Of a stretch of 64,000 nucleotides of DNA, positions 1-64,000 are shown piece after piece; within the stretch, counting starts at the first letter, position 1, and every line of letters begins with the position of its first letter. Source of the stretch: Pseudomonas sp. BGr12 (lineage in GTDB: Bacteria; Pseudomonadota; Gammaproteobacteria; Pseudomonadales; Pseudomonadaceae). Under the pieces are notes generated by a model, which did not search any database, was not told the origin of the DNA, and was given only the letters and a program-made list of their open reading frames with translations. Where the stretch lies: contig NZ_JALRNF010000021.1 in the NCBI RefSeq assembly GCF_030272895.1, forward strand, positions 30,835-94,834, read 5' to 3'. The position numbers and the translations under genes are program-made.

Positions 1-1
1 C

Positions 2-253
2 CTGGTGGTGGAAACCCAGTGCAGCTACCTGTCGTCCATCGCCTTCCCCGACCGGGTCTGTGGTGGGCTGCGGGTGGCGCGGCTGGGCACTTCGAGCGTG
101 CGTTACGAGGTGGGGCTGTTCGCCAACGACAGTGGCCAGGCCTCGGCCCAGGGGCATTTCGTCCATGTCTACGTCGACCGCCTGAGCCGGCGCCCGGTGC
201 CCTTGCCGCACAGGCTGCGCCAGGCCCTGGAAACCCTTGAGGTCACGCCATGA
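2..253 (+). CDS. Acyl-CoA thioesterase (hotdog fold), C-terminal part
   Basis: The frame is open from the window edge, so the 5' part and the catalytic N-terminal region are missing. The visible 83 residues (QCSYLSSIAFPDRVCGGLRVARLGTS, then a strand pattern ending HVYVDRLSRRPVPLP) look like the C-terminal half of a 4HBT/YbgC-type thioesterase, which hydrolyses acyl-CoA in the cytoplasm. The 'HVYVDR..RRPVPLP' ending is typical of that family. The family is assigned from pattern only, and the substrate cannot be told. Confidence 0.7.
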   Translation: MVVETQCSYLSSIAFPDRVCGGLRVARLGTSSVRYEVGLFANDSGQASAQGHFVHVYVDRLSRRPVPLPHRLRQALETLEVTP

Positions 254-293
254 AGGGGCATACTGTTCTGGCGTAACGACGAGGAACACGATC

Positions 294-713
294 ATGTTCG
301 AGCCCTCCGATCTTCAGCGTTTCGTCGAGGCCCAGCAGCCGGTCTACAGCAAGGTCCTGCAAGAGTTGCAGAACGGACGCAAGACCAGTCACTGGATCTG
401 GTTCATCTTTCCGCAGCTCTATGGCCTGGCCCATAGTGACATCGCCGATTTCTATGCGATCAGCGGACGCAAGGAGGCCGTGGCCTATCTACAGCACCCG
501 CTGCTGGGGCCACGTCTTGAGGAATGTGTCGGCGCCCTGCTGCAGCACAAGGACAAGAGCGCCCTGCAGATCCTCGGCCACCCCGACGACCTGAAGCTGC
601 GCTCCTGTCTTACCCTGTTCGCCAGCGTCGCCCCCGACCATCCGCTGTTCCAGGCTGGCCTGGATCAGTTCTATAACGGCGAGCCCGATCCCAGGAGCCT
701 GGCCCTGCTCTAA
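294..713 (+). CDS. DUF1810 family protein
   Basis: This 139-aa soluble protein has the pattern of the DUF1810 family (FVEAQQPVYSKVLQEL.NGRKTSHWIWFIFPQL.GL, LLGPRLEECVGALL, LKLRSCLTLFASVAPDHPLF). The function of the family is unknown. I chose the ATG at 294 because a GAGGAA Shine-Dalgarno lies about 8 bases upstream and homology begins there; the longer frame from 237 overlaps the preceding gene and adds nothing family-like. A REP hairpin follows directly. Confidence 0.85.
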   Translation: MFEPSDLQRFVEAQQPVYSKVLQELQNGRKTSHWIWFIFPQLYGLAHSDIADFYAISGRKEAVAYLQHPLLGPRLEECVGALLQHKDKSALQILGHPDDLKLRSCLTLFASVAPDHPLFQAGLDQFYNGEPDPRSLALL

Positions 714-731
714 CTGCGCAGGCTGTGATCG

Positions 732-802
732 GTAGGAGCGGGCTTGCCCCGCGATTACGGTGTGATTGGCGGACCGTGATCGCGGGGCAAGCCCGCTCCT
801 AC
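732..802. repeat. REP inverted-repeat pair
   Basis: GTAGGAGCGGGCTTGCCCC at 732-750 and its reverse complement, ending at 802, form a stem of about 24 bp around a 23-nt loop. It lies between the convergent DUF1810 and OsmC genes, where it could act as a bidirectional transcript-end stabiliser. The same element recurs at 2631-2700 and 49372-49442. Confidence 0.85.
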
Positions 803-808
803 AGGCCT

Positions 809-1216
809 TCAGTCAGCCAACTGGCTGGCAATGACAATGTTGCCACTGAGCAGCTTGTGCAGCGGGCAGGCATTGGCCACGCCCAGCAGGCGCTCGCGCT
901 GGGCCGCATCGAGTTCACCGTGCAGTTCGATCACCCGCTTGATCTCGGTGTGCATGGGCGTGGTTTTATCTTCCCGGGTGATATCCAGCTGCACGTGGAT
1001 ATGCTGCAACGGCCACTCCTTGCGCCGGGCATACATGGACAGAGTGATCGCGGTGCAGGCGCCCAGGGCCGAGAGCAACAGTTGGTGGGGGTTGGGGCCG
1101 CTGTCGTGGCCACCGAGTGCCTTGCTTTCATCGGCAAGCCACTGGTTCACGCCAGCGGACAGGTTGACGCTGTAGGGGATCTCGCCCAGTTCGGCGTGGA
1201 CGGTCGAATCGCTCAT
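809..1216 (-). CDS. OsmC family protein (YhfA-like)
   Basis: This 135-aa protein has the OsmC pattern: GGHDSGPNPHQLLLSALGACTAITLSMYARRK and, near the end, ANACPLHKLLSG. The two cysteines sit where OsmC/Ohr proteins carry their peroxidatic pair, suggesting a thiol-dependent peroxide or redox function in the cytoplasm. The YhfA subgroup has no settled substrate. Start 1216 (MSDSTVH) has an AAGGAAG Shine-Dalgarno; a TTG seven codons earlier is possible but has poorer support. It is a single gene, convergent with the DUF1810 gene. Confidence 0.85.
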   Translation of the reverse strand: MSDSTVHAELGEIPYSVNLSAGVNQWLADESKALGGHDSGPNPHQLLLSALGACTAITLSMYARRKEWPLQHIHVQLDITREDKTTPMHTEIKRVIELHGELDAAQRERLLGVANACPLHKLLSGNIVIASQLAD

Positions 1217-1282
1217 CGGTGCAGGCTTCCTTGACAACGGCCAGGCCCCAGAGGCCCGGCACGGAGTCCCTACACTAAGGCA

Positions 1283-2581
1283 TCAGGCGAGCAAGGAATA
1301 GAGGATCGCCGACAAGGTGATCAGGCCGATCAGCACCACGAAGACGTTGGAGGCCTTGCCCGAGTATTTGCGCAAGGACGGCACCTTGTGCATGGCGTAC
1401 ATCGGCATCAGGAACAGCAGGCAGGCGATCACCGGGCCGCCGAGGTTCTCGATCATGCCCAGGATGCTCGGGTTGAGCGTGGCCACCGCCCAGCAGGTGA
1501 GCACCATGAACAAGGCCGTCAGTTGCTCCAGGCGTTTGGCCGGCAATTGTTTGCCACGGCTGCGCAGGCTCTTGATGATCATGCCCTGGAAGCCCTCGCT
1601 GGCACCGATGTAGTGGCCCAGGAACGACTTGGTGATCGCCACCAGGGCGATCAGCGGGGCGACGAAGGCAATCACCGGGGTCTGGAAGTGGTTGGCCAGG
1701 TACGACAGGATCGAGATGTTCTGCTGCTTGGCCGCCGCAAGGTCGGCCGGGCTCAGGGCCAGCACGCAGCTGAAGCAGAAGAACATCACGGTCAGTACCA
1801 TCATCACATGGGCGCTGGCGAGGATCTTGCCGCTCTTCTGGTCGGCCTGCTCGCCGTAGCGGTGCTTCTGGTCGACGGCAAAGGCCGAGATGATCGGCGA
1901 GTGGTTGAAAGAGAACACCATCACCGGAATCGCCAGCCACAGGGTCTTGATCAACAGCTCCATGGACATGCCTTCGCTGGCCTGGGCGAAGAACGCGCCG
2001 TTCCAGTTGGGGATCAGGCTCAGCGCCAGCAACAGCAGCGCGGCGACGAAGGGATAGACCAGCAGGCTCATGACCTTGACGATGATGCCCTGGCCGCTGC
2101 GCACCACGATCATCAGGCCGCAGATCAACAGCAAGGCCAACACGGCCCGCGGTGGCGGGGTTATGTGCAGCTGGTGCTCCATGAAGTTGCCCAGGGTGTT
2201 GGTCAGGGCGACGCTGTACACCAGCAGGATCGGGAAGATGGCGAAGAAGTACAGCAAGGTGATCAGCTTGCCGGCACCGACGCCGAAGTGTTCTTCGACC
2301 ACCTCGGTGATGTCTTCGCTGGCGCCGCGCTTGCCCGAGAGCACGAAGCGGGTCAGGCCGCGGTGCGCGTAGAAGGTCATGGGGAAGGCCAGCAGCGCCA
2401 GGATCAGCAGCGGCCAGAAGCCCCCTACCCCGGCGTTGATCGGCAGGAACAGGGTACCGGCGCCGATGGCGGTACCGTACAGGCCCAGGACCCAGGTAGT
2501 GTCGTGGCGGTTCCAGGCTTTGCTTTGCGCAGGGGCAGCCGATTCCACACGAAGGGTCGTGGTGCTATTTACATCAGTCAT
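1283..2581 (-). CDS. sdaC: Serine/threonine transporter, HAAAP family (SdaC-like)
   Basis: This 432-aa inner-membrane protein has about 11 hydrophobic segments and begins with the HAAAP-family pattern DTTWVLGLYGTAIGAGTLFLPINAG. This family imports serine or threonine with H+ or Na+. The start at 2581 (MTDVNSTTT) follows an AAGGCAA Shine-Dalgarno; the longer frame would run into the REP element. It lies just downstream of the L-serine dehydratase gene on the same strand, which supports serine uptake followed by deamination. A REP hairpin separates the two genes. The exact substrate (serine versus threonine) is inferred. Confidence 0.8.
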   Translation of the reverse strand: MTDVNSTTTLRVESAAPAQSKAWNRHDTTWVLGLYGTAIGAGTLFLPINAGVGGFWPLLILALLAFPMTFYAHRGLTRFVLSGKRGASEDITEVVEEHFGVGAGKLITLLYFFAIFPILLVYSVALTNTLGNFMEHQLHITPPPRAVLALLLICGLMIVVRSGQGIIVKVMSLLVYPFVAALLLLALSLIPNWNGAFFAQASEGMSMELLIKTLWLAIPVMVFSFNHSPIISAFAVDQKHRYGEQADQKSGKILASAHVMMVLTVMFFCFSCVLALSPADLAAAKQQNISILSYLANHFQTPVIAFVAPLIALVAITKSFLGHYIGASEGFQGMIIKSLRSRGKQLPAKRLEQLTALFMVLTCWAVATLNPSILGMIENLGGPVIACLLFLMPMYAMHKVPSLRKYSGKASNVFVVLIGLITLSAILYSLLA

Positions 2582-2630
2582 CGATATTGCCTTGTAGTTG
2601 TTTTTGTTGCGTATGAATAACTTGGGATCT

Positions 2631-2700
2631 GTGGGAGCGGGCTTGCCCCGCGATTGCGAGCTGTCAGTCACATCGCTTCGCGGGGCAAGCCCGCACCTAC
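2631..2700. repeat. REP inverted-repeat pair
   Basis: GTGGGAGCGGGCTTGCCCC at 2631-2649 pairs with the complement ending at 2700. It occupies the gap between the serine dehydratase and the transporter gene and probably trims or stabilises the sdaA transcript. Confidence 0.8.
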
Positions 2701-2722
2701 AGGCAGCCTGCCGGCAGCGGGC

Positions 2723-4096
2723 TCAACACTCGACGAAGGCGACGGCCAGGCCGCCGCGCGAGGTCTCCTTGTAGTTGGCGTGCATGTCGGCGCCGGTGTC
2801 GCGCATGGTGCGGATCACCCGGTCCAGGGAAATGAAGTGTTCACCATCGCCGCGCAGGGCCATTTGCACGGCGTTGATGGCCTTGACCGCGGCAATCGCG
2901 TTGCGCTCGATGCACGGCACCTGGACCAGGCCGCCGACCGGGTCGCAGGTCAGGCCCAGGTTATGCTCCAGGGCGATCTCGGCAGCGTTCTCCAGCTGCA
3001 TGGGCGTGGCCCCGAGCACCTCGGCAAGGCCGGCGGCCGCCATGGCGCAGGCCGAGCCGACCTCGCCCTGGCAGCCCACTTCGGCGCCGGAGATCGAGGC
3101 GTTTTTCTTGCACAGGATGCCCACCGCGGCGGCGCTGAGGAGAAAATCGACCACGTCGTTGTCGCACGCGTCCGGGTTGAACTTCATGTAGTAGTGCAAC
3201 ACCGCCGGGATGATCCCGGCGGCGCCATTGGTGGGCGCGGTGACCATGCGCCCGCCGGCGGCGTTCTCTTCGTTGACCGCCAGGGCGAACAGGTTGACCC
3301 ATTCCATGGCGCTCAGGGTCGAGCCGATCACGTTGGGTTTGCCCAGTTCCTGCAGGCTGCGATGCAGCTTGGCGGCGCGGCGCTTGACCTGCAGCCCGCC
3401 CGGCAGGATGCCTTCGTTGCGCAGGCCGTTGTCGACGCACTCGCGCATGGCCGCCCAGAGCTTGAGCAGGCCGCTGCGCACCTCGGCCTCAGGACGCCAG
3501 GCGAGCTCGTTGGCCATCATCAGTTCGCTCACGCGCAGCTGGTGCTGCTTGCACAGGGCGAGCAACTGGGCGGCACTGTCAAAGTCATAGGGCAACTGCA
3601 CCTGTTCGGTGCTGGCCACGCTGCCGATTTCCCCGGCTTCGACGATAAAGCCGCCACCCACCGAGTAGTAGGTCTGCTGCAACAGGGAGCCGGTGGCACT
3701 GCTGGCTTCCAGGGTCATGGCATTGGGGTGGTACGGCAGGCTTTCGTCGAGCAGCAGCAAGTCGCGGGCGCAATCGAAGGGCACCGGCTGGCTGCCGTCG
3801 AGCAGCAGCACCTGGCTGTCCTGCAACCGAGTGATCAGCGCCTCGATGCTGCGCGGGTCGATCTGGTCCGGCCACTCGCCCATCAGCCCGAGCAGGCAGG
3901 CCCGGTCCGTGGCGTGACCGACACCGGTGGCCGACAGCGAGCCATACAGGCGCACCTCCAGGCGACTCACCTGGGCCAGCAAACCCTGCTCGCGCAAGGC
4001 CTGGGCGAAGGTGGCAGCCGCCCGCATCGGGCCGACGGTATGGGAGCTCGAAGGCCCGATGCCAATTTTGAAAAGGTCGAAAACACTGATAGCCAT
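2723..4096 (-). CDS. sdaA: L-serine ammonia-lyase (iron-sulfur L-serine dehydratase)
   Basis: This 457-aa single-chain L-serine dehydratase converts L-serine to pyruvate and ammonia with a 4Fe-4S cluster. It starts [24 protein letters not shown], the hallmark of the beta domain. The alpha domain has [22 protein letters not shown] and [19 protein letters not shown], which supply the cluster cysteines. Length is as usual for the family. A serine transporter lies downstream on the same strand and a LysR regulator is divergent upstream, making a serine-utilisation locus. Confidence 0.93.
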
Positions 4097-4242
4097 GCTA
4101 ATGCCTGCACACTCAAGCGACGAATGTCGCCTTACCGCTCTATGAAAAAATTGAAGGGTTTCGCGAAGTTGCGCGATACTGCCCGGTCACCGTGGCATTG
4201 ACCAACGAAACTTTCTAAGCAAGCCTTTAGCAGAACTAAACG

Positions 4243-5199
4243 ATGAGACGGCAAATGAATGGCCAGATGTATGTCTGGCTGCATGTGTTTTCCTGCGCGG
4301 CGCGGCACCTGTCGTTCACCCGCTGTGCCGAGGAGCTGCACATTACGCCGGGCGCGGTCAGCCAGCAGATCCGCCAGCTGGAAGAGCGCCTGGGCTTTCG
4401 CCTGTTCCTGCGCCGGGCCCGCGGCGTGGAGCTGAGCGCCGAAGGCCAGCGCCTGGCCCAGACGGTCAGCGAAGCCTACGGCAACATCGATGCCGAACTG
4501 CGGCGCCTGGACGCCGGCGAGATTCGCGGCACCCTGCGCCTGCGCTCGATCCCTTCGTTCCTGGCCAAGTGGTTGACGCCGCGCCTGCCGCGCCTGCAGC
4601 AACGCTACCCGGACATCCAGCTGCGCCTGGTGGCCGAAGACAGCAGCCAGGCCCTGCGCGAAGGTGACTTCGACCTGGCCATCGACCTCAACGACGGCAG
4701 TTACCCGGGCATGCACTCCACCCCGTTGCTAGACGAGCAGATCTTTCCGGTGTGCTCACCGGCCCTGCTGCGCGGCCGCCCGCCGCTGCACGGGCCCGCC
4801 GACCTTGTGCACTATCCGCTGCTGCACGACATCACCGCCTGGCGCGGCAGTTCCGAATACGCGGAGTGGGAGTTCTACCTGGAGGGTATCGGCGCCGCCG
4901 GCCTGGATGTGCGCCGCGGCCATACCTTCAACCGCAACCACCTGACCATCGAAGCAGCCATCGCCGGCATCGGCGTGGCCATCGCCCGGCGCACCCTGCT
5001 CAATGACGAACTGGAGCGCGGCACCCTGATCGTGCCCTTCGGCCTGCCGATCGCCAATCACAAGCGCTACGTGCTGCACTACCCGCCCGGTGGCCTGACC
5101 CACCCCGGCGCCCGGGCCGTGCATGACTGGCTGGTGGAAGAGGCGCAAGGCTTTCGCAGCTTGCACCCCCTGGTAGCGCCCAGGTCCACCGGTGAGTGA
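4243..5199 (+). CDS. LysR-type transcriptional regulator (GcvA-like)
   Basis: This 318-aa regulator has an N-terminal winged helix-turn-helix (AARHLSFTRCAEELHITPGAVSQQIRQLEERLGFRLFLR) and a C-terminal effector domain (LRSIPSFLAKWLTPRLPRLQQRYPDIQLRLV) of the GcvA type. It is divergent from sdaA across a 146-bp gap, so it is the obvious candidate to control serine catabolism, perhaps with serine as effector; that is inference. An internal ATG at 4255 is an alternative start. No strong Shine-Dalgarno favours either. Confidence 0.88.
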   Translation: MRRQMNGQMYVWLHVFSCAARHLSFTRCAEELHITPGAVSQQIRQLEERLGFRLFLRRARGVELSAEGQRLAQTVSEAYGNIDAELRRLDAGEIRGTLRLRSIPSFLAKWLTPRLPRLQQRYPDIQLRLVAEDSSQALREGDFDLAIDLNDGSYPGMHSTPLLDEQIFPVCSPALLRGRPPLHGPADLVHYPLLHDITAWRGSSEYAEWEFYLEGIGAAGLDVRRGHTFNRNHLTIEAAIAGIGVAIARRTLLNDELERGTLIVPFGLPIANHKRYVLHYPPGGLTHPGARAVHDWLVEEAQGFRSLHPLVAPRSTGE

Positions 5200-5216
5200 C
5201 AGATGCCAGGCTGAGG

Positions 5217-8200
5217 TCAGGCCGGCAGCAGGGCGAACAGCTTGCCAGCGGTATCACGGTCGATGGTTTCCCGCCAGATGGCCGTCACCGGCACACCGGC
5301 CTGCGCCTGGCCCTGCTGGTGGCCCAGCCCCTGGTGATCCTGGTCCAGGCGCTTGAGGTGCCCCGCCTTCCAGGCAAAATCCAGGTTGCCGCTGTCGGCC
5401 CGGGGATAATGGAAGTGCGCTGTCCATAGGCGCTCACCCGTCGTGCGCCGGTCAAGGATGTAATAGACGTCGAGATAGTACTTGTTGTTGCCCTTGCCAC
5501 GCGCCAGACGCACGCCGCCCTTTTCCACGCTCACTTCCCCCTCGCCGATCAGGTAGCGCAGCCGCGCTGCGCTCAGGTAGTTTTTGTCCTTGTAGCCCTT
5601 GATCAGCAGTGCCTTGCCATGGTCGAGCAGACTTTCGGCAGTGAGGGTGAGCTGGTTGATCAGCGCCTGGTGGCCGACATCCGTGTCGGAGCGCAGGGTA
5701 CTGGCCAGCGCCTTGAGTCTGACGGCACGGCGTTCGAGGGACTCGAACAGGTTGATCGGATTGATCTTACCCCCGGCTTCGCGGTCGGCCTGGCGCTTGG
5801 CCTGGTCAACCTCGTCCAGCAGTTGCCGGGCCTCGCTGCGCACAGTGGCGTAATCCGTGCGACTGACAGCGCCGACCTGCTCCTGCCAGGCATTGTCGGT
5901 CTTCTTATAGGTCGTCTGCTTCTGCGCGCCAAAGCCTTCAGGCAGGGTCACACGCACGACATCAGCGTTGTCCGGGTCGACAGTGCCTTCGAGCAGCAAG
6001 TCGCCCTGCGGACGCCGCACACGAATGACCTTGCGGCGCTGTTCCGTGGTACGCGCAATGTTATGGGGCGGAATGAAATCATAGTCTATCGCCTCATCGC
6101 GCAGGTGCCCGACGGCAACGCCGGACTGCCCAAACATCGCAGTCACATCCTGGTCGGCCTGTTCTTTGATCTCGCGGATGTAACCAATCACTTTTTCCAG
6201 GTGGCGCTTGTCGCGATCAAGCTCCGGCAGCGCCTGGCTTTCGGCCAGGCTCAGGCAAGCCTCCAGGCTGGACTGACTACTTTCCAGCATGCCCAGCCTG
6301 AACGCGGGAGGCGCACGCCTTGCTGCTTCCAGGCTAGTCACGCCGTCAAATACACTCTGGTAGAGTTCGTTGAACTCACCGCGCAATTGAAAAGATGCCG
6401 TTGGGTTGGTGGTATCGCTTACGATCAGAAGATTGCAGTGAAAGAAGACCAACGCCATTCGAACGTAGTTTGATGCAGGTAACGCACGACTGTCGCGGCA
6501 ATTTTGCAGATTGATCAGCAGGTCAACCAGCTGGTCAATCATCTTCTTGACCTGTGTCTTGCTGGCCTTGGGGTGGAGACTTCTTTTCAACTCATCGGTG
6601 ATTTTCTTGTGCTCCCGGCGTCGGCCTTCCATGTCGGTGGGCATTTTCTTTTTCAACTCGCGGATCTTCGCCCACGCAACATCGAAGCTCTGCTCAAGAC
6701 GCAGTGCATCAACCAAACCGACTTTCAACATGTCTACTTTACTCATAGCGCCTGCCACAGCATCTTCCTGAGCCATCGAAAGCGGCAGCCTGGTTTCCAG
6801 GAAGCCTATGTTGTAGCTGTTCAGCGGGCGAAAATTATTTGGATTTAGCTCGGGATGGATTTCTCCCAGCGAGGCTGTCCGTTGATTGTGCTCGAGTTGG
6901 TCGACTACCGCTTTGGTGTGATAGCGTTCCGCAAGCCTGATGCAGTTTATTGCGTAGTTATGCATAAACTCGAAGCGAAATCCCTTATCTAGTTCAAGCT
7001 CTGAGGCGAACCTGTTGTAGTTCCGCGCATCCTCCTCATGCAATTTTATTACTTCATCGTTCAGCTTTTTAAAACTGATAATGTCTTCATCATCGGCAGT
7101 GAGCTGAGACGTGCGAAGCTTGTCACTCATGCTTGAGGAGAGGTCTTCAACTTCCTTTGTCTTGGAGTCAATCTTCGTTTGATTTCTTACAAGTATGTTG
7201 AGGATTACATATACCCGGGAATCGATCGGCGTCCCGTCGCGGGAGCGCTCCATCCCTGCCGCACCGCCCACGACGACGCCTCGCCACCTGCCCATGGCGT
7301 CCTGCACCACAGGCTCGCTGCGCCCGGGCCGAGTGGAGACATAACGGTTGCCCTGATCCTGGGCCACCGCATCTTGCGGACGGACGATCCGCCACACAGC
7401 GCACTGCGTAGTGGACGCCTCGGCATCGTGGACAACCTGGTAAGCCTGCCTGCGGATCAGGATGTAGCACTTGCCATCCTGTCGATAAATGCCCTCGGCG
7501 GCGACGCTGTTCGCCTTGATCTGCACAGTGGTCTGGAACGCCGCCAGGCGTGTGTCGCTCAAGCCGTAGGTGGTGAGCTCGGCAAGCGGAACGCGCCAGT
7601 CGCGCAACAGCACGATAGCCGACTGGGTGATACGCCTGGCCAGCCGGGCGCTGTCATTGAGCCCGTAGCCCAGTTGGTCGCGCTGCGTGTCACTCAGGCT
7701 GCGCAACACCGAGCCCACCAACGGATGATCCCCGGGCCTGGGCACCAGCGCATCGTCATTGCGCGCATCGTAACCGGCATAGGTGTCGCCCTTCCTGAGC
7801 AGTTCGATGTGATCGCCAGCGGAGGTCTGGCCGTAGTACGCCAGCTGGGTGTCAGAACGCGCCCACTGACTGGGCACCCTTGCATGGGTGCCATCCACAA
7901 TCTTCAGGCCAAGTGCCTCGGGCCAGGTCTGCAAGGCGGTGACCAGGTGGCCGAACAACGCCTCGGCATCATCGCCAAGGCCGCGCCCCAACGGATCCTC
8001 CAGGGCGCTGACGGCCTGTTGGGTACGGCTGTCGGTACGGACGTCGTCTATTGCTTCAAGCACCTGGGCACTGAGGGTGTCACCTGCAGCTAAGCGGATA
8101 TCCGGGTGCTGACGCAACAGCTGAACCGCCGCTGTCTGGCTCAGATCCGGAAAACGCGAGAGCAGTCCATCGAAGCGTGCCTGGGCATCGCTGGCCGGTC

Positions 8201-10436
8201 CAACGGTGCTGGCGTAGCCATGCCCCGGCAGCTCGGGGTCCAGGCTGGCTCGCGGTCGTCCATCCTGCAACACCTGATAGAGTGCTGCCTGGTTCTGCTT
8301 CAAGTGAACGGTCTGTTGCGCGGTCACATTCTGCAATCGCTGGTCGAACGACGTGGTCCTGTCCTCAGCCCCGAGCCTGGCGGCCGGCAGCAGTCGGTCA
8401 TGCTCGTGCAAGGCTGCGGCCAGGAACACCTCGCCCCCTGACGCGCCCGCAGCCAGGCTGGCGTACAGGTTGACACCCAGGCGGATAAGTAGCAGGTGAG
8501 GCGTGCTCGAATCGGGCTGCCTGGGTTGATACTGAGCCAGCAAGGTGACGCGATCGCTGGCGTAGATCGAAATCCGGCTATTGCAGTGCACGGCGAACAG
8601 GGCAGGCAACACCTGATCGGCGATTGCCGGCACCACTGCGAGATGCTGTTCCAGGGCGCTGAGCAGACTGTCCAGTTGCCACCGAAGTTGCTGCAGGTCC
8701 AGCGCTTCACGCAGTCGCCAGGGCGCCTCGAGCGTGCCCGCCCAGACAGCGTCCAGCACAGTACGCGAGGTGCCGCTCACCTCCAGCAGGCGTTCGAGCT
8801 GCGTGTCGTTCAGCGCAGACACTGCTGGCGCCAGCATCGACCTGAGCCGCTGCGCGTCACTGAGTGATGCATTGGATGTGTGCTGCGCCGGAGTCGAGCG
8901 CCAGCTCAACTGCGAGCGCCCTAGCGAATCGGTCACCAGTTGCGGGCTGTGCAAGGCGCGGATCAAGGCCTGGCTGCGTAACCGGGAGATCTTCGCCCCA
9001 GCGCCCTGCAGGGCCGCCGTGATGGCCAGGTCCATGATGTCGGCCATGGCTTGCACGAACTGATCGGTTTCGCCGCGGACCAGGGCGACACTGGCCTGGT
9101 AGGTCTGATAGCCCAGGGTGCTGAAGGTGGCACTGAGCATCAATTTGTTCAGGCCGCGGGCACCACCCGGAACCGGGATCAGCAGCAGCTCGAGCACCTC
9201 GCTGCCAATATGGGCCAGGGCCTCGAGCCAGGTCTGGTGGTCAACGTCGCTGACCGGTCGATAGCCACTGGAGAGATCGGCGTAGTAGCGCAGGGAAACA
9301 CCATTGCCCATGGCCGTGGCCAGCGACTGGCCAGTTACATCGACCTCCAGGTGCAAGCGCCGGGCAATTGGCGTGGTGTCGGCGAACCAGGCGTACAATT
9401 GCCGGGCCAGCCAGTTCAGCTCGCGGGTGTCGACCGCCGGGGTCTTGAGGTGGCTGTATAACCTGAGCTGGTCAGCCCGGCTGAGCAGATTGAAGAACCA
9501 GGGGCTGCCGCTGCTCGAGGCCGCGCCTCTCAAGGCGTCGCGCAAGGCGTCTTCGGCGATGGCTTGGGTGGCATAGCGTTTGATTTCCCCCGGGAACCCG
9601 GGCACGTAGGTGAAAATCGGCTCTACCGGGCCCGCGGCAGGACGCAGGAACAGCGTGATCGGGACGCTGCTGCCGGCAAAGTTCAGCCGGTAGCTGCTCC
9701 AGGGCTTGTCTTCATCCTCCCAGGCGCTCAGCAGCTGCACTTTCTCGGCGGCGTTGATCTCGCCACTGCGCAAGGCTTCCAGCACGGCCAGCTCCAGGCA
9801 CGCGCGCTGGTAACCAAGCAGCACTGGCTTGATCCGTGTCGGGTAGCCGCGTTCGAAGGCGTCAAGAAAATGCTCACCCAGGTCCAGGTTGCGGCAGATG
9901 TCGACAAACGCCAGGGAGGTAAGCGCCTTGGCACCCGCTGGCCGATCCTTTTCCAGGATGGCAGCCCCCGCGTGAAATTGCTCACCACTGCCGGTCAGCC
10001 AGCGACTGCCCTGGTGAAACCCGAAGTTGCGCCTGGCTGCGTCCCAGAGGCTGCGGCTCTCGTAGACCGGCTCAAGGCCGTCGGTAGCGCTGCGCCGCGG
10101 TCGCGTACCGCCGGTGACGGGCACGCGGATCCGGGTCTGGTGAATGTCGATGTGTCGCCCCAGTTCCTCGAACAGTGCCGTGCGCAACTGCGCCTGGCTA
10201 GCGACGTCCAGCTCGCGGGAAAACGCCTGGACCTCCCTGGCCAGTGCGTTGCGCAGTTGCGCGGTGCCCAGGCAAAGCTGTCGATACCGGTGCTTGTCCA
10301 CCGGTGCCAGCAGGCCGAGCGCGTCGCGGGTGGTATCGATGAGGTATTGCAGGGTCTTGCTGATGCCGCTGTCATCGGCCGAGAGGATGAAGTCGTCGCT
10401 GCGGGCATCGGGGACAGGCAGGGGATTGTTCAACAT
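5217..10436 (-). CDS. Giant DUF6543 / dermonecrotic-toxin-like protein
   Basis: This 1739-aa protein is of the DUF6543 type that is widespread in Pseudomonas. The N-terminal part (LQYLIDTTRDALGLLAPVDKHRYRQL; a hydrophobic stretch around VLELLLIPVPGGARGLNKLMLSATFS; then GAGAKISRLRSQALIRALHSPQL) is the family body. From about residue 1075 to 1380 the code is clearly AT-richer (roughly 6300-7220) and very charged and helical, then GC-rich sequence resumes to the end. The family is thought to include secreted or contact-dependent toxins, but I see no signal peptide and no catalytic motif I can name. The start at 10436 (MLNNPLPVPDAR) has a GGAG Shine-Dalgarno. No neighbouring immunity-like gene is evident. 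Confidence 0.8.
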   Translation of the reverse strand: MLNNPLPVPDARSDDFILSADDSGISKTLQYLIDTTRDALGLLAPVDKHRYRQLCLGTAQLRNALAREVQAFSRELDVASQAQLRTALFEELGRHIDIHQTRIRVPVTGGTRPRRSATDGLEPVYESRSLWDAARRNFGFHQGSRWLTGSGEQFHAGAAILEKDRPAGAKALTSLAFVDICRNLDLGEHFLDAFERGYPTRIKPVLLGYQRACLELAVLEALRSGEINAAEKVQLLSAWEDEDKPWSSYRLNFAGSSVPITLFLRPAAGPVEPIFTYVPGFPGEIKRYATQAIAEDALRDALRGAASSSGSPWFFNLLSRADQLRLYSHLKTPAVDTRELNWLARQLYAWFADTTPIARRLHLEVDVTGQSLATAMGNGVSLRYYADLSSGYRPVSDVDHQTWLEALAHIGSEVLELLLIPVPGGARGLNKLMLSATFSTLGYQTYQASVALVRGETDQFVQAMADIMDLAITAALQGAGAKISRLRSQALIRALHSPQLVTDSLGRSQLSWRSTPAQHTSNASLSDAQRLRSMLAPAVSALNDTQLERLLEVSGTSRTVLDAVWAGTLEAPWRLREALDLQQLRWQLDSLLSALEQHLAVVPAIADQVLPALFAVHCNSRISIYASDRVTLLAQYQPRQPDSSTPHLLLIRLGVNLYASLAAGASGGEVFLAAALHEHDRLLPAARLGAEDRTTSFDQRLQNVTAQQTVHLKQNQAALYQVLQDGRPRASLDPELPGHGYASTVGPASDAQARFDGLLSRFPDLSQTAAVQLLRQHPDIRLAAGDTLSAQVLEAIDDVRTDSRTQQAVSALEDPLGRGLGDDAEALFGHLVTALQTWPEALGLKIVDGTHARVPSQWARSDTQLAYYGQTSAGDHIELLRKGDTYAGYDARNDDALVPRPGDHPLVGSVLRSLSDTQRDQLGYGLNDSARLARRITQSAIVLLRDWRVPLAELTTYGLSDTRLAAFQTTVQIKANSVAAEGIYRQDGKCYILIRRQAYQVVHDAEASTTQCAVWRIVRPQDAVAQDQGNRYVSTRPGRSEPVVQDAMGRWRGVVVGGAAGMERSRDGTPIDSRVYVILNILVRNQTKIDSKTKEVEDLSSSMSDKLRTSQLTADDEDIISFKKLNDEVIKLHEEDARNYNRFASELELDKGFRFEFMHNYAINCIRLAERYHTKAVVDQLEHNQRTASLGEIHPELNPNNFRPLNSYNIGFLETRLPLSMAQEDAVAGAMSKVDMLKVGLVDALRLEQSFDVAWAKIRELKKKMPTDMEGRRREHKKITDELKRSLHPKASKTQVKKMIDQLVDLLINLQNCRDSRALPASNYVRMALVFFHCNLLIVSDTTNPTASFQLRGEFNELYQSVFDGVTSLEAARRAPPAFRLGMLESSQSSLEACLSLAESQALPELDRDKRHLEKVIGYIREIKEQADQDVTAMFGQSGVAVGHLRDEAIDYDFIPPHNIARTTEQRRKVIRVRRPQGDLLLEGTVDPDNADVVRVTLPEGFGAQKQTTYKKTDNAWQEQVGAVSRTDYATVRSEARQLLDEVDQAKRQADREAGGKINPINLFESLERRAVRLKALASTLRSDTDVGHQALINQLTLTAESLLDHGKALLIKGYKDKNYLSAARLRYLIGEGEVSVEKGGVRLARGKGNNKYYLDVYYILDRRTTGERLWTAHFHYPRADSGNLDFAWKAGHLKRLDQDHQGLGHQQGQAQAGVPVTAIWRETIDRDTAGKLFALLPA

Positions 10437-10530
10437 GAGCGTACTCCGGGGAATGTGAGCGCCCATGAAAAACCGTGCGCCACGCCCCGAAGTGGTAATT
10501 ACTTATCGCTGACCGGGACTCTCCCTACAG

Positions 10531-10560
10531 GACACGCCCATGCCAAGGCATGGGCGTGTC
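10531..10560. terminator. Perfect 14-bp hairpin (terminator candidate)
   Basis: GACACGCCCATGCC at 10531-10544 and its exact reverse complement at 10547-10560 enclose AA. It lies seven bases past the stop of the sulfatase-like gene (minus strand). There is no long T tract, so it may be a weak terminator or an RNA-end stabiliser. Confidence 0.6.
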
Positions 10561-10566
10561 ACTGGC

Positions 10567-12276
10567 TCACTCGCGCCCGCCCAGCACAGGCGCCTGCTCG
10601 ACAAAAGGCCCCTGGGGCGTGACCACCTGGTTCAGGTCGATGCGTTTGAACACCGGCTCCGCCCCCAGCCGCGCGTTGAAGCGGGTGTTGAAACTGAAGT
10701 CATCCTCGGTCGGCACCGCCAGTGAGCGGCCGTAGACCGGGGTGAAGCCGGCCGGGTCGTAACCGAGCAACTGCAACAGGGTCGGGAAGATGTTGTAGTG
10801 GCTGGAGCGATCCTTGTTGCTGGCCAGCGCCGCATCCCAGTCCAGGGTCTTGAGCTGCTTGCCCTGGATCACCACCAGCGGCACCAGGCCCTCCTCTTCC
10901 ACCGGGTCGCTGTCGCAATGGGTGTTCAACCCCGGATTGCCACGCTCGTGCAGGTCCTGGCCGTGGTCGGAGGTGTAGATCAGCACGGCCTGGCTCAGAT
11001 CAGCCTGGGCGAACAGGCGATTGAAGAACTCGCCGACGTTCCACAGCAGGCTGTTCTTGTACGCGTTGCGGTACAGCACCCAGTCTTCCGGCTGCCCGCT
11101 GAAGCCGTCGCGCCGGCCGGTGTCGGTGATGTCGGCGTACTGCCCGCGGGGCAAGGCCGGGCGGTAGGTCATGAAGGCATCGGGGTACTTGTCGTGCACC
11201 GGAAAATGCACGCCCACCTTGTTCACCACGATCAGTTGCGCCTGGTCGTCGCCCAGCAGCTCGACGAGCTTGCCCACCGCCGCCATGTCGCGGTCTTGCA
11301 CCGGGGTGTCGTCGAACTGGATGAACTGGTCGATGTCGCGCTTCTCGGTCTGGGTCATCAGGTTCTGCAGGTTGCCACCGGTGCGTTGCGCATCGATGTA
11401 CACGGTGCCCAGGCCCGCCGCCCTGGCGTACTGCCAGATCGACGGCAGGGTCGAGTTGATGCGCAGGTAGTCGCTGCGGGTACCGCCGTAGCGCAGGGTG
11501 ACATTGGTGTCGGCGCTGCAGTTGGCGATGGAGGCGGCGTAGCCGTAGTTGAAGATGCTCGCCCCGGGTTGGGCCTGGTTGAGGTGGCTGCGCACGCCCT
11601 GGGCGGTGTTCAGGTCCAGGTAGTTGCCCGAGACGCTTTCATCGATGATCAGCACGATGTCACGGGCCAGCACCGGCCCGCTGCGCGAGAGGGTCACCGG
11701 CTCGCGTGGGCCGACATGATTGTTCAGCGATTCGTAGGCCATCAGGTTCAGGTAGGCCAGCGGCGTGTACATGATCGGCAGGCCACGGGCGCCCTCGCCT
11801 GCGCGCACGAACAGGATAGTGGTCAACAGGGCGATGGCCAGCAGCGGCGCGGCCCAGGGCAGCAGCGCCGGCCCCGGCAGCTGGCGCCGCGGGCGCAGGC
11901 CCAGGCCCAGCAGCAACAGCAGCGTACGCCCCAGGCTCTGCAGGATCACGCTGTGGTACTGGGCCAGGGCCTCGCCGATGAAGCCGCCGGAATAGACCAT
12001 GGAGATGAAGGCGCTGTAGGTCAGGTAATCGGCGGTGATGCGGGTGTAGGCATCGAAAAACAGCGCACTGGCCGAGAACACCAGGGCAAAGCCCCAGCGC
12101 AGCCAGCCCTGGCGAATATTGGCGCACAGCAGCAAGGCCAGCACCAGCAGCACGAACACCCCGCCATACAACACCAACGCCGGCCCCAGGCCGATGGCCT
12201 GAATGCGTTCGAGGTAGTAGGGAAAGTGGCTGAGCAGGTACAGGACGAGCAGCAATTCCTTGAAATATCGGCGCAT
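10567..12276 (-). CDS. Membrane sulfatase-like / phosphoethanolamine-transferase-like protein
   Basis: This 569-aa protein has five or so N-terminal membrane helices (to about residue 165) and then a periplasmic alkaline-phosphatase-superfamily domain. The catalytic and metal motifs visible are IVLIIDESVSGNYL (nucleophile region), YTSDHGQDL (metal-binding Asp-His) and GLNTHCDS near the end. Family members transfer phosphoethanolamine or phosphoglycerol, or cleave sulfate esters; the sequence does not tell which. Start 12276 (MRRYFKELLLV) has a GAGGGAG Shine-Dalgarno. It is divergent from the exopolysaccharide operon and could modify the polymer or the envelope; that link is positional only. 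Confidence 0.82.
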   Translation of the reverse strand: MRRYFKELLLVLYLLSHFPYYLERIQAIGLGPALVLYGGVFVLLVLALLLCANIRQGWLRWGFALVFSASALFFDAYTRITADYLTYSAFISMVYSGGFIGEALAQYHSVILQSLGRTLLLLLGLGLRPRRQLPGPALLPWAAPLLAIALLTTILFVRAGEGARGLPIMYTPLAYLNLMAYESLNNHVGPREPVTLSRSGPVLARDIVLIIDESVSGNYLDLNTAQGVRSHLNQAQPGASIFNYGYAASIANCSADTNVTLRYGGTRSDYLRINSTLPSIWQYARAAGLGTVYIDAQRTGGNLQNLMTQTEKRDIDQFIQFDDTPVQDRDMAAVGKLVELLGDDQAQLIVVNKVGVHFPVHDKYPDAFMTYRPALPRGQYADITDTGRRDGFSGQPEDWVLYRNAYKNSLLWNVGEFFNRLFAQADLSQAVLIYTSDHGQDLHERGNPGLNTHCDSDPVEEEGLVPLVVIQGKQLKTLDWDAALASNKDRSSHYNIFPTLLQLLGYDPAGFTPVYGRSLAVPTEDDFSFNTRFNARLGAEPVFKRIDLNQVVTPQGPFVEQAPVLGGRE

Positions 12277-12597
12277 GGCTCCCTCGCAAATGGGCCCTTT
12301 TACGTCCCGGGCATCTTCCACGTTAGCAGCGCAGTTACAAAGCGCAAATCCGAATTCGTCAATAATCTGACTCAACTTACGTGTGCCAATTCTGACAGGG
12401 CGAGAACGCGAAAGCGTTGCATTCGTGAAACAACCCCCTTCCTACAGGCCACGTTTTTAGGGGCTAATGACCGTTCATCGGTTTGGCAAGCGGCCAATGG
12501 CCACTGCCCAGATTCGCTAAGGTACGGATTTCAAAAGGCTTGATGGCAAAAAGCCCATTTTGTAGCGATTGTAAATCCGACGAAACATGCCATTTGA

Positions 12598-12628
12598 TTG
12601 ACACAACCCGTCGCCGGTGGGCTATACC
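12598..12628 (+). promoter_or_regulatory. Candidate sigma-70 promoter of the exopolysaccharide operon
   Basis: TTGACA (12598-12603) and TATACC (12623-12628) lie 19 bp apart, about 50 bp before the ugd start. They sit in a 400-bp AT-richer intergenic region (12277-12676) that has no gene. That region also holds a small GAAA-loop hairpin, AACGC/GCGTT, at 12405-12418. The spacing is slightly long; CTATAC gives 18 bp. Confidence 0.5.
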
Positions 12629-12676
12629 CTCTTCACACCTGTTTCATTCTCATTACTCCATACGAGGCGCGCCGAC

Positions 12677-14029
12677 ATGGACGTGAGCGTATTTGGCACC
12701 GGCTATGTCGGTCTTGTACAAGCTGCTGCCCTGGCAGACGTTGGTCACCGTGTGTTGTGCGTCGATGTCGACGCACACAAGATCAACCAATTGCGTCAGG
12801 GCGTTCCCCCGATCAGCGAGCCTGGCCTGTCGGGCATGCTCGAAGAAAACATCAAGGAAGGCCGTCTGCTGTTCAGTACCCAGGCCAGCGATGCGGTGGC
12901 GCATGCCGAGCTGATCTTCATCGCCGTCGGCACCCCGCCCGATGAAGACGGTTCGGCCGACCTGTCCCACGTGCTGGGGGTGACCCGGCAGATCGCCGGG
13001 CTGATGGACGCCGACCGCACCCTGATCATCAAGTCCACCGTGCCGGTCGGCACCGCCGACAAGGTCGTCCAGCTGGCCCGGGAAGAGCTCCAGCACCTGG
13101 CCAAGGACAACCTGAAGGTGCGGGTGGTCTCCAACCCCGAGTTCCTCAAGGAAGGCAGCGCCCTGGCCGACTGCATGCGTCCGGACCGGATCATCGTCGG
13201 CACCAGCGACCAGCAGGCCCAGGACCAGTTGGCCGAGCTCTACGCGCCCTTCTGCCGCAACCATGAAAAACTGATGTTCATGGACAACCGCAGCGCCGAG
13301 CTGACCAAGTATGCGGCCAATGCCATGCTCGCCACGCGCATCAGCTTCATGAACGAGCTGGCCAACCTCACCGAGCGCCTGGGCGCCGATATCGAGGCGG
13401 TGCGCAAGGGCATCGGCTCCGACCCGCGCATCGGCTACCACTTCATCTACCCCGGCTGCGGCTTCGGTGGCTCGTGCTTCCCCAAGGACCTGCGCGCCCT
13501 GCTGCACACTGCCGAGAACAGCGGCATGCCGCTGCGTCTGTTGCAAAGCGTCAGCGAGGTCAACGACGCCCAGCGCCAGATCCTCTTCGCCAAGTTGAAA
13601 CAGCACCTGCCCGGCAGCCTGGCCGGCAAGTCCATCGCCCTCTGGGGCCTGGCGTTCAAGCCCAACACCGACGACATGCGCGAAGCGCCCAGCCGCTACC
13701 TGATGGAAGCCCTGTGGGCCGAGGGTGCGACCGTCTGTGCCTATGACCCGGAAGCCATGGCCGAATGCCGGCGCATCTACGGCTACCGCGACGACCTGCG
13801 CCTGTGCGCCACCCGCGACGACACCCTGGAAGACGCCGACGCCCTGGTGATCTGCACCGAGTGGAAGACCTTCCGCGTGGTCGACTTCGCCCTGCTGGCC
13901 AAGAAGCTGCGCAGCCGGGTGATCATCGACGGTCGCAACCTCTACAACCCCGACCAGGTCGCCACCTACGGCCTGAGCTACAGCGGCATCGGCCTGCGAC
14001 AGGTGCTGCCGGGAGCGCCGGCACCATGA
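12677..14029 (+). CDS. ugd: UDP-glucose 6-dehydrogenase
   Basis: This 450-aa enzyme oxidises UDP-glucose to UDP-glucuronate with two NAD+. It shows the N-terminal Rossmann motif VFGTGYVGLVQAAALADVGH, the catalytic-cysteine motif YPGCGFGGSCFPKDLRAL and the C-terminal ALWGLAFKPNTDDMREAPS. The start at 12677 (MDVSVFGTG) was chosen because the fold begins there. It is the first gene of the exopolysaccharide operon and supplies uronic acid precursor. Its stop overlaps the next start (ATGA), so the two are translationally coupled. Confidence 0.93.
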   Translation: MDVSVFGTGYVGLVQAAALADVGHRVLCVDVDAHKINQLRQGVPPISEPGLSGMLEENIKEGRLLFSTQASDAVAHAELIFIAVGTPPDEDGSADLSHVLGVTRQIAGLMDADRTLIIKSTVPVGTADKVVQLAREELQHLAKDNLKVRVVSNPEFLKEGSALADCMRPDRIIVGTSDQQAQDQLAELYAPFCRNHEKLMFMDNRSAELTKYAANAMLATRISFMNELANLTERLGADIEAVRKGIGSDPRIGYHFIYPGCGFGGSCFPKDLRALLHTAENSGMPLRLLQSVSEVNDAQRQILFAKLKQHLPGSLAGKSIALWGLAFKPNTDDMREAPSRYLMEALWAEGATVCAYDPEAMAECRRIYGYRDDLRLCATRDDTLEDADALVICTEWKTFRVVDFALLAKKLRSRVIIDGRNLYNPDQVATYGLSYSGIGLRQVLPGAPAP

Positions 14030-15096
14030 AAATACTGGTCACCGGCGCCGCCGGTTTCATCGGGGCTCATTGCACCCTGCGCCTGCTGCAGGATGGCCAT
14101 GAGGTAATCGGCCTGGACAACTTCAACGACTACTACGACCCTGCGCTCAAGGAAGCCCGGGTGCACTGGGTGTCTTCCCAGGCCCGTCCCTTCGCGCTGT
14201 ATCGCCTGGACCTCAACGACGCCGCCGGCGTGGCCGAGCTGTTTGCCCGCGAGCAACCCGAGGTGGTGATCCACCTGGCGGCCCAGGCCGGGGTGCGCTA
14301 CTCCCTGGAGAACCCGCGGGCCTATATCGACAGCAACCTGTGCGGTTTCCTCAACATCCTCGAAGGCTGCCGCCGCCATCCCGTGCAGCACCTGCTGTAT
14401 GCCTCGTCCAGCTCGGTGTACGGCACCAACCAGCACACCCCGTACCGGGTCCAGGACGCGGTGGACCATCCGCTGTCGCTGTACGCCGCGACCAAGAAAG
14501 CCAACGAGGCCATGGCCCACAGCTACAGCCACCTGTTCGGCATCGCCGCAACGGGCTTGCGCTTTTTCACCGTGTACGGCCCCTGGGGCCGGCCGGACAT
14601 GTCGCCGATCCAGTTCGCCCGGGCGATTGCCGAGGGCCGGCCGATCCAGCTGTTCAACTACGGCCGCCACCAGCGCGACTTCACCTACATCGACGACATC
14701 GTCGAAAGCCTGGTGCGCCTGATTCCCCTGGCGCCGCAGGCCAACCCCGACTGGAACCGCGAGCAGCCGGACCCGGCCAGCAGCCACGCGCCCTGGCGCC
14801 TGTTCAACATCGGCGGCCAGCGCCCGGTGGAGCTGACCGACTACGTCGCCCTGCTGGAAAAACACCTGCAGCGCAAGGCCGAGATCGAACTGCTGCCCCT
14901 GCAGCCCGGCGATGTACTGGCCACCTGCGCCGATGCCAGCAGCCTGGAGCAGGTCACCGGTTTCACCCCGCACATTTCACTCGATGAAGGACTCGGGCGC
15001 TTTATTGCCTGGTTTCATCAGTACTACCCGCACCTAACCAGGGACGACAGGCGGGTCACCGGGTCAACACCCGAGCATCAACGGAGGGCGGTATGA
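14026..15096 (+). CDS. NAD-dependent epimerase, UDP-glucuronate 4-epimerase-like
   Basis: This 356-aa extended short-chain dehydrogenase has the NAD motif TGAAGFIGAH at its N-terminus and the catalytic SSVYG / YAATKKANE (Tyr-x3-Lys) region. DNFNDYYDPALKEAR and FFTVYGPWGRPDMSPIQF are typical of UDP-glucuronate 4-epimerases. It probably turns the Ugd product into UDP-galacturonate. Start and stop overlap the neighbouring genes by 4 bp (ATGA) on both sides. Confidence 0.9.
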   Translation: MKILVTGAAGFIGAHCTLRLLQDGHEVIGLDNFNDYYDPALKEARVHWVSSQARPFALYRLDLNDAAGVAELFAREQPEVVIHLAAQAGVRYSLENPRAYIDSNLCGFLNILEGCRRHPVQHLLYASSSSVYGTNQHTPYRVQDAVDHPLSLYAATKKANEAMAHSYSHLFGIAATGLRFFTVYGPWGRPDMSPIQFARAIAEGRPIQLFNYGRHQRDFTYIDDIVESLVRLIPLAPQANPDWNREQPDPASSHAPWRLFNIGGQRPVELTDYVALLEKHLQRKAEIELLPLQPGDVLATCADASSLEQVTGFTPHISLDEGLGRFIAWFHQYYPHLTRDDRRVTGSTPEHQRRAV

Positions 15097-15839
15097 CAGG
15101 ACAACCCAAGAGTGCGCAATTGCAGGCACTGCGCCAAGACAAACGCATGGACCCGGCACACCGCCAACGCATCGACGCGGCGATCCACATGCAGGGCCGT
15201 GGCTGGATGACCGGCCGTGCCGGCGGGCGTCCCTGGACCCTGTCGCGCACCAACCGGGTACTCGCCTGCATCGGCGCCCTGTGCATCCTCGCGCTGATCT
15301 CGCCGCTGCTGCTGGTGCTGGCCGTGCTGGTCAAGTTCAGCAGCCCGGGCCCGGTGTTCTTCGTGCAGAAACGCACCGGTTATCGCGGCCGCGCCTTCGG
15401 CATGTACAAGTTCCGCACCATGGTGGCCAACGCCGAAGCGCTCAAGGACTCGGTGCGCCACCTCAACAAACACGGCGCCGACTCCATCGATTTCAAGATC
15501 GACAAGGATCCGCGTGTCACCCCCATCGGCCACTGGCTGCGGCGCAGCAGCCTGGACGAACTGCCCAACCTGTTCAACGTGGTGCTCGGCGATATGCGCC
15601 TGGTCGGTCCTCGCCCCACTTCGTTCAACGCCTATCGCTACAAGGACAACCACCTTGCGCGCCTGAGCATCTACCCCGGCATGACCGGCCTCTGGCAAAT
15701 CAGCGGCCGTAGCAACATCGACTTCGACCAGCGCGTCGAACTGGACCTTAGCTACATCAACGAACAGAGCTTGATGCTGGACCTGAAAATCCTCTTCAAG
15801 ACGCCTTTCAAAGTCTTCAGCGGCCACGGAGCAAGTTGA
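15093..15839 (+). CDS. Initiating sugar-phosphate transferase (undecaprenyl-phosphate)
   Basis: This 248-aa bacterial sugar transferase has one membrane helix (VLACIGALCILALISPLLLVLAVLV) followed by the catalytic domain: SPGPVFFVQKRTGYRGRAFGMYKFRTM, RRSSLDELPNLFNVVLGDMRLVGPRP and YPGMTGLWQISGRS. It lacks the extra N-terminal helices of WcaJ-type long forms. It transfers the first sugar phosphate to undecaprenyl phosphate and so starts the repeat unit. A GGAGGG Shine-Dalgarno precedes the ATG, which overlaps the epimerase stop. Confidence 0.92.
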   Translation: MTGQPKSAQLQALRQDKRMDPAHRQRIDAAIHMQGRGWMTGRAGGRPWTLSRTNRVLACIGALCILALISPLLLVLAVLVKFSSPGPVFFVQKRTGYRGRAFGMYKFRTMVANAEALKDSVRHLNKHGADSIDFKIDKDPRVTPIGHWLRRSSLDELPNLFNVVLGDMRLVGPRPTSFNAYRYKDNHLARLSIYPGMTGLWQISGRSNIDFDQRVELDLSYINEQSLMLDLKILFKTPFKVFSGHGAS

Positions 15840-16487
15840 ATGGACGGTTCTACTTCAAGAAGTCTGACCATCGCCACCCCGAGCGAAACCAACCTGACGT
15901 CCACCGTGCTCGACGAGGACCAGCGCATCCTGTTGCTGACCGCCGCCAATACCGGCAGCGGCACCAGCACCAGCGCCCTGGCCTTCGCCAGCCAGTTGGC
16001 GCTGATGAGCGGCGGCCCGGTATTGCTGGTGGACAGCAGCCCAAGCGGCAACAACCTCAGCCAGCAACTGAGCCTGCACAAACTGCGCGGGTTCAACGAC
16101 CTGATGTTCGACCAGGAGACCCCGCCACTGATGCAGGACTGCATCGTGCGCCTGTCCGACCAGCCGTTCGACGTGTTGCCCGCCGGCACCTACCGACGCG
16201 GCAAGGCGCGCCTGAACCCCGACCTGCTCAAGGTGCTGCTGCGCCACATGGGCGAGCACTATCGCTTCGTGGTGATCGACGGCGAGGCGGTCTACGCCAG
16301 CGCCGACAGCCTGGTGATCGGCACCCTGGTCGATGGCGTGATCCTGGTGGTGTGCGCCGAGGAAACGCGCTGGGAGGCGGCCCAGGCGGCGGCCCAGCGC
16401 CTGACCCAGGCCGGCGCGCGGTTGATCGGCAGCGTCTTCAACCGACGCAAGTACTACATGCCCAAGTGGCTGTACAACAACCTTTGA
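15840..16487 (+). CDS. CpsD/BY-kinase-like P-loop protein with degenerate motifs
   Basis: This 215-aa protein has the fold pattern of the cytoplasmic BY-kinase partner of Wzz-type proteins (RILLLTAANTGSGTSTSALAFASQLA, VLLVDSSPSG, FVVIDGEAVYASAD, VDGVILVVCAEET). The Walker A lysine is replaced (TGSGTST instead of G-x-G-K-S/T), the second Asp of Walker A' is missing and Walker B lacks the usual D-x-P-P. The C-terminus has only three tyrosines (KYYMPKWLY), not a long cluster. It is therefore more likely a structural or regulatory partner than an active kinase. It begins at the base after the previous stop. Confidence 0.8.
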   Translation: MDGSTSRSLTIATPSETNLTSTVLDEDQRILLLTAANTGSGTSTSALAFASQLALMSGGPVLLVDSSPSGNNLSQQLSLHKLRGFNDLMFDQETPPLMQDCIVRLSDQPFDVLPAGTYRRGKARLNPDLLKVLLRHMGEHYRFVVIDGEAVYASADSLVIGTLVDGVILVVCAEETRWEAAQAAAQRLTQAGARLIGSVFNRRKYYMPKWLYNNL

Positions 16488-16510
16488 GGCCAGCAGCCCA
16501 GGAGCTTTCC

Positions 16511-17530
16511 ATGAAATACACATCGTTCGCGCTGTGCCTGCTGACCCTGGCCGGCTGCGCCACCCAGGAATCCCGGCAAATGCCGGTGCAGATCATGACG
16601 GCCGCCCCGGCCAATGCCCAGGACACCGAACTGCCGCGCCGTGAGCAGGTGCTGCGACCACAGGATGTGCTCGATGTGATCTTCCATATCAGCACCAGCG
16701 GCTCCGATGCCTACCGCATCCAGCCGGGTGACACCGTGGGCCTGGCGTTCCTCTCGGCCAGTTCGCTCAACGGCAACCAGCTGGTGCTGCCCGACGGCAG
16801 CATCGAACTGCCACGGGCCAACACCTCGGTGAACATCGCCGGGCAGACCCCCGACGAGGCTCGCCGTACCATCCAGCAGGCCTACCGCAACAAGAGCCTG
16901 TTCCAGCCCAACCGCGACCAGCTGACCGTACAGGTGATCAGCCCGCTGACCAACGAGCAGAACCTCAAGAGCGCCCTGAACCACCCGGCCACCGGCATGA
17001 GCCGGGAGATCACCGTGGGCACCGACGGCCAGGCCAGCTTCCCCGAGATCGGCTCGGTGCCGCTGCAGGGCATGACGGTCAATCAGTTGCAAACCTACCT
17101 GAACAATCGCTACGCCAGCCTGCCCGGGCGCATGACCGTGGACGTGATGCTCAAGTCTACGGCCGCCAACGAGGTCTATGTGCTCGGTGAGGTCGGCCAG
17201 CCCGGTGCCTACCCGATCCGTCGGCCGATCTCGGTGCTCGAAGCCCTGACCCTGGCCCGCGGCCCGAACATTAAGGCGCGGCTGGACTCGGTGATGATCC
17301 TGCGCCGCAGCGGCAACCAGGTGCAGGCCTTCCCCTACAACGTCGACAAGGCCCTGGATGCCAGCGCCGCGCAAGTGGCCTACCTGCAACCGGACGACAT
17401 GCTCTACGTACCCAAGACCAAACTGGCCAGCGCCGGTGACCTGGCCCGGCAACTGGCCGACGTGGTGCTGTTCCAGGGCTTCGGTTTCAGCTTTGCCTAC
17501 CGTGTTGACAACAAAGACAGCGACGACTAA
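16511..17530 (+). CDS. Polysaccharide export outer-membrane lipoprotein (Wza-like OPX)
   Basis: This 339-aa protein starts with a lipoprotein signal (MKYTSFALCLLTLAGC, lipobox LAGC). It has the poly_export pattern YRIQPGDTVGLAFL..LNGNQLVLPDGSIELP and SLBB-type repeats (EVYVLGEVGQPGAYPIRRPISVLEALTLARG). It should form the outer-membrane exit pore for the polymer. The ATG at 16511 is favoured by the signal peptide and the GGAGC upstream; the longer open frame from 15836 is only the out-of-frame shadow of the kinase-like gene. Confidence 0.92.
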   Translation: MKYTSFALCLLTLAGCATQESRQMPVQIMTAAPANAQDTELPRREQVLRPQDVLDVIFHISTSGSDAYRIQPGDTVGLAFLSASSLNGNQLVLPDGSIELPRANTSVNIAGQTPDEARRTIQQAYRNKSLFQPNRDQLTVQVISPLTNEQNLKSALNHPATGMSREITVGTDGQASFPEIGSVPLQGMTVNQLQTYLNNRYASLPGRMTVDVMLKSTAANEVYVLGEVGQPGAYPIRRPISVLEALTLARGPNIKARLDSVMILRRSGNQVQAFPYNVDKALDASAAQVAYLQPDDMLYVPKTKLASAGDLARQLADVVLFQGFGFSFAYRVDNKDSDD

Positions 17531-17544
17531 TTCAAGGCGGGTGA

Positions 17545-19143
17545 ATGAGCATGAACACGAAAGAAAACTACCTGCATGAATTCTTCAGGATCTTCTTCGC
17601 CAACCGCCAGTTGGTGAAGCGGGTGTTCCTGGTCTTTGCAGTGATTGCCCTGCTGTTGCCCCTGGTGCTCAAACAGAGCTTCGACATCACCGCCGAGGTG
17701 ATCGTCCAGTCGAAGAAGCTGTCGCAGAGCGATACCAACACCGCCCTGGCCCAGGAGACCGACAAGTTCATCCCGCCGTCGCTGGCCGACATGGAGACTG
17801 AAAGCAACATCCTGCGTTCGCCGACCCTGATCCGCCAGACCATCAGCCAGCTGCGCGACGAAGGCCAGTACGACCTGCCACCGGGCCTGATGCAGCGCCT
17901 GGTGTTCGGCCCGATCAAGAGCCTGGTGGTCAACCCGCTGCGTGAGCATGTGATCAACCCGGTACGCTCGCTGTTCGGCCTTGAGGTCGACCCGGTGCGC
18001 GACACCCAGCTCGACACCCTCACCGACGAGGCGATCAAGGACCTGAAGATCGAAACCCTGCCCGGCTCCAACGTGGTCTCGGTGACCTACAGCTTCCCCG
18101 ACCCGAAACTGGGCACCCTGTTCGTCAGCCGGTTGCTGGACAACTACCTGAAAAACCGCCAGAACCTGCAATCGAACGAACTGCCGCAAGAGTTCTACGA
18201 GCAGAAGAAACTGCAGTACCAGGCGCGCATGGATGACCTGGAAAGCAAACGCCTGGGCATGCTCGAAAGCATCGGCTCGTCCGATCCGAAGGAGGAAATC
18301 ACCTTCCGCCTCAATGCCATCAACACCGAGGAACAGGCGCTGAACCTGTACCGCGACCGCCTGCTGCAAAGCAAGCAGTGGCTGGAGTACCTCAAGTCCA
18401 GCCTGGCCGCGGCCAGCAACGCCGGCATGCGTGACTTCGCGTTCCCCTACACCTTCACCACCACCGTCGACAACGTGGCCTTCGAAGACCGCGAGATCAA
18501 GCAACTGGGCGAGCAACTGACCACCCTGGTGCTGACCTACGTCAGCGACCTGGCGGTGTTCCAACCCAACAGCGAGCAGATGGTGCTGCAACGCGAACAG
18601 ATCGCCAAGACCCGCCAGCAGTTCCTCAAGGTCGTCTCCAACCGCATCAAGGAACGCGAGAAAGACCTGGCCGTGGTCCAGGACGTGATCGCCCAGAAGA
18701 CCCAGCGCATTGCCGACTACAAAGGCCGGGTGCATCAGTTGCAGGAGACCCAGAGCAAGGCGCGTCAGCTCGACACCGAGATCGACGCCCTGCACAAGGC
18801 CTTCTTCACCTACACCCAGCGCTATGAAGAAGCACGTGGCGAGCGCCTGCTGGCGGGCGACCTGTCCAACGCGCGGATTCTCAGCGCGCCCTACGAGCCA
18901 TCCGAGGCGGCCTTCCCCAAACCGTTGCTGATCGTGCCGTTCGGCATGCTCACCGGCCTGCTGCTGGCCATTGCCCTGGTCTATGTGCGTGAGTTCTTCG
19001 ACCATCGCTTCAAGCATCCGGCGCAGATCGGCCATCAACTGGACCTGCCGGTGTTGCTGGTGATCAACGACCAGACCCCGGAAACGCCCAACCCGCACAG
19101 CGGCTGGACCTTGCCACGGCTGATCCATTGGGTGCGCAATTGA
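17545..19143 (+). CDS. Wzz/GumC-like polysaccharide co-polymerase
   Basis: This 532-aa inner-membrane protein has the PCP layout: N-terminal helix (RVFLVFAVIALLLPLVL), a long periplasmic coiled-coil region (about residues 170-430) and a C-terminal helix (LIVPFGMLTGLLLAIALVYVREFF). No kinase domain is fused; that role falls to the upstream P-loop protein. It should control chain length and couple polymerisation to the OPX pore. Start 17545 is favoured by AAGGCGGG just upstream; a second ATG lies two codons on. Confidence 0.9.
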   Translation: MSMNTKENYLHEFFRIFFANRQLVKRVFLVFAVIALLLPLVLKQSFDITAEVIVQSKKLSQSDTNTALAQETDKFIPPSLADMETESNILRSPTLIRQTISQLRDEGQYDLPPGLMQRLVFGPIKSLVVNPLREHVINPVRSLFGLEVDPVRDTQLDTLTDEAIKDLKIETLPGSNVVSVTYSFPDPKLGTLFVSRLLDNYLKNRQNLQSNELPQEFYEQKKLQYQARMDDLESKRLGMLESIGSSDPKEEITFRLNAINTEEQALNLYRDRLLQSKQWLEYLKSSLAAASNAGMRDFAFPYTFTTTVDNVAFEDREIKQLGEQLTTLVLTYVSDLAVFQPNSEQMVLQREQIAKTRQQFLKVVSNRIKEREKDLAVVQDVIAQKTQRIADYKGRVHQLQETQSKARQLDTEIDALHKAFFTYTQRYEEARGERLLAGDLSNARILSAPYEPSEAAFPKPLLIVPFGMLTGLLLAIALVYVREFFDHRFKHPAQIGHQLDLPVLLVINDQTPETPNPHSGWTLPRLIHWVRN

Positions 19144-20228
19144 ACATAGCCCTGACCCCGACCCGGCCGATCGTCCACCTGCTGAGCAGCGGTGGCTTCT
19201 ACGGCGCCGAGCGGATGCTGCTGGACCACTGCCAGGCCACCCCGGGACAGCACCAGGTGCTGTTCCTCGGGGCCCCGCAAGACCTGGTGGCGCGCTTTCG
19301 CGCCGCCGGTGTCGCCTGCCAGAGCTGCGACGGCCTCGGCCAATTGCTGGTCGAACTGGGCAAACAGCGGCACCTGCGGCCGCTGCTCAACGCCCATAAC
19401 TTCAGGGGCCTGGTGTTCGGCTGGGTGGTCGCCAGGCGCTGGGGCCTGCCGATGGTCAGCACCCAGCACGGTTTTACCCCCACCAGCCGCAAGCAGCGTC
19501 TTTACGGCTGGTTGACCCTGCAACTGTGTCGCACCCGGACCATCGCCCGGGTGGTCTGCGTGGCCGAGAGTATCGCCGTGCTGCTGCGCCGGGCCGGTGT
19601 TGCGGCCAACAAGCTGCAAGTCATTCCCAATGGCCTGCCCGACGCCTGCGCCCTGCCCGATCCCGGCCACGACGACGGCCGCTGGCTGGCCGGCTATGTC
19701 GGTCGGCTGAGCAGTGAAAAGGGCCCCGACCTGTTTCTCGACACCCTGATCCCGCTGTGCCAGCGCCATCCGCAGCTGGATGCAGTGATGCTCGGTGACG
19801 GCCCGCAACGCGATCAGTTGCAGGCGCGCATCGATGCCGCCGGGCTCAACCAGCGTATCCGCCTGCCGGGCTTTCAGCGCGACATGCGGGCCTGGATGGC
19901 GCGCCTGGATGCCCTGGTGATCAGCTCGCGCACCGAAGGCACGCCGATGATCCTGCTCGAAGCCATGCAGGATGGCGTACCGGTGGTGGCCTTTGGCGTG
20001 GGCGGCATCCCCGATGTCATCGAACACGGCCGCAGCGGCCTGCTGGCCCGGCCACTGGCGGTCGACGAACTGGCCGCGCAGCTCGAAGCGCTGCTGCTGG
20101 ACCCGGCCCAGACCGCCGAACTGATCGCCCAGGCGCGGCACACCCAACGCGAACGTTTTCACCTGCCGACGCTGGCGCAACGCTGGGCCCGGGTCTACCT
20201 GGGCGCGGCCACGGAGACCTGCGCATGA
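19140..20228 (+). CDS. Glycosyltransferase family 4 (GT-B)
   Basis: This protein of about 362 aa has the GT4 pattern: N-terminal VHLLSSGGFYGAERMLLDHC, a linker VIPNGLPD, AGYVGRLSSEKGPDLFLDTL, and the C-terminal SSRTEGTPMILLEAMQDGVPVVAFGVGGIPDVI with the donor-binding E-x7-E. It adds one sugar to the lipid-linked repeat unit in the cytoplasm. The start is uncertain: TTG at 19140 overlaps the previous stop (TTGA), matching the ATGA couplings elsewhere in the operon, and TTG at 19128 is also open. Confidence 0.88.
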   Translation: MNIALTPTRPIVHLLSSGGFYGAERMLLDHCQATPGQHQVLFLGAPQDLVARFRAAGVACQSCDGLGQLLVELGKQRHLRPLLNAHNFRGLVFGWVVARRWGLPMVSTQHGFTPTSRKQRLYGWLTLQLCRTRTIARVVCVAESIAVLLRRAGVAANKLQVIPNGLPDACALPDPGHDDGRWLAGYVGRLSSEKGPDLFLDTLIPLCQRHPQLDAVMLGDGPQRDQLQARIDAAGLNQRIRLPGFQRDMRAWMARLDALVISSRTEGTPMILLEAMQDGVPVVAFGVGGIPDVIEHGRSGLLARPLAVDELAAQLEALLLDPAQTAELIAQARHTQRERFHLPTLAQRWARVYLGAATETCA

Positions 20229-21595
20229 TCATTCCCCTGTCGTTGATCGGTCTGTTTGCGATTGCCGCCCTGGTCCTGCTGGCCAGCCCCTGGCCCTACC
20301 TGGCCCCCGGCGCGGCCATCGGCCTGGTCGGCCTGCTGGTGCTGTACCGGCGCCCGGCCTGGGGCCTGCTGGCGATCATCGCGGTAGTGCCCCTCGAAGG
20401 CCTGTTCAAGGACAGCGACCTGTCGGCTGCCAAGCTCATCGGCGCCTCCCTGGCTCTGGTACTGTTGCTGCAACTGGCGGTCAAGCAGTTGCCCGGCGAG
20501 CGCCTGCGCAGCTCCATGTGGCGCCTGCTGCTGGGCTTCATGGCCTTGTACCTGTTGAGTTTCTGGGCCAGCGACAGCAGCGAGATGTCCCTTGGGCATT
20601 TCCGTGAGCTGGCGGTGGGCCTGCTGCTGTTCGCCATCACCCTGCTGATCGGCCGCGAGCTGAACCTGCCCATGATGTGCCGGCTGGTGACCCTGAGCGT
20701 CGGCCTGACCTGCATCATGGCCATGTTCTCCGCCAAGTACCAGGACGAGGGCCGCGCCGCCGGCCTGCTCTCGGACCCCAACGTATTCGCCATGCTCATC
20801 GCCATCGCCGTGCCCATGGCCCTGTGGCTGGTGCTCAACAGCCCCAACCGCTTGCACAGGCTGTTCTGGATCGCCTGCTGCCTGCTGTTGCTGGCCGGCA
20901 TGACCAAGACCAACTCGCGCTCGGGCCTGGTGGTGCTGCTGATCAGCCTGGGCATCGTGCTGGTCCACTACCGCGAACAGGTCGCCCGCCTGCGCCCGCG
21001 TCACCTGGGCTTTGCCATGCTCGGCCTGGCGATCCTGCTGCCCGCCGCCGTGGCGGTGATGCCGGACACCTACATCGCCCGGATCCAGTCGCTGACCTAC
21101 CTCAAGTCCGGGGTCAACGCCTTCAAGGACGACTCCCTGGGCCGGCGCTCTTCCTACATCGTCGTCGGCAGCAAGATGATCCGCGAGAACCCGCTGCTCG
21201 GTTCCGGCCCCGGCACCTTCCCCCTGCACTACGCCACCACCGGCTATGCCAAGGCGTTCTCGGCCAATCGCAAGGTCGGCGACCTGTACCGCCGGGCGCA
21301 CAACACCTACCTGGAAATCTTCAGTGAAGTGGGTGTGCCGGCCGGCCTGCTGTTCACCGCCATGGTGATCCTGGCCCTGTACAACCTCTGGTACGCCAGG
21401 CGGCTGTGGTTGCAGCAGGGCAATCACAAACAGGCCGACATGCTCACCCACCTGTGCATGAGCATGCTCGCCATCGGCCTGTTCCTGATGTTCCTCAGTG
21501 CGCCCAACCACAAGTACCTGTGGATCATGCTCGCGCTGTCCAGTGTCTTGCGCCTGGAAGCCGAGCGGGCGCGTCTGCCCCAGGAGGCGGCATGA
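20225..21595 (+). CDS. O-antigen ligase / Wzy-type polymerase family protein
   Basis: This 456-aa membrane protein has about 11-12 predicted helices and the Wzy_C-type motif RRAHNTYLEIFSEVGVPAGLLFTAM, with a periplasmic loop carrying SLGRRSSYIVVGSKMIRENPLLGSGPGTF. In this operon it is most likely the repeat-unit polymerase. It overlaps both neighbours by 4 bp. O-antigen ligases share this fold, so polymerase rather than ligase is an inference from context. Confidence 0.87.
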   Translation: MIIPLSLIGLFAIAALVLLASPWPYLAPGAAIGLVGLLVLYRRPAWGLLAIIAVVPLEGLFKDSDLSAAKLIGASLALVLLLQLAVKQLPGERLRSSMWRLLLGFMALYLLSFWASDSSEMSLGHFRELAVGLLLFAITLLIGRELNLPMMCRLVTLSVGLTCIMAMFSAKYQDEGRAAGLLSDPNVFAMLIAIAVPMALWLVLNSPNRLHRLFWIACCLLLLAGMTKTNSRSGLVVLLISLGIVLVHYREQVARLRPRHLGFAMLGLAILLPAAVAVMPDTYIARIQSLTYLKSGVNAFKDDSLGRRSSYIVVGSKMIRENPLLGSGPGTFPLHYATTGYAKAFSANRKVGDLYRRAHNTYLEIFSEVGVPAGLLFTAMVILALYNLWYARRLWLQQGNHKQADMLTHLCMSMLAIGLFLMFLSAPNHKYLWIMLALSSVLRLEAERARLPQEAA

Positions 21596-22557
21596 CGCAG
21601 ATCAGTATCGTCATACCTATGTTCAACGAGGCCCGGCACATTGGCCGCACCCTGCAGTCGGCGCGCAACGCCGCCGAGGCGGCCGGCCTTGACTGCGAGC
21701 TGGTGGTGGTCGACAACGGCTCCAGCGACGACGGCCCGCAGATTGCCCGCAGCCTCGGCGCCCGGGTTCTGACCTTGCCGGGCCTGACCATCGGCGCCCT
21801 GCGCAACCGTGGCGCGGCCACCTGCCAGGGCGAGTGGCTGGCCTTTCTGGATGCCGATATCGAAATGCCGCACGACTGGCTGAGCGCACTGTTCGCGCTG
21901 CACGCCGACCAGCGTGGCGATGTCTTCGCCCTGGACTGCGACACCCCGCGCCAGGCGCCCTGGTTCGCCCGCGCCTGGCAGCGCCGCACCCTGCGCGCCG
22001 GGCGCGTCGAGCACCGGGCGCAATGGCTGCCGACCCCCAACCTGCTGATGCAGCGTCACTGGTTCGACCAGGTGGGCGGCTTCAACGAGCACCTGCGCAC
22101 CGGCGAAGACAAGGACCTGACCTTGCGCCTGGGCCATGCCGGCGCACGGCTGCTGGCCCTGCGCGAGCCGGCCGCCCTGCACTGGGGCTACGAAGGCAGC
22201 TGGAGCGAATGGCTGGGCAAGGAGATGTGGCGCCAGGGCAGCCAGTTGCAGCTGCTGCGCAGCAATGGCGTGAGCCTGCGCCTGTTGCGCTTCCCGCTGT
22301 TGTCGGTGGGTGCCTGGACCCTGGACTTCATGGCCCTGTCGGCCTTGCTCGATGGCTTCCCCCATGTGGCGCTGTTCCTGCTGCTGATCAGCGCCCTGCC
22401 GGCCCTGGCCTTGAGCCTGCGCCAGAGCCTGAGCCACAACGACTTGTTGTTCAGCCTGCAGCTGTGGGGCCTGCACTGGATTCGCCTGCACCTGGCCGGC
22501 GCGGCCTTCGTGCTCAGTCTGTTCAACTGGAACGCAAGGAGGCCCGCCCGTGGCTGA
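21592..22557 (+). CDS. Glycosyltransferase family 2
   Basis: This 321-aa GT-A enzyme has the N-terminal ISIVIPMFNEARHIGRTLQSA, the DNGSSDD nucleotide-binding turn, FLDADIEMPHDWL with the DXD motif, and GGFNEHLRTGEDKDLTLRLGHAG (ED catalytic region). A hydrophobic C-terminal pair of helices follows. Start 21592 (ATGA overlap, GGAGG Shine-Dalgarno) is preferred to a longer frame from 21406 inside the previous gene. Confidence 0.9.
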   Translation: MTQISIVIPMFNEARHIGRTLQSARNAAEAAGLDCELVVVDNGSSDDGPQIARSLGARVLTLPGLTIGALRNRGAATCQGEWLAFLDADIEMPHDWLSALFALHADQRGDVFALDCDTPRQAPWFARAWQRRTLRAGRVEHRAQWLPTPNLLMQRHWFDQVGGFNEHLRTGEDKDLTLRLGHAGARLLALREPAALHWGYEGSWSEWLGKEMWRQGSQLQLLRSNGVSLRLLRFPLLSVGAWTLDFMALSALLDGFPHVALFLLLISALPALALSLRQSLSHNDLLFSLQLWGLHWIRLHLAGAAFVLSLFNWNARRPARG

Positions 22558-23686
22558 GTTCATTTTCTGGCTGTGCCTGTTGTTGCCTTTCTATGCCTGG
22601 CTGGGCTATCCGCTGCTGCTCACCCTCGCCGCCCCCTTGTTCCGTCGTCACCAACCCGGCCCATTGGCGCCGCAACGGGTCAGCGTGGTCGTGGCCGCGC
22701 ACAACGAAGAACGCAATATCGACAACAAGCTGCGCAACCTGCTGGCGCAGGACTGCCCGGTCGCCAGCCTGCAGATCATCGTCGCCAGCGACGGCTCCAG
22801 CGATCGCACCGTGGAGCTGGCGCGGCGCTTCGACGACCCGCGCATCCAGGTCCTGGACCTGCCGCGCATGGGCAAGAACAGCGTGCTCAACGTCGCGGTC
22901 AGCCAGTGCACGGGCGATATCCTGGTGTTCACCGATGCCGACGTGCACTGGATCGACGGCACCCTGGCGGCCTTGCTGGCACCTTTCGCCGACCCCGAGG
23001 TGGGCGGCACCGTCGGCAAGATGATCATCCCCGTCGCCGGCAAGGGCCTGAGTGTGGGTGAAAGCCTGTACCGCCATTACGAAGCCTGGCTGCGCCGGGT
23101 GGAAAGCCATACCGGCTGCACGGTGTCGGCCGACGGCGCCCTGCAGGCCCTGCGCCGCGAGCTGTACCAGCCGATTCCGGCGCGGGTCAACGACGACTTC
23201 TATATCAACACCTGCGCCCCGGTGGCCGGCAAGCGCGTGGTCTATGTCGACGAGGCCCAGGTGCTGGACCAGGGCGTGGACGAAGCCGAGCGTCAGTTCA
23301 GCCGCCGCCAGCGCGTCACCGTCGGCGGTCTGATCAGCCTGGCTGCCCGGCGCGAGCTGCTCAACCCCTTTAAGCACGGCCTGTATGCCATCGCCCTGAT
23401 CAGCCACAAGCTGATCCGCCGCCTGGCGCCGGTGCTGTTGCTGCCCTTGTTGCTGGCCAACTTCTGGCTGCTCGATGACCACGGCTTCTATCACCTGACC
23501 TTGCTGGCCCAGCTACTCGGTTACACCGTCGCCGTGGCCGGTCTGCTGGATGAGCGCCGGCGCTTGCCCAAGCCGTTTCGCCTGGCCGCCTTCGTGCTGG
23601 TGACCCTGGCCGGCATGAGCGTGGGCCTGTGGCAGTTCCTGCGCGGGCACAGCTACAACCAATGGAACCCGGACCAGACCCGATGA
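22550..23686 (+). CDS. Membrane glycosyltransferase family 2
   Basis: This 378-aa protein has an N-terminal membrane helix (FIFWLCLLLPFYAWLGYPLLLTL), a GT-A domain (VSVVVAAHNEERNIDNKLRNLL, SDGSSDRT, FTDADVHW with DAD), and two or three C-terminal helices. VNDDFYINT and QFSRRQRVT are the catalytic and QxxRW-like regions. The GTG start at 22550 is fixed by AAGGAGG seven bases upstream and overlaps the previous gene by 8 bp. Confidence 0.9.
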   Translation: MAEFIFWLCLLLPFYAWLGYPLLLTLAAPLFRRHQPGPLAPQRVSVVVAAHNEERNIDNKLRNLLAQDCPVASLQIIVASDGSSDRTVELARRFDDPRIQVLDLPRMGKNSVLNVAVSQCTGDILVFTDADVHWIDGTLAALLAPFADPEVGGTVGKMIIPVAGKGLSVGESLYRHYEAWLRRVESHTGCTVSADGALQALRRELYQPIPARVNDDFYINTCAPVAGKRVVYVDEAQVLDQGVDEAERQFSRRQRVTVGGLISLAARRELLNPFKHGLYAIALISHKLIRRLAPVLLLPLLLANFWLLDDHGFYHLTLLAQLLGYTVAVAGLLDERRRLPKPFRLAAFVLVTLAGMSVGLWQFLRGHSYNQWNPDQTR

Positions 23687-23695
23687 GAGCCTGAC

Positions 23696-24706
23696 ATGCC
23701 GATCAAGACCAGTCTCAAGCGTGCCAGCGGTTGGCTCTACCTGAACTCCCCCAAAGGCCGTAATCAACTGCGCGGCGCCGGCGTGATCCTGATGCTGCAC
23801 CGGGTGCTGGCCGACGACATCAGCGCGGCCCTGCCCCACCGCAATGAACTCTGCGTCGGCCCCGAGGCATTCGAGCGCCTGCTGCGCTGGCTGCACCGGC
23901 ATTTTGATTGCGTGCACCTGATGGACCTGCTCAAGGTCCATGAGCAGCCGCGCGGCCAGCAACGGCCCAAGGTCGCCCTGACCTTCGACGATGGCTGGCG
24001 CGACAACGCCCTCAATGCCTTTCCCTTGCTGCAACAGTACAAGGTGCCGGCGAGCATTTTCCTCTCCACCGACTACATCGGCAGCCGCCAGCGCTTCTGG
24101 TGGGAAAGCCTGGGCGAGACCTTGTGGGGCAGCCACGGCGAAGTGCCGCGCCGGGCGCTGGTCGAACAACTGCGCAAGATCGGCCGGCCGCTGCCGGCGG
24201 CCTGGTTCATGAACGAGCGCGAGCAGGCCCGCAGCCAGATCCTGGCCAGGTACCTGCAAAGCCTCAAGTCGCTACCGCCCCAGGCCCTGCACCTGTTGAC
24301 CGACACCTGCCCGGCCGAATCCCTGCCCCAGGCCCTGGACTGGAACCAGGTGCGCCTGCTGGAGAACTCCGGGCTGATCAGCTTCGGCCCCCACGGTGCC
24401 AGCCACGCCCTGCTGCCGGGGCTCGACGACCAGCGCCTGGAAGAAGAACTGACCCGCAGCCATTTCGCCCTGCAGCAAGGCTGCAAGCAGCCGTTGCCGG
24501 TGTACTGCTACCCCAATGGCGACCACGATGCGCGGGTACGCGAACGCTTGAGAGCGCACCGCTACCCCTTCGCCCTGGGCACCCAGGCCGGCATCTGCCA
24601 GGGCCATGACGACCCCCTGGCGCTGCCGCGCATCAGCGTCAGCCAGCGCACCGCCAGCCGGCCGTCGCTGCTGGCCTGGCGGATCAGTCGCGGAGGGCGC
24701 ACATGA
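23696..24706 (+). CDS. Polysaccharide deacetylase family protein (NodB homology)
   Basis: This 336-aa protein shows the carbohydrate-esterase-4 motif LTFDDGWRDNALNAFPLL (catalytic and metal Asp) and a later GPHGASHALLPGL (metal His). It has no signal peptide, so it may act on lipid-linked or nucleotide-linked N-acetyl sugars in the cytoplasm, or the start may be different. It would remove acetyl groups from the repeat unit. It lies 9 bp after the previous gene and overlaps the next by 4 bp. Confidence 0.88.
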   Translation: MPIKTSLKRASGWLYLNSPKGRNQLRGAGVILMLHRVLADDISAALPHRNELCVGPEAFERLLRWLHRHFDCVHLMDLLKVHEQPRGQQRPKVALTFDDGWRDNALNAFPLLQQYKVPASIFLSTDYIGSRQRFWWESLGETLWGSHGEVPRRALVEQLRKIGRPLPAAWFMNEREQARSQILARYLQSLKSLPPQALHLLTDTCPAESLPQALDWNQVRLLENSGLISFGPHGASHALLPGLDDQRLEEELTRSHFALQQGCKQPLPVYCYPNGDHDARVRERLRAHRYPFALGTQAGICQGHDDPLALPRISVSQRTASRPSLLAWRISRGGRT

Positions 24707-26007
24707 GCCGCAACAGCTATATGCGCCACCTGTTGCTGAGCATGGGCACGCGCCTGGCGATGATCGCCCTGCGCCTGCTGCGCAACGTGCTCCTGGCACG
24801 CATCCTCGGCCCCAGCGAACGCGGGCTGTTCGCCCTGCTCAGCACCCTGCCCGACCTGATCAGCGCGGCCACCAGCGGTGGCCTGAACACCGCCGTCGGC
24901 TACCAGGCGGCCAAGCAGCGCTCCATGGGCCTGCTGCTCAGCCAGGTGCTGATCTTCGGCTGCCTGGTGGCCGGCGCCCTGACCTTGATCTGCGTGGCCC
25001 TGGCGCGCACCTTCGGCACCGAACTGGAAGTCACCACCCAGCTCGGCCTGCTGGCCTGGCTGTTGCTGCTCGCCGTCCCCTTGACCGTACTCAAGAGCGG
25101 CCTGTTGACCCTGCACAACGCCACCGGCGGGGTCGGCGCCTTCAATGCCCTGCGCCTGACCGAATCGCTGGTGCCGCTGTTGTTGTTCGTCGGCCTGTTC
25201 TGGATGTGGCAGAACGCGGCCCTGGAAGCGGCGCTGATCAGCTGGCTGCTGGGCCTGAGCCTGGTGGTGGTGCTGGGCCTGTACTGGCTTGCGCGCCAGC
25301 ACTCGATCCGCCTGTGCTGGGACCGCAGCGGCCAGCGCGAACTGCTCAGCTACAGTGCCAAGAGCCACCCGGACCTGTTGTTCCAGCAGGTGATCCTGCG
25401 CTCGGACTACCTGTTCATCAGCGCCATGCTCGGCAGCGCCGCCCTGGGCCATTACGCCATGGCCAGCGCCGCCGCCGAACTCTTGCTGATCGTCCCCGAA
25501 GCGGTGACCACGCCGCTGATGAAGCGTCTGCTGCAACAGGACGCCGGCATGGACAAGCTCACCCCGCTGGCCCTGCGCCTGACCGCCACGGTAATGCTCG
25601 GCGCGTGCCTGAGCATGGCGCTGATCGGCGAGTGGCTGATCGTCACCCTGTTCGGCGCCGAGTACCAACCGGCCTACCCGGCGCTGCTGGCCCTGCTGCC
25701 CGGGCTGTTCGGCCTGTGCTATGCGAGCATCCTGCGCCTGGACCTGCTGGGCAAGAACCGCCCCGGCACCGTGTCGCTGATGATGGGTGTGGGCGCTGCG
25801 CTGAACCTGGTGCTCAACGTCTTGCTGATCCCGGCCTACGGCATCGTCGGCGCCGCCATGGCCTCGTCCATCGCCTACCTGGCGGTGACCCTGGCGATGC
25901 TGCTGCTGTACTGCAAGCTCAGCGGCGTAGCGCTGTGGCAGACCCTGCTGGTGCTGCCCAGCGACCTGTCGCCGCTGCGCCAGATGCTGCAACGCAGGCC
26001 CGCATGA
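24703..26007 (+). CDS. Polysaccharide flippase (Wzx-like, MOP superfamily)
   Basis: This 434-aa protein has 12 or so hydrophobic helices and the start LLSMGTRLAMIALRLLRNVLLARILGPSERGLFALLSTLPDLI, which is typical of oligosaccharide flippases. It should move the undecaprenyl-linked repeat unit across the inner membrane before polymerisation. A GGAGGG Shine-Dalgarno precedes the ATG. It overlaps the deacetylase and glycosidase-like genes by 4 bp each. Confidence 0.9.
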   Translation: MSRNSYMRHLLLSMGTRLAMIALRLLRNVLLARILGPSERGLFALLSTLPDLISAATSGGLNTAVGYQAAKQRSMGLLLSQVLIFGCLVAGALTLICVALARTFGTELEVTTQLGLLAWLLLLAVPLTVLKSGLLTLHNATGGVGAFNALRLTESLVPLLLFVGLFWMWQNAALEAALISWLLGLSLVVVLGLYWLARQHSIRLCWDRSGQRELLSYSAKSHPDLLFQQVILRSDYLFISAMLGSAALGHYAMASAAAELLLIVPEAVTTPLMKRLLQQDAGMDKLTPLALRLTATVMLGACLSMALIGEWLIVTLFGAEYQPAYPALLALLPGLFGLCYASILRLDLLGKNRPGTVSLMMGVGAALNLVLNVLLIPAYGIVGAAMASSIAYLAVTLAMLLLYCKLSGVALWQTLLVLPSDLSPLRQMLQRRPA

Positions 26008-27926
26008 TGCGCCCCGGCCTGCTGTTCGCCACCCTGCTGCTGGGCGCCGGTGCCCAGGCTGCACCGCTGTACTGGGGCGATATCCGCGACGGCAGCCTGT
26101 ACTTCGTCGCACACCAGCCCGACACCCTGAACATCAGCTGGCAGCCGGCCTGGCAGGCCGATGCCAACCAGGAGCGCCTGTACCTGCTCGACGGCCAGGG
26201 CCACCTGCAGGCCGAACGGCTGATCAAACCCGACGAAACCCGTGGCCGGCAGCGCTGGCCGCTGGCCGCCGGCAGTGCCCCCTACCAGTTGGAGATCCCC
26301 GGCTACAGCTTCCGCCGCTACCGCATCGAGCACGCTGACAGCACCCGTGCCCTGTTCGCCCCGGCCAAGGTGCATTTCAGCGCCGAAGTCGGCCCGGGAG
26401 TCGAGTTGTACTTTCGCGTACCTGCCGGCCAGCAGGCGACACTGGCCGGCAAGTACCATGGCGGCGTGCACGGCCTGCAGGTACGGCGCCTGGGCGATGG
26501 CCAGCAGTTGAACCTTGGCCTGCGGCCCTACCGCGCCTATTGGCAGTTCGACCGCCTGCCGTTGCCGGTATCGAGCAGCGACCAGACCTTCCGCCTGAAG
26601 CTGGAAGGCCGTGGCAAGGTGGCGTTCTGGCTCGACGGCAGCGCCAACCTGTTCGCCCAGCAGGCCGAGCAACTGGGCGACTTGCCCAGTGCCGACGGCA
26701 AGGTGGCGCTGCGCCTGGGCACTAAACAGCTGGGCCGCACGCCTGACCTGGGCGTCAACCTGCCCTATGTGCTGCCGCCGGCTTCCAGCTACGGGGTGCT
26801 CGATGCCCTGGCGCCACAGGCCGCCGGTTACTACAGCTTTGCCGACCTGATGGCGCGCAAGCCCGGCTACGAGGATGCCTTCCGGCGCTTCTACCAGCAA
26901 CGCTACCGGATCCGCCAGGACATCACCCTGCTGGCCGGCACCGGTCGCGAATCGGTGCTGGCCGCCGACCGCACCCGCCACGACGGCCTGGATGCCTGGC
27001 TGACCAGCACCAAGGGCCTGGACAGCAAGGCCCTGCACTACATCGCCTTTGCCGACGAGCCCAACCTCAACTACAGCGACTACCCCACCTTCAGCCGCTA
27101 CTTCCAGGCCATGGCCGAGCGCGTGCAGGGCTTCCCCGGCGCCCGCGAGGCCGGGGTGCGCATCGCCATGCCGGCCAGCTCCAACCTGGTCAACGGCCCC
27201 TTCCATGCCGGCAGCCGCGAACGCATCGGCCTGGACTGGGCCCGGCGTTTGCTCAAGGAACACGGCGCGCAGATCGACGCCCTGGCCTGGCACGAATGGA
27301 TGGTGCGCGACCTCTTGGCCACCCGCACCTACCGCGACGCGGTGCGCCAGGCCGCCGAGCTGGTGGGCCTCGACGCCCGGGGGCGGCCCAACAAGGCCCT
27401 GCTGCTGGACCAGACCAACCTCTCCAGCGGCTCGAGCCTGAGCCCCTACGACCAGGAAACCCACTACGCCGCCCTGTGGTGGACCTCGGTGGTGATCAAC
27501 GCCTCCCAGGACGGCCTGCTCGACATGCTCAACTGGTTCCATGTCGCCGACGAGCCGGAGTGGCCCAAGGGCATGGTCCGGGTGCTCAGTGAAGACCGCT
27601 TCGAACTCAAGCCGGTGGGCCTGGCCCAGCAGTTCATCCAGCAGCACTGGCTGGACCAGGTGCTGGCCCTGGACAACGACGCCTTCGAGGTCGACGCCCT
27701 GGCCATGGCCCGCGACAAGCAGCGCAGCCTGCTGGGCGTGAACAAGGGCCAGCGCCTGCAGCAGGTCAGCCTGGCACTGGACAGCGCGCAATGCCCGCAA
27801 GGCAAGCTCAACCTGTTCGGCCCGGACAACACCTCGCGCAGCGCCGTCTACGATTGCCGTGACGGCCGCGTGCATTTTCAACTGCCGGGGCAAACCCTGT
27901 TCGCCCTGACCTGGAGCGCTTCGTGA
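26004..27926 (+). CDS. Secreted glycoside-hydrolase-like protein
   Basis: This 640-aa protein has a signal peptide (MMRPGLLFATLLLGAGAQA). An N-terminal beta-rich part runs to about residue 240 and is followed by a likely TIM-barrel region (YIAFADEPNLNYSDYPTFSRYFQAMAE, DALAWHEWMVRDLL, GLLDMLNWFHVADEPEWPKGM). The DEPN motif resembles the acid/base glutamate of clan-A glycosidases. By analogy with PslG in the Psl system it may trim polymer in the periplasm. I cannot name a GH family, so the catalytic role is inferred. Confidence 0.7.
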   Translation: MMRPGLLFATLLLGAGAQAAPLYWGDIRDGSLYFVAHQPDTLNISWQPAWQADANQERLYLLDGQGHLQAERLIKPDETRGRQRWPLAAGSAPYQLEIPGYSFRRYRIEHADSTRALFAPAKVHFSAEVGPGVELYFRVPAGQQATLAGKYHGGVHGLQVRRLGDGQQLNLGLRPYRAYWQFDRLPLPVSSSDQTFRLKLEGRGKVAFWLDGSANLFAQQAEQLGDLPSADGKVALRLGTKQLGRTPDLGVNLPYVLPPASSYGVLDALAPQAAGYYSFADLMARKPGYEDAFRRFYQQRYRIRQDITLLAGTGRESVLAADRTRHDGLDAWLTSTKGLDSKALHYIAFADEPNLNYSDYPTFSRYFQAMAERVQGFPGAREAGVRIAMPASSNLVNGPFHAGSRERIGLDWARRLLKEHGAQIDALAWHEWMVRDLLATRTYRDAVRQAAELVGLDARGRPNKALLLDQTNLSSGSSLSPYDQETHYAALWWTSVVINASQDGLLDMLNWFHVADEPEWPKGMVRVLSEDRFELKPVGLAQQFIQQHWLDQVLALDNDAFEVDALAMARDKQRSLLGVNKGQRLQQVSLALDSAQCPQGKLNLFGPDNTSRSAVYDCRDGRVHFQLPGQTLFALTWSAS

Positions 27927-27960
27927 CAGCGCACCTCAACCTGAAAACAGGAGGAGCACC

Positions 27961-28650
27961 ATGAGTGCTTTGAGCAAGATCCAGGACCGCATAAAGCGTA
28001 AGGGACTACGCAACACCCTCAGCGCTGGGGTCAAACGTTATCTGTTCTATCATTGGGAACTGCTGTGGATGGAGCGTGACCTGGTCAGCCCGGTACCGCC
28101 GCACAACCTCAAGCCCTACCCGCCACTGCGGATCGAGACCATCACCGTGAACAACGCCGGGGCCTTCGCCCGTCACTTCGGTGACCGGGTCGAGACCATG
28201 CGCGAACTGGCCGCCGAGGGGCATACCGGCCTGATGTTCCTCGATGATGCAGGCGATGCGGTGGCCTTTATCTGGGGCAGCCTGCGCCACTACCACGACC
28301 GCCACTTCTACGGCTGCTGGTTCCCGGTGGAACCTGGCCAGTTCTTCGAGTTCGGCGGCGAGCTGATCCGCAAATACTGGGGCTCGGAGCTGTCGGTCGA
28401 CCTGCAGCTGGCGTTGTGGAAAGCCATGGCCGACCAGGGCTGCGACACCGTGGTGGATGTGTGCGAGAACCACAACATCCCGGCGCTCAAGCTGCACCTG
28501 CGCATGGGCTATAAGGAACAGGGGCGGATCATGAATGTGTACTGCCTGTTCGGCCGCTGGAAGTTCTACCGCGAAACCCGCTACAGCGGCTCGCGCCTGG
28601 AGGCCCTGCGCAAACCGGCCCCTCGCCCCACCACTGCCACCGTAGCCTGA
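27961..28650 (+). CDS. GNAT-like acyltransferase
   Basis: This 229-aa protein has a C-terminal half resembling a GNAT fold (GHTGLMFLDDAGDAVAFIWGSLRHYHD, then DTVVDVCENHNIPALKLHLRMGYKEQGRIMNVYCLFG). The N-D-x-A-L-x-L-x-x-x-G-x helix is the usual acetyl-CoA end motif. It may add acyl groups to the polymer precursor. It has its own strong GGAGGAG Shine-Dalgarno after a 34-bp gap. The assignment is by pattern only. Confidence 0.72.
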   Translation: MSALSKIQDRIKRKGLRNTLSAGVKRYLFYHWELLWMERDLVSPVPPHNLKPYPPLRIETITVNNAGAFARHFGDRVETMRELAAEGHTGLMFLDDAGDAVAFIWGSLRHYHDRHFYGCWFPVEPGQFFEFGGELIRKYWGSELSVDLQLALWKAMADQGCDTVVDVCENHNIPALKLHLRMGYKEQGRIMNVYCLFGRWKFYRETRYSGSRLEALRKPAPRPTTATVA

Positions 28651-28654
28651 GCCT

Positions 28655-29827
28655 ATGCAAATGGATTTGAAATGGTACCCCTCGCTGCGTGCCGACGGCT
28701 TTCCCGCCGAGGCCTACGAACAGCTGCGCCAGCGCCTGCCGGGCAGCACACCGTTCAACCACCTGGGCTGGTTGCAGGCGGCCGAAGCGGCGTTGCCGGC
28801 CGATCAGCAGCTACAGGTACTGGTCGGCCATCACCAGGGCCAACTGTGCCTGTGCCTGCCCTTGATCCGTGGCAGCGAACGTTTTGGCCCGCTGACTGTC
28901 CAGGTGGTGCGCCACCTGGGCTACCCCTTGAGCGATCGCATCGCCCTGCTCGCCGACCTGCCGGCGGGCGCGGCGGCACAGGTGCTGCGGGCCATCCGCC
29001 AGCGCCTGCCCCACGCCCTGCTGCAACTGAGTGAAGTGCCGGACGATGCAGCGCCGCAAGCCCTGCTCAGCACCTGGCAGCGGCGCAGCTCGCTGTTCGA
29101 ACGACGCCTGAGCTGCCGGGTGCCGGTGCACCGCATCGTCCCCGAAGACCGCCAGGAAATCAGCGGCGATCCACGCTACAAACTGCGCCGCGCGCGCAAG
29201 CGCATCGCCGCCTGTGGCGCCCAGGTGCGCCGGGTGATCCCCGACGCCAGCACCATCAAAGCCCTGCTCGATGCCGTGGCCGATGTCGAGGACGTCAGCT
29301 GGAAAGGCGATGACGATGTCGGCATCTTCTCCGGCACCCTGCGCCGCCAGTGGATGTACCAGGCCTTTACCGCACTGGCCGAGCAGGGCCTGGTGCGCAT
29401 GGTCCTGCTGGAGCTGGGCGGGCGCTGCATCAGCTACCGCCTGGGGGTGTTCGAGCACGGGCGGGTCTATGACTACAACCTGGCCTTTGTGCCTGCCCAT
29501 GCTGATCTGGGCAGTGGCCGGGTACTGCTTGAGGAATGGATTCACTGGGGCCTGGATGACGGCTGGGAATGGGTCGACGCCTCGCGCGTCAGCCTGAACA
29601 ATTCCAGCCACCAGTTGCAGGAGCGTATGAGTGCCCAGCTTGAGCAACAGCGACTGAGTTTTTACAGCTGGAGGCCTGATGGCCTGGCCCTGGGTCTGGG
29701 CCTGCGCCTATGGCGACGCTTCAAGCCGCAATTGCAACGCCTGCGTCATTCACGTCCGGCGCCTGCCGCCGAGCCGATTCCCGAACCGGAGAACCCGAAT
29801 GCCCTCACAGGTCATAGTCAACGCTGA
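28655..29827 (+). CDS. GNAT / CelD-BcsL-like acetyltransferase
   Basis: This 390-aa protein has the FPFNHLGWLQAAEAALPAD-like start and a C-terminal BioF2-type acetyltransferase region (YKLRRARKRIAACGAQVRRVIPDA, LVRMVLLELGGRCISYRLGVFEHGRVYDYNLAFVPAHADLGSGRVLLEEWIHWGLDDGWEWVD). Such proteins accompany exopolysaccharide and cellulose clusters. It starts 4 bp after the preceding acyltransferase, and its end overlaps the next gene by 29 bp. Confidence 0.78.
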   Translation: MQMDLKWYPSLRADGFPAEAYEQLRQRLPGSTPFNHLGWLQAAEAALPADQQLQVLVGHHQGQLCLCLPLIRGSERFGPLTVQVVRHLGYPLSDRIALLADLPAGAAAQVLRAIRQRLPHALLQLSEVPDDAAPQALLSTWQRRSSLFERRLSCRVPVHRIVPEDRQEISGDPRYKLRRARKRIAACGAQVRRVIPDASTIKALLDAVADVEDVSWKGDDDVGIFSGTLRRQWMYQAFTALAEQGLVRMVLLELGGRCISYRLGVFEHGRVYDYNLAFVPAHADLGSGRVLLEEWIHWGLDDGWEWVDASRVSLNNSSHQLQERMSAQLEQQRLSFYSWRPDGLALGLGLRLWRRFKPQLQRLRHSRPAPAAEPIPEPENPNALTGHSQR

Positions 29828-30590
29828 CGACTTCGGACTCAGCGCCCACACCAACGCGGTCATCCTCCACGCCTTCCAGGCCGGGCTGATCAGCTCGGCC
29901 ACCGCCATGGCCAACATGCCGGCCTTCGCTGCGGCCTGCACCCTGGCCCAGCTGCCGGCGCTGCGCGGCCGGGTGGGCCTGCACTTCAACCTGACCTTTG
30001 GCCGGCCCTTGAGCGAAGCCATCGGCAAAGAGCCGCGCTTCTGCACCCCCAGCGGCGAATTCGACCTGCGCATCAAGCAACACACCCTGCGCCTGAGCCG
30101 GCGCGAACGCGAAGCCGTCGAACAGGAACTGCTGGCCCAATGGCAGCACTGCCTGTGCCTGGGCCTGATGCCCAGCCATGTCGATTCCCACCAGCACGTG
30201 CACAACATCTGGCCGATCGGCCTGATCGTCGCGCGCTTTGCCGCGCGTGTAGGCGTACCGGTGAGGCTGGCGCGCAACCTGGGGCACAACATCGGCCCGG
30301 TGAAGCGGGTGTTCAAGACCCTGCTCAACCACCGGATCCGGCGCTTGGCGGGCGCGACGGCGGACTATGTGTGCACGCCGGCGGACCTGCGCGCGGGGCT
30401 CGCGCCGGACACGGGCTTGCTGGAGGTGGTGGCCCATCCCAGCGCGCTGGGCGGGCATGATTTCGGCGACGCCTACCTGGGCACGGGCGAGTCGCTCAAG
30501 GCCCTGGTGGAGCAGCGCCTGGAGGGCGTGCCACGGGTCGGCTACGGGGTGCTGAACACCGAGCGGCAACCGCTGACTTCGCCGGTGTAG
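29799..30590 (+). CDS. ChbG/YdjC family carbohydrate deacetylase
   Basis: This 263-aa protein has the YdjC pattern: VIVNADDFGLSAHTNAVI with metal-binding Asp pair, RVGLHFNLTFGRPLS, PSHVDSHQHVHNIWPIG (metal His) and VVAHPSALGG. These enzymes deacetylate N-acetylated oligosaccharides. Start 29799 has GGAG eight bases upstream; the earlier frame lies inside the previous gene. It is the last gene of the exopolysaccharide operon and the second deacetylase in it. Confidence 0.88.
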   Translation: MPSQVIVNADDFGLSAHTNAVILHAFQAGLISSATAMANMPAFAAACTLAQLPALRGRVGLHFNLTFGRPLSEAIGKEPRFCTPSGEFDLRIKQHTLRLSRREREAVEQELLAQWQHCLCLGLMPSHVDSHQHVHNIWPIGLIVARFAARVGVPVRLARNLGHNIGPVKRVFKTLLNHRIRRLAGATADYVCTPADLRAGLAPDTGLLEVVAHPSALGGHDFGDAYLGTGESLKALVEQRLEGVPRVGYGVLNTERQPLTSPV

Positions 30591-30704
30591 CGCGGCGGGG
30601 CTAGCCAGTGGCGAGTCCTAGGACCTATCCTACGCGGTCTGTCGCTCTCAGTAGCTTGCCCGGGGAAGGCCTTCGCACTAGGCTCGCCAGGTCACTGAAT
30701 GTTC

Positions 30705-30904
30705 GGTGATCGGGTTTGGCGACCCGGACAAGTTATGCGATCACCATGGCGGCAGTTGGTTCATTCCAGCACTCCCTCTATGGCGGTTGTGCGCGGGAGG
30801 GCTTCGGCCCTGCCGGGTTCCTAACTTACCGGTTCGCCAACCCGCGTACAGCTGCCACCCAACTTGTTTGGCGACAAAGGCGTGGCGGCTCCCCAAGTTA
30901 GGAG
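30705..30904 (+). ncRNA. Candidate structured 5' leader with SD-sequestering stem
   Basis: The 320-bp gap before the DUF3077-like gene has no convincing gene but many paired segments. The key one is TCCTAACTT (30819-30827) with its exact complement AAGTTAGGA (30895-30903), which contains the Shine-Dalgarno AGGAG (30900-30904). Inside it are GGTT/AACC (30831-30842) and GCTGCCAC/GTGGCGGC (30851-30858 with 30882-30889, one wobble), capped by TTTG/CAAA (30867-30878). Upstream are AGGGC-TTCG-GCCCT (30798-30811) and GGTGAT/ATCACC (30705-30710 with 30740-30745) enclosing CGGGT/ACCCG. The loop TTGGCG (30716-30721) is complementary to CGCCAA (30835-30840). It is probably a cis-regulatory RNA; I do not recognise a named class. 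Confidence 0.5.
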
Positions 30905-30910
30905 TTGACC

Positions 30911-31213
30911 ATGAAGAAGCTCGTCCCCGATCCCCCAAGCCTGCACCTTGTCGAAACCGCCGAAACGCCGGTCAGCAGTTGCCCCGATCATCCCCCGCTG
31001 TTCAATGTCCGCGCAGGCGTCAGTGCCGAAGATGCCCTGGTGCATGCCCTGCTCTACCTCAAATGCGCCAATGCGACGATTCCCCAGGCGGTGGAGTACA
31101 CCAGTGCCGACGGGCGGGGGTTTGTGTGGTCGACGCAGCATTCGGTGCAGATGGCCATGGGGTTGATTGATGCGGTGTTGGATGGGATTGAGTTGCGACG
31201 GCTAGCCGACTGA
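30911..31213 (+). CDS. Small DUF3077/DUF6124-like Pseudomonas protein
   Basis: This 100-aa soluble protein (MKKLVPDPPSLHLVET..., then FNVRAGVSAEDALVHALLYLKCANAT and WSTQHSVQMAMGLIDAVLDGIE) resembles small Pseudomonas proteins of unknown function that start MKK.(V/T)PDPP and have a helical 'G(V/I)S.EDAL.HA...LKC' core. The ATG at 30911 sits six bases after AGGAG. The long structured leader suggests translational control. A hairpin at 31239-31270 could end the transcript. No function is known to me. Confidence 0.75.
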   Translation: MKKLVPDPPSLHLVETAETPVSSCPDHPPLFNVRAGVSAEDALVHALLYLKCANATIPQAVEYTSADGRGFVWSTQHSVQMAMGLIDAVLDGIELRRLAD

Positions 31214-31238
31214 CCAACTTATAGGGTGCAAGAGAGTG

Positions 31239-31270
31239 GATTCATTTTTCAAAGCAAGTAAAAATGAATC
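31239..31270. terminator. 11-bp inverted repeat, terminator candidate
   Basis: GATTCATTTTT (31239-31249) and its exact complement AAAAATGAATC (31260-31270) enclose a 10-nt loop. It lies 26 bp past the stop of the DUF3077-like gene and at the 3' edge of the transposase remnant. Confidence 0.5.
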
Positions 31271-31746
31271 CGCCCGCCGCTTTTTCGCCGTCGCAGCCAC
31301 CGCATGGCGCAAGCCAGAGAGACCCTTACGGCATAACTTTTCGCAAGCTTGTCGAAGCGAATAACGATTCTGCGGTTCTCTTCCAGCCAGCCCAACATGC
31401 GCTCAACGATGTTGCGCTGTCTGCATTTTGGTTGCTCAAACATCTTGGGCAAACCGGGTTTGGGCCTGCACTTCATTGAGCGCAACGAGATGACCGGTTG
31501 CATTCGATACCGGTCGCAATAGTGACGTAGCGCGTCGGCGTCGTAGCCATTGTCGGTAAGCAACCATCGGCAGTGCTTACTTCGATCATACAGGTTTGCA
31601 AATCGATCAAGCCTTGGTCGTTGAGCTTCAAATGCAACCGCTTGAGCATCTGATCGAACGTTCCCCGGTTTCGCCAATCCCGAACCTGCTGGTAGACCGT
31701 TGACCAAGGCCCACGCCTCTGCCAAGAGCCCATAACGCTTCGCCAT
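31249..31746 (-). pseudogene. IS5-family transposase, frameshifted and internally deleted
   Basis: Pieces of a DDE transposase appear in two frames. MAKRYGLLAEAWALV begins at 31746. WSTVYQQVRDWRNRGTFDQMLKRLHLKLNDQGLIDLQTCMIEV follows in another frame, then KHCRWLLTDNGYDADALRHYCDRYRMQPVISLRSMK...RQRNIVERMLGWLEENRRIVIRFDKLAKSYA returns to the first. About 100 residues usually lying between the second and third blocks are missing, including the first catalytic Asp region. It is a dead remnant. Confidence 0.85.
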
Positions 31747-31840
31747 CACAGGATTCCTTTCCGTAGATGGCTGAAGACTCTACAAAATTTCGATTTTCGA
31801 CACGCCTCGGTTGAGTTTCACAGGATTTCGTACAGAGCCT
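31249..31840 (-). mobile_element. IS5-family insertion sequence remnant
   Basis: It comprises the broken transposase plus about 95 bp upstream, ending near GGCTCTGTACGAAATCC (reads on the minus strand, to about 31839), which has the look of an IS5-group terminal sequence. No matching inverted copy is visible at the other end near 31210-31260, so that end is truncated or diverged. It lies about 170 bp downstream of the RHS gene. Confidence 0.7.
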
Positions 31841-32011
31841 AATAACCAACCGAACCCCGCCAAAACCAAATTTATGAAGCCATGTCAGAACCACCACCCC
31901 AATCAAATCAACATTAAATTATAATGGGCTCATCCATGAGCACCTGACATGTACAGCTTCTAACACTTACAAAGCCTCAAGCACAAACCATCCAAAAACA
32001 TAACCCCACAC

Positions 32012-35000
32012 CTACTTATCATACCCAGTAACAGACGCCCTATTGTACATATGCAAAAAGCGCTCATCATTACGCCCATGGCAAAATGCGTAAATATGGT
32101 GTCCTTCTAACACCTCATTAGTATTCAGCGTATGCAACGCCGTTTGACTATCAAGTTCATGGACATAGATTGCTCTTTTATTGGGAAATGGATTATTTCT
32201 GCTCAACTTCAGCATATCTTCACGAAAAAAATCAGGATAATCTAACTGCGGATGCCTGATTACACTTATAGGTTTCCTTTGAAAAAATACCGATCTCAAC
32301 AGGTTTTTCGGTTTATTGGAAAACACGTCCAACCAGTTATTACCCTCAGGCGCCCCATGCACTCCAGTATAGAAATGAACATCACTAGCGGAGCCACGGC
32401 GTGCGATTTGTTGAATGGGATCGTCCAAATCACTTCCAATGATGCGCGTGTTAGCCCCCCAGAAATGCCGAGTGGGCTGACCAGGGTTGTTTACTGTTTC
32501 CTGATACCATTGCAAATGTTGTCTATAGTTCGGCGTTCTTATGACATTTGTCTGCTTGTATACATCATTAAAATGTAGCGCACGCTCGGAAGCAGCACCG
32601 CCTTGACCAAGTGCACTGCCAGCTCGACTTGAACTTACTACGGCCTGAACACGCGTGGCGAGCTTGCCAATCTTCGATACCGACCACCTGATCAGCCGTC
32701 CCGCCGCATAGGCAACTGAAGGTACGATTGTCGCAATATCAATGGCTGTGGAGATGCCGCCCAGTATTGAGGAAAGTTTCGGGTTGGTATAACGAATGGC
32801 TTCACTGGCGATATGCAGCCCGACTGACACAACCGTTGCGGCAAACAACGCACCGGCAATCACCAGGCTGGCGCCGCCTGTGGGAATGGCCAGGAGTACC
32901 GCTGCAGTCGCCCCCAGGATCGCTACGCCGCCCCAGATCAGAGTGGACATCATCCGCACATGCCATGGGCGGTCATCTACTGGCGGCTGCGGTGGGTCAA
33001 AACTTGCAATCAACTTGTTCATTTCGCTGAGTTGGTGCTCCTGCCCCCAGCGGCTGAGCATGATGTGCCCGCTCGGGTCGTGCAGGTTGACCGGATCACC
33101 TCCACAATAGGCCCTGTCGTTGATGCCGCCAGCGCCCAGTGGACTCCAGCCGTCGCGTTGGTAGAAGCAGCGCTCGACAGGATCATAGTAACGATTACCC
33201 AGGTGATAGCCACCCAACACGGGATCACGCCATTGGCCGTTATAGCCTCTCGCGGTCGGGCAGGCACCATCGTGTTCACCGTAGGGGCCAAAGCTGATGG
33301 GCGGGGCCCCGGTGACGCCGATCACGCCGCTGTGCGGGTCCTGGAACACGAAGGTGGTTTGCACCTGGTCCGCAGTGAGGGTCTGTTGGGCCATTCCGAA
33401 GAAGCAGGTGCGGTGCAGTTCCTGGTGGTTTTCGTCAAACCATACCTCGGCCGCCAATTCGCCATCCAGTTCATACAGCAGCTCGCATGTGCGCTGTTGT
33501 TCTACATCGTAGACTGCGGCCAGGCGGTTTTCGGCGTCATAGTCGTAACGGGTCAGCAAGCTGCCCTTGGCGTTTGTCACCCGCACCAACCGTCCGAGTT
33601 GGTTGTACTGCAGATGCCGCCCTTGGGAGTCGCGACTCAGCCGACCGTTGGCATCATAGCCGAGGTGGCACTGCTGGCCATCGGCTAACTCCTGGATACG
33701 GAGTGTGGGGTGGTTCTGGTCGTAGGTATACGTTTGCATGCGCGTGCTTTGGTCAGAGTAGGTCGTCGCGCATTCGCGCAGGTTGCCCAGTGCGTCGTGG
33801 ACGAAATCCTGCTGAATGAAGCGGTAACCAGAATCGTCGGTGGGCAGCGCATCTTCTACGCCGCTGCAGTGATATCGGGCCAGGCGGCTGGTGAGAGCGT
33901 CATAGTCAAAGGTTTCAGTCAGCCGCAACTCACCCTCATAGAAGGTCCTGCGCATCTTGAGCTGGCCACTGGCATGGTATTCCCGCTCGAGTACGAGTTG
34001 AACCGCCCCATCGACACTGTAACTGCGCCTGGTTTCCTGCCCCAGGTCGTCCCACTGCAGTTCCCTCACCATGCGCTGCTGGCCATCGAATACCTCATGC
34101 CGCTCCAACTGGCTACGGTCGTCATATTCGAAACGTTGCACCAGGTTGCCTTCTATCAGGCAGACCACACGGTCCTGTGCATCCCGAAAAGCCCGAGCCG
34201 AGGGGCCTGCGATCGACTGCCTGCTTTGCCAGAGGCCTCGCGAGGAACACTGGACCTTGCCCTGGAATTCAGCCCGGGGGCCACGCCTGCTCGTCGACAC
34301 TTGCCAGTTCTTGTCATTCATTTCGACCAGGTGTTCGAACGTACCTACCCTCAACCCATCAATGGTCTGCTCGTTCGTGCCCGCCGGTGATGTCGCTCTG
34401 ACGGTACGGAGGTTATCTGCTTGCTCGACCACGATACTCTGGTCAACCACCGAGCCGTCTTTGGTCCAGGTCAGGGTACTGCCCTGAGGGGAGGCCTGGC
34501 TTGAAAGGCTGGTCATGTCAGGCAAGGTGACCTGACCATCGGTGTAGCCGAAACGGAAACTTCCCATCTCTTCCTGAGAGCGTTTGCCGTTGGCGAAGGT
34601 CTGGACAATCAAAGGGACGACCGTTGAGTGACCGTCACCCTCCTGGGTTACCCACAGGAGTTTTTCTACGGCATTGGACAACCCGTAGTAGACCCTTTCA
34701 ATGCGGGTACCATCGGGCTGTACAAAGACCACCGGCCGATCAAGTTCGTCATATTCAATAGTCGCCACCTGACGGGATTCAACCCGCTCGTGTTTGACCA
34801 GCCTACCCAGCGGATCGAAGTGACGGAGGCTGTTGTGGACAGCGCCTTCAATGTTAGGCAGATAGAGGGAGTCACGCACAATCACACTGCCGTCAGCCTG
34901 AGTGGTAGCATGCTGGGCAGTCTCCGACAACACTGTGGACCCCAGCAATGTCGAGGTGATCTCGGCGTCGGTTTCGTGGTCAATCCTTCCGTTGTTCTGC

Positions 35001-38000
35001 GTTGTTGCCTGCCACAGCGCCCCCATGAAGATATTCGTTCCGGCATGCAGGGCGCGCAACAGGCCACCAGGCAGATACTCATACTCCGATCCTGCCAACA
35101 GCAGACCTTTATCGCTGTAGTGGTTATCGCAGACCAGGCGGTTGTCCACCTGTTCACGCAACAACCGGCCCTGACTGTCGAACTGTCGCGTGTATTGACT
35201 ACCGTTGAGTTTGAGCTTCTGCAGGGTGGAGGTAGGCCAGGATTCATTCTTGTGGAGTTTTCGTCCCTCGCTGTCCCAGCGATAGATCTCGTACCCACCA
35301 CGGTCGACCGCTTTGGCCAGCAAGTGACGGCTAAAGCGACAGTAAACCTCGACGTCCTGCTGCTCAACTTTAACGCCATCATGTTCTACGACAACGCTCT
35401 TGTAGCGATGGAGACCATCCTCCCGCCAGTGTTGCGTGAAAGCTTGCGATTGCTGCATGCCGTTCCAGCTGAGGACCGTGTGGGTATACTCTGACCAAGT
35501 GACCTGGCCATCGGTATGAATTGGTGTTGTCAGGCCCGACGAAACAGTTTGCACGCGCGCAGACCGTCGGCCCTTGGCTAGTGCCAGGCGTTGGTCATTA
35601 CGGGTGATCCCGTTGATTACAACGGAAGTGCGGACCTCCAGTTGTCCACTCCTGGAGGCTTCATAGCCATAGAATTTCAGTGCATTTGGAATCTCGTCGC
35701 CGTCGAGAACCTGGTATTCGTACATACAGGAGAGTGGAATATCTTGAAGGGCGTCAGTCGATGGGCATGATACGTTCCCAAGGGCATACAGCGCTGTGAG
35801 ATCACCCTCGAGCCCGGCTGAAGCATTGCCTCCTTCTCGAGGGTAGTACCACCAGCATGTTATGGTACCATCGGCAGCGATGCTCTTGCTCAGTTTACCC
35901 TCTAGGTTGTATTCGAAATACTGGGTGGTTTGCTCTTTTTCACCACCACTTTCAAAAATCGTTTCAATACTGGAGACCTGAGCGTAATCAAGGTTCTTAT
36001 GTGATTTATCAGGGTAATTCCAGCGAGTCGATTTCTGACCTTCGCCGTGGGCATGAATTTCACTAATGCGGCGGTTATGCTTGTCAAATGTATAATTTAT
36101 TCGGACGTTTGAGTCTGAGTTAAGCTCGGTTGAATGCTCGGCCGAGCGCGACAGGTAGTTTTCCTTGCTGTATTCGTAATAAGTAACCAGCGCCAGCTTG
36201 CTTCCTTCAGAGATCGAATGCACTGCAACGGCGGGTAGTGGAGGGCGAGCATTGTCAGGAAAGCACATAGCGCCTGCCAGGTAACTCACTCGCTCGAGCT
36301 GGCCGCTGGAGCTTTCTACGCTCACAAGAATATGATCAAGTGTCGGATCAGGAGCGTATCCGTATCGCATGAAGCTGCCGGTGTCGGAACGCGAAATTTG
36401 CTCCAGCAAATAATTATTAAGTTTAAGCCTTAGCTTGAATGCGGAGTCTGGATTGGTGCTTGACGACTGAACTGACTCGTTGTTTTCAGTGAGATTGAGT
36501 AAAGCGGTATTTGGCCAGAGGCGTAATTCTACAGCGTCTTTTGAATAGTCAGCACTGAATAGCTCGGCGTTTGCCGAAGAGATTTTTTTAAGAAGATACT
36601 GCCAGTTCACGCACTCCCATTGAACATGAAATGATCCACCTTGGGGTGTATAAATTGTCGTGGGCAGGAGATACATGAATGGGCGTTTTATGATGGCCAG
36701 TTCACGTTTTAGCTGCTTACTGAGAGGCGTGTCCTTTTTTGACTCGATCTCCCAGGCATTCAAGTCATCCGGATTGCTGTTCTTGAAGAATTTTTCGACA
36801 GAATAACAAAAGCGTTGCCAGGTGCTTCGTTGAGCATCCCATTTGGCCATAGTCTGGTCGATTCGAGAATACAGCTCTTTACTCACAACTTTCTCTGTCA
36901 TGGCTTTGAGCTGGGCGAGATATTGTTTGTTGTGCTCCGCAGATTCTTGTCCAGAGACGCGGGTCAGATATTCATATTTCCCAGAAGGAAACCGTATTGT
37001 CATCTCCGAGGCATCTGCATTGCTGGATACCCAGCAGGGCGAACGTTTTACAATCTCGCCATTTTTCAGGTTCGCCCACTCTTCATCTGTGAAGCGAATC
37101 ACCTCTCCGGTGTATAGTTTCAGACAGCGCTCCCGGTTTTCGAAACTGGAGAACTGAAATGCCCAACCATCTCCCAGACCGGCTTCATTACCCCGTAGGG
37201 CAGAATAGTGCAGGGTAAGGTCCAGACTGCCTTCTTCCGCTTCAAGCGCATGGAGGGTCGCTACCGGGTAGTGGGAATGGAACAAGCCAGTTTGCGGGTT
37301 AACGCCCGTTTCCGTTTCACCTTCGGTATCGAACAAATCACTACCAACTGTATTCCCATAGTCCTCGCACAGGTGGCTGGTAGGTTGGTACTGTGCTTTT
37401 TGGGGGTGCCCCTGGAAACGTAAAGTTTCCAGTTTTTTCCAAAGCTCAGTTTCGGTCGAAAGCCCGACATCGGCAACAGCGACTTCAGTACCAGTATAGC
37501 TATCGGCGAGATGAATATAGAACCGGTATATCCCAACATGCCAGGATTGTCCATTTGCGGGTGAAAGCTGAACGAATGGCCCGTCACTGGCTGTCCCGAC
37601 TCGCATGCTGGGTTTATACAAGACCAAATCGGTATGGCCGTTGGTATTATTAGGGACCGTGAATCTGCCGTCGCTGACTAGATACTCACCTTCGACTGAC
37701 AAACATCTTGCTATTTGCTTTAGTAGTAAGGCTGTTCTTCCGGTGTTGAGTTGGCGTGCCAATGATTCGTCAACTTCGAACATCCATACCAGCCGCTCGA
37801 CTGCATCGCAGCTAGTTGCTAATCTAATGTCTTTTAACCACATCATGGATAATAGGTTCTCACCCCGGGGGTGTAGTACGCTATTCGAGGGGGAGCGCCA
37901 AGAGAGGGTGTGCTCCTTTTGATTTTTAAGTATTAATCCCCAGTCTTCCGTTAAGTAAATACTACCTGGGTATTTGGCTTCGACCCAGACCAAAGGAATA

Positions 38001-38944
38001 TAGGCCGTTGACCATATTGACTGTGCACGTAGCAAGGTGTTCTGCATTTCAGCTTTGCTTTTGTTTTCTGCAGCAATAGGCTCGTTGAAATCAGATATAT
38101 CGCTCAAGCGAAAATGTTGTGAATTTTTCAGCTTCAAATCATCGGACTTTTCGAGTAGAGGCGCATCGGGCTCAGGCTCGATGACCTGTGTGTCATCCAC
38201 AAAGCGAGAGACAGTGACCGCGAGATCAGAGCCCTGCGGTACCCATAATGCGTTTTCTTCGGCATGTGGCTTGAAGCCTTCTTCGGCATTCCAGGTGCTC
38301 CTTCGGGATGACCACCTCCCTGCTCTTAGGAAATTACTTTCTCTGTTGATTTGTTCGCACAGGGCTGTTGGCCAGCTGTCTGACGTGCAGGTGTGTTCAA
38401 TGCACTCATACAATCGTTGGCTACGGATGTCTCGAACTTCCACCCAGATCTTGCTATCGTGTTCAACCTGCGCGCTGCCCTCCAGTCGCAGTGCCTCCAC
38501 CCAGTTTTCTTTGACTGGGTTGGTCGTGAAACTGCGGTTTTCGTGCCCGTAATGCCAAAGCCTGTTGTTCTTCACCTCTGCGTTGGTTTCGGTATCCTCC
38601 AGGGCTACCAGGCTGCTTCCGTTCCAAGTACCTGCCTTCAGATGTTTACCGGTACTATTGATGTGGTTGCAGAAATGATAAGACCAGGAAGCGGGGTTTA
38701 AGTGGATTTCCTTTTGTGCGTACTTAATATGCTCAAGCATTTTTCCCGTTGTGGAGTTTATCAGGTAAGCATGTATGCTAACTTTCTGCGGTGCAGGCAG
38801 GGTCAGAGTCCCGTTGTCAATCTTACAATTAAAGCTCAATGAGCAGTCACTTACCCACGGGCTCAGGGTGCTCGCGGAGTACTCACGGTTGAAACCGTTG
38901 TTGGCGTACTGCATTGTCGCATCGGACCAAAGTTGCTGAGTCAT
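32012..38944 (-). CDS. RHS-repeat protein with C-terminal toxin-like domain
   Basis: This 2310-aa protein contains many YD/RHS repeats (RYDYDAENRLAAVYD, LGYDANGRLSRDSQGRHLQYNQLGRLVRVTNAKG) and the core end YHLGNRYYDPVERCFYQRDGWSPLGAGGINDRAYCGGDPVNLHDPSGH. The core ends near residue 1959. The last 351 residues hold a hydrophobic stretch (IWGGVAILGATAAVLLAIPTGGASLVIAGALFAATVVSVG) and an unrecognised domain with HFYTGVHGAP and HHIYAFCHGRND. The N-terminal 550 residues are also unrecognised; no PAAR or signal peptide is seen. The start at 38944 (MTQQLWSD) has GGAG upstream. The gene is AT-richer than its neighbours, and no immunity gene follows. Confidence 0.88.
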   Translation of the reverse strand: MTQQLWSDATMQYANNGFNREYSASTLSPWVSDCSLSFNCKIDNGTLTLPAPQKVSIHAYLINSTTGKMLEHIKYAQKEIHLNPASWSYHFCNHINSTGKHLKAGTWNGSSLVALEDTETNAEVKNNRLWHYGHENRSFTTNPVKENWVEALRLEGSAQVEHDSKIWVEVRDIRSQRLYECIEHTCTSDSWPTALCEQINRESNFLRAGRWSSRRSTWNAEEGFKPHAEENALWVPQGSDLAVTVSRFVDDTQVIEPEPDAPLLEKSDDLKLKNSQHFRLSDISDFNEPIAAENKSKAEMQNTLLRAQSIWSTAYIPLVWVEAKYPGSIYLTEDWGLILKNQKEHTLSWRSPSNSVLHPRGENLLSMMWLKDIRLATSCDAVERLVWMFEVDESLARQLNTGRTALLLKQIARCLSVEGEYLVSDGRFTVPNNTNGHTDLVLYKPSMRVGTASDGPFVQLSPANGQSWHVGIYRFYIHLADSYTGTEVAVADVGLSTETELWKKLETLRFQGHPQKAQYQPTSHLCEDYGNTVGSDLFDTEGETETGVNPQTGLFHSHYPVATLHALEAEEGSLDLTLHYSALRGNEAGLGDGWAFQFSSFENRERCLKLYTGEVIRFTDEEWANLKNGEIVKRSPCWVSSNADASEMTIRFPSGKYEYLTRVSGQESAEHNKQYLAQLKAMTEKVVSKELYSRIDQTMAKWDAQRSTWQRFCYSVEKFFKNSNPDDLNAWEIESKKDTPLSKQLKRELAIIKRPFMYLLPTTIYTPQGGSFHVQWECVNWQYLLKKISSANAELFSADYSKDAVELRLWPNTALLNLTENNESVQSSSTNPDSAFKLRLKLNNYLLEQISRSDTGSFMRYGYAPDPTLDHILVSVESSSGQLERVSYLAGAMCFPDNARPPLPAVAVHSISEGSKLALVTYYEYSKENYLSRSAEHSTELNSDSNVRINYTFDKHNRRISEIHAHGEGQKSTRWNYPDKSHKNLDYAQVSSIETIFESGGEKEQTTQYFEYNLEGKLSKSIAADGTITCWWYYPREGGNASAGLEGDLTALYALGNVSCPSTDALQDIPLSCMYEYQVLDGDEIPNALKFYGYEASRSGQLEVRTSVVINGITRNDQRLALAKGRRSARVQTVSSGLTTPIHTDGQVTWSEYTHTVLSWNGMQQSQAFTQHWREDGLHRYKSVVVEHDGVKVEQQDVEVYCRFSRHLLAKAVDRGGYEIYRWDSEGRKLHKNESWPTSTLQKLKLNGSQYTRQFDSQGRLLREQVDNRLVCDNHYSDKGLLLAGSEYEYLPGGLLRALHAGTNIFMGALWQATTQNNGRIDHETDAEITSTLLGSTVLSETAQHATTQADGSVIVRDSLYLPNIEGAVHNSLRHFDPLGRLVKHERVESRQVATIEYDELDRPVVFVQPDGTRIERVYYGLSNAVEKLLWVTQEGDGHSTVVPLIVQTFANGKRSQEEMGSFRFGYTDGQVTLPDMTSLSSQASPQGSTLTWTKDGSVVDQSIVVEQADNLRTVRATSPAGTNEQTIDGLRVGTFEHLVEMNDKNWQVSTSRRGPRAEFQGKVQCSSRGLWQSRQSIAGPSARAFRDAQDRVVCLIEGNLVQRFEYDDRSQLERHEVFDGQQRMVRELQWDDLGQETRRSYSVDGAVQLVLEREYHASGQLKMRRTFYEGELRLTETFDYDALTSRLARYHCSGVEDALPTDDSGYRFIQQDFVHDALGNLRECATTYSDQSTRMQTYTYDQNHPTLRIQELADGQQCHLGYDANGRLSRDSQGRHLQYNQLGRLVRVTNAKGSLLTRYDYDAENRLAAVYDVEQQRTCELLYELDGELAAEVWFDENHQELHRTCFFGMAQQTLTADQVQTTFVFQDPHSGVIGVTGAPPISFGPYGEHDGACPTARGYNGQWRDPVLGGYHLGNRYYDPVERCFYQRDGWSPLGAGGINDRAYCGGDPVNLHDPSGHIMLSRWGQEHQLSEMNKLIASFDPPQPPVDDRPWHVRMMSTLIWGGVAILGATAAVLLAIPTGGASLVIAGALFAATVVSVGLHIASEAIRYTNPKLSSILGGISTAIDIATIVPSVAYAAGRLIRWSVSKIGKLATRVQAVVSSSRAGSALGQGGAASERALHFNDVYKQTNVIRTPNYRQHLQWYQETVNNPGQPTRHFWGANTRIIGSDLDDPIQQIARRGSASDVHFYTGVHGAPEGNNWLDVFSNKPKNLLRSVFFQRKPISVIRHPQLDYPDFFREDMLKLSRNNPFPNKRAIYVHELDSQTALHTLNTNEVLEGHHIYAFCHGRNDERFLHMYNRASVTGYDK

Positions 38945-39003
38945 GACAAATCTCCAGCAGAGGACAGGCGGAGGCTTGATTAGATGCCTGGTCATTCAGC
39001 CGA

Positions 39004-39060
39004 GCAACTGACAAAAATGTCAGTTGCTAATCGACTGTTATCGACTGTTATCGACTAGAG
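39004..39060. repeat. Palindrome plus three 10-bp tandem repeats upstream of the RHS gene
   Basis: GCAACTGACA (39004-39013), AAAA and the exact complement TGTCAGTTGC (39018-39027) form a perfect 10-bp inverted repeat. Next come TCGACTGTTA twice and TCGACTAGAG (39031-39060), a helical-turn direct repeat. Both lie 60-115 bp upstream of the RHS start and may be regulator sites. Confidence 0.6.
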
Positions 39061-39467
39061 ACAACGCTTGTTCTGGTGGTCGTCGAGCCCTGCCGGGTTC
39101 GCCATTTGCAGGTTTGTCGAGTTTCAAGCCCCCCGGGCAGGGCAATGCAGTCGCCAAGCGGCGCCGGCGCTTTCAAACAAATGGGGTGGCAGGTAAGCCT
39201 GGAGCCCCGCCGGGCCGAGGCGCCCACCGCGCCAGCCCGACGCTTAGCCCTTGGCCGTAGCTGCACCACCCAGGTATCCAGCGCACCATTTCCATGAAAT
39301 ACCGTTCTACCTTGAAACTTATAGAGCTTCCGTTTTTGTAACGAAAAACCGCTGCCCTCCGCTTATTACACCCACTGACTCGATTTACTGCCGCTCCTTA
39401 CCTATGTACTACCAAGCTCCAATCATCCGGGTTTCTCCTGTTGGCTCCCCAAAACAGGAATATCCTC
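39061..39467. other. Intergenic region without a recognised gene
   Basis: This 400-bp stretch separates the divergent RHS and LRR genes. It has GCCCTGCC (39087-39094) and its complement GGCAGGGC (39136-39143), and shares CCCTGCCGGGTTC with the leader at 30808-30820. The last 170 bp are AT-richer and probably hold the promoter of the LRR gene. No convincing coding sequence was found. Confidence 0.5.
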
Positions 39468-42400
39468 ATGCATACCCTCAGCCTCCCCAACCCACACCAA
39501 TCCTTCCTCGAACAAAAACTCCCCACCTGGACCCACCACCTCTCCTCCTCCGACTGGCAACGCCTTCGCCAACCCCTACGAATCCCCTCAGAACGCCTGA
39601 CCCAATCCCCAACAGGCACACCCCCACTCACCAGCCAAACCCAGTGGCAAACCGCCAACCACACCCTGGCAAACGCGCTTCACGGTCTCAAAAGCCCCCT
39701 CGATTTCGCCGAACCGCTGCTGCAATCACACCTGCAACACACCCACAACCTCACCTTGGACGTACGCCGCGCCCAACTCGTCGAATACGTGTCGATCTCG
39801 GCCCGCCGCCAACCACCCCGCCAGGTACAACGCAAACCGATCAGCCTGTTACAGGCCGCCCTGCACAACTTCCCTCTCGACCAGCCATTCGAACGCCCCA
39901 GCTTCATCCAGCCCGCACTCGCACCGCTGGACACACCCGACCCCACCCGGGCTGCAGCCTTGCGACCCCAGGACTTCGCCACGCTGTGCCGCGAACTGGA
40001 CCTGGGCCAGGCCTATCAAGCCCACCTGGACCGCTACTTCACCGACGCCACCGGCCGCCTCTGGATCGACGCGACGCGGGCGCGCCTGCGGGTCGATATG
40101 CAGGTGGCACGCGGGGCCTCGCGGATCAGCGCGTCGCAACAAGAACAACTGCTGCTACTGGTCGATGGCATCACACCGAGGCTGCAGGTGCGCCAGCCGA
40201 CCCTGTTCGGCATCCCCCTGCACGACATGCTGTTGCTCGACCACCCCGACCAGACGATCACGGCCTGGCTGCCGGGCGACAACCGCCTGCCCCTGACCGC
40301 CCATGCCAACTTGCAGGACCTTGCCGGGCAGTTGAAACAGCGCCTCTGCCTGGCCGACTTTCGCCGCTACTTCCTCGGTTTCGTCCCCCGCGACCAGCAG
40401 GCCCATGTGCTGAGCCTGTTGCGTTACCACCTGTCATTGCTCGACGCCGATGCCGACAGCGACTGGGTCCTGCCGCTGGATGCCGAGCTGCACCTGGGCG
40501 AGCAGCCGATCGAGGGTGATGTGTTCGCCTGGCTGTGGCAGCAGCATGGGCAACGGGTACGGGACGAAGCCCGGCAACTGGCGGTGCCCACGGCCGAGGC
40601 CGACGCCCGGCATCTGCAGGCCATTCGCAGCCTATGGGCAAATGGCGCGCTGGCCTTTCTCAATGCCGCGGCGTTTTTTATCCCGGGCCTGGGCGCGGTG
40701 ATGATGGGTGTCACCGCCCTGCAACTGGCGGGCGAAGTCTTCGAAGGCATAGAATCCTGGCAGCAGGGCGATGTCGATACCGCCTTCGCCCACCTGGAGT
40801 CGGTGGCCCTGAATGCAGCGCTGATCGGTGGATTTGCCGTGGCCGGCACGGTGACGCCCAGGCTGTTCAACAGCCCGTTGATGGAGGGGCTGGTCAAGGT
40901 TCGGCGGGCCGATAGCCGTGAGCGTCTGTGGAAGCCCGACCCGGCCCCCTACAGGTCTACGCAGCCCTTGCCGCCGGGGCTGTCGACCAACGCGCTGGGG
41001 CAGTATGTGACGGGCGACAGGTACTTCATCAAGCTCGACGGAGCCGTGCATGAGCAGCGTTTCGATCCGCAGCTGCAGCAGTGGCGCCTGGTCCATCCCT
41101 ACACCCCCAACGCCTACGAACCCGTGCTCGAACACAACGGCCAGGGCAGTTGGCGCCTTGAGCACGAGCAGCCCCTGACCTGGACCACCACACGCCTGCT
41201 GCGGCGCATCGGCCCGCTGTGCGAGGGGCTTGCAGACGCCGAGCTGGAGCAGGCGCGGCTGATCAGCGGCACTTCTGCCGACCAGTTGCGGCGCATGCAG
41301 GTGGACAACAGCGCCCCGCCCCCGCTGCTGGCCGACACGCTGGAGCGCCTGCAGGCCTTGCGCACGCTCAAGGCCCAGGGCCGCTCGATAGCGGATTTCG
41401 AAGCGGTGTATGACCCGCCCGGCGACAGCGACGCGCGTGTCGTCGAGCTACAGGCTCGCTACCCACGCCTGAGCCGTCCTCTGGCCCGGCGCCTGTTGCA
41501 CGATCAACAAGCCCAGCAGGTCAATGACGCCCTGCCCCTAGTACGCGCCTTCGAAGGGCTGTACCTGCCGGCATTGCTCAACCAGGACAGTGAGCGCCTG
41601 ATCTTCAAGGCGGTCGAGCAACTCCAGGACTGGCCTGCGCAACTGCGCATCGAACTGCGCGCTGGCAGTGCCGAGGGGCCGCTGCTGGCCCGGATCGGCA
41701 GCCTCAAGGCCCTGCAGCAGCAGGTGCTGGTCAAGTCGGCCGAAGGCTATCGCCATGCAGGGCAGGCCCAGGCCGGTGGCCTGTACCAGGCGCTGTTCGA
41801 TGCCCTGCCCCAGGCCCGACGCCTGGCACTGGGCGACGCCCGGGCACTTGAGCAGCAGGTGCAAACCCTGGCGACGGCCCAGCGCCATCAGGTGGCCCGC
41901 TGGCTGTGGTCCCACCAGGCGTTCGAGTGGCCTGCACAGGGGCGCTTGCGTGGCGGTGTCGACCCGCTGCATGGCTACCCGCCCCAGAACGTTTCGCAGC
42001 ATCCGCTGGCGGCACGCTATCGTCGTCTGTTCCCGATGCATTCGGACGAGCAGATGCTGTTCGACTTCAATGACTGGCGTCAGCACTGGCTCGACGCTGC
42101 CACCCGGTTGCGTGAGCTTGAGGACCAGTACCAGAGCCTGCGCACCTCACTGGAACAATGGCACGGCGGCCACCCGCCACGGCAGAAGGCGGCCAGGGCC
42201 ATCCAGGACAGTTGGCAGCACACGAGCCTGCGCAACGTGGAGAATAACCAGGTGATCCATGCCCTCGATCTGACCAGTCTTGAGTTGAGCGATGCCGACC
42301 TTGCCGAGCTTCAATTGCCACCCGGTTTCGAGCATGTGCAGGAACTGGAGCTGACCGGCAACCCGGGCATCACCCGGCTGCCGCAGCACTGGTTGCCGCG

Positions 42401-43115
42401 CTTGCCGGCGCTGCGACGCCTGACCCTGATTGCCTGTCGCTTCGACCAGGTGCCCGAGGTGCCGGCACCTGAGCGCCTGCTGGCCCTGGACCTTGAACGC
42501 AATCGCATCACCTGGAACGCGCAGCAGCAAACGCGGCTCGATGGCTACCTGAACCTGGAGATCCTCGACCTGTCCGACAACCCGCTGATCGAGGCCCCGA
42601 ACCTGGCCGCGCTGCGCCGGTTACAAAGCCTGGACCTTTCCGGTTGTTGCCTGACGCAATTGCCCGAGGCCTTGCGGGAGATCGAAGCCCCCTACTGGCT
42701 GAACCTGTCGAACAACCAGTTCACCCACCTGCCGGACGACCTGCAGTTGTCTGCCGAGGCCGCCAAAGTGCTGGATCTGGAAAGCGATGCCCTGGCCCCC
42801 CGGGTGTACGAACAGGTCGACGCCTATTACGACCAGTATCAGATCGACCTGCTGGTGCCCGACTTCGACTACGAGGAGCTGCTGCTGGAGACCACCGCCG
42901 AGCACTGGCAGATCTGGCAGCGCTTGCCACTGCAGTACCGGCGCGACCTGCGCGACTTGTTGCAGGCCGAGCCGTTCCTTCACCGGCCCGACTTTGGCCG
43001 TGAACAACTCTGGCACCAGCTTGAACGCCTGGACAGCGACATGCTGTTCCGGGCCGTAGCCTTGACCCGCCCGGCCCGCGAGTTGCTTACGCTGCAGATC
43101 ACCGTCATCGGGTAG
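39468..43115 (+). CDS. DUF6543 / leucine-rich-repeat effector-like protein
   Basis: This 1215-aa protein resembles Pseudomonas LRR effectors. It has a DUF6543-like N-terminus, a hydrophobic stretch (FLNAAAFFIPGLGAVMMGVTALQLAGEVF) near residue 410, and about six leucine-rich repeats near the end (VQELELTGNPGITRLP, LNLEILDLSDNPLIEAPNLAALRRLQSLDLSGC, YWLNLSNNQFTHLPDDL). Family members often continue into a NEL-type E3 ubiquitin ligase domain with a C-x-D active site. Here the protein stops about 105 residues after the repeats and has no cysteine there. Start 39468 (MHTLSLPNPHQ) has AGGAA upstream. The 3' end overlaps the convergent EAL gene by 11 bp. Confidence 0.8.
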   Translation: MHTLSLPNPHQSFLEQKLPTWTHHLSSSDWQRLRQPLRIPSERLTQSPTGTPPLTSQTQWQTANHTLANALHGLKSPLDFAEPLLQSHLQHTHNLTLDVRRAQLVEYVSISARRQPPRQVQRKPISLLQAALHNFPLDQPFERPSFIQPALAPLDTPDPTRAAALRPQDFATLCRELDLGQAYQAHLDRYFTDATGRLWIDATRARLRVDMQVARGASRISASQQEQLLLLVDGITPRLQVRQPTLFGIPLHDMLLLDHPDQTITAWLPGDNRLPLTAHANLQDLAGQLKQRLCLADFRRYFLGFVPRDQQAHVLSLLRYHLSLLDADADSDWVLPLDAELHLGEQPIEGDVFAWLWQQHGQRVRDEARQLAVPTAEADARHLQAIRSLWANGALAFLNAAAFFIPGLGAVMMGVTALQLAGEVFEGIESWQQGDVDTAFAHLESVALNAALIGGFAVAGTVTPRLFNSPLMEGLVKVRRADSRERLWKPDPAPYRSTQPLPPGLSTNALGQYVTGDRYFIKLDGAVHEQRFDPQLQQWRLVHPYTPNAYEPVLEHNGQGSWRLEHEQPLTWTTTRLLRRIGPLCEGLADAELEQARLISGTSADQLRRMQVDNSAPPPLLADTLERLQALRTLKAQGRSIADFEAVYDPPGDSDARVVELQARYPRLSRPLARRLLHDQQAQQVNDALPLVRAFEGLYLPALLNQDSERLIFKAVEQLQDWPAQLRIELRAGSAEGPLLARIGSLKALQQQVLVKSAEGYRHAGQAQAGGLYQALFDALPQARRLALGDARALEQQVQTLATAQRHQVARWLWSHQAFEWPAQGRLRGGVDPLHGYPPQNVSQHPLAARYRRLFPMHSDEQMLFDFNDWRQHWLDAATRLRELEDQYQSLRTSLEQWHGGHPPRQKAARAIQDSWQHTSLRNVENNQVIHALDLTSLELSDADLAELQLPPGFEHVQELELTGNPGITRLPQHWLPRLPALRRLTLIACRFDQVPEVPAPERLLALDLERNRITWNAQQQTRLDGYLNLEILDLSDNPLIEAPNLAALRRLQSLDLSGCCLTQLPEALREIEAPYWLNLSNNQFTHLPDDLQLSAEAAKVLDLESDALAPRVYEQVDAYYDQYQIDLLVPDFDYEELLLETTAEHWQIWQRLPLQYRRDLRDLLQAEPFLHRPDFGREQLWHQLERLDSDMLFRAVALTRPARELLTLQITVIG

Positions 43116-45345
43116 CGAGCACACCACTGCGTGCTTCACTCTCCAGCCAGCGCTCGAACTGATCGGCCGGCATCGGCCGGCCGATCACGTAACCCTGGCC
43201 CTGGTCGCAACCGGCGATACGCAAGAATTCATACTGCTCGCGGGTCTCGATCCCTTCGGCGGTGATGCGAAAACCCAGGGCATGGCCCAGGTCGATGATG
43301 GCGCGGATGATCGCCACGCCGTCGTCGTCGCCCGGCAGGTCCTTGATGAACGCCCGATCGATCTTCAGGTGATCGATCGGCAGCATCTTCAGGTAAGCCA
43401 GCGAAGAGTAACCGGTGCCGAAGTCGTCCACCGCGGTGGCCACGCCCAGTTGCTGCAACTGCGCCAGTACCTCGCAGGCCAGCTGTTGGCTTTCCATCAG
43501 CAGGCTTTCGGTGATTTCCACTTCCAGCAAGGTCGCCGGCAGGTCGTAGCGCTGGAGGGTGCGCGACAGGCTGGCGACATAGTCGCTGCGCTCGATCTGC
43601 AGGGCTGCGACGTTGATCGCCACAGGGCCGGGCAGGCAATCGACGGCGCGCCAGGCGGCGATCTGGGCGCAGGCCAGGTCCAGGACCTTTTCCCCCAGCG
43701 GGATGATCAGGCCGGTACGCTCGGCCAGGGGAATGAACTGCGCCGGCGACACCAGGCCGTGCTGCGGATCACGCCAGCGCAGCAGTGCCTCGGCGCCTTC
43801 GACGCGGCCGCTGAACAGGTCGATCTTGGGCTGGTACCAGAGCTCGAACTCGTTGTTCTTCAAAGCCCGGCGCAGGTTCATCTCCAGGCCCAGGCGTTCC
43901 TGCAGGCGCTGGGTCATGTCCGGGTGATACAAGCGCCAGGCGTTGCGCCCGCTCTCCTTGGCCGCGTACATGGCGGTGTCGGCATGGCGCAGCAGCCGGT
44001 CGGTGCCCTGGCCATGCTCCGGGTACCAGGCCAGGCCGATGCTGCCGGTGACCAGGGCGGCACTGCCCTTGAGGTCGAAGGGTTGCTGCAGGGTCGCCAG
44101 CAGGGCCTGGACCTGCTCCAGGCAGTCCGACTCGCTGCCTGCCAGCAAAAAAGCAAACTCGTCGCCGCCCAGGCGGCAGACGCAATCGCGCTTCTCGATA
44201 ATCTGCATGAAGCGTGCCGTGGCCTGTTGCAGCAACAGGTCGCCCATGGGGTGGCCGAGGCTGTCGTTGACCTGCTTGAAGCCGTCGATATCCAGCATCA
44301 GCACGGCCAGGCGCGGCTCCCGCTCGATCGCTTCGAGCAGGTACTGGTTGAAGCGCAGGCGGTTGGGCAAGCCGGTAATCGCATCGTAATGGGCCAGGCG
44401 TTCGAGCTGGGCCTGGGATTGCTTGAGTTCGCGATTGCGTAATTTGATCAGGTGGTTGCTGCGGTTGAGCTGGGCGACGAATACGCTGAACAGGCCGGTG
44501 CAGGTCAGGGCGAACAGAAACAAGGGGGATGCGAACAGGCTCATCGACGGCCAGCCGCCCAGGGGGCTTGCCGCCAGTTGCCAGAGGCCGCCCGGCACAT
44601 CGACATTGACCGTCACTGCGTGTTCATCGAAAACCTTGGGATCGCCCCAGATCATTCCGCCGGCCGAGCCCTGGCCGTTGCTGCCACGCAGGGCCAGTTC
44701 GAAACCCGGGTCCAGGTCCAGGCCGGCGGCGCTGAGCAGGCGGTCGATGTCGGCGACGATGGAGACATTGCCCCAGTACAGCTTCACGCCCTTGTGGCCC
44801 TTGAGGAACACCGGCCGCCGGTAGATCAGCCCGCGCCCGCCCTGGTACAGCTGCACGGGGCCTGCCAGCACCGGACTGAAGTGTTCGCGGGCACGCTGGA
44901 CCATGGGGTACTGGTCGGGCAGGTGGCGGTAGTCGACGCCGATCACGCCCTGGTTACCCTTGAGCGGATAGACATCGGCGATCACATCCCCCGGGGCCAG
45001 GGAAATATGGCGAATATGCGGGACCGAGGCGATGGCCTGGCGGGCCATGTCATGAAAGTGCTCGGGGCTGATATCGCCGTCGGCGCTGAGCAACTGGGCG
45101 ATCCCCTCGGTTTCGCCGAAGGCCGAGCGCAACTGGGCCTCCAGGGCGGCACGCACCCCGGACAGCCGCGCGCCGGCATTGGCGACCAGTTCGCTTTCCT
45201 GGCGTTGCACATCCAGGCGGCCGAGCGCCACCGACAGGCCGATGCCGATCAGCGCAAAGCCGATCGGCAGCAGGCGGTTGAGGGTGGTGCGCAAGGTGTC
45301 CGGCAGAATCAGGCTGTCATCAAGTGCGAGGATTCTTGTGTTCAT
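43105..45345 (-). CDS. CHASE-GGDEF-EAL protein (c-di-GMP phosphodiesterase/cyclase)
   Basis: This 746-aa inner-membrane protein has a first helix (LLPIGFALIGIGLSVAL), a periplasmic CHASE-type sensor (VRAALEAQLRSAFGETEGIAQLL...VIGVDYRHLPDQYPMVQRAREHFSPVLAGP) and a second helix near residue 280. It then has GGDEF (CRLGGDEFAFLLAG, intact) and EAL (EALLRWRDPQHG, DDFGTGYSSLAYLKMLPIDHLKIDRAFIKDL). All motifs needed for both activities are present, and the EAL side looks active. It probably controls biofilm-related traits through c-di-GMP; matrix genes lie on both sides. Confidence 0.92.
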   Translation of the reverse strand: MNTRILALDDSLILPDTLRTTLNRLLPIGFALIGIGLSVALGRLDVQRQESELVANAGARLSGVRAALEAQLRSAFGETEGIAQLLSADGDISPEHFHDMARQAIASVPHIRHISLAPGDVIADVYPLKGNQGVIGVDYRHLPDQYPMVQRAREHFSPVLAGPVQLYQGGRGLIYRRPVFLKGHKGVKLYWGNVSIVADIDRLLSAAGLDLDPGFELALRGSNGQGSAGGMIWGDPKVFDEHAVTVNVDVPGGLWQLAASPLGGWPSMSLFASPLFLFALTCTGLFSVFVAQLNRSNHLIKLRNRELKQSQAQLERLAHYDAITGLPNRLRFNQYLLEAIEREPRLAVLMLDIDGFKQVNDSLGHPMGDLLLQQATARFMQIIEKRDCVCRLGGDEFAFLLAGSESDCLEQVQALLATLQQPFDLKGSAALVTGSIGLAWYPEHGQGTDRLLRHADTAMYAAKESGRNAWRLYHPDMTQRLQERLGLEMNLRRALKNNEFELWYQPKIDLFSGRVEGAEALLRWRDPQHGLVSPAQFIPLAERTGLIIPLGEKVLDLACAQIAAWRAVDCLPGPVAINVAALQIERSDYVASLSRTLQRYDLPATLLEVEITESLLMESQQLACEVLAQLQQLGVATAVDDFGTGYSSLAYLKMLPIDHLKIDRAFIKDLPGDDDGVAIIRAIIDLGHALGFRITAEGIETREQYEFLRIAGCDQGQGYVIGRPMPADQFERWLESEARSGVLATR

Positions 45346-45443
45346 GGGTCCGTTGTTCGCATCCAGTTAACGCTTTATCGGCGTTGCGCGCGCAATGTTG
45401 AGCGAGGCTGGCTTTTTTTGCCGGGCTGGCGTTATGCTCCGAC

Positions 45444-45455
45444 TGAAACGTTTCA
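45444..45455. promoter_or_regulatory. Cra (FruR) operator-like palindrome
   Basis: TGAAACGTTTCA is a perfect 12-bp palindrome 29 bp before the gapN start. It matches the Cra/FruR core (TGAAWCGTTTCA type). In P. putida, Cra is reported to bind a site of this kind at the fructose operon and at a glyceraldehyde-3-phosphate dehydrogenase gene, which fits this gene. Confidence 0.7.
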
Positions 45456-45484
45456 CCCATCACAGAAAAAGAGGTGCTGCGCCC

Positions 45485-47104
45485 ATGGACCGTCTGCTCG
45501 ATTCGCTGTTTCCCACCGCCAACGAGATCCCTGAAGCCTATCGCCTGGGCGAGCCGCTGGTGCAACGCGAGTACCTGGTCGATGGCCAGTTGCAACGCTG
45601 GGACGGGCCACTGGCCACGGTACGCAGCCCGGTCTGGCTCAAGGAGGACGGAGAGGAACGCCAGGTGATCCTCGGTAGCGCCCCGCTGCTCGATGCCGAC
45701 ACCGCCCTCACCGCCCTGGACGCCGCCGTGCACGCCTACGACAAGGGCCGCGGCGCCTGGCCGACGATGCGCGTGGCCGAGCGCATCCAGCATGTGGAAA
45801 CCTTCCTGGGCAAGATGCGCGAGCAGCGTGAGGCGGTGGTCAAGCTGCTGATGTGGGAAATCGGCAAGAACCTCAAGGACTCGGAGAAAGAGTTCGACCG
45901 CACCTGCGACTACATCGTCGACACCATCAATGCCCTCAAGGAACTGGACCGGCGCTCCAGCCGCTTCGAGCTGGAGCAGGACACTCTTGGCCAGATCCGC
46001 CGCGCACCATTGGGCGTGGCGCTGTGCATGGGCCCCTACAACTACCCGCTGAACGAGACTTTCACCACCCTGATCCCGGCGCTGATCATGGGCAACACCG
46101 TGGTGTTCAAGCCGGCCAAGTTCGGCGTGCTGCTGATTCGCCCGTTGCTCGAAGCCTTCCGCGACAGCTTTCCGGCCGGGGTGATCAACGTCATCTACGG
46201 GCGCGGGCGCGAAACGGTCAGCGCCCTGATGGCCAGCGGCAAGGTCGATGTGTTCGCCTTCATCGGCACCAACAAGGCCGCCAGCGACCTGAAAAAACTC
46301 CACCCGCGCCCGCACCGCCTGCGTGCGGCGCTGGGCCTGGATGCCAAGAACCCGGGGATCGTGCTGCCCGAGGTCGACCTGGAAAACGCGGTCAACGAAT
46401 CGGTCACCGGCGCCCTGTCGTTCAACGGCCAGCGCTGCACGGCGCTGAAGATCCTCTTCGTCCACGAGGATGTGGTCGCAAGCTTCCTCGATAAATTCCA
46501 GCGCAAGCTGGCCGCGCTCAAGCCGGGCATGCCCTGGGAGCCGGGCGTGGCCCTGACGCCGCTGCCCGAAGCGGGCAAGATCGACTACCTGGGCGGCCTG
46601 GTGGCCGATGCCGTGGCCAAGGGCGCCAGGGTCATCAACGAAGGCGGCGGCCAGAGCCGTGGCTCGTTTTTCTACCCGGCCCTGCTGTACCCGGTGAATG
46701 CGCAGATGCGCGTCTACCAGGAAGAACAGTTCGGCCCGGTGGTGCCGGTGGTGCCCTACCGCGACCTGCAAACTGTCATCGACTATGTGCTGGATTCGGA
46801 CTTCGGCCAGCAACTGAGCATCTTCGGCACCAACCCGGCCGAGGTCGGACGCCTGGTCGACACCTTCGCCAACCAGGTCGGGCGCATCAACCTCAACGCC
46901 CAGTGCCAGCGCGGCCCGGACACCTACCCCTTCAACGGGCGCAAGAACTCCGCCGAAGGCACCCTGTCGGTACACGATGCCTTGCGCGTGTTCTCGATCC
47001 GCACCCTGGTGGCGACCAAGTTCCAGGACAGCAACAAGCAGCTGATCAGCGACATCATCCGTAATCGCGATTCGAGCTTCCTTACAACCGATTACATCTT
47101 CTGA
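45485..47104 (+). CDS. gapN: NADP-dependent glyceraldehyde-3-phosphate dehydrogenase (non-phosphorylating)
   Basis: This 539-aa aldehyde-dehydrogenase-fold enzyme shows PLGVALCMGPYNYPLNETFTTLIPALIMGNTVVFKPAKFG (cofactor region), VFAFIGTNKAA and the catalytic cysteine motif SFNGQRCTALKILFVHE. It should oxidise glyceraldehyde-3-phosphate directly to 3-phosphoglycerate, making NADPH. Start 45485 (MDRLLDSLFP) has AGAGG upstream. It is divergent from the EAL protein gene and is probably repressed by Cra through the palindrome at 45444. Confidence 0.88.
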   Translation: MDRLLDSLFPTANEIPEAYRLGEPLVQREYLVDGQLQRWDGPLATVRSPVWLKEDGEERQVILGSAPLLDADTALTALDAAVHAYDKGRGAWPTMRVAERIQHVETFLGKMREQREAVVKLLMWEIGKNLKDSEKEFDRTCDYIVDTINALKELDRRSSRFELEQDTLGQIRRAPLGVALCMGPYNYPLNETFTTLIPALIMGNTVVFKPAKFGVLLIRPLLEAFRDSFPAGVINVIYGRGRETVSALMASGKVDVFAFIGTNKAASDLKKLHPRPHRLRAALGLDAKNPGIVLPEVDLENAVNESVTGALSFNGQRCTALKILFVHEDVVASFLDKFQRKLAALKPGMPWEPGVALTPLPEAGKIDYLGGLVADAVAKGARVINEGGGQSRGSFFYPALLYPVNAQMRVYQEEQFGPVVPVVPYRDLQTVIDYVLDSDFGQQLSIFGTNPAEVGRLVDTFANQVGRINLNAQCQRGPDTYPFNGRKNSAEGTLSVHDALRVFSIRTLVATKFQDSNKQLISDIIRNRDSSFLTTDYIF

Positions 47105-47153
47105 CTGCCGTCCGTCCAGCGCCGTGAATTTTTGATTTGCCGAATTGCCAAAA

Positions 47154-47169
47154 CTGTACAAACATACAG
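47154..47169. promoter_or_regulatory. LexA (SOS) box
   Basis: CTGTACAAACATACAG matches the gamma-proteobacterial LexA core CTGT-N8-ACAG exactly, with symmetric AA/TT flanks. It lies 43 bp before the VOC gene start, where LexA would block a promoter. TTGATT (47132-47137) with TGTACA (47155-47160), 17 bp apart, is a possible promoter overlapping the box. Confidence 0.7.
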
Positions 47170-47212
47170 TTTCGCGCCATTCACTCGCGGCGCGCTAAGG
47201 AGGATTCATAAA

Positions 47213-47677
47213 ATGGCCGTCAAACCTATCCCCGAAGGACAACACAGCATCACCCCCTACCTCGGCATCAAGGATGCCGCCAAAGCCATCGACTTCTACA
47301 AGGCCGCTTTCGGCGCGGTCGAGATGTTCCGCCTCGACGGCCCCGACGGGCGCGTGGGCCATGCGGAGCTGAAGATCGGTGATTCCTCGCTGATGCTGGC
47401 CGACCCGTGCGACCAGGCCGGCGGGCTGGTCAGCAGCCAGTCGCTGGGCGGCGCCGCCATCGGCCTGCACCTGTATGTCGAGGATGTCGATGCGCGCTAC
47501 GCCCAGGCCATCAAGGCCGGTGCCACCCAGATCAGTGAGGTGAAGGACCAGTTCTACGGCGACCGCAGCGGCACCCTGAAGGACCCGTTCGGCAACCTGT
47601 GGTTCGTCTCCACCCACAAGGAAGACCTGACCGTGGAAGAAATCCGCGCCCGCGCCGCCAAGCTGTTCGCAGGCTAG
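47213..47677 (+). CDS. VOC/PhnB-like glyoxalase-fold protein
   Basis: This 154-aa protein begins SITPYLGIKDAAKAIDFYKAAFGAVEMFRLDGPDGRVGHAELKIGDSSLMLAD and ends GDRSGTLKDPFGNLWFVSTHKEDLT, the usual pattern of PhnB-like VOC proteins. Members are dioxygenases, lyases or resistance proteins, so the reaction is not predictable. Start 47213 has a strong AAGGAGG. The LexA box upstream suggests induction by DNA damage. An inverted repeat follows the stop. Confidence 0.85.
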   Translation: MAVKPIPEGQHSITPYLGIKDAAKAIDFYKAAFGAVEMFRLDGPDGRVGHAELKIGDSSLMLADPCDQAGGLVSSQSLGGAAIGLHLYVEDVDARYAQAIKAGATQISEVKDQFYGDRSGTLKDPFGNLWFVSTHKEDLTVEEIRARAAKLFAG

Positions 47678-47688
47678 CCACAAGCGCT

Positions 47689-47736
47689 AAGCTGCAAGCT
47701 GCAAGCAAGCGCTCTATGGCTTGCAGCTTGAAGCTT
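47689..47736. repeat. Intergenic inverted repeat (GCTGCAAGC type)
   Basis: An 18-bp arm at 47689-47706 built of AAGCTGCAAGC units pairs with 47719-47736 with one mismatch around a 12-nt loop. It is a repeat type frequent between Pseudomonas genes and lies between the VOC gene and the next gene, where it may act as an attenuating hairpin. Confidence 0.6.
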
Positions 47737-47766
47737 GCCGCTTGCCGCTCGCCCCTAAGGACACTC

Positions 47767-48957
47767 ATGCGAATCATCGAAAAGAACGCAGCGCTGGTAC
47801 GTACCCTCACCCCCGCCGAAGACGAGCTGCTGCACGGCTTTGCCCAGGGCAGCCTGGAAGGCCCCCGCCTTTTGCAGGCCAACCAGCTGCTGCTCAGGGT
47901 CCGGGCCGCCGGGCACTGGCTGGCGTGCGATTGCCAGCCGCGGGCGATGCCGATCCTCAACGTCAACCTCAATGGCAACACCGGTACCCTGTTCCTGAAG
48001 AACAACCCGGGCACTGCCGAACATGCTCCGGACTGCGACTTCATCAAGGACGAGCGCGACCCGGGCCGTCAGGAGGACGCCGACGTACTGCCGGCAGCCT
48101 GGTTGCCGCCGGACATGCCGTTGCGCCTGATCGGCGACTTCCGCCGCCCTGGCGCCGAAGGCGAAGCAGGCAGTGCTGCTGGCGAGCGGCATGAACAGCA
48201 GCGCCTGCTGTCATTGCTGCTGACCCTGATCGAAGCCGGCGGCCTGAACGTCTACGCCACGCACCTGAAAAAGGACCTGACCGGGCAGTTCGCCGAACTG
48301 CGCAACGTCGCCAGCCGTTACCCGCTGATCGAGCGGGTGCCGGCCAGCAACTACCTGGAAACCCGCCTGGACATGAAGCACATGATGATGCTCAAGGCCC
48401 GGCTGCGTGACTCCAGCGCCTTTGGCAACCATCGCCGCTACGGTCTGCTGCTCGACTGCGTCAGCCAGATCAAGGCGCGCAAGCTGTTCAACGAGCGCAG
48501 CGAGGACGGTTTCGACTTCCAGGGCCACCACTTGCTGTGGGGCGGCAGCAAGACCCCGGGGCCGCTGCTGGCCCTGACGATCTACTCGCCGACCAGTGCC
48601 GGCAGCCACTACTACGAGCTGATCCACGTCGCCAGCGTGCCGGTGCTGTCCCGTGGGCAGTTGTTTCCGGTGTACCGCGACGAAGAGCGCGAGCCGTTGA
48701 AGATGCTGATCTCGCTGATCGACTGGATGGCCGGCAAGGGCGTGCGGGTGATCATGCGCCGGCCGGTGATCGGTGGCCAGGGCATGGGCGCACTGGTGCT
48801 CAGCGCCGACCAGGACCGGGTGCTGTCGGTGTCGCTTACCGACCAGCCGCTGGGGCCGGAGCCCGAGGGCGAGACGTTCAAGCGCTATGCCGACTTCAAG
48901 AGCCTGGACACCTTCCGCAAGTACGTCGCCGGCTTCTTCATGCGCGGGCGCGAATAA
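47767..48957 (+). CDS. Conserved hypothetical protein with N-terminal Cys/His cluster
   Basis: This 396-aa protein is unknown to me. Near residues 53-105 it has HWLACDCQPRAMPIL...KNNPGTAEHAPDCDF, a C-x-C...H-x3-C layout that resembles a zinc site and recalls DUF1173 proteins. The rest is mixed alpha/beta with ALTIYSPTSAGSHYYELIHVASVPVLSRGQLFPVYRDEEREPLKMLISLIDWM. There is no signal peptide. The start at 47767 gives the only ATG before the conserved part. It lies downstream of the VOC gene past a hairpin, with 151-bp tandem repeats behind it. Confidence 0.65.
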   Translation: MRIIEKNAALVRTLTPAEDELLHGFAQGSLEGPRLLQANQLLLRVRAAGHWLACDCQPRAMPILNVNLNGNTGTLFLKNNPGTAEHAPDCDFIKDERDPGRQEDADVLPAAWLPPDMPLRLIGDFRRPGAEGEAGSAAGERHEQQRLLSLLLTLIEAGGLNVYATHLKKDLTGQFAELRNVASRYPLIERVPASNYLETRLDMKHMMMLKARLRDSSAFGNHRRYGLLLDCVSQIKARKLFNERSEDGFDFQGHHLLWGGSKTPGPLLALTIYSPTSAGSHYYELIHVASVPVLSRGQLFPVYRDEEREPLKMLISLIDWMAGKGVRVIMRRPVIGGQGMGALVLSADQDRVLSVSLTDQPLGPEPEGETFKRYADFKSLDTFRKYVAGFFMRGRE

Positions 48958-48984
48958 CCGCTGCCACCTTTGCGACTGCAGGCT

Positions 48985-49331
48985 CCCACAGGTTCAACCA
49001 CACCCACCTGTGGGAGCTGCCGCCAGGCTGCGATCGGGCGCGAAGCGGCCGCAAAACCTGCCACCGCCGAACACCTGACTCACCGAGGCGACTGGATTGC
49101 GACTGCTGCGCAGTCGATCGCAGGCTTCGCCAGCTCCCACAGGTTCCACCACACCCACCTGTGGGAGCTGCCGCCAGGCTGCGATCGGGCGCGAAGCGGC
49201 CGCAAAAACCTGCCACCGCCGAACACCTGACTCACCGAGGCGACTGGATTGCGACTGCTGCGCAGTCGATCGCAGGCTTCGCCAGCTCCCACAGATTCCA
49301 CCACACCCACCTGTGGGAGCTGCCGCCAGGC
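48985..49331. repeat. Tandem repeat of a 151-bp unit (about 2.3 copies)
   Basis: A unit containing CCCACAGGTT...CCTGTGGGAG, a GCGATCGGGCGCGAAGCGG segment and GCAGGCTTCGCCAGCTCC recurs with starts 151 and 152 bp apart (CTGTGGGAG at 49008, 49159 and 49311). The copies are nearly identical, so the duplication is recent or kept homogeneous. Each unit holds CCCACAGG/CCTGTGGG hairpins. The 48958-49438 gap has no gene. Confidence 0.8.
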
Positions 49332-49371
49332 GATCAAGTCAGTTGCCCCAGGGGTTCAATTGCACACACCC

Positions 49372-49442
49372 GTAGGAGCGGGCTTGCCCCGCGATTGCAG
49401 TGTGTCAGTCACATTGCAATCGCGGGACAAGCCCGCTCCTAC
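49372..49442. repeat. REP inverted-repeat pair overlapping the regulator stop
   Basis: GTAGGAGCGGGCTTGCCCC begins at 49372 and its complement ends at 49442, with one mismatch. The right arm covers the stop codon of the sigma-54 regulator gene (49439-49441), so the hairpin forms the 3' end of that transcript. Confidence 0.75.
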
Positions 49443-50866
49443 CACTGCCGCTTGTCTGGCCGGGTCAGGCCCAGTTTTTCAATTCGGTAGCGCAGCATGT
49501 CGCGGCTCAAGCCGAGCAACCGCGCCGATTTGGTGACGTTCCAGTCGGTACGGTCAAGCATCTTGCGCACCATGTCTCGCTCCACTTCCGGCAAGCTGGT
49601 GGTCGCCATGCCCTCGCCATTGACGTGGCTTTCGTGCGGTACCGCAACCGGCACCTCGAAAGGTTCGTCCACCAGGCTCATGCAGACATTGAGCTGGTGC
49701 GGGGAAATTTCCTCGCTGGAGGCAAGCAACACGGTCTGCTCCAGCATGTTGCGCAGCTCACGGACGTTCCCCGGCCAGCTGTAGTTGAGCATCAGCTCTT
49801 CAGCCTCGGGACTGAAATACAGGTGCGACTTGCCGTAACGCTTGCCATGCAAGGCCAGGAAGTGCCGGGCCAGCAGCAGGATGTCCTCGCCGCGGGCATA
49901 GAGCCTGGGCACCTTGATCGAGATGATGCGCAGGCGGAAGAACAGATCGCGGCGGAACTTGCCCTGTTGCACCATCTGCTCCAGGTTGCAATTGGTGGCG
50001 CTGATGATGCGCAAGTCGACCTTGCGCTCCTTGACCGCGCCGATGCGCCGTATGGTCCGGTCTTCGAGCAACTTCAGCAGCTTGGCCTGCAGCAACAGGT
50101 CCATCTCGCCGATTTCGTCGAGGAACAGGGTGCCGCCATCGGCGGCCTCGACCAGCCCCACGCGGCGGTCCTTGGCATCGGTGAAAGCACCCTTCTCATG
50201 ACCGAACAGCTCGGCTTCGAGCAGGTTGGCCGGGATCGAGGCGCAGTTGAATTCGATGAACGGCCCCTTGCTGCGCGCACCGTCAAAATGCAGGGCGCGG
50301 GCCACCAGTTCCTTGCCGGTACCGGTCTCCCCTTCCACCAGCACCGGCGGCAGGTCGCCGCTGGCCATGCGCTGCTCGGCGTCGAGCAACTGCTTGAGGG
50401 TGTGCTTGAGCCCGAGCATGGCCGGCGACTCGCCAATCAATGCCTGGCACCCGGATTTCTGTGCCTCGCGCTCCTGGTAGAAGGTCAGCGTACGCTCCAG
50501 GCGTTCGGTGGCCAGGGCCTTGTCCAGCATCAGTTTGAGCTCGGCCAGCACCACCGGTTTGGTCAGGTAGTGGAAAGCGCCCTCTTTCATCGCCAGCACG
50601 GCGTCTTCGACGTTGCCGTAGCCGGTCATCATGATCACCTTGAGCTCTGGTGCTCGCGCCGTCAGGGCCTTGATCAGCTCATGGCCGCTCATGCCCGGCA
50701 ACGAGTTGTCGGTCAGTACCGCATCCGGCTGGCATTGCTGAAGTTGCTCCAGGGCCTGCTCGGCGCTATTACAGACGGTGACCTCGAAGCCCTTTCGCTC
50801 CAGATAGGTCTGAATATTCTCAGCGAGGATTTCGTCATCCTCGACCACCAGGATGCTATGTTCCAT
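49439..50866 (-). CDS. Sigma-54-dependent response regulator (NtrC family)
   Basis: This 475-aa protein has a receiver domain ([19 protein letters not shown], phosphorylated Asp in [12 protein letters not shown]), an AAA+ domain ([30 protein letters not shown]) and a Fis-type HTH ([23 protein letters not shown]). The sigma-54 contact loop reads GAFTDA rather than GAFTGA, a natural variant. Start 50866 (MEHSILVV) has GGGAGGGG upstream and overlaps the kinase gene by 11 bp. It is probably the activator of the sigma-54 promoters at 56251 and 58023. The gene set recalls MnxR of P. putida GB-1. Confidence 0.92.
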
Positions 50867-52331
50867 GGTCCCCTCCCGTTGCAATCTTGAAAGTCAGACA
50901 TACACGGGTTCCTTCCTCGATGCGGCTAGTGAGGCTGACGGCGCCGCCGAAACGTTCCATGATCCGTTTTACCAGCACCAGGCCGACCCCTAGGCCGCCC
51001 TGTTTGGTGGTGAAGAATGGTTTGAACACCATCCGCTCCTGCTGCTGGCTCATGCCTTTGCCAGTATCACTCAAGGTCAGCTGAAACTGGCGCTCGCTGG
51101 TCAGTTCGATCACTTCAATGGTCAACCGACCGCCGCCCGGCATCGCTTCCAGGGCGTTGGAGAACAAACTGTTGAGAATCTGTGTCAGCAACACCGGCTG
51201 GCTGACGACCAGCGCCTGTTCCGGCGCGCTGACCTGCAGTTCTATCTTGTTGCGTTCGATCTGCTGGGCAAAGGCGTGGCAGGTGTCATCGATGGCCGCC
51301 CGCAGCTCGACCGCTTCGGCATCATCCTTGAGCGGTCGCAGCGACACCAGCAGCTCACGCACCCAGCGCGACATGCGGTCGACCTGGCTGATGATGTCGC
51401 CAATATTCTTCTGCGAGTGCTCACTGGCGATCTCCTGGGCCAGCTCGGCACTGGAGCGGATATTGGCCAGCGGGTTGCGCAGGCTGTGGGCCACCGCCGA
51501 CGACATCTCGCCCAGGGCCACGAAGGTCTCGCTGGCCACCAGTTGCGTCTGCTGGGTCTGCAGCATGCTGGCGGCGCGGCGCACGATCCAGAACAGGCCG
51601 AAGTAGACCAGTGCGCCACCGAGCAGGGTCGAGGTCCAGATCAGCACGTAACCGCGCTGGATGCGCCGCACCAGGTCGCGGGGCTCCTTGTACACCTCGA
51701 CCATCGACAGCACCTTGGTGCCGCTGTCATCGAACATGGGGATGTAGTTTTCGATGAACAGGTACTCGGGCTCGCGCTGGAATTTCTGCTCTTCGCGGTC
51801 TTCGTTGGCCTTGTGGTAACTGGCCGAGACCGGCACCCGCGAATTGAACGACTCGTCCAGGTCATCGTCACCGACGATCTTCTGCCCGACCAGGGCCGGG
51901 TTGGTGGACCAGACGATGGTCCGGTCCAGGGCATAGACATTGCTCAGCAGGGTGTCGGGCAGGTGTTCGACATGATCGAGGAATTCGATGCGGGTGGAGG
52001 CCGCCAGGTCTGCGCTGACGTAAGGGTGCTCGTGGTCCTGGCGCGGGTCGAGCAGCTCGGCCATGGTGGTGCCCGGCGGGATGCGCGAATGGCGCACCTC
52101 GGCCTTGGCCATGGCCTGGATGAACTGGGCGGTGAGCATGGCATCGCGCTCGACGCTGTCGTTGACCACGAACTGCGTCGAGACATAGCCCAGCCCCACC
52201 GCCACCGAGGCAATGAACAACAGGCTGACCAGGGAGAACCAGCGCAACAAGTTGAATTCGCGCAAGGTGCGGTCCGGTGCTGCCTGGGTACTGCTGCCCT
52301 CATCGGCCAACTTCGGGTTCAGCTCCTGCAT
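50856..52331 (-). CDS. Sensor histidine kinase (kinase 2 of a paralogous pair)
   Basis: This 491-aa inner-membrane kinase has helices at about 27-50 (FSLVSLLFIASVAVGLGYVSTQFV) and 225-245, around a periplasmic sensor of about 170 residues. The cytoplasmic part has the H-box VAHSLRNPLANIRSSAELAQEI, N-box LFSNALEAMPGGG, DTGKGMS and GGLGVGLVLVKRIMERFGG. It closely resembles the kinase at 56386-57855 over its whole length. It overlaps the regulator gene and is its likely partner. Start 52331 (MQELNPKLAD) has AAGGAAA; a longer frame to 52394 lacks support. Confidence 0.92.
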   Translation of the reverse strand: MQELNPKLADEGSSTQAAPDRTLREFNLLRWFSLVSLLFIASVAVGLGYVSTQFVVNDSVERDAMLTAQFIQAMAKAEVRHSRIPPGTTMAELLDPRQDHEHPYVSADLAASTRIEFLDHVEHLPDTLLSNVYALDRTIVWSTNPALVGQKIVGDDDLDESFNSRVPVSASYHKANEDREEQKFQREPEYLFIENYIPMFDDSGTKVLSMVEVYKEPRDLVRRIQRGYVLIWTSTLLGGALVYFGLFWIVRRAASMLQTQQTQLVASETFVALGEMSSAVAHSLRNPLANIRSSAELAQEIASEHSQKNIGDIISQVDRMSRWVRELLVSLRPLKDDAEAVELRAAIDDTCHAFAQQIERNKIELQVSAPEQALVVSQPVLLTQILNSLFSNALEAMPGGGRLTIEVIELTSERQFQLTLSDTGKGMSQQQERMVFKPFFTTKQGGLGVGLVLVKRIMERFGGAVSLTSRIEEGTRVCLTFKIATGGDHGT

Positions 52332-52434
52332 CGATTTTCCTTGCGAGCTGTTTTCTTTGAATTTATAGCCCAGCCTGGATCCATCGTCGTACATGAATAT
52401 TAATGGTCAACCACAGAGTGATAGTATTTTGCCT

Positions 52435-53415
52435 CTACTGTGTTTCGCGAGCCCCGTCAGGCGTGGCTTTCGCCTGTTCCAACGCGCCCTGGCGGACACT
52501 TTCCTGCTCAAGGAACTCCAGCAGGGCGTCGACATTTTCCTCGCTCAAGCGCAGGTTCGGCATGGCGATCCGGTCGTACTGCTGGAACAGCGCCAGCGCC
52601 TGGGCGTCACGTTCGGCCAGCATCCGGTCCGGCTCGCGGATCCAGCGGCTCAGCCAGGCCCGCTGACGGCGCCCGGTGACGCCCAGCAGGTCTGGCCCCA
52701 CGGCGCGCATGCCGAGGCCCTGGCCATCCTCCGGCCCCAGGCTGTGGCAGGCCGCGCAGCGGGTACGGAACAACTCCTCGCCATTGCTCGGCGGACGGAT
52801 CTCCGGTGCCTGGGCATAGCTCTGCTCGGTGCTGGGCTGCTTCCAGTTGTGCAGGCTGTTGGCCAGCTGGTCGGCCAGTATCCACGGGTTTTCGAAGGGT
52901 GAAGCCTTCATCCAGCGCCCGGTGGCCTGGTTGCCGACGATCAGGCTGAGGTTGTGGTCGCGGCTGCGACCGTTGTCGACGCCCTCGATGAACAGCCCCA
53001 GACGCCGGCGCAAGGCGTCGATCTGCGCCTTGTCGCCGGTGAGAAAACGCCAGCCCGGGCCCACCTTGAACTTTGCCGCATAGGCCTTGAGGACCTCGGG
53101 GGTATCGCTGAGCGGATCGATGCTGATCGAGTAGAAGAACACATCCTGCCCCACCCGCTCGCCGAGCAGTTGCTGGACCTGGCGCAAGCGCGCCGTCTCC
53201 AGCGGGCAGGAATCGCCACAGCCGGTGAAGATGAAGTTGATCACCACCACCTTGTCCTTGATCAGGTCATCGAAGAAGCGCACCGAACGGCCATCCTGGT
53301 CGATCAGCTCGGTGTTGGGGAAAAAGTCCGCCCCCCAGGGGGTGGCCTCCTCGGCCACCCCTTGCAGCGCCCAACACAGCAACAGCGCAGCCATCCACAG
53401 CGAAAACCGCTCCAT
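52435..53415 (-). CDS. SCO1/SenC copper protein fused to cytochrome c
   Basis: This 326-aa protein has a signal peptide (MERFSLWMAALLLCWALQGVAEE). A thioredoxin-fold SCO domain follows, with the copper motif TGCGDSCP (C-x3-C-P) and the distant His in SRDHNLSLIVG. After about residue 205 there is a c-type cytochrome domain with the haem site CAACHSLGPEDG and axial Met in IAMPNLRLSEENVDALLEFLE. It probably delivers copper to, or takes electrons from, the multicopper oxidase encoded 15 bp upstream. SCO and cytochrome c fused in one chain is an uncommon layout. Confidence 0.9.
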   Translation of the reverse strand: MERFSLWMAALLLCWALQGVAEEATPWGADFFPNTELIDQDGRSVRFFDDLIKDKVVVINFIFTGCGDSCPLETARLRQVQQLLGERVGQDVFFYSISIDPLSDTPEVLKAYAAKFKVGPGWRFLTGDKAQIDALRRRLGLFIEGVDNGRSRDHNLSLIVGNQATGRWMKASPFENPWILADQLANSLHNWKQPSTEQSYAQAPEIRPPSNGEELFRTRCAACHSLGPEDGQGLGMRAVGPDLLGVTGRRQRAWLSRWIREPDRMLAERDAQALALFQQYDRIAMPNLRLSEENVDALLEFLEQESVRQGALEQAKATPDGARETQ

Positions 53416-53430
53416 GATCCTCTCCTTCGG

Positions 53431-56211
<2,781 letters not shown>

Positions 56212-56250
56212 GATGTCTCACCCAGGTTTTACTGACGGGTGATATCGATT

Positions 56251-56266
56251 TGCAACTAACTGGCCA
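56251..56266 (-). promoter_or_regulatory. Sigma-54 (-24/-12) promoter of the oxidase operon
   Basis: Read on the minus strand: TGGCCAGTTAGTTGCA, with GG and GC exactly 10 bp apart and a complete TTGCA. It fits the consensus TGGCAC-N5-TTGCA well and lies 40 bp before the oxidase start. The operon it drives encodes a sigma-54 activator, so autoregulation is likely. Confidence 0.75.
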
Positions 56267-56353
56267 AAAGTGTTTCAAAATGTGTATCTGTTATTAATCA
56301 ATGTATTAGCCTGGATTTCGCTGCACGGGGGAGCGAAGACAGTGGGGCTTATC

Positions 56354-56370
56354 CCCCCAGAGTCGGGTCA
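56354..56370. promoter_or_regulatory. Candidate upstream activator site, copy 1
   Basis: CCCCCAGAGTCGGGTCA lies about 88 bp upstream of the oxidase -24 element. The same CCCCCA-N5-GGGTCA recurs at 57930-57946 before the curlin operon. It may bind the response regulator. Confidence 0.45.
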
Positions 56371-56385
56371 AAAACGGTGGGGAAT

Positions 56386-57855
56386 TCACTGGGCAGCCGG
56401 CAAGCGCGCCACACGAAAGTTCAGTTGCACGGTGGTGCCCTCACCTTCCTGGCTGCTCAGGCGCACCGATCCGCCAAAGCGCTCCATGATGCGCTTGACC
56501 AGCACCAGGCCAACCCCCAGCCCGCCTTGCTTGGTGGTGTAGAACGGCTTGAGGGCCATGCGCAACTGCGCCTCGGTCATGCCCTTGCCGCTGTCGCGCA
56601 CCCGCAGGACCACGGTCTTGCGCCCCTTCATCAGCTGCTCCACGCGCAGCGTCCCGCCCTCGGCCATGGCCTCCAGGGCGTTGGCGATCAGGCTGTTGAA
56701 AATCTGCCCGAGCAGCGCCGGCTGGCTGAGCACCCGCACATCGGCCAGGGTACCCACCTGCACCTCGATGCCCTGGCGCCGCAACTGCAGGGTGAAGGCC
56801 TGCAGGCTGTCCTTGAGCACCGGTTCGATCTCCACCGCTTCGACCTCGTCGTTGAGTGGGCGCAATGACTGCAGCAACTGGCGTACCCAATGCGACATGC
56901 GGTCGACCTGGCTGATGATGTCGCCGATGTTCTTCTGCGCCGGGCCCTCTTCGATTTCCTGGGCCAGCTCGGCACTGGAGCGAATGCTGGCCAATGGGTT
57001 GCGCAAACTGTGGGCCACCGCCGAGGACATCTCGCCCAGGGCGACAAAGGTCTCGTTGTTGATCAGGCGCTTCTGCTGCACCGCCATTTGCCGGTTGGCC
57101 CGGTACATCAACCAGTACAGGCCGCCGTAGATCAGCGCCGCGCCCAATGCCACCGCCAGCCAGATCAGCACCAGGCCGCGCTCGATGCGCAGGATCAGGT
57201 CGCGGGGTTCCTTGTAGATCTCGACCATGGCCGTGACGTTCTCGCCATCGGCATCGAACAGCGGGATGTAGTTCTCGATGAACAGCTGTTCGGGTGGGGT
57301 GATGAACTTCTGTTCGCTGCGTGCCTGGTCGACGTTGTGGTAACTGGCCGAGACACCGACCTTGTCCTCGAAGGCACGCTCGAGGTCTTCGTCGGCCTCG
57401 ATCATCTTGCCCACCAGCGCCGGATTGCTCGACCAGATCACCATGCGGTCCGGGGCATAGATGTTGGCCAGGAGCGTGTCCGGCAGGTTGGCGATGTGAT
57501 CGAGGAACTCGCCACGGGCGCTGCGCCGGGCCTGGGGGTCGACGTCGGGAAAGCTCTGGTCCATGCGTGGGTCGAGCAACTCGCCCATGGTCCGCACATT
57601 GGGGATGGACACATGACGCACTTCGGCCGAGGCGATGGCCTGGATGAACTGGGCCGTGAGCAGCGCATCGCGCTCGACGCTCTGGCTGATCACGAAGCGG
57701 CTGGAGATCAGCCCCAGGCCCACGGCCACCGACAGGATGATCGCCAGGCTGACGAAAGCATACCAGCGCAGCAGGTTGAAGGGTCGTTTGCCCGTGCCCG
57801 CTGCAGCATTGGCGGCAGGTTGGGACGGTGAGTCCAGGCGTGACTGCAGATCCAT
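56386..57855 (-). CDS. Sensor histidine kinase (kinase 1 of a paralogous pair)
   Basis: This 489-aa kinase has helices at about 30-52 (YAFVSLAIILSVAVGLGLISSRFV) and 225-250 around a periplasmic sensor (SVERDALLTAQFIQAIASAEVRH...GEFLDHIANLPDTLLANIYAPDRMVIWSSNPALVGK). The H-box is VAHSLRNPLASIRSS, the N-box LIANALEAMAEGG, followed by DSGKGM and GGLGVGLVLVKRIMERFGG. It is a full-length paralogue of the kinase at 50856-52331. Start 57855 (MDLQSRLDS) has GGGAG upstream. It has no regulator of its own next to it, so both kinases may feed the single sigma-54 regulator. MnxS1/MnxS2 of P. putida GB-1 is the precedent. Confidence 0.92.
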   Translation of the reverse strand: MDLQSRLDSPSQPAANAAAGTGKRPFNLLRWYAFVSLAIILSVAVGLGLISSRFVISQSVERDALLTAQFIQAIASAEVRHVSIPNVRTMGELLDPRMDQSFPDVDPQARRSARGEFLDHIANLPDTLLANIYAPDRMVIWSSNPALVGKMIEADEDLERAFEDKVGVSASYHNVDQARSEQKFITPPEQLFIENYIPLFDADGENVTAMVEIYKEPRDLILRIERGLVLIWLAVALGAALIYGGLYWLMYRANRQMAVQQKRLINNETFVALGEMSSAVAHSLRNPLASIRSSAELAQEIEEGPAQKNIGDIISQVDRMSHWVRQLLQSLRPLNDEVEAVEIEPVLKDSLQAFTLQLRRQGIEVQVGTLADVRVLSQPALLGQIFNSLIANALEAMAEGGTLRVEQLMKGRKTVVLRVRDSGKGMTEAQLRMALKPFYTTKQGGLGVGLVLVKRIMERFGGSVRLSSQEGEGTTVQLNFRVARLPAAQ

Positions 57856-57929
57856 CGCGAACTCCCGGCAGATGACTCTTAAGGTTATAGACCAGTTACC
57901 TGTGATTGCCCCTGCGCTCCCCCCAATCG

Positions 57930-57946
57930 CCCCCAACCCTGGGTCA
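57930..57946. promoter_or_regulatory. Candidate upstream activator site, copy 2
   Basis: CCCCCAACCCTGGGTCA lies about 77 bp upstream of the -24 element of the curlin operon and repeats the motif at 56354-56370 at a similar distance. It lies between the divergent kinase-1 and curlin genes. Confidence 0.45.
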
Positions 57947-58022
57947 TCGGCCCCGCGCCGTTCACCCTGCCCTGCCTCCTGTTTTTCTCTACAGGCCAGG
58001 CAGTACAAGGCTTTGCCGAAAC

Positions 58023-58037
58023 TGGTATGGAAGTTGC
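58023..58037 (+). promoter_or_regulatory. Sigma-54 (-24/-12) promoter of the curlin operon
   Basis: TGGTATGGAAGTTGC has GG (58024-58025) and GC (58036-58037) exactly 10 bp apart and a complete TTGC. It lies 55 bp before the first ATG of the secreted-protein/curlin operon. With the regulator next door, it is a likely target. Confidence 0.68.
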
Positions 58038-58092
58038 CAACCTTTGAGCAGACGACCCAAGTCCATGGGCCCGATTGCGAGAGGGAAGACTC

Positions 58093-59439
58093 ATGCACCG
58101 TCCAACGCCCCACCCACTGGCTTTGCTGATCCTGGCCGGCCTTATCCAGGCACCAGCCCAAGCCGCACTGTTCGACGTTGACCCCGGCCCTTACACGCCG
58201 GCAACAGGCGGTTTCGCCGCCTGGTACCAGGATACCCATGGCAGGGTACTCGACCTGTGTCTGTCCAAGGCCGTCAGTTCGCGGGTCGCCGGTGCCCCCG
58301 GCGCGCCTTCGTACATGTGCGTCCTCAACCCGGCACCCGGGGTGTTCGACGACACCCTGCCGATCAGTTTCCCCACCAACTACCCCGACGAGACCTTCTG
58401 GTTCACCGCTGACGCGGCGCTCGTCGATGCCGCCCGCGGTATCGACTTGAGCTACGGCTCGGCCATCGAGGCGGCCTTCGCCGCCGAAGACGTGCACGAC
58501 GGCGACCAGGTCAGTTTTGCCCGGGTGCGGATCCGTGTCGATGTGCCCACCGCCGGCACCTACATCATCACCCACCCTTACGGGGTCGAGGTGTTCGATG
58601 TGCCCGCCGCCGGTGGACGCGCGATCAACATGACCCGCGACATCGGCATCGGCTCGCCGAAAACCTACACCGGCGCCCTCAAGGGCGATGTCGGCCCGTT
58701 CCTGCGTGGCGTCGGTGGGCCCTACACCGAAACCAACCCGGAGACCGGTGCCAGCGAAATCTACATCGGCGACCCGAACCTCAACGAAGCCGTCACCGGC
58801 AGTCCGTTCAACACCAACTTCGTGCGCATCGAAGGCCCCAACGGCCTGGACCTGCGCACCGAGCTGTTCGCGATCTCCGGCAAGCTCTCGAACGTCGTCC
58901 GGCCTACGCCAATCATCGCCCAGCGCAGCACCTACTCGCGCCACAGCGAGGACGGCGACCTGCGCGCCCAGCAGGATGTCTTCGTGCAGGCGCCGCCACC
59001 ACCGGGCACCGCCACCCTGATCAGCCAGACCCCGACCCTGAGCCTGAGCGAGGCCGACAGCACCGGCGCCTGGTACGGCCAGTCGGCGCTCAACCCGGCC
59101 TTGCCGCAGAACCTGCAGGTGACCGCCGACAACCAGTTGGCGATCCCCAGCAGCACCCCGACCACCCTGAGCCTGCCACTGACCGATCTGGTGGTGATCC
59201 AGCGCGCCGAGTTCAGCCTGAACTCCGGGCAGCTGACCCTGGTCGCCTCCACCAGTGATGAAACCAGCCCTCCGGGACTCGTCGCCACCACCGGCAACGG
59301 CGCCACCATCGGCACCTTGAGCGGTGACGGTGCGGTCAAGACGCTCAGTACCGGGCTCTCGCCGATCCCGCCGGCGAAGGTCACGGTGACCAGCGCCAAT
59401 GGCGGTACCGACACTGAAGAAGTGGTGCTTGTGCCATGA
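58093..59439 (+). CDS. Secreted protein, novel N-terminal module (paralogue A)
   Basis: This 448-aa protein has a signal peptide (MHRPTPHPLALLILAGLIQAPAQA). About 220 residues follow that are closely matched in the next gene: DVDPGPYTPATGGFAAWYQDTHGRVLDLCLS, PSYMCVL, INMTRDIGIG, FLRGVGGPYTETNPETG, SPFNTNFVRIEGP. Two cysteines are conserved (LDLCLS and YMCVL). The C-terminal half is Thr/Ser-rich beta sequence. No known domain is recognised. The start is fixed by GAGGGAAG. It is the first gene after the sigma-54 promoter and probably a surface or fibre-associated protein. Confidence 0.75.
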   Translation: MHRPTPHPLALLILAGLIQAPAQAALFDVDPGPYTPATGGFAAWYQDTHGRVLDLCLSKAVSSRVAGAPGAPSYMCVLNPAPGVFDDTLPISFPTNYPDETFWFTADAALVDAARGIDLSYGSAIEAAFAAEDVHDGDQVSFARVRIRVDVPTAGTYIITHPYGVEVFDVPAAGGRAINMTRDIGIGSPKTYTGALKGDVGPFLRGVGGPYTETNPETGASEIYIGDPNLNEAVTGSPFNTNFVRIEGPNGLDLRTELFAISGKLSNVVRPTPIIAQRSTYSRHSEDGDLRAQQDVFVQAPPPPGTATLISQTPTLSLSEADSTGAWYGQSALNPALPQNLQVTADNQLAIPSSTPTTLSLPLTDLVVIQRAEFSLNSGQLTLVASTSDETSPPGLVATTGNGATIGTLSGDGAVKTLSTGLSPIPPAKVTVTSANGGTDTEEVVLVP

Positions 59440-59474
59440 ACATCATCTCGCCACGTTCCGTAGCAGGAGGCACC

Positions 59475-61706
59475 ATGAACAACTGGCCACGCCTGGCGCT
59501 ATGCGCAGCCGGGCTCTCCCTCTCGCTGGCCGGCACTGCCTGGGCCGGCCTCAAGGCGGTCGATCCCGGCCCCTACACCCTGGCCACCGGGCGTTACCCG
59601 ATGTGGTACCAGGACAACGACGACCTGTCACTCGAGCTGTGCCAGTCGCGCGCTGCGAGCTCGCGGGTGCCGGTCTCGGTGCCGCCAGCCTACATGTGTA
59701 CGCTGCTGCCCGAGCCAGGCATCTACGACGATGCCTTGCCCCTGGTATTCCCCGACAACTGGCCACCGGAGATGTTCTGGTACCTGGCGGAAACCTCGAT
59801 TCCGGCGGTGGGCAACAGCGGCTATGAAATGGACGTCTATGTCGCCGGCATCGAAGCGGCCTTCGCCGCCGAGAACCCGGTCGATGGCGACCAGCAGAGC
59901 TTTGCCCGTATCCGTATCCGCGTCTCGGTACCCCAGGCCGGTACCTACGTCATTACCCACCCCTATGGCGTAGAGACCGTCAACGTCACTACCCCCGGAC
60001 GGCGGGCGATCAACATTACCCGCGACGTCGGCATCGGTGCACCAGGCGACTTCAGCGGCGCGCTCAAGGGTGCGCTCGGGCCATTCCTGCGCGGCGCCGG
60101 CGGGCCCTACAAGGAGGTCAACCCCGACACCTCGACCATCGAAACCTTCATTGGCGACCCGAACATTACCGAACCGGTCATCGGCAGCCCGTTCAATACC
60201 AACTTCGTGAAAATCGAGGGCCCGGCCGGGACCATCCAGACCAACCTGTTCACCGTCTCCGGCAAAGTCCTCGACCAGCGCACCCAGGTGGCCGCCGAGC
60301 TGCAACGCGCCAGCTACCGGCGCACCGCCGAAGGCACCCGTGTGGAGGTGTTCGCCAAGGCACCGAATACGGCCACCCTGTGCTTCCGTGAAACCCTGGC
60401 CCTGGTGCCTGGCACCCCGCCTTCGCCTTGCCAGTTCAACCTGCTGGCCGACAACAGCGGCCTGTTCTTCGCCCATCACCTGAGCAGTGCCGCGCCGCCA
60501 CCGGTGGTCGTGGTCACCGCCACCGACCCGAGCGGCGTCAATCGCCCCACCGCGCTGTCGAGCAAGCTCAGCGACGTGGTCAAGGTCACCACTGCACGCT
60601 ACGACTGGGCCAACAAGCGCCTGCGCATCGAGGCCAGTTCCAGTGACGAAGTGCAGGTGCCCGACCTGGTCGCCCAGGGCTATGGCCGCCTGTCCAAGTC
60701 CGGCACCCTGCAAACCCTGACCGTCAACGACCTGCAACAGCCACCGGCCACCGTGACCATCAAGTCGGCAGCCGGCGGCAGCGACACCGAGGCAGTCGTG
60801 GTGGTCGGCAACGCGCCGGTCGAGGCCGAGAACCAGCCACCGGTGACCCAGGCCGACGTCGGTAGCACCAGCTCCGGCGTGCCGCTGACCATGAACCTGC
60901 TGACCAACGACAGCGACCCGGACGGTGATGTGCCACTGAGCATCACCGACCTGACCCAGCCGGCTACCGGCCAGGGCACTGTCGCCCTCAGCGGCAGCAC
61001 CGCCGTGGTCTACACCACGCCGGCGACTGTCACCGCGCCGATGACCACCACCTTCACCTACCGGGCCCAGGACAAGAAAGGGCTGAAGTCGGAAGTGACC
61101 ACAGTGACCGTCAACGTCGCACCCAACCAGCCGCCTACCGTGGTCAACGACACGGCGGCAACCCTGGGCGTGACCTTGCCGATCAACGTGCTGCTCAACG
61201 ACAGCGATCCGGAAGGTAACACGCCGCTGGCCGTTGCCAGCGTCGGCCAACCCGCCACCGGACGCGGTACGGTCACCACCGATGGCACCCAGGTCATCTA
61301 CACCCCACCGGCCACCATCACGGCAGCCTTCACCGCCACCTTCACCTACATCGCCCGGGATAGCCTCGGCGCCCTCTCGGCACCGGCCACGGTGAACGTG
61401 CAGGTGTCGCCACGGCCGGCAGCGGAGACCTTCGCAGTGACCGCCGCCACCGTCACGGCGCGCTCCAACAACCGCTTCAACTGGGACATCTCGGGCACCT
61501 CCTCGGTGACCACCGGCAACACCGTCACCGTGCAGGTCACCACCCCGAACGGGCTGGTCACCCTGGGCAGTACCGCGGTGCCGCTGACCGGACGCTGGCG
61601 CCTGGCGGTGAGCAACAGCACCACGGTGATTCCGACCGCGGCGCCTACGGCCACCATCCGTACTAGCCAGGGCACTGTCCGCACCGTGCCGGTCAACGTG
61701 CAGTAA
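59475..61706 (+). CDS. Secreted protein, novel module plus tandem cadherin/Ig-like repeats (paralogue B)
   Basis: This 743-aa protein has a signal peptide (MNNWPRLALCAAGLSLSLAGTAWA) and the same N-terminal module as paralogue A (AVDPGPYTLATGRYPMWYQDNDDLSLELCQS, AYMCTLLPEPGIYDDALPL, INITRDVGIG, SPFNTNFVKIEGP). From about residue 455 there are two tandem VCBS/cadherin-like domains (LTMNLLTNDSDPDGDVPLSI..., LPINVLLNDSDPEGNTPLAV...), then a final beta domain. The Asp-rich NDSDP(D/E)G turns suggest calcium binding. Start 59475 has AGGAGG; the earlier ATG at 59436 overlaps the previous stop but spoils the signal peptide. A large adhesin or matrix protein is likely. Confidence 0.78.
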   Translation: MNNWPRLALCAAGLSLSLAGTAWAGLKAVDPGPYTLATGRYPMWYQDNDDLSLELCQSRAASSRVPVSVPPAYMCTLLPEPGIYDDALPLVFPDNWPPEMFWYLAETSIPAVGNSGYEMDVYVAGIEAAFAAENPVDGDQQSFARIRIRVSVPQAGTYVITHPYGVETVNVTTPGRRAINITRDVGIGAPGDFSGALKGALGPFLRGAGGPYKEVNPDTSTIETFIGDPNITEPVIGSPFNTNFVKIEGPAGTIQTNLFTVSGKVLDQRTQVAAELQRASYRRTAEGTRVEVFAKAPNTATLCFRETLALVPGTPPSPCQFNLLADNSGLFFAHHLSSAAPPPVVVVTATDPSGVNRPTALSSKLSDVVKVTTARYDWANKRLRIEASSSDEVQVPDLVAQGYGRLSKSGTLQTLTVNDLQQPPATVTIKSAAGGSDTEAVVVVGNAPVEAENQPPVTQADVGSTSSGVPLTMNLLTNDSDPDGDVPLSITDLTQPATGQGTVALSGSTAVVYTTPATVTAPMTTTFTYRAQDKKGLKSEVTTVTVNVAPNQPPTVVNDTAATLGVTLPINVLLNDSDPEGNTPLAVASVGQPATGRGTVTTDGTQVIYTPPATITAAFTATFTYIARDSLGALSAPATVNVQVSPRPAAETFAVTAATVTARSNNRFNWDISGTSSVTTGNTVTVQVTTPNGLVTLGSTAVPLTGRWRLAVSNSTTVIPTAAPTATIRTSQGTVRTVPVNVQ

Positions 61707-61723
61707 CCCGAGGAGAAACGACC

Positions 61724-62197
61724 ATGGCGCGCCTGACCACCCTGCTGCTGTGCCTGACCCTGATCGGTCAGGCCGCCCTGGCCGACGATTTGATGGATAA
61801 CGCCGACATCGGCCCCGGCGGCGACCTGGGCGAGCCGCTGTCCATGCAGCCACTGCCGGCCAGCGCCGGGCAGCAGGCGCTGATCGGACAGGACGGCCAG
61901 TCCAACCGCGCCGCCATCGGCCAGGACGGCCAGGCCCTGCTGGGCCGCATCGTCCAGGAAGGTGGCGCACAGGAGGCGTACATCCTGCAGCAAGGCAACG
62001 ACCTGATGGCGACCATCAACCAACAGGGGTATGGCAACAACGCATCGATCACCCAGAGCGGCAGCAACAACCGTGCGCAGATCGAGCAGTACGGAAACAG
62101 CAACAGCGCCAGCATCGCCCAGTCCGGCTCGGGGCTTTCCAGCTCCGTGGTCCAGGCCGGCAACGGCCAGCGCGTGCAAGTCAATCAATACCGATAG
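61724..62197 (+). CDS. CsgB-like minor curlin / nucleator
   Basis: This 157-aa protein has a signal peptide (MARLTTLLLCLTLIGQAALA) and several curlin-type repeats with Q-x-G-x-x-N or N-x-A-x-I-x-Q spacing (GQDGQSNRAAIGQDGQ, QQGYGNNASITQSGSNNRAQIEQYGNSNSASIAQSG). It ends in a short basic GQRVQVNQYR tail, as CsgB does. It would anchor or nucleate the major fibre subunit encoded next. A GAGGAG Shine-Dalgarno precedes it. Confidence 0.85.
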   Translation: MARLTTLLLCLTLIGQAALADDLMDNADIGPGGDLGEPLSMQPLPASAGQQALIGQDGQSNRAAIGQDGQALLGRIVQEGGAQEAYILQQGNDLMATINQQGYGNNASITQSGSNNRAQIEQYGNSNSASIAQSGSGLSSSVVQAGNGQRVQVNQYR

Positions 62198-62215
62198 TTA
62201 CCTGGAGGCACCACC

Positions 62216-63670
62216 ATGTTCAAGCTCGCTCCCTTAAGCGCCGCAATTGTCCTGGCCGTTGCCGGCCAGGTCATGGCCGATGACAGCCTGTCGACCCAGA
62301 GCCAATCCGGCACCGAGAACATCGCCGAGGTCAAGCAAACCGCAGCGCCGTACAGCACTGCCACCCAGAACCAGTACGGCGAGGGCAACAACCACGCCAT
62401 CAAGCAGGAAGGCGGCGACAGCCCGATCTGGCAGGATGCTGCCGGCGACTACAACGCCGGTTACGCCGAGCAACTGTACGAGACCGGTAGCCAGATCCAC
62501 CAGAACCAGACCGGCGCCCTCAACGTCGCCCATGCCAGCCAGTCCCTGGGCACCGAAAACAACGCCCAGCAGACCCAGCAAGGCACCGGCAACTTCTCGT
62601 TCGTCTACCAGGATTCGCAGATCGGCAACCAGGCCACGACCCTGCAGTACGGCAATGACAACCGGGCGTACGTCGAACAACTGTTCAGTGGCGGCACCAA
62701 CTCGGCCACCAGCGTCCAGACCGGTAACAACAACTACAGCGCCGCCGAGCACATCAACCACAACAACGGCCAGATCGGCATCTACCAGGTCGGCGACGAC
62801 AACTGGGCCTACGGCGACCAGCGCGAGGGCCAGGGCGGTACCGTGAACATCTCCCAGAACGGTACCGGCAACTCCACCGAGGTCTGGCAGGACACCCAGC
62901 TTGGCGCCCAAGCGTCGATCACCCAATATGGCCAGACCAACGAAACCATCGTCGACCAGAGCTTCGGTGACGGCAACATCGCCAGCGTGCTCCAGGTCGG
63001 CAGCCTCAACGCCCTCTACGCCGATCAGTTCGAGTCGCTGCAGTCGACCACCACCCTGGTCCAGAGCGGCCAGAACAACCTCAGCTTCACCTACCAGAAC
63101 GGCGACAACCATGTGCTCTCGGTGACCTCCACCGGTACCGGCAACCAGGTGTTGGCCAGCAACTGGAAAGGCGAGAAATCCGGTGGCCAGTTCGGCAGCG
63201 GCCAGCGCGCCGAGATCAACCAGAACGGCACCGGCAACAGCGCCAACCTGACCCAGAATGACGCGAACCAACTGGCCCGGTTGAACCAGAACGGCTACAC
63301 CAACACCGCCGAAGTGACCCAGTCCGACAGCAACAACGAGCTGTACTTCGAGCAGAACGGCAGCGACAACCTGCTGATCGCCGCCCAGCGCGGTACCGAC
63401 AACTACGCCACCGGCTCCAGCACCGGTTCCACCAACAGTATCCTGCTCGACCAGTCCGGCAGCGGCAACCAGAGCTACACCTGGCAGCTGTACGGCGACA
63501 ACAACAAAGCCACCATCACCCAGACCGATGGGGTCAATGGTGCCAACGTCGCCTACGTGACCCAGGGTGGTTCCTACAACCAGGCCGTCGTCGACCAGAG
63601 CGGCGCGAACATGAACGCCACCGTCCAGCAGTTTGGCAATGGCAACCAGGCGTCCGTCCTGCAGCAGTAG
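62216..63670 (+). CDS. CsgA-like major curlin (long repeat form)
   Basis: This 484-aa protein has a signal peptide (MFKLAPLSAAIVLAVAGQVMA) and more than 20 curlin-like repeats (QNGTGN, QYGNDN, QTGNNN, QVGDDN, QSGQNN, QNGYTN, QNGSDN, QFGNGN). It is about three times the length of E. coli CsgA (some 150 aa). It is poor in Lys/Arg and rich in Gln, Asn and Gly, as expected for an extracellular functional amyloid. The secretion genes csgE, csgF and csgG are not in this window. An intrinsic terminator closes the operon. Confidence 0.88.
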   Translation: MFKLAPLSAAIVLAVAGQVMADDSLSTQSQSGTENIAEVKQTAAPYSTATQNQYGEGNNHAIKQEGGDSPIWQDAAGDYNAGYAEQLYETGSQIHQNQTGALNVAHASQSLGTENNAQQTQQGTGNFSFVYQDSQIGNQATTLQYGNDNRAYVEQLFSGGTNSATSVQTGNNNYSAAEHINHNNGQIGIYQVGDDNWAYGDQREGQGGTVNISQNGTGNSTEVWQDTQLGAQASITQYGQTNETIVDQSFGDGNIASVLQVGSLNALYADQFESLQSTTTLVQSGQNNLSFTYQNGDNHVLSVTSTGTGNQVLASNWKGEKSGGQFGSGQRAEINQNGTGNSANLTQNDANQLARLNQNGYTNTAEVTQSDSNNELYFEQNGSDNLLIAAQRGTDNYATGSSTGSTNSILLDQSGSGNQSYTWQLYGDNNKATITQTDGVNGANVAYVTQGGSYNQAVVDQSGANMNATVQQFGNGNQASVLQQ

Positions 63671-63688
63671 CAGGACGGCTATGCCGTC

Positions 63689-63758
63689 CATCGCAGGCTT
63701 CGCCAGCTCCCACAAGGCACTGCAATGTCCCCTGTGGGAGCTGGCGAAGCCTGCGATG
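63689..63758. repeat. 26-bp perfect inverted repeat
   Basis: An arm at 63689-63714 (beginning CATCGCAGGCTTCGCCAGC) matches the complement at 63733-63758 exactly. The arm shares GCAGGCTTCGCCAGCTCCCACA with the 151-bp tandem repeat near 49 kb, so both belong to one repeat family. A smaller hairpin GGACGGC/GCCGTCC sits at 63673-63689, just after the curlin stop. Confidence 0.8.
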
Positions 63759-63797
63759 GCTCACCCAGCAACCGCAGTTCTCCTTCGTTTCCCGCTT

Positions 63798-63837
63798 GAC
63801 CGCAACTACCGATGGGGGTGGTTGCGGTCTTTTTTTG
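63798..63837 (+). terminator. Intrinsic terminator of the curlin operon
   Basis: GACCGCAACTACC (63798-63810) pairs with the segment ending GTTGCGGTC at 63829 (one wobble) and is followed by seven or more T. It is the strongest terminator in the window and closes the transcript from 58 kb. Confidence 0.88.
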
Positions 63838-63840
63838 TGG

Positions 63841-64000
63841 CTCTTCACGGCATCCTGGGGACTATGTTTCTAAGGCTTGGGTGTTGTGGTGGCGAGCTTA
63901 TCCATCTCATGCAGCGCCGCTGCCGGCCCCTTCCGCCTTTACGGCGGGTCCCTTTTGTCTTGGCAAAAGGAACCAAAACCGCTCGCTCCTGCATCCGGCC
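63841..64000. other. Intergenic, with GGTCCCTTTTG hairpin repeat
   Basis: No gene is seen to the window edge. GGTCCCTTTTG (63947-63957) and CAAAAGGAACC (63964-63974) pair with one mismatch, in a segment of the kind repeated between Pseudomonas genes. Confidence 0.5.

Follow-up and report, generated by a model that had tools for sequence, protein, structure and literature searches.

A probable MnxS/MnxR manganese-oxidation regulon of Pseudomonadaceae that includes a curli-like operon

Two divergent operons at a contig end

The window, by which we mean the whole 64-kb stretch of DNA analysed here, ends with contig C130, 330 bp past csgA, and contains two gene sets that point away from each other. 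On the minus strand, mnxS1 is followed by mcoA, a SCO/cytochrome c gene, mnxS2 and mnxR, with intergenic gaps of 174, 15 and 40 bp from mnxS1 through mnxS2 and an overlap between mnxS2 and mnxR. Given its Pfam domains (receiver, sigma-54 AAA+ and Fis HTH) and its GAFTDA loop, the mnxR product (49439..50866, start chosen at MEHSIL in the frame 49439-50884) is an NtrC-type sigma-54-dependent response regulator. Two NtrB-like sensor kinases with Pfam HisKA and HATPase domains are encoded by mnxS2 (50856..52331, start chosen at MQELNPKL in the frame 50856-52394; also recognised by motifs) and mnxS1 (56386..57855, start chosen at MDLQSRL from the translation), and the two products are about 59% identical (locus L100). 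Between the kinase genes lie the gene for a SCO1/SenC plus cytochrome c protein (52435..53415; Pfam, motifs CGDSC and CAACH) and mcoA (53431..56211), whose product is a multicopper oxidase of the McoA Mn(II)-oxidase family, as judged by Pfam, four copper motifs and 79 related loci.

Might the enzyme act on copper or phenols rather than on Mn, in a regulon for copper stress or some other matrix oxidation? Its substrate is not readable from sequence, and SCO and cytochrome c partners would also suit copper handling. We nevertheless regard this as very improbable, because the same genome has an MnxG operon of the published make-up, and because GB-1 McoA and MnxG are each reported to oxidise Mn, with a double deletion left without oxide (PMC11930936).

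The plus strand, divergent from mnxS1, carries orfX (58093..59439), orfY (59475..61706), csgB (61724..62197) and csgA (62216..63670). By Pfam and repeat count, the last two encode CsgB- and CsgA-like curlin-repeat proteins of 157 aa and 484 aa, the latter with 11 strict repeats; their signal peptides were judged by eye. Every part that a first-pass annotation had named (regulator, two kinases, oxidase, SCO-cytochrome c, curlins) was recovered in its place by Pfam and motifs, and orfX and orfY, the first genes of the curlin operon, were absent from it. OrfX is a putative secreted protein of 448 aa that emerged from our genome survey as a constant companion of MnxG and McoA. OrfY is its paralog (47%), to which Pfam and comparison add two Big_9 domains and a C-terminal module, and both N-termini are signal-peptide-like by eye. 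OrfX has no Pfam match; its AlphaFold model has a mean pLDDT of 60 and a poor first half, and the 50 Foldseek rows shown, mostly Ig-like chains with a TM of at most 0.32, gave no functional lead. A search of this genome at E up to 0.001 places the C-terminal module of OrfY, besides OrfY itself, on two McoA paralogs (C280, C240) and nowhere else. In a protein search with the last 117 residues of OrfY, each of the 120 matches listed (of 782) resembles OrfY in length or domains. Four genomes that lack curlins have, by eye, a GspA- or GspB-like gene after orfXY. Because OrfY shares its module with McoA paralogs and orfXY lies beside such Gsp-like genes, we read OrfX and OrfY as probably working with the exported oxidase.

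Conserved promoters and a shared upstream dyad

As the first-pass annotation had it, a GG-N10-GC sigma-54 site lies ahead of both operons, namely TGGCCAGTTAGTTGC before mcoA (56252..56266, minus strand) and TGGTATGGAAGTTGC before orfX-orfY-csgB-csgA (58023..58037, plus strand). By itself, the sigma-54 consensus that we scanned with is not above chance in the window (94 two-mismatch matches against 107.6 expected from shuffles), so that our promoter calls rest on conservation and on an upstream dyad. The spacing had also been called invariant. Among the linked loci, all drawn from the best 80 of 584 matches, this is true of mcoA, where the site is found in 54/54, but not of orfX, which is preceded by a strong GG-N10-GC site in 36/54; GG-N10-GT stands before orfX in the 12 loci printed of the 18 that lack a strong site.

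The dyad has the form CCC-[AG]-N4-[CTG]-GGG or near it (CCC-N6-GGG) and mostly lies 90-110 bp upstream of the sigma-54 site, with extremes of about 65-125 bp. Both window operons have the promoter and the dyad: the sequence pattern points to CCCGACTCTGGG (56356..56367, minus strand) as a proposed MnxR site of the mcoA operon and to CCCCAACCCTGGG (57931..57943, plus strand) as that of the curlin operon. De-duplicated orfX upstreams have such a dyad in 66 of 74 cases (against a resampled mean of 7.9 and maximum of 16), mcoA upstreams in 35 of 56 (resampled mean 3.5, maximum 9) and mnxG upstreams in 7 of 12, that of this genome (L221) having one extra base between the arms; fused and unlinked mcoA copies mostly lack even this form, the looser of two that were scanned for. 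The receiver/gspE operon, which is type-II-secretion-like, has two dyads upstream in this genome (L219) and in L212, L214 and L220, and one in L195, with a GG-N10-GC site following in 5/5 (by eye). Scanned gene by gene over 80 loci, the dyad with a sigma-54 site precedes mcoA in 72/80 and orfX in 35/54, csgA, csgB, orfY, mnxS1, mnxS2, mnxR and sco in 0/52 to 0/69 each, and other called genes in 5/830, of which one reads as mnxG and three are one gene in related genomes. Two genomes with no McoA (G343, G354) have the pair about 100 and 370 bp before mnxS2 (L168, L169).

How specific is this arrangement? We derived a dyad plus sigma-54 pattern from the window promoters and related ones; it matches the 5.63-Mb genome at 8 places, against 0 for a backward control pattern. 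Two of the 8 are the window promoters and the other six overlap called genes, as does the orfX site, where the called frame is an over-long reading of mnxS1. Perfect dyads, in a form fixed after the promoters had been inspected, number 32 in 691 kb, with 25 in 39 target upstreams (about 14 kb; orfX, mcoA, mnxG and the secretion operon), and neither of the window's two dyads is perfect. A scan of 789 kb with the dyad composite yielded 46 matches, of which 30 lie near the starts of target genes and 16 have no assigned target; one of these 16, in L211, precedes mnxG. Among the controls, reversed arms yielded 28 matches, and a promoter spacing altered by one 4 and 8. Arm spacings of 7 and 5 bases yielded 44 and 15, and these two controls settle little, since they partly overlap true dyads via runs of C and G. 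The composite by itself is not specific and is no proof; the putative sigma-54 sites of the window gain their weight through conservation together with the dyad upstream. We propose the dyad as a candidate MnxR binding site, which would offer a handle for finding the rest of the regulon.

Conceivably, the curlin operon might merely be a neighbour of the mnx genes, under its own sigma-54 activator and with no functional tie to Mn oxidation. The orfX promoter does differ from that of mcoA. A stricter dyad, CCC-R-A-N3-Y-GGGG, is found in 50/74 orfX upstreams against 4/56 mcoA upstreams, so that the inner dyad bases of the two are not the same. An IHF-like site with 0-1 mismatch to the IHF consensus lies between dyad and sigma-54 site in 35/46 mcoA promoters and in 3/72 orfX promoters; in the window, it is AATCAATGTATTA (56296..56308, plus strand), a perfect match located between the mcoA dyad and its sigma-54 site. 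With an IHF-like site mostly present before mcoA and rarely before orfX, curlin expression may differ in timing from that of mcoA. IHF and sigma-54 sites have been predicted upstream of both mnxG and mcoA (PMC11930936). Against an independent activator stand the similar dyads before mcoA, orfX, mnxG (7/12) and the secretion operon.

Linkage and co-occurrence across Pseudomonadaceae

The distribution of the genes bears on the same question. In 398 Pseudomonadaceae genomes, a set that we preferred over a genus set of 25, OrfX is found in 69, McoA in 50, curlin repeats in 140 and MnxG in 66. OrfX occurs in 66/66 MnxG genomes and in 3/332 others (66 with both, 0 with MnxG alone, 3 with OrfX alone, 329 with neither), and these three have an McoA match, full in G034 and partial in G081 and G351; the McoA matches in G081, G137 and G351 are weak or partial. 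McoA is never without OrfX (50 with both, 0 with McoA alone). Curlins are present in 61/66 MnxG genomes and in 79/332 without MnxG (61 with both, 5 with MnxG alone, 79 with curlin alone). An mnxR ortholog accompanies OrfX in 69/69 genomes, against 0/11 chosen curlin-bearing genomes that are OrfX-less. The pattern is seen in 6 of 19 genera and persists when the genes are not linked; as the genomes share ancestry, the counts are not independent events and we offer no p-value as proof. The constant partners are OrfX and OrfY, not curlin.

Linkage was followed at 79 McoA loci, one genome per species, taken from the best 80 of 584 matches. At 54 of them mcoA is accompanied by mnxS1 and the divergent orfX-orfY-csgB-csgA operon, 6 are truncated by a contig end at 68-538 bp from the mnxS1 match, and the remaining 19 show other arrangements. 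In 13 of these 19, a stretch of about 200 aa directly after mcoA resembles the OrfY C-terminus (45-51% identical), and it is in one frame with mcoA in both loci opened (L081, L085). In all 54 linked loci, csgB-csgA follow directly after orfY. We also inspected 40 loci around orfX, in a selection that deliberately included odd cases. Here, mnxR lies beside orfX in 22, with the curlins there too in 17 and mcoA in between in 2 of those 17, so that among these loci the curlin operon is more closely linked with mnxS/mnxR than with mcoA.

The first-pass annotation had coupled the oxidase and curlin sets as neighbours, and this part of its claim holds incompletely: the two operons stand together at 54/79 McoA loci (from the best 80 of 584), mcoA lies elsewhere in, for example, G004, G005 and G014, and the curlin operon has no adjoining mnx genes in 10/40 loci (L159-L165, L179-L181). 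However, the eight of those ten that were checked keep the dyad and sigma-54 site, and the mnxR ortholog stays with OrfX in all 69 genomes. The ten unlinked loci, the 5/66 MnxG genomes without curlins and the 79/332 curlin genomes without MnxG are what would be expected of a curlin operon that is only a neighbour, but OrfX tracks MnxG in 66/66 genomes, including those in which mcoA or the mnx genes lie elsewhere, and together with the shared dyads this leads us to think mere neighbourhood unlikely.

In three genomes, the genes form one contiguous island of about 37 kb (G274), 38 kb (G237) and 32 kb (G005). It begins with the mnxG operon, a receiver gene and GspE/PilN/GspM/secretin/pseudopilin-like genes, continues with a gene at the csgE position, csgF and csgG, and then, on the other strand, with csgA-csgB-orfY-orfX, before ending in mnxS and mnxR. 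Pfam assigned the gene families in G274 but gave no match for the gene in the csgE position. Inside the island, mcoA is found in G274 and, with sco, in G237, but not in G005, and in G365, which has no McoA, mnxG to orfX fall within 30 kb with mnxR 22 kb away. The present genome has the island in two halves, the first on contig C211 and the second in the window; C211 encodes CsgG, with csgF beside it by homology. MnxG, which has no Pfam match, was identified from its size and from its operon partners, whose order agrees with that published for GB-1.

Do the fibres themselves take part? OrfX and OrfY might be the real partners in Mn oxidation and merely share an operon with a general biofilm curli, the fibres having no part in oxidation. 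OrfX is universal with MnxG and curlins are not, curlin-less genomes keep orfXY, at four loci beside GspA/GspB-like genes (by eye), and the OrfY C-terminal module is fused to McoA in paralogs. Conversely, csgB-csgA directly follow orfY in 54/54 linked loci (from the best 80 of 584), and several genomes have csgF-csgG and mnxG within one island. Weighing both sides, we consider such a division of roles a substantial possibility, if somewhat short of an even chance.

A proposed regulon and its known relatives

From an overall perspective, we think it probable that Pseudomonadaceae have a conserved MnxS/MnxR Mn(II)-oxidation regulon that includes the curlin operon, and that the window holds its regulator-proximal half. 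The first-pass proposal of a single sigma-54 regulon over both operons thereby draws support from conserved promoters, the shared dyad and co-occurrence, which make MnxR control of the curlin operon likely; we weigh against it the curlins absent from 5/66 MnxG genomes and the strong orfX site absent from 18/54 linked loci (from the best 80 of 584). The genomic pattern suggests that, in many Pseudomonas, Mn oxidases and curli-like fibres are made as one package.

How might such a regulon work? We picture MnxS1 and MnxS2 as sensing a cue (GB-1 oxidase promoters need Mn and stationary phase) and phosphorylating MnxR, which would bind CCCC-N6-GGGG-like dyads about 100 bp upstream and act with sigma-54 polymerase. 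MnxR would then fire the mnxG operon, mcoA-sco-mnxS2-mnxR, the type-II-secretion-like operon running towards csgF-csgG, and orfX-orfY-csgB-csgA. Since mcoA-sco is immediately followed by mnxS2 and mnxR, MnxR probably increases its own abundance; a positive feedback loop of this kind would agree with the subpopulation expression described in GB-1 (PMC11930936). The cell would export the Mn oxidases, OrfX and OrfY and, in most lineages, curli fibres together; OrfX and OrfY would most likely be extracellular partners or anchors of the oxidase, and curli would most likely hold enzyme and oxide in the matrix. Mn oxide might form on the curli fibres, as the first-pass annotation had supposed. Taken to its end, Mn(II) oxidation would be an extracellular assembly, in which MnxR turns on the oxidases and an export route dedicated to them, along with OrfX, OrfY and a curli scaffold that bears the oxide, with OrfX and OrfY tying the oxidase to the fibre or the cell surface. 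We put this fullest version forward tentatively, as a real possibility but less likely than not.

Much of the regulatory core is established. The MnxS/MnxR two-kinase system is reportedly needed for Mn(II) oxidation in GB-1, Mn oxidation is known to depend on MnxR and sigma-54, and an rpoN insertion abolishes Mn oxidation in MS-1, where GB-1 rpoN restores it (PMC11409713); the GB-1 oxidases are under MnxS1/S2/MnxR regulation (PMC8218464; PMC9765421). Four P. putida strains have been described with csgEFG and csgAB clusters and, separately, with Mn-oxidation homologs, the relevant passages drawing no link between the two (PMC3056050), and the main text of PMC11409713 has 0 matches for curli, csg or amyloid. 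The first-pass annotation knew of no description of the coupling and, within the open-licence literature, we can agree: the mnx/mcoA order is in print, but none of the matches listed (titles, abstract starts and the PMC3056050 passages) links curli or curlins to Mn oxidation. As far as that literature was searched, four things are new: the dyad that the operons share, the proposed regulon of four operons, the island, and the constant partnership of OrfX/OrfY. The physiological function of bacterial Mn oxidation has been called elusive (PMC11930936), and a conserved genetic link with a curli matrix and a pair of unstudied secreted proteins makes this question accessible to simple genetics.

The closest known relatives are the mnxS1-mcoA-SCO-mnxS2-mnxR loci published for Pseudomonas sp. 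MS-1 and DSV-1, which have the same gene order as here and for which sigma-54 dependence was shown (PMC11409713). To these, the present locus adds the divergent orfX-orfY-csgB-csgA operon and the shared dyad. Curli of Escherichia coli are made with curlin repeats and the CsgF and CsgG families, all of which are alike here; in contrast to E. coli, the curlins stand behind a sigma-54-type promoter with a dyad and are preceded by orfX-orfY. A Gsp-related pathway for a Mn-oxidising factor of GB-1 was reportedly described by de Vrind in 2003; here, a type-II-secretion-like operon is found between mnxG and csgF-csgG. The GB-1 mnxG operon encodes a giant protein, a beta-propeller, two SCO proteins, a binding protein with cytochrome c, and SurA (PMC11409713), and the same order is found in G274, with homologs on contig C211 of the present genome. 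Unlike the operon described for GB-1, that of G274, G237 and G005 is continuous with the secretion operon, csgF-csgG and the curlins.

Promoter variants and partial mnx loci

At two of the related loci, L168 (13356) and L169 (14888), the dyad CCC-N6-GGG, which is the proposed MnxR site, and the sigma-54 site are both kept before mnxS2, although mcoA and the SCO/cytochrome c gene (sco) are absent between mnxS1 and mnxS2. At the orfX promoter, the form GG-N10-GT, which retains the -24 part, is found at L039, L044, L045, L048 (P. koreensis), L049, L051, L052, L054, L058, L065, L070 and L074. L030 and L055 carry mcoA-sco-mnxS2, and mnxS1, mnxR, orfX and the curlin genes are absent from their 10-kb flanks.

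orfXY without curlins and a second McoA type

Among curlin-less genomes, the paralogous pair orfXY is followed at L177, L184, L186 and L187 by a gene that by eye resembles GspA/ExeA, an AAA ATPase. Second orfXY copies, again without curlins, occur at L172 and L178 and precede a 272-aa protein that by eye resembles an outer-membrane channel. A second type of McoA, found at L076-L078 and L081-L090 (n=13) and at L098 and L099, has no linkage to mnx genes; a stretch of about 200 aa similar to the OrfY C-terminus lies after it or is fused to it.

mnxR and its sigma-54 loop

The region 3' of mnxR holds a repeat array (48982-49359) of three unit copies spaced about 151 bp apart, the third partly diverged; the array is similar to REP-type intergenic arrays. 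The product of mnxR itself (49439-50884, minus strand) carries the sigma-54 loop GAFTDA, which was read in all 83 of 83 MnxR ortholog sequences; MnxR has GAFTDA in place of GAFTGA, the usual form of this loop.
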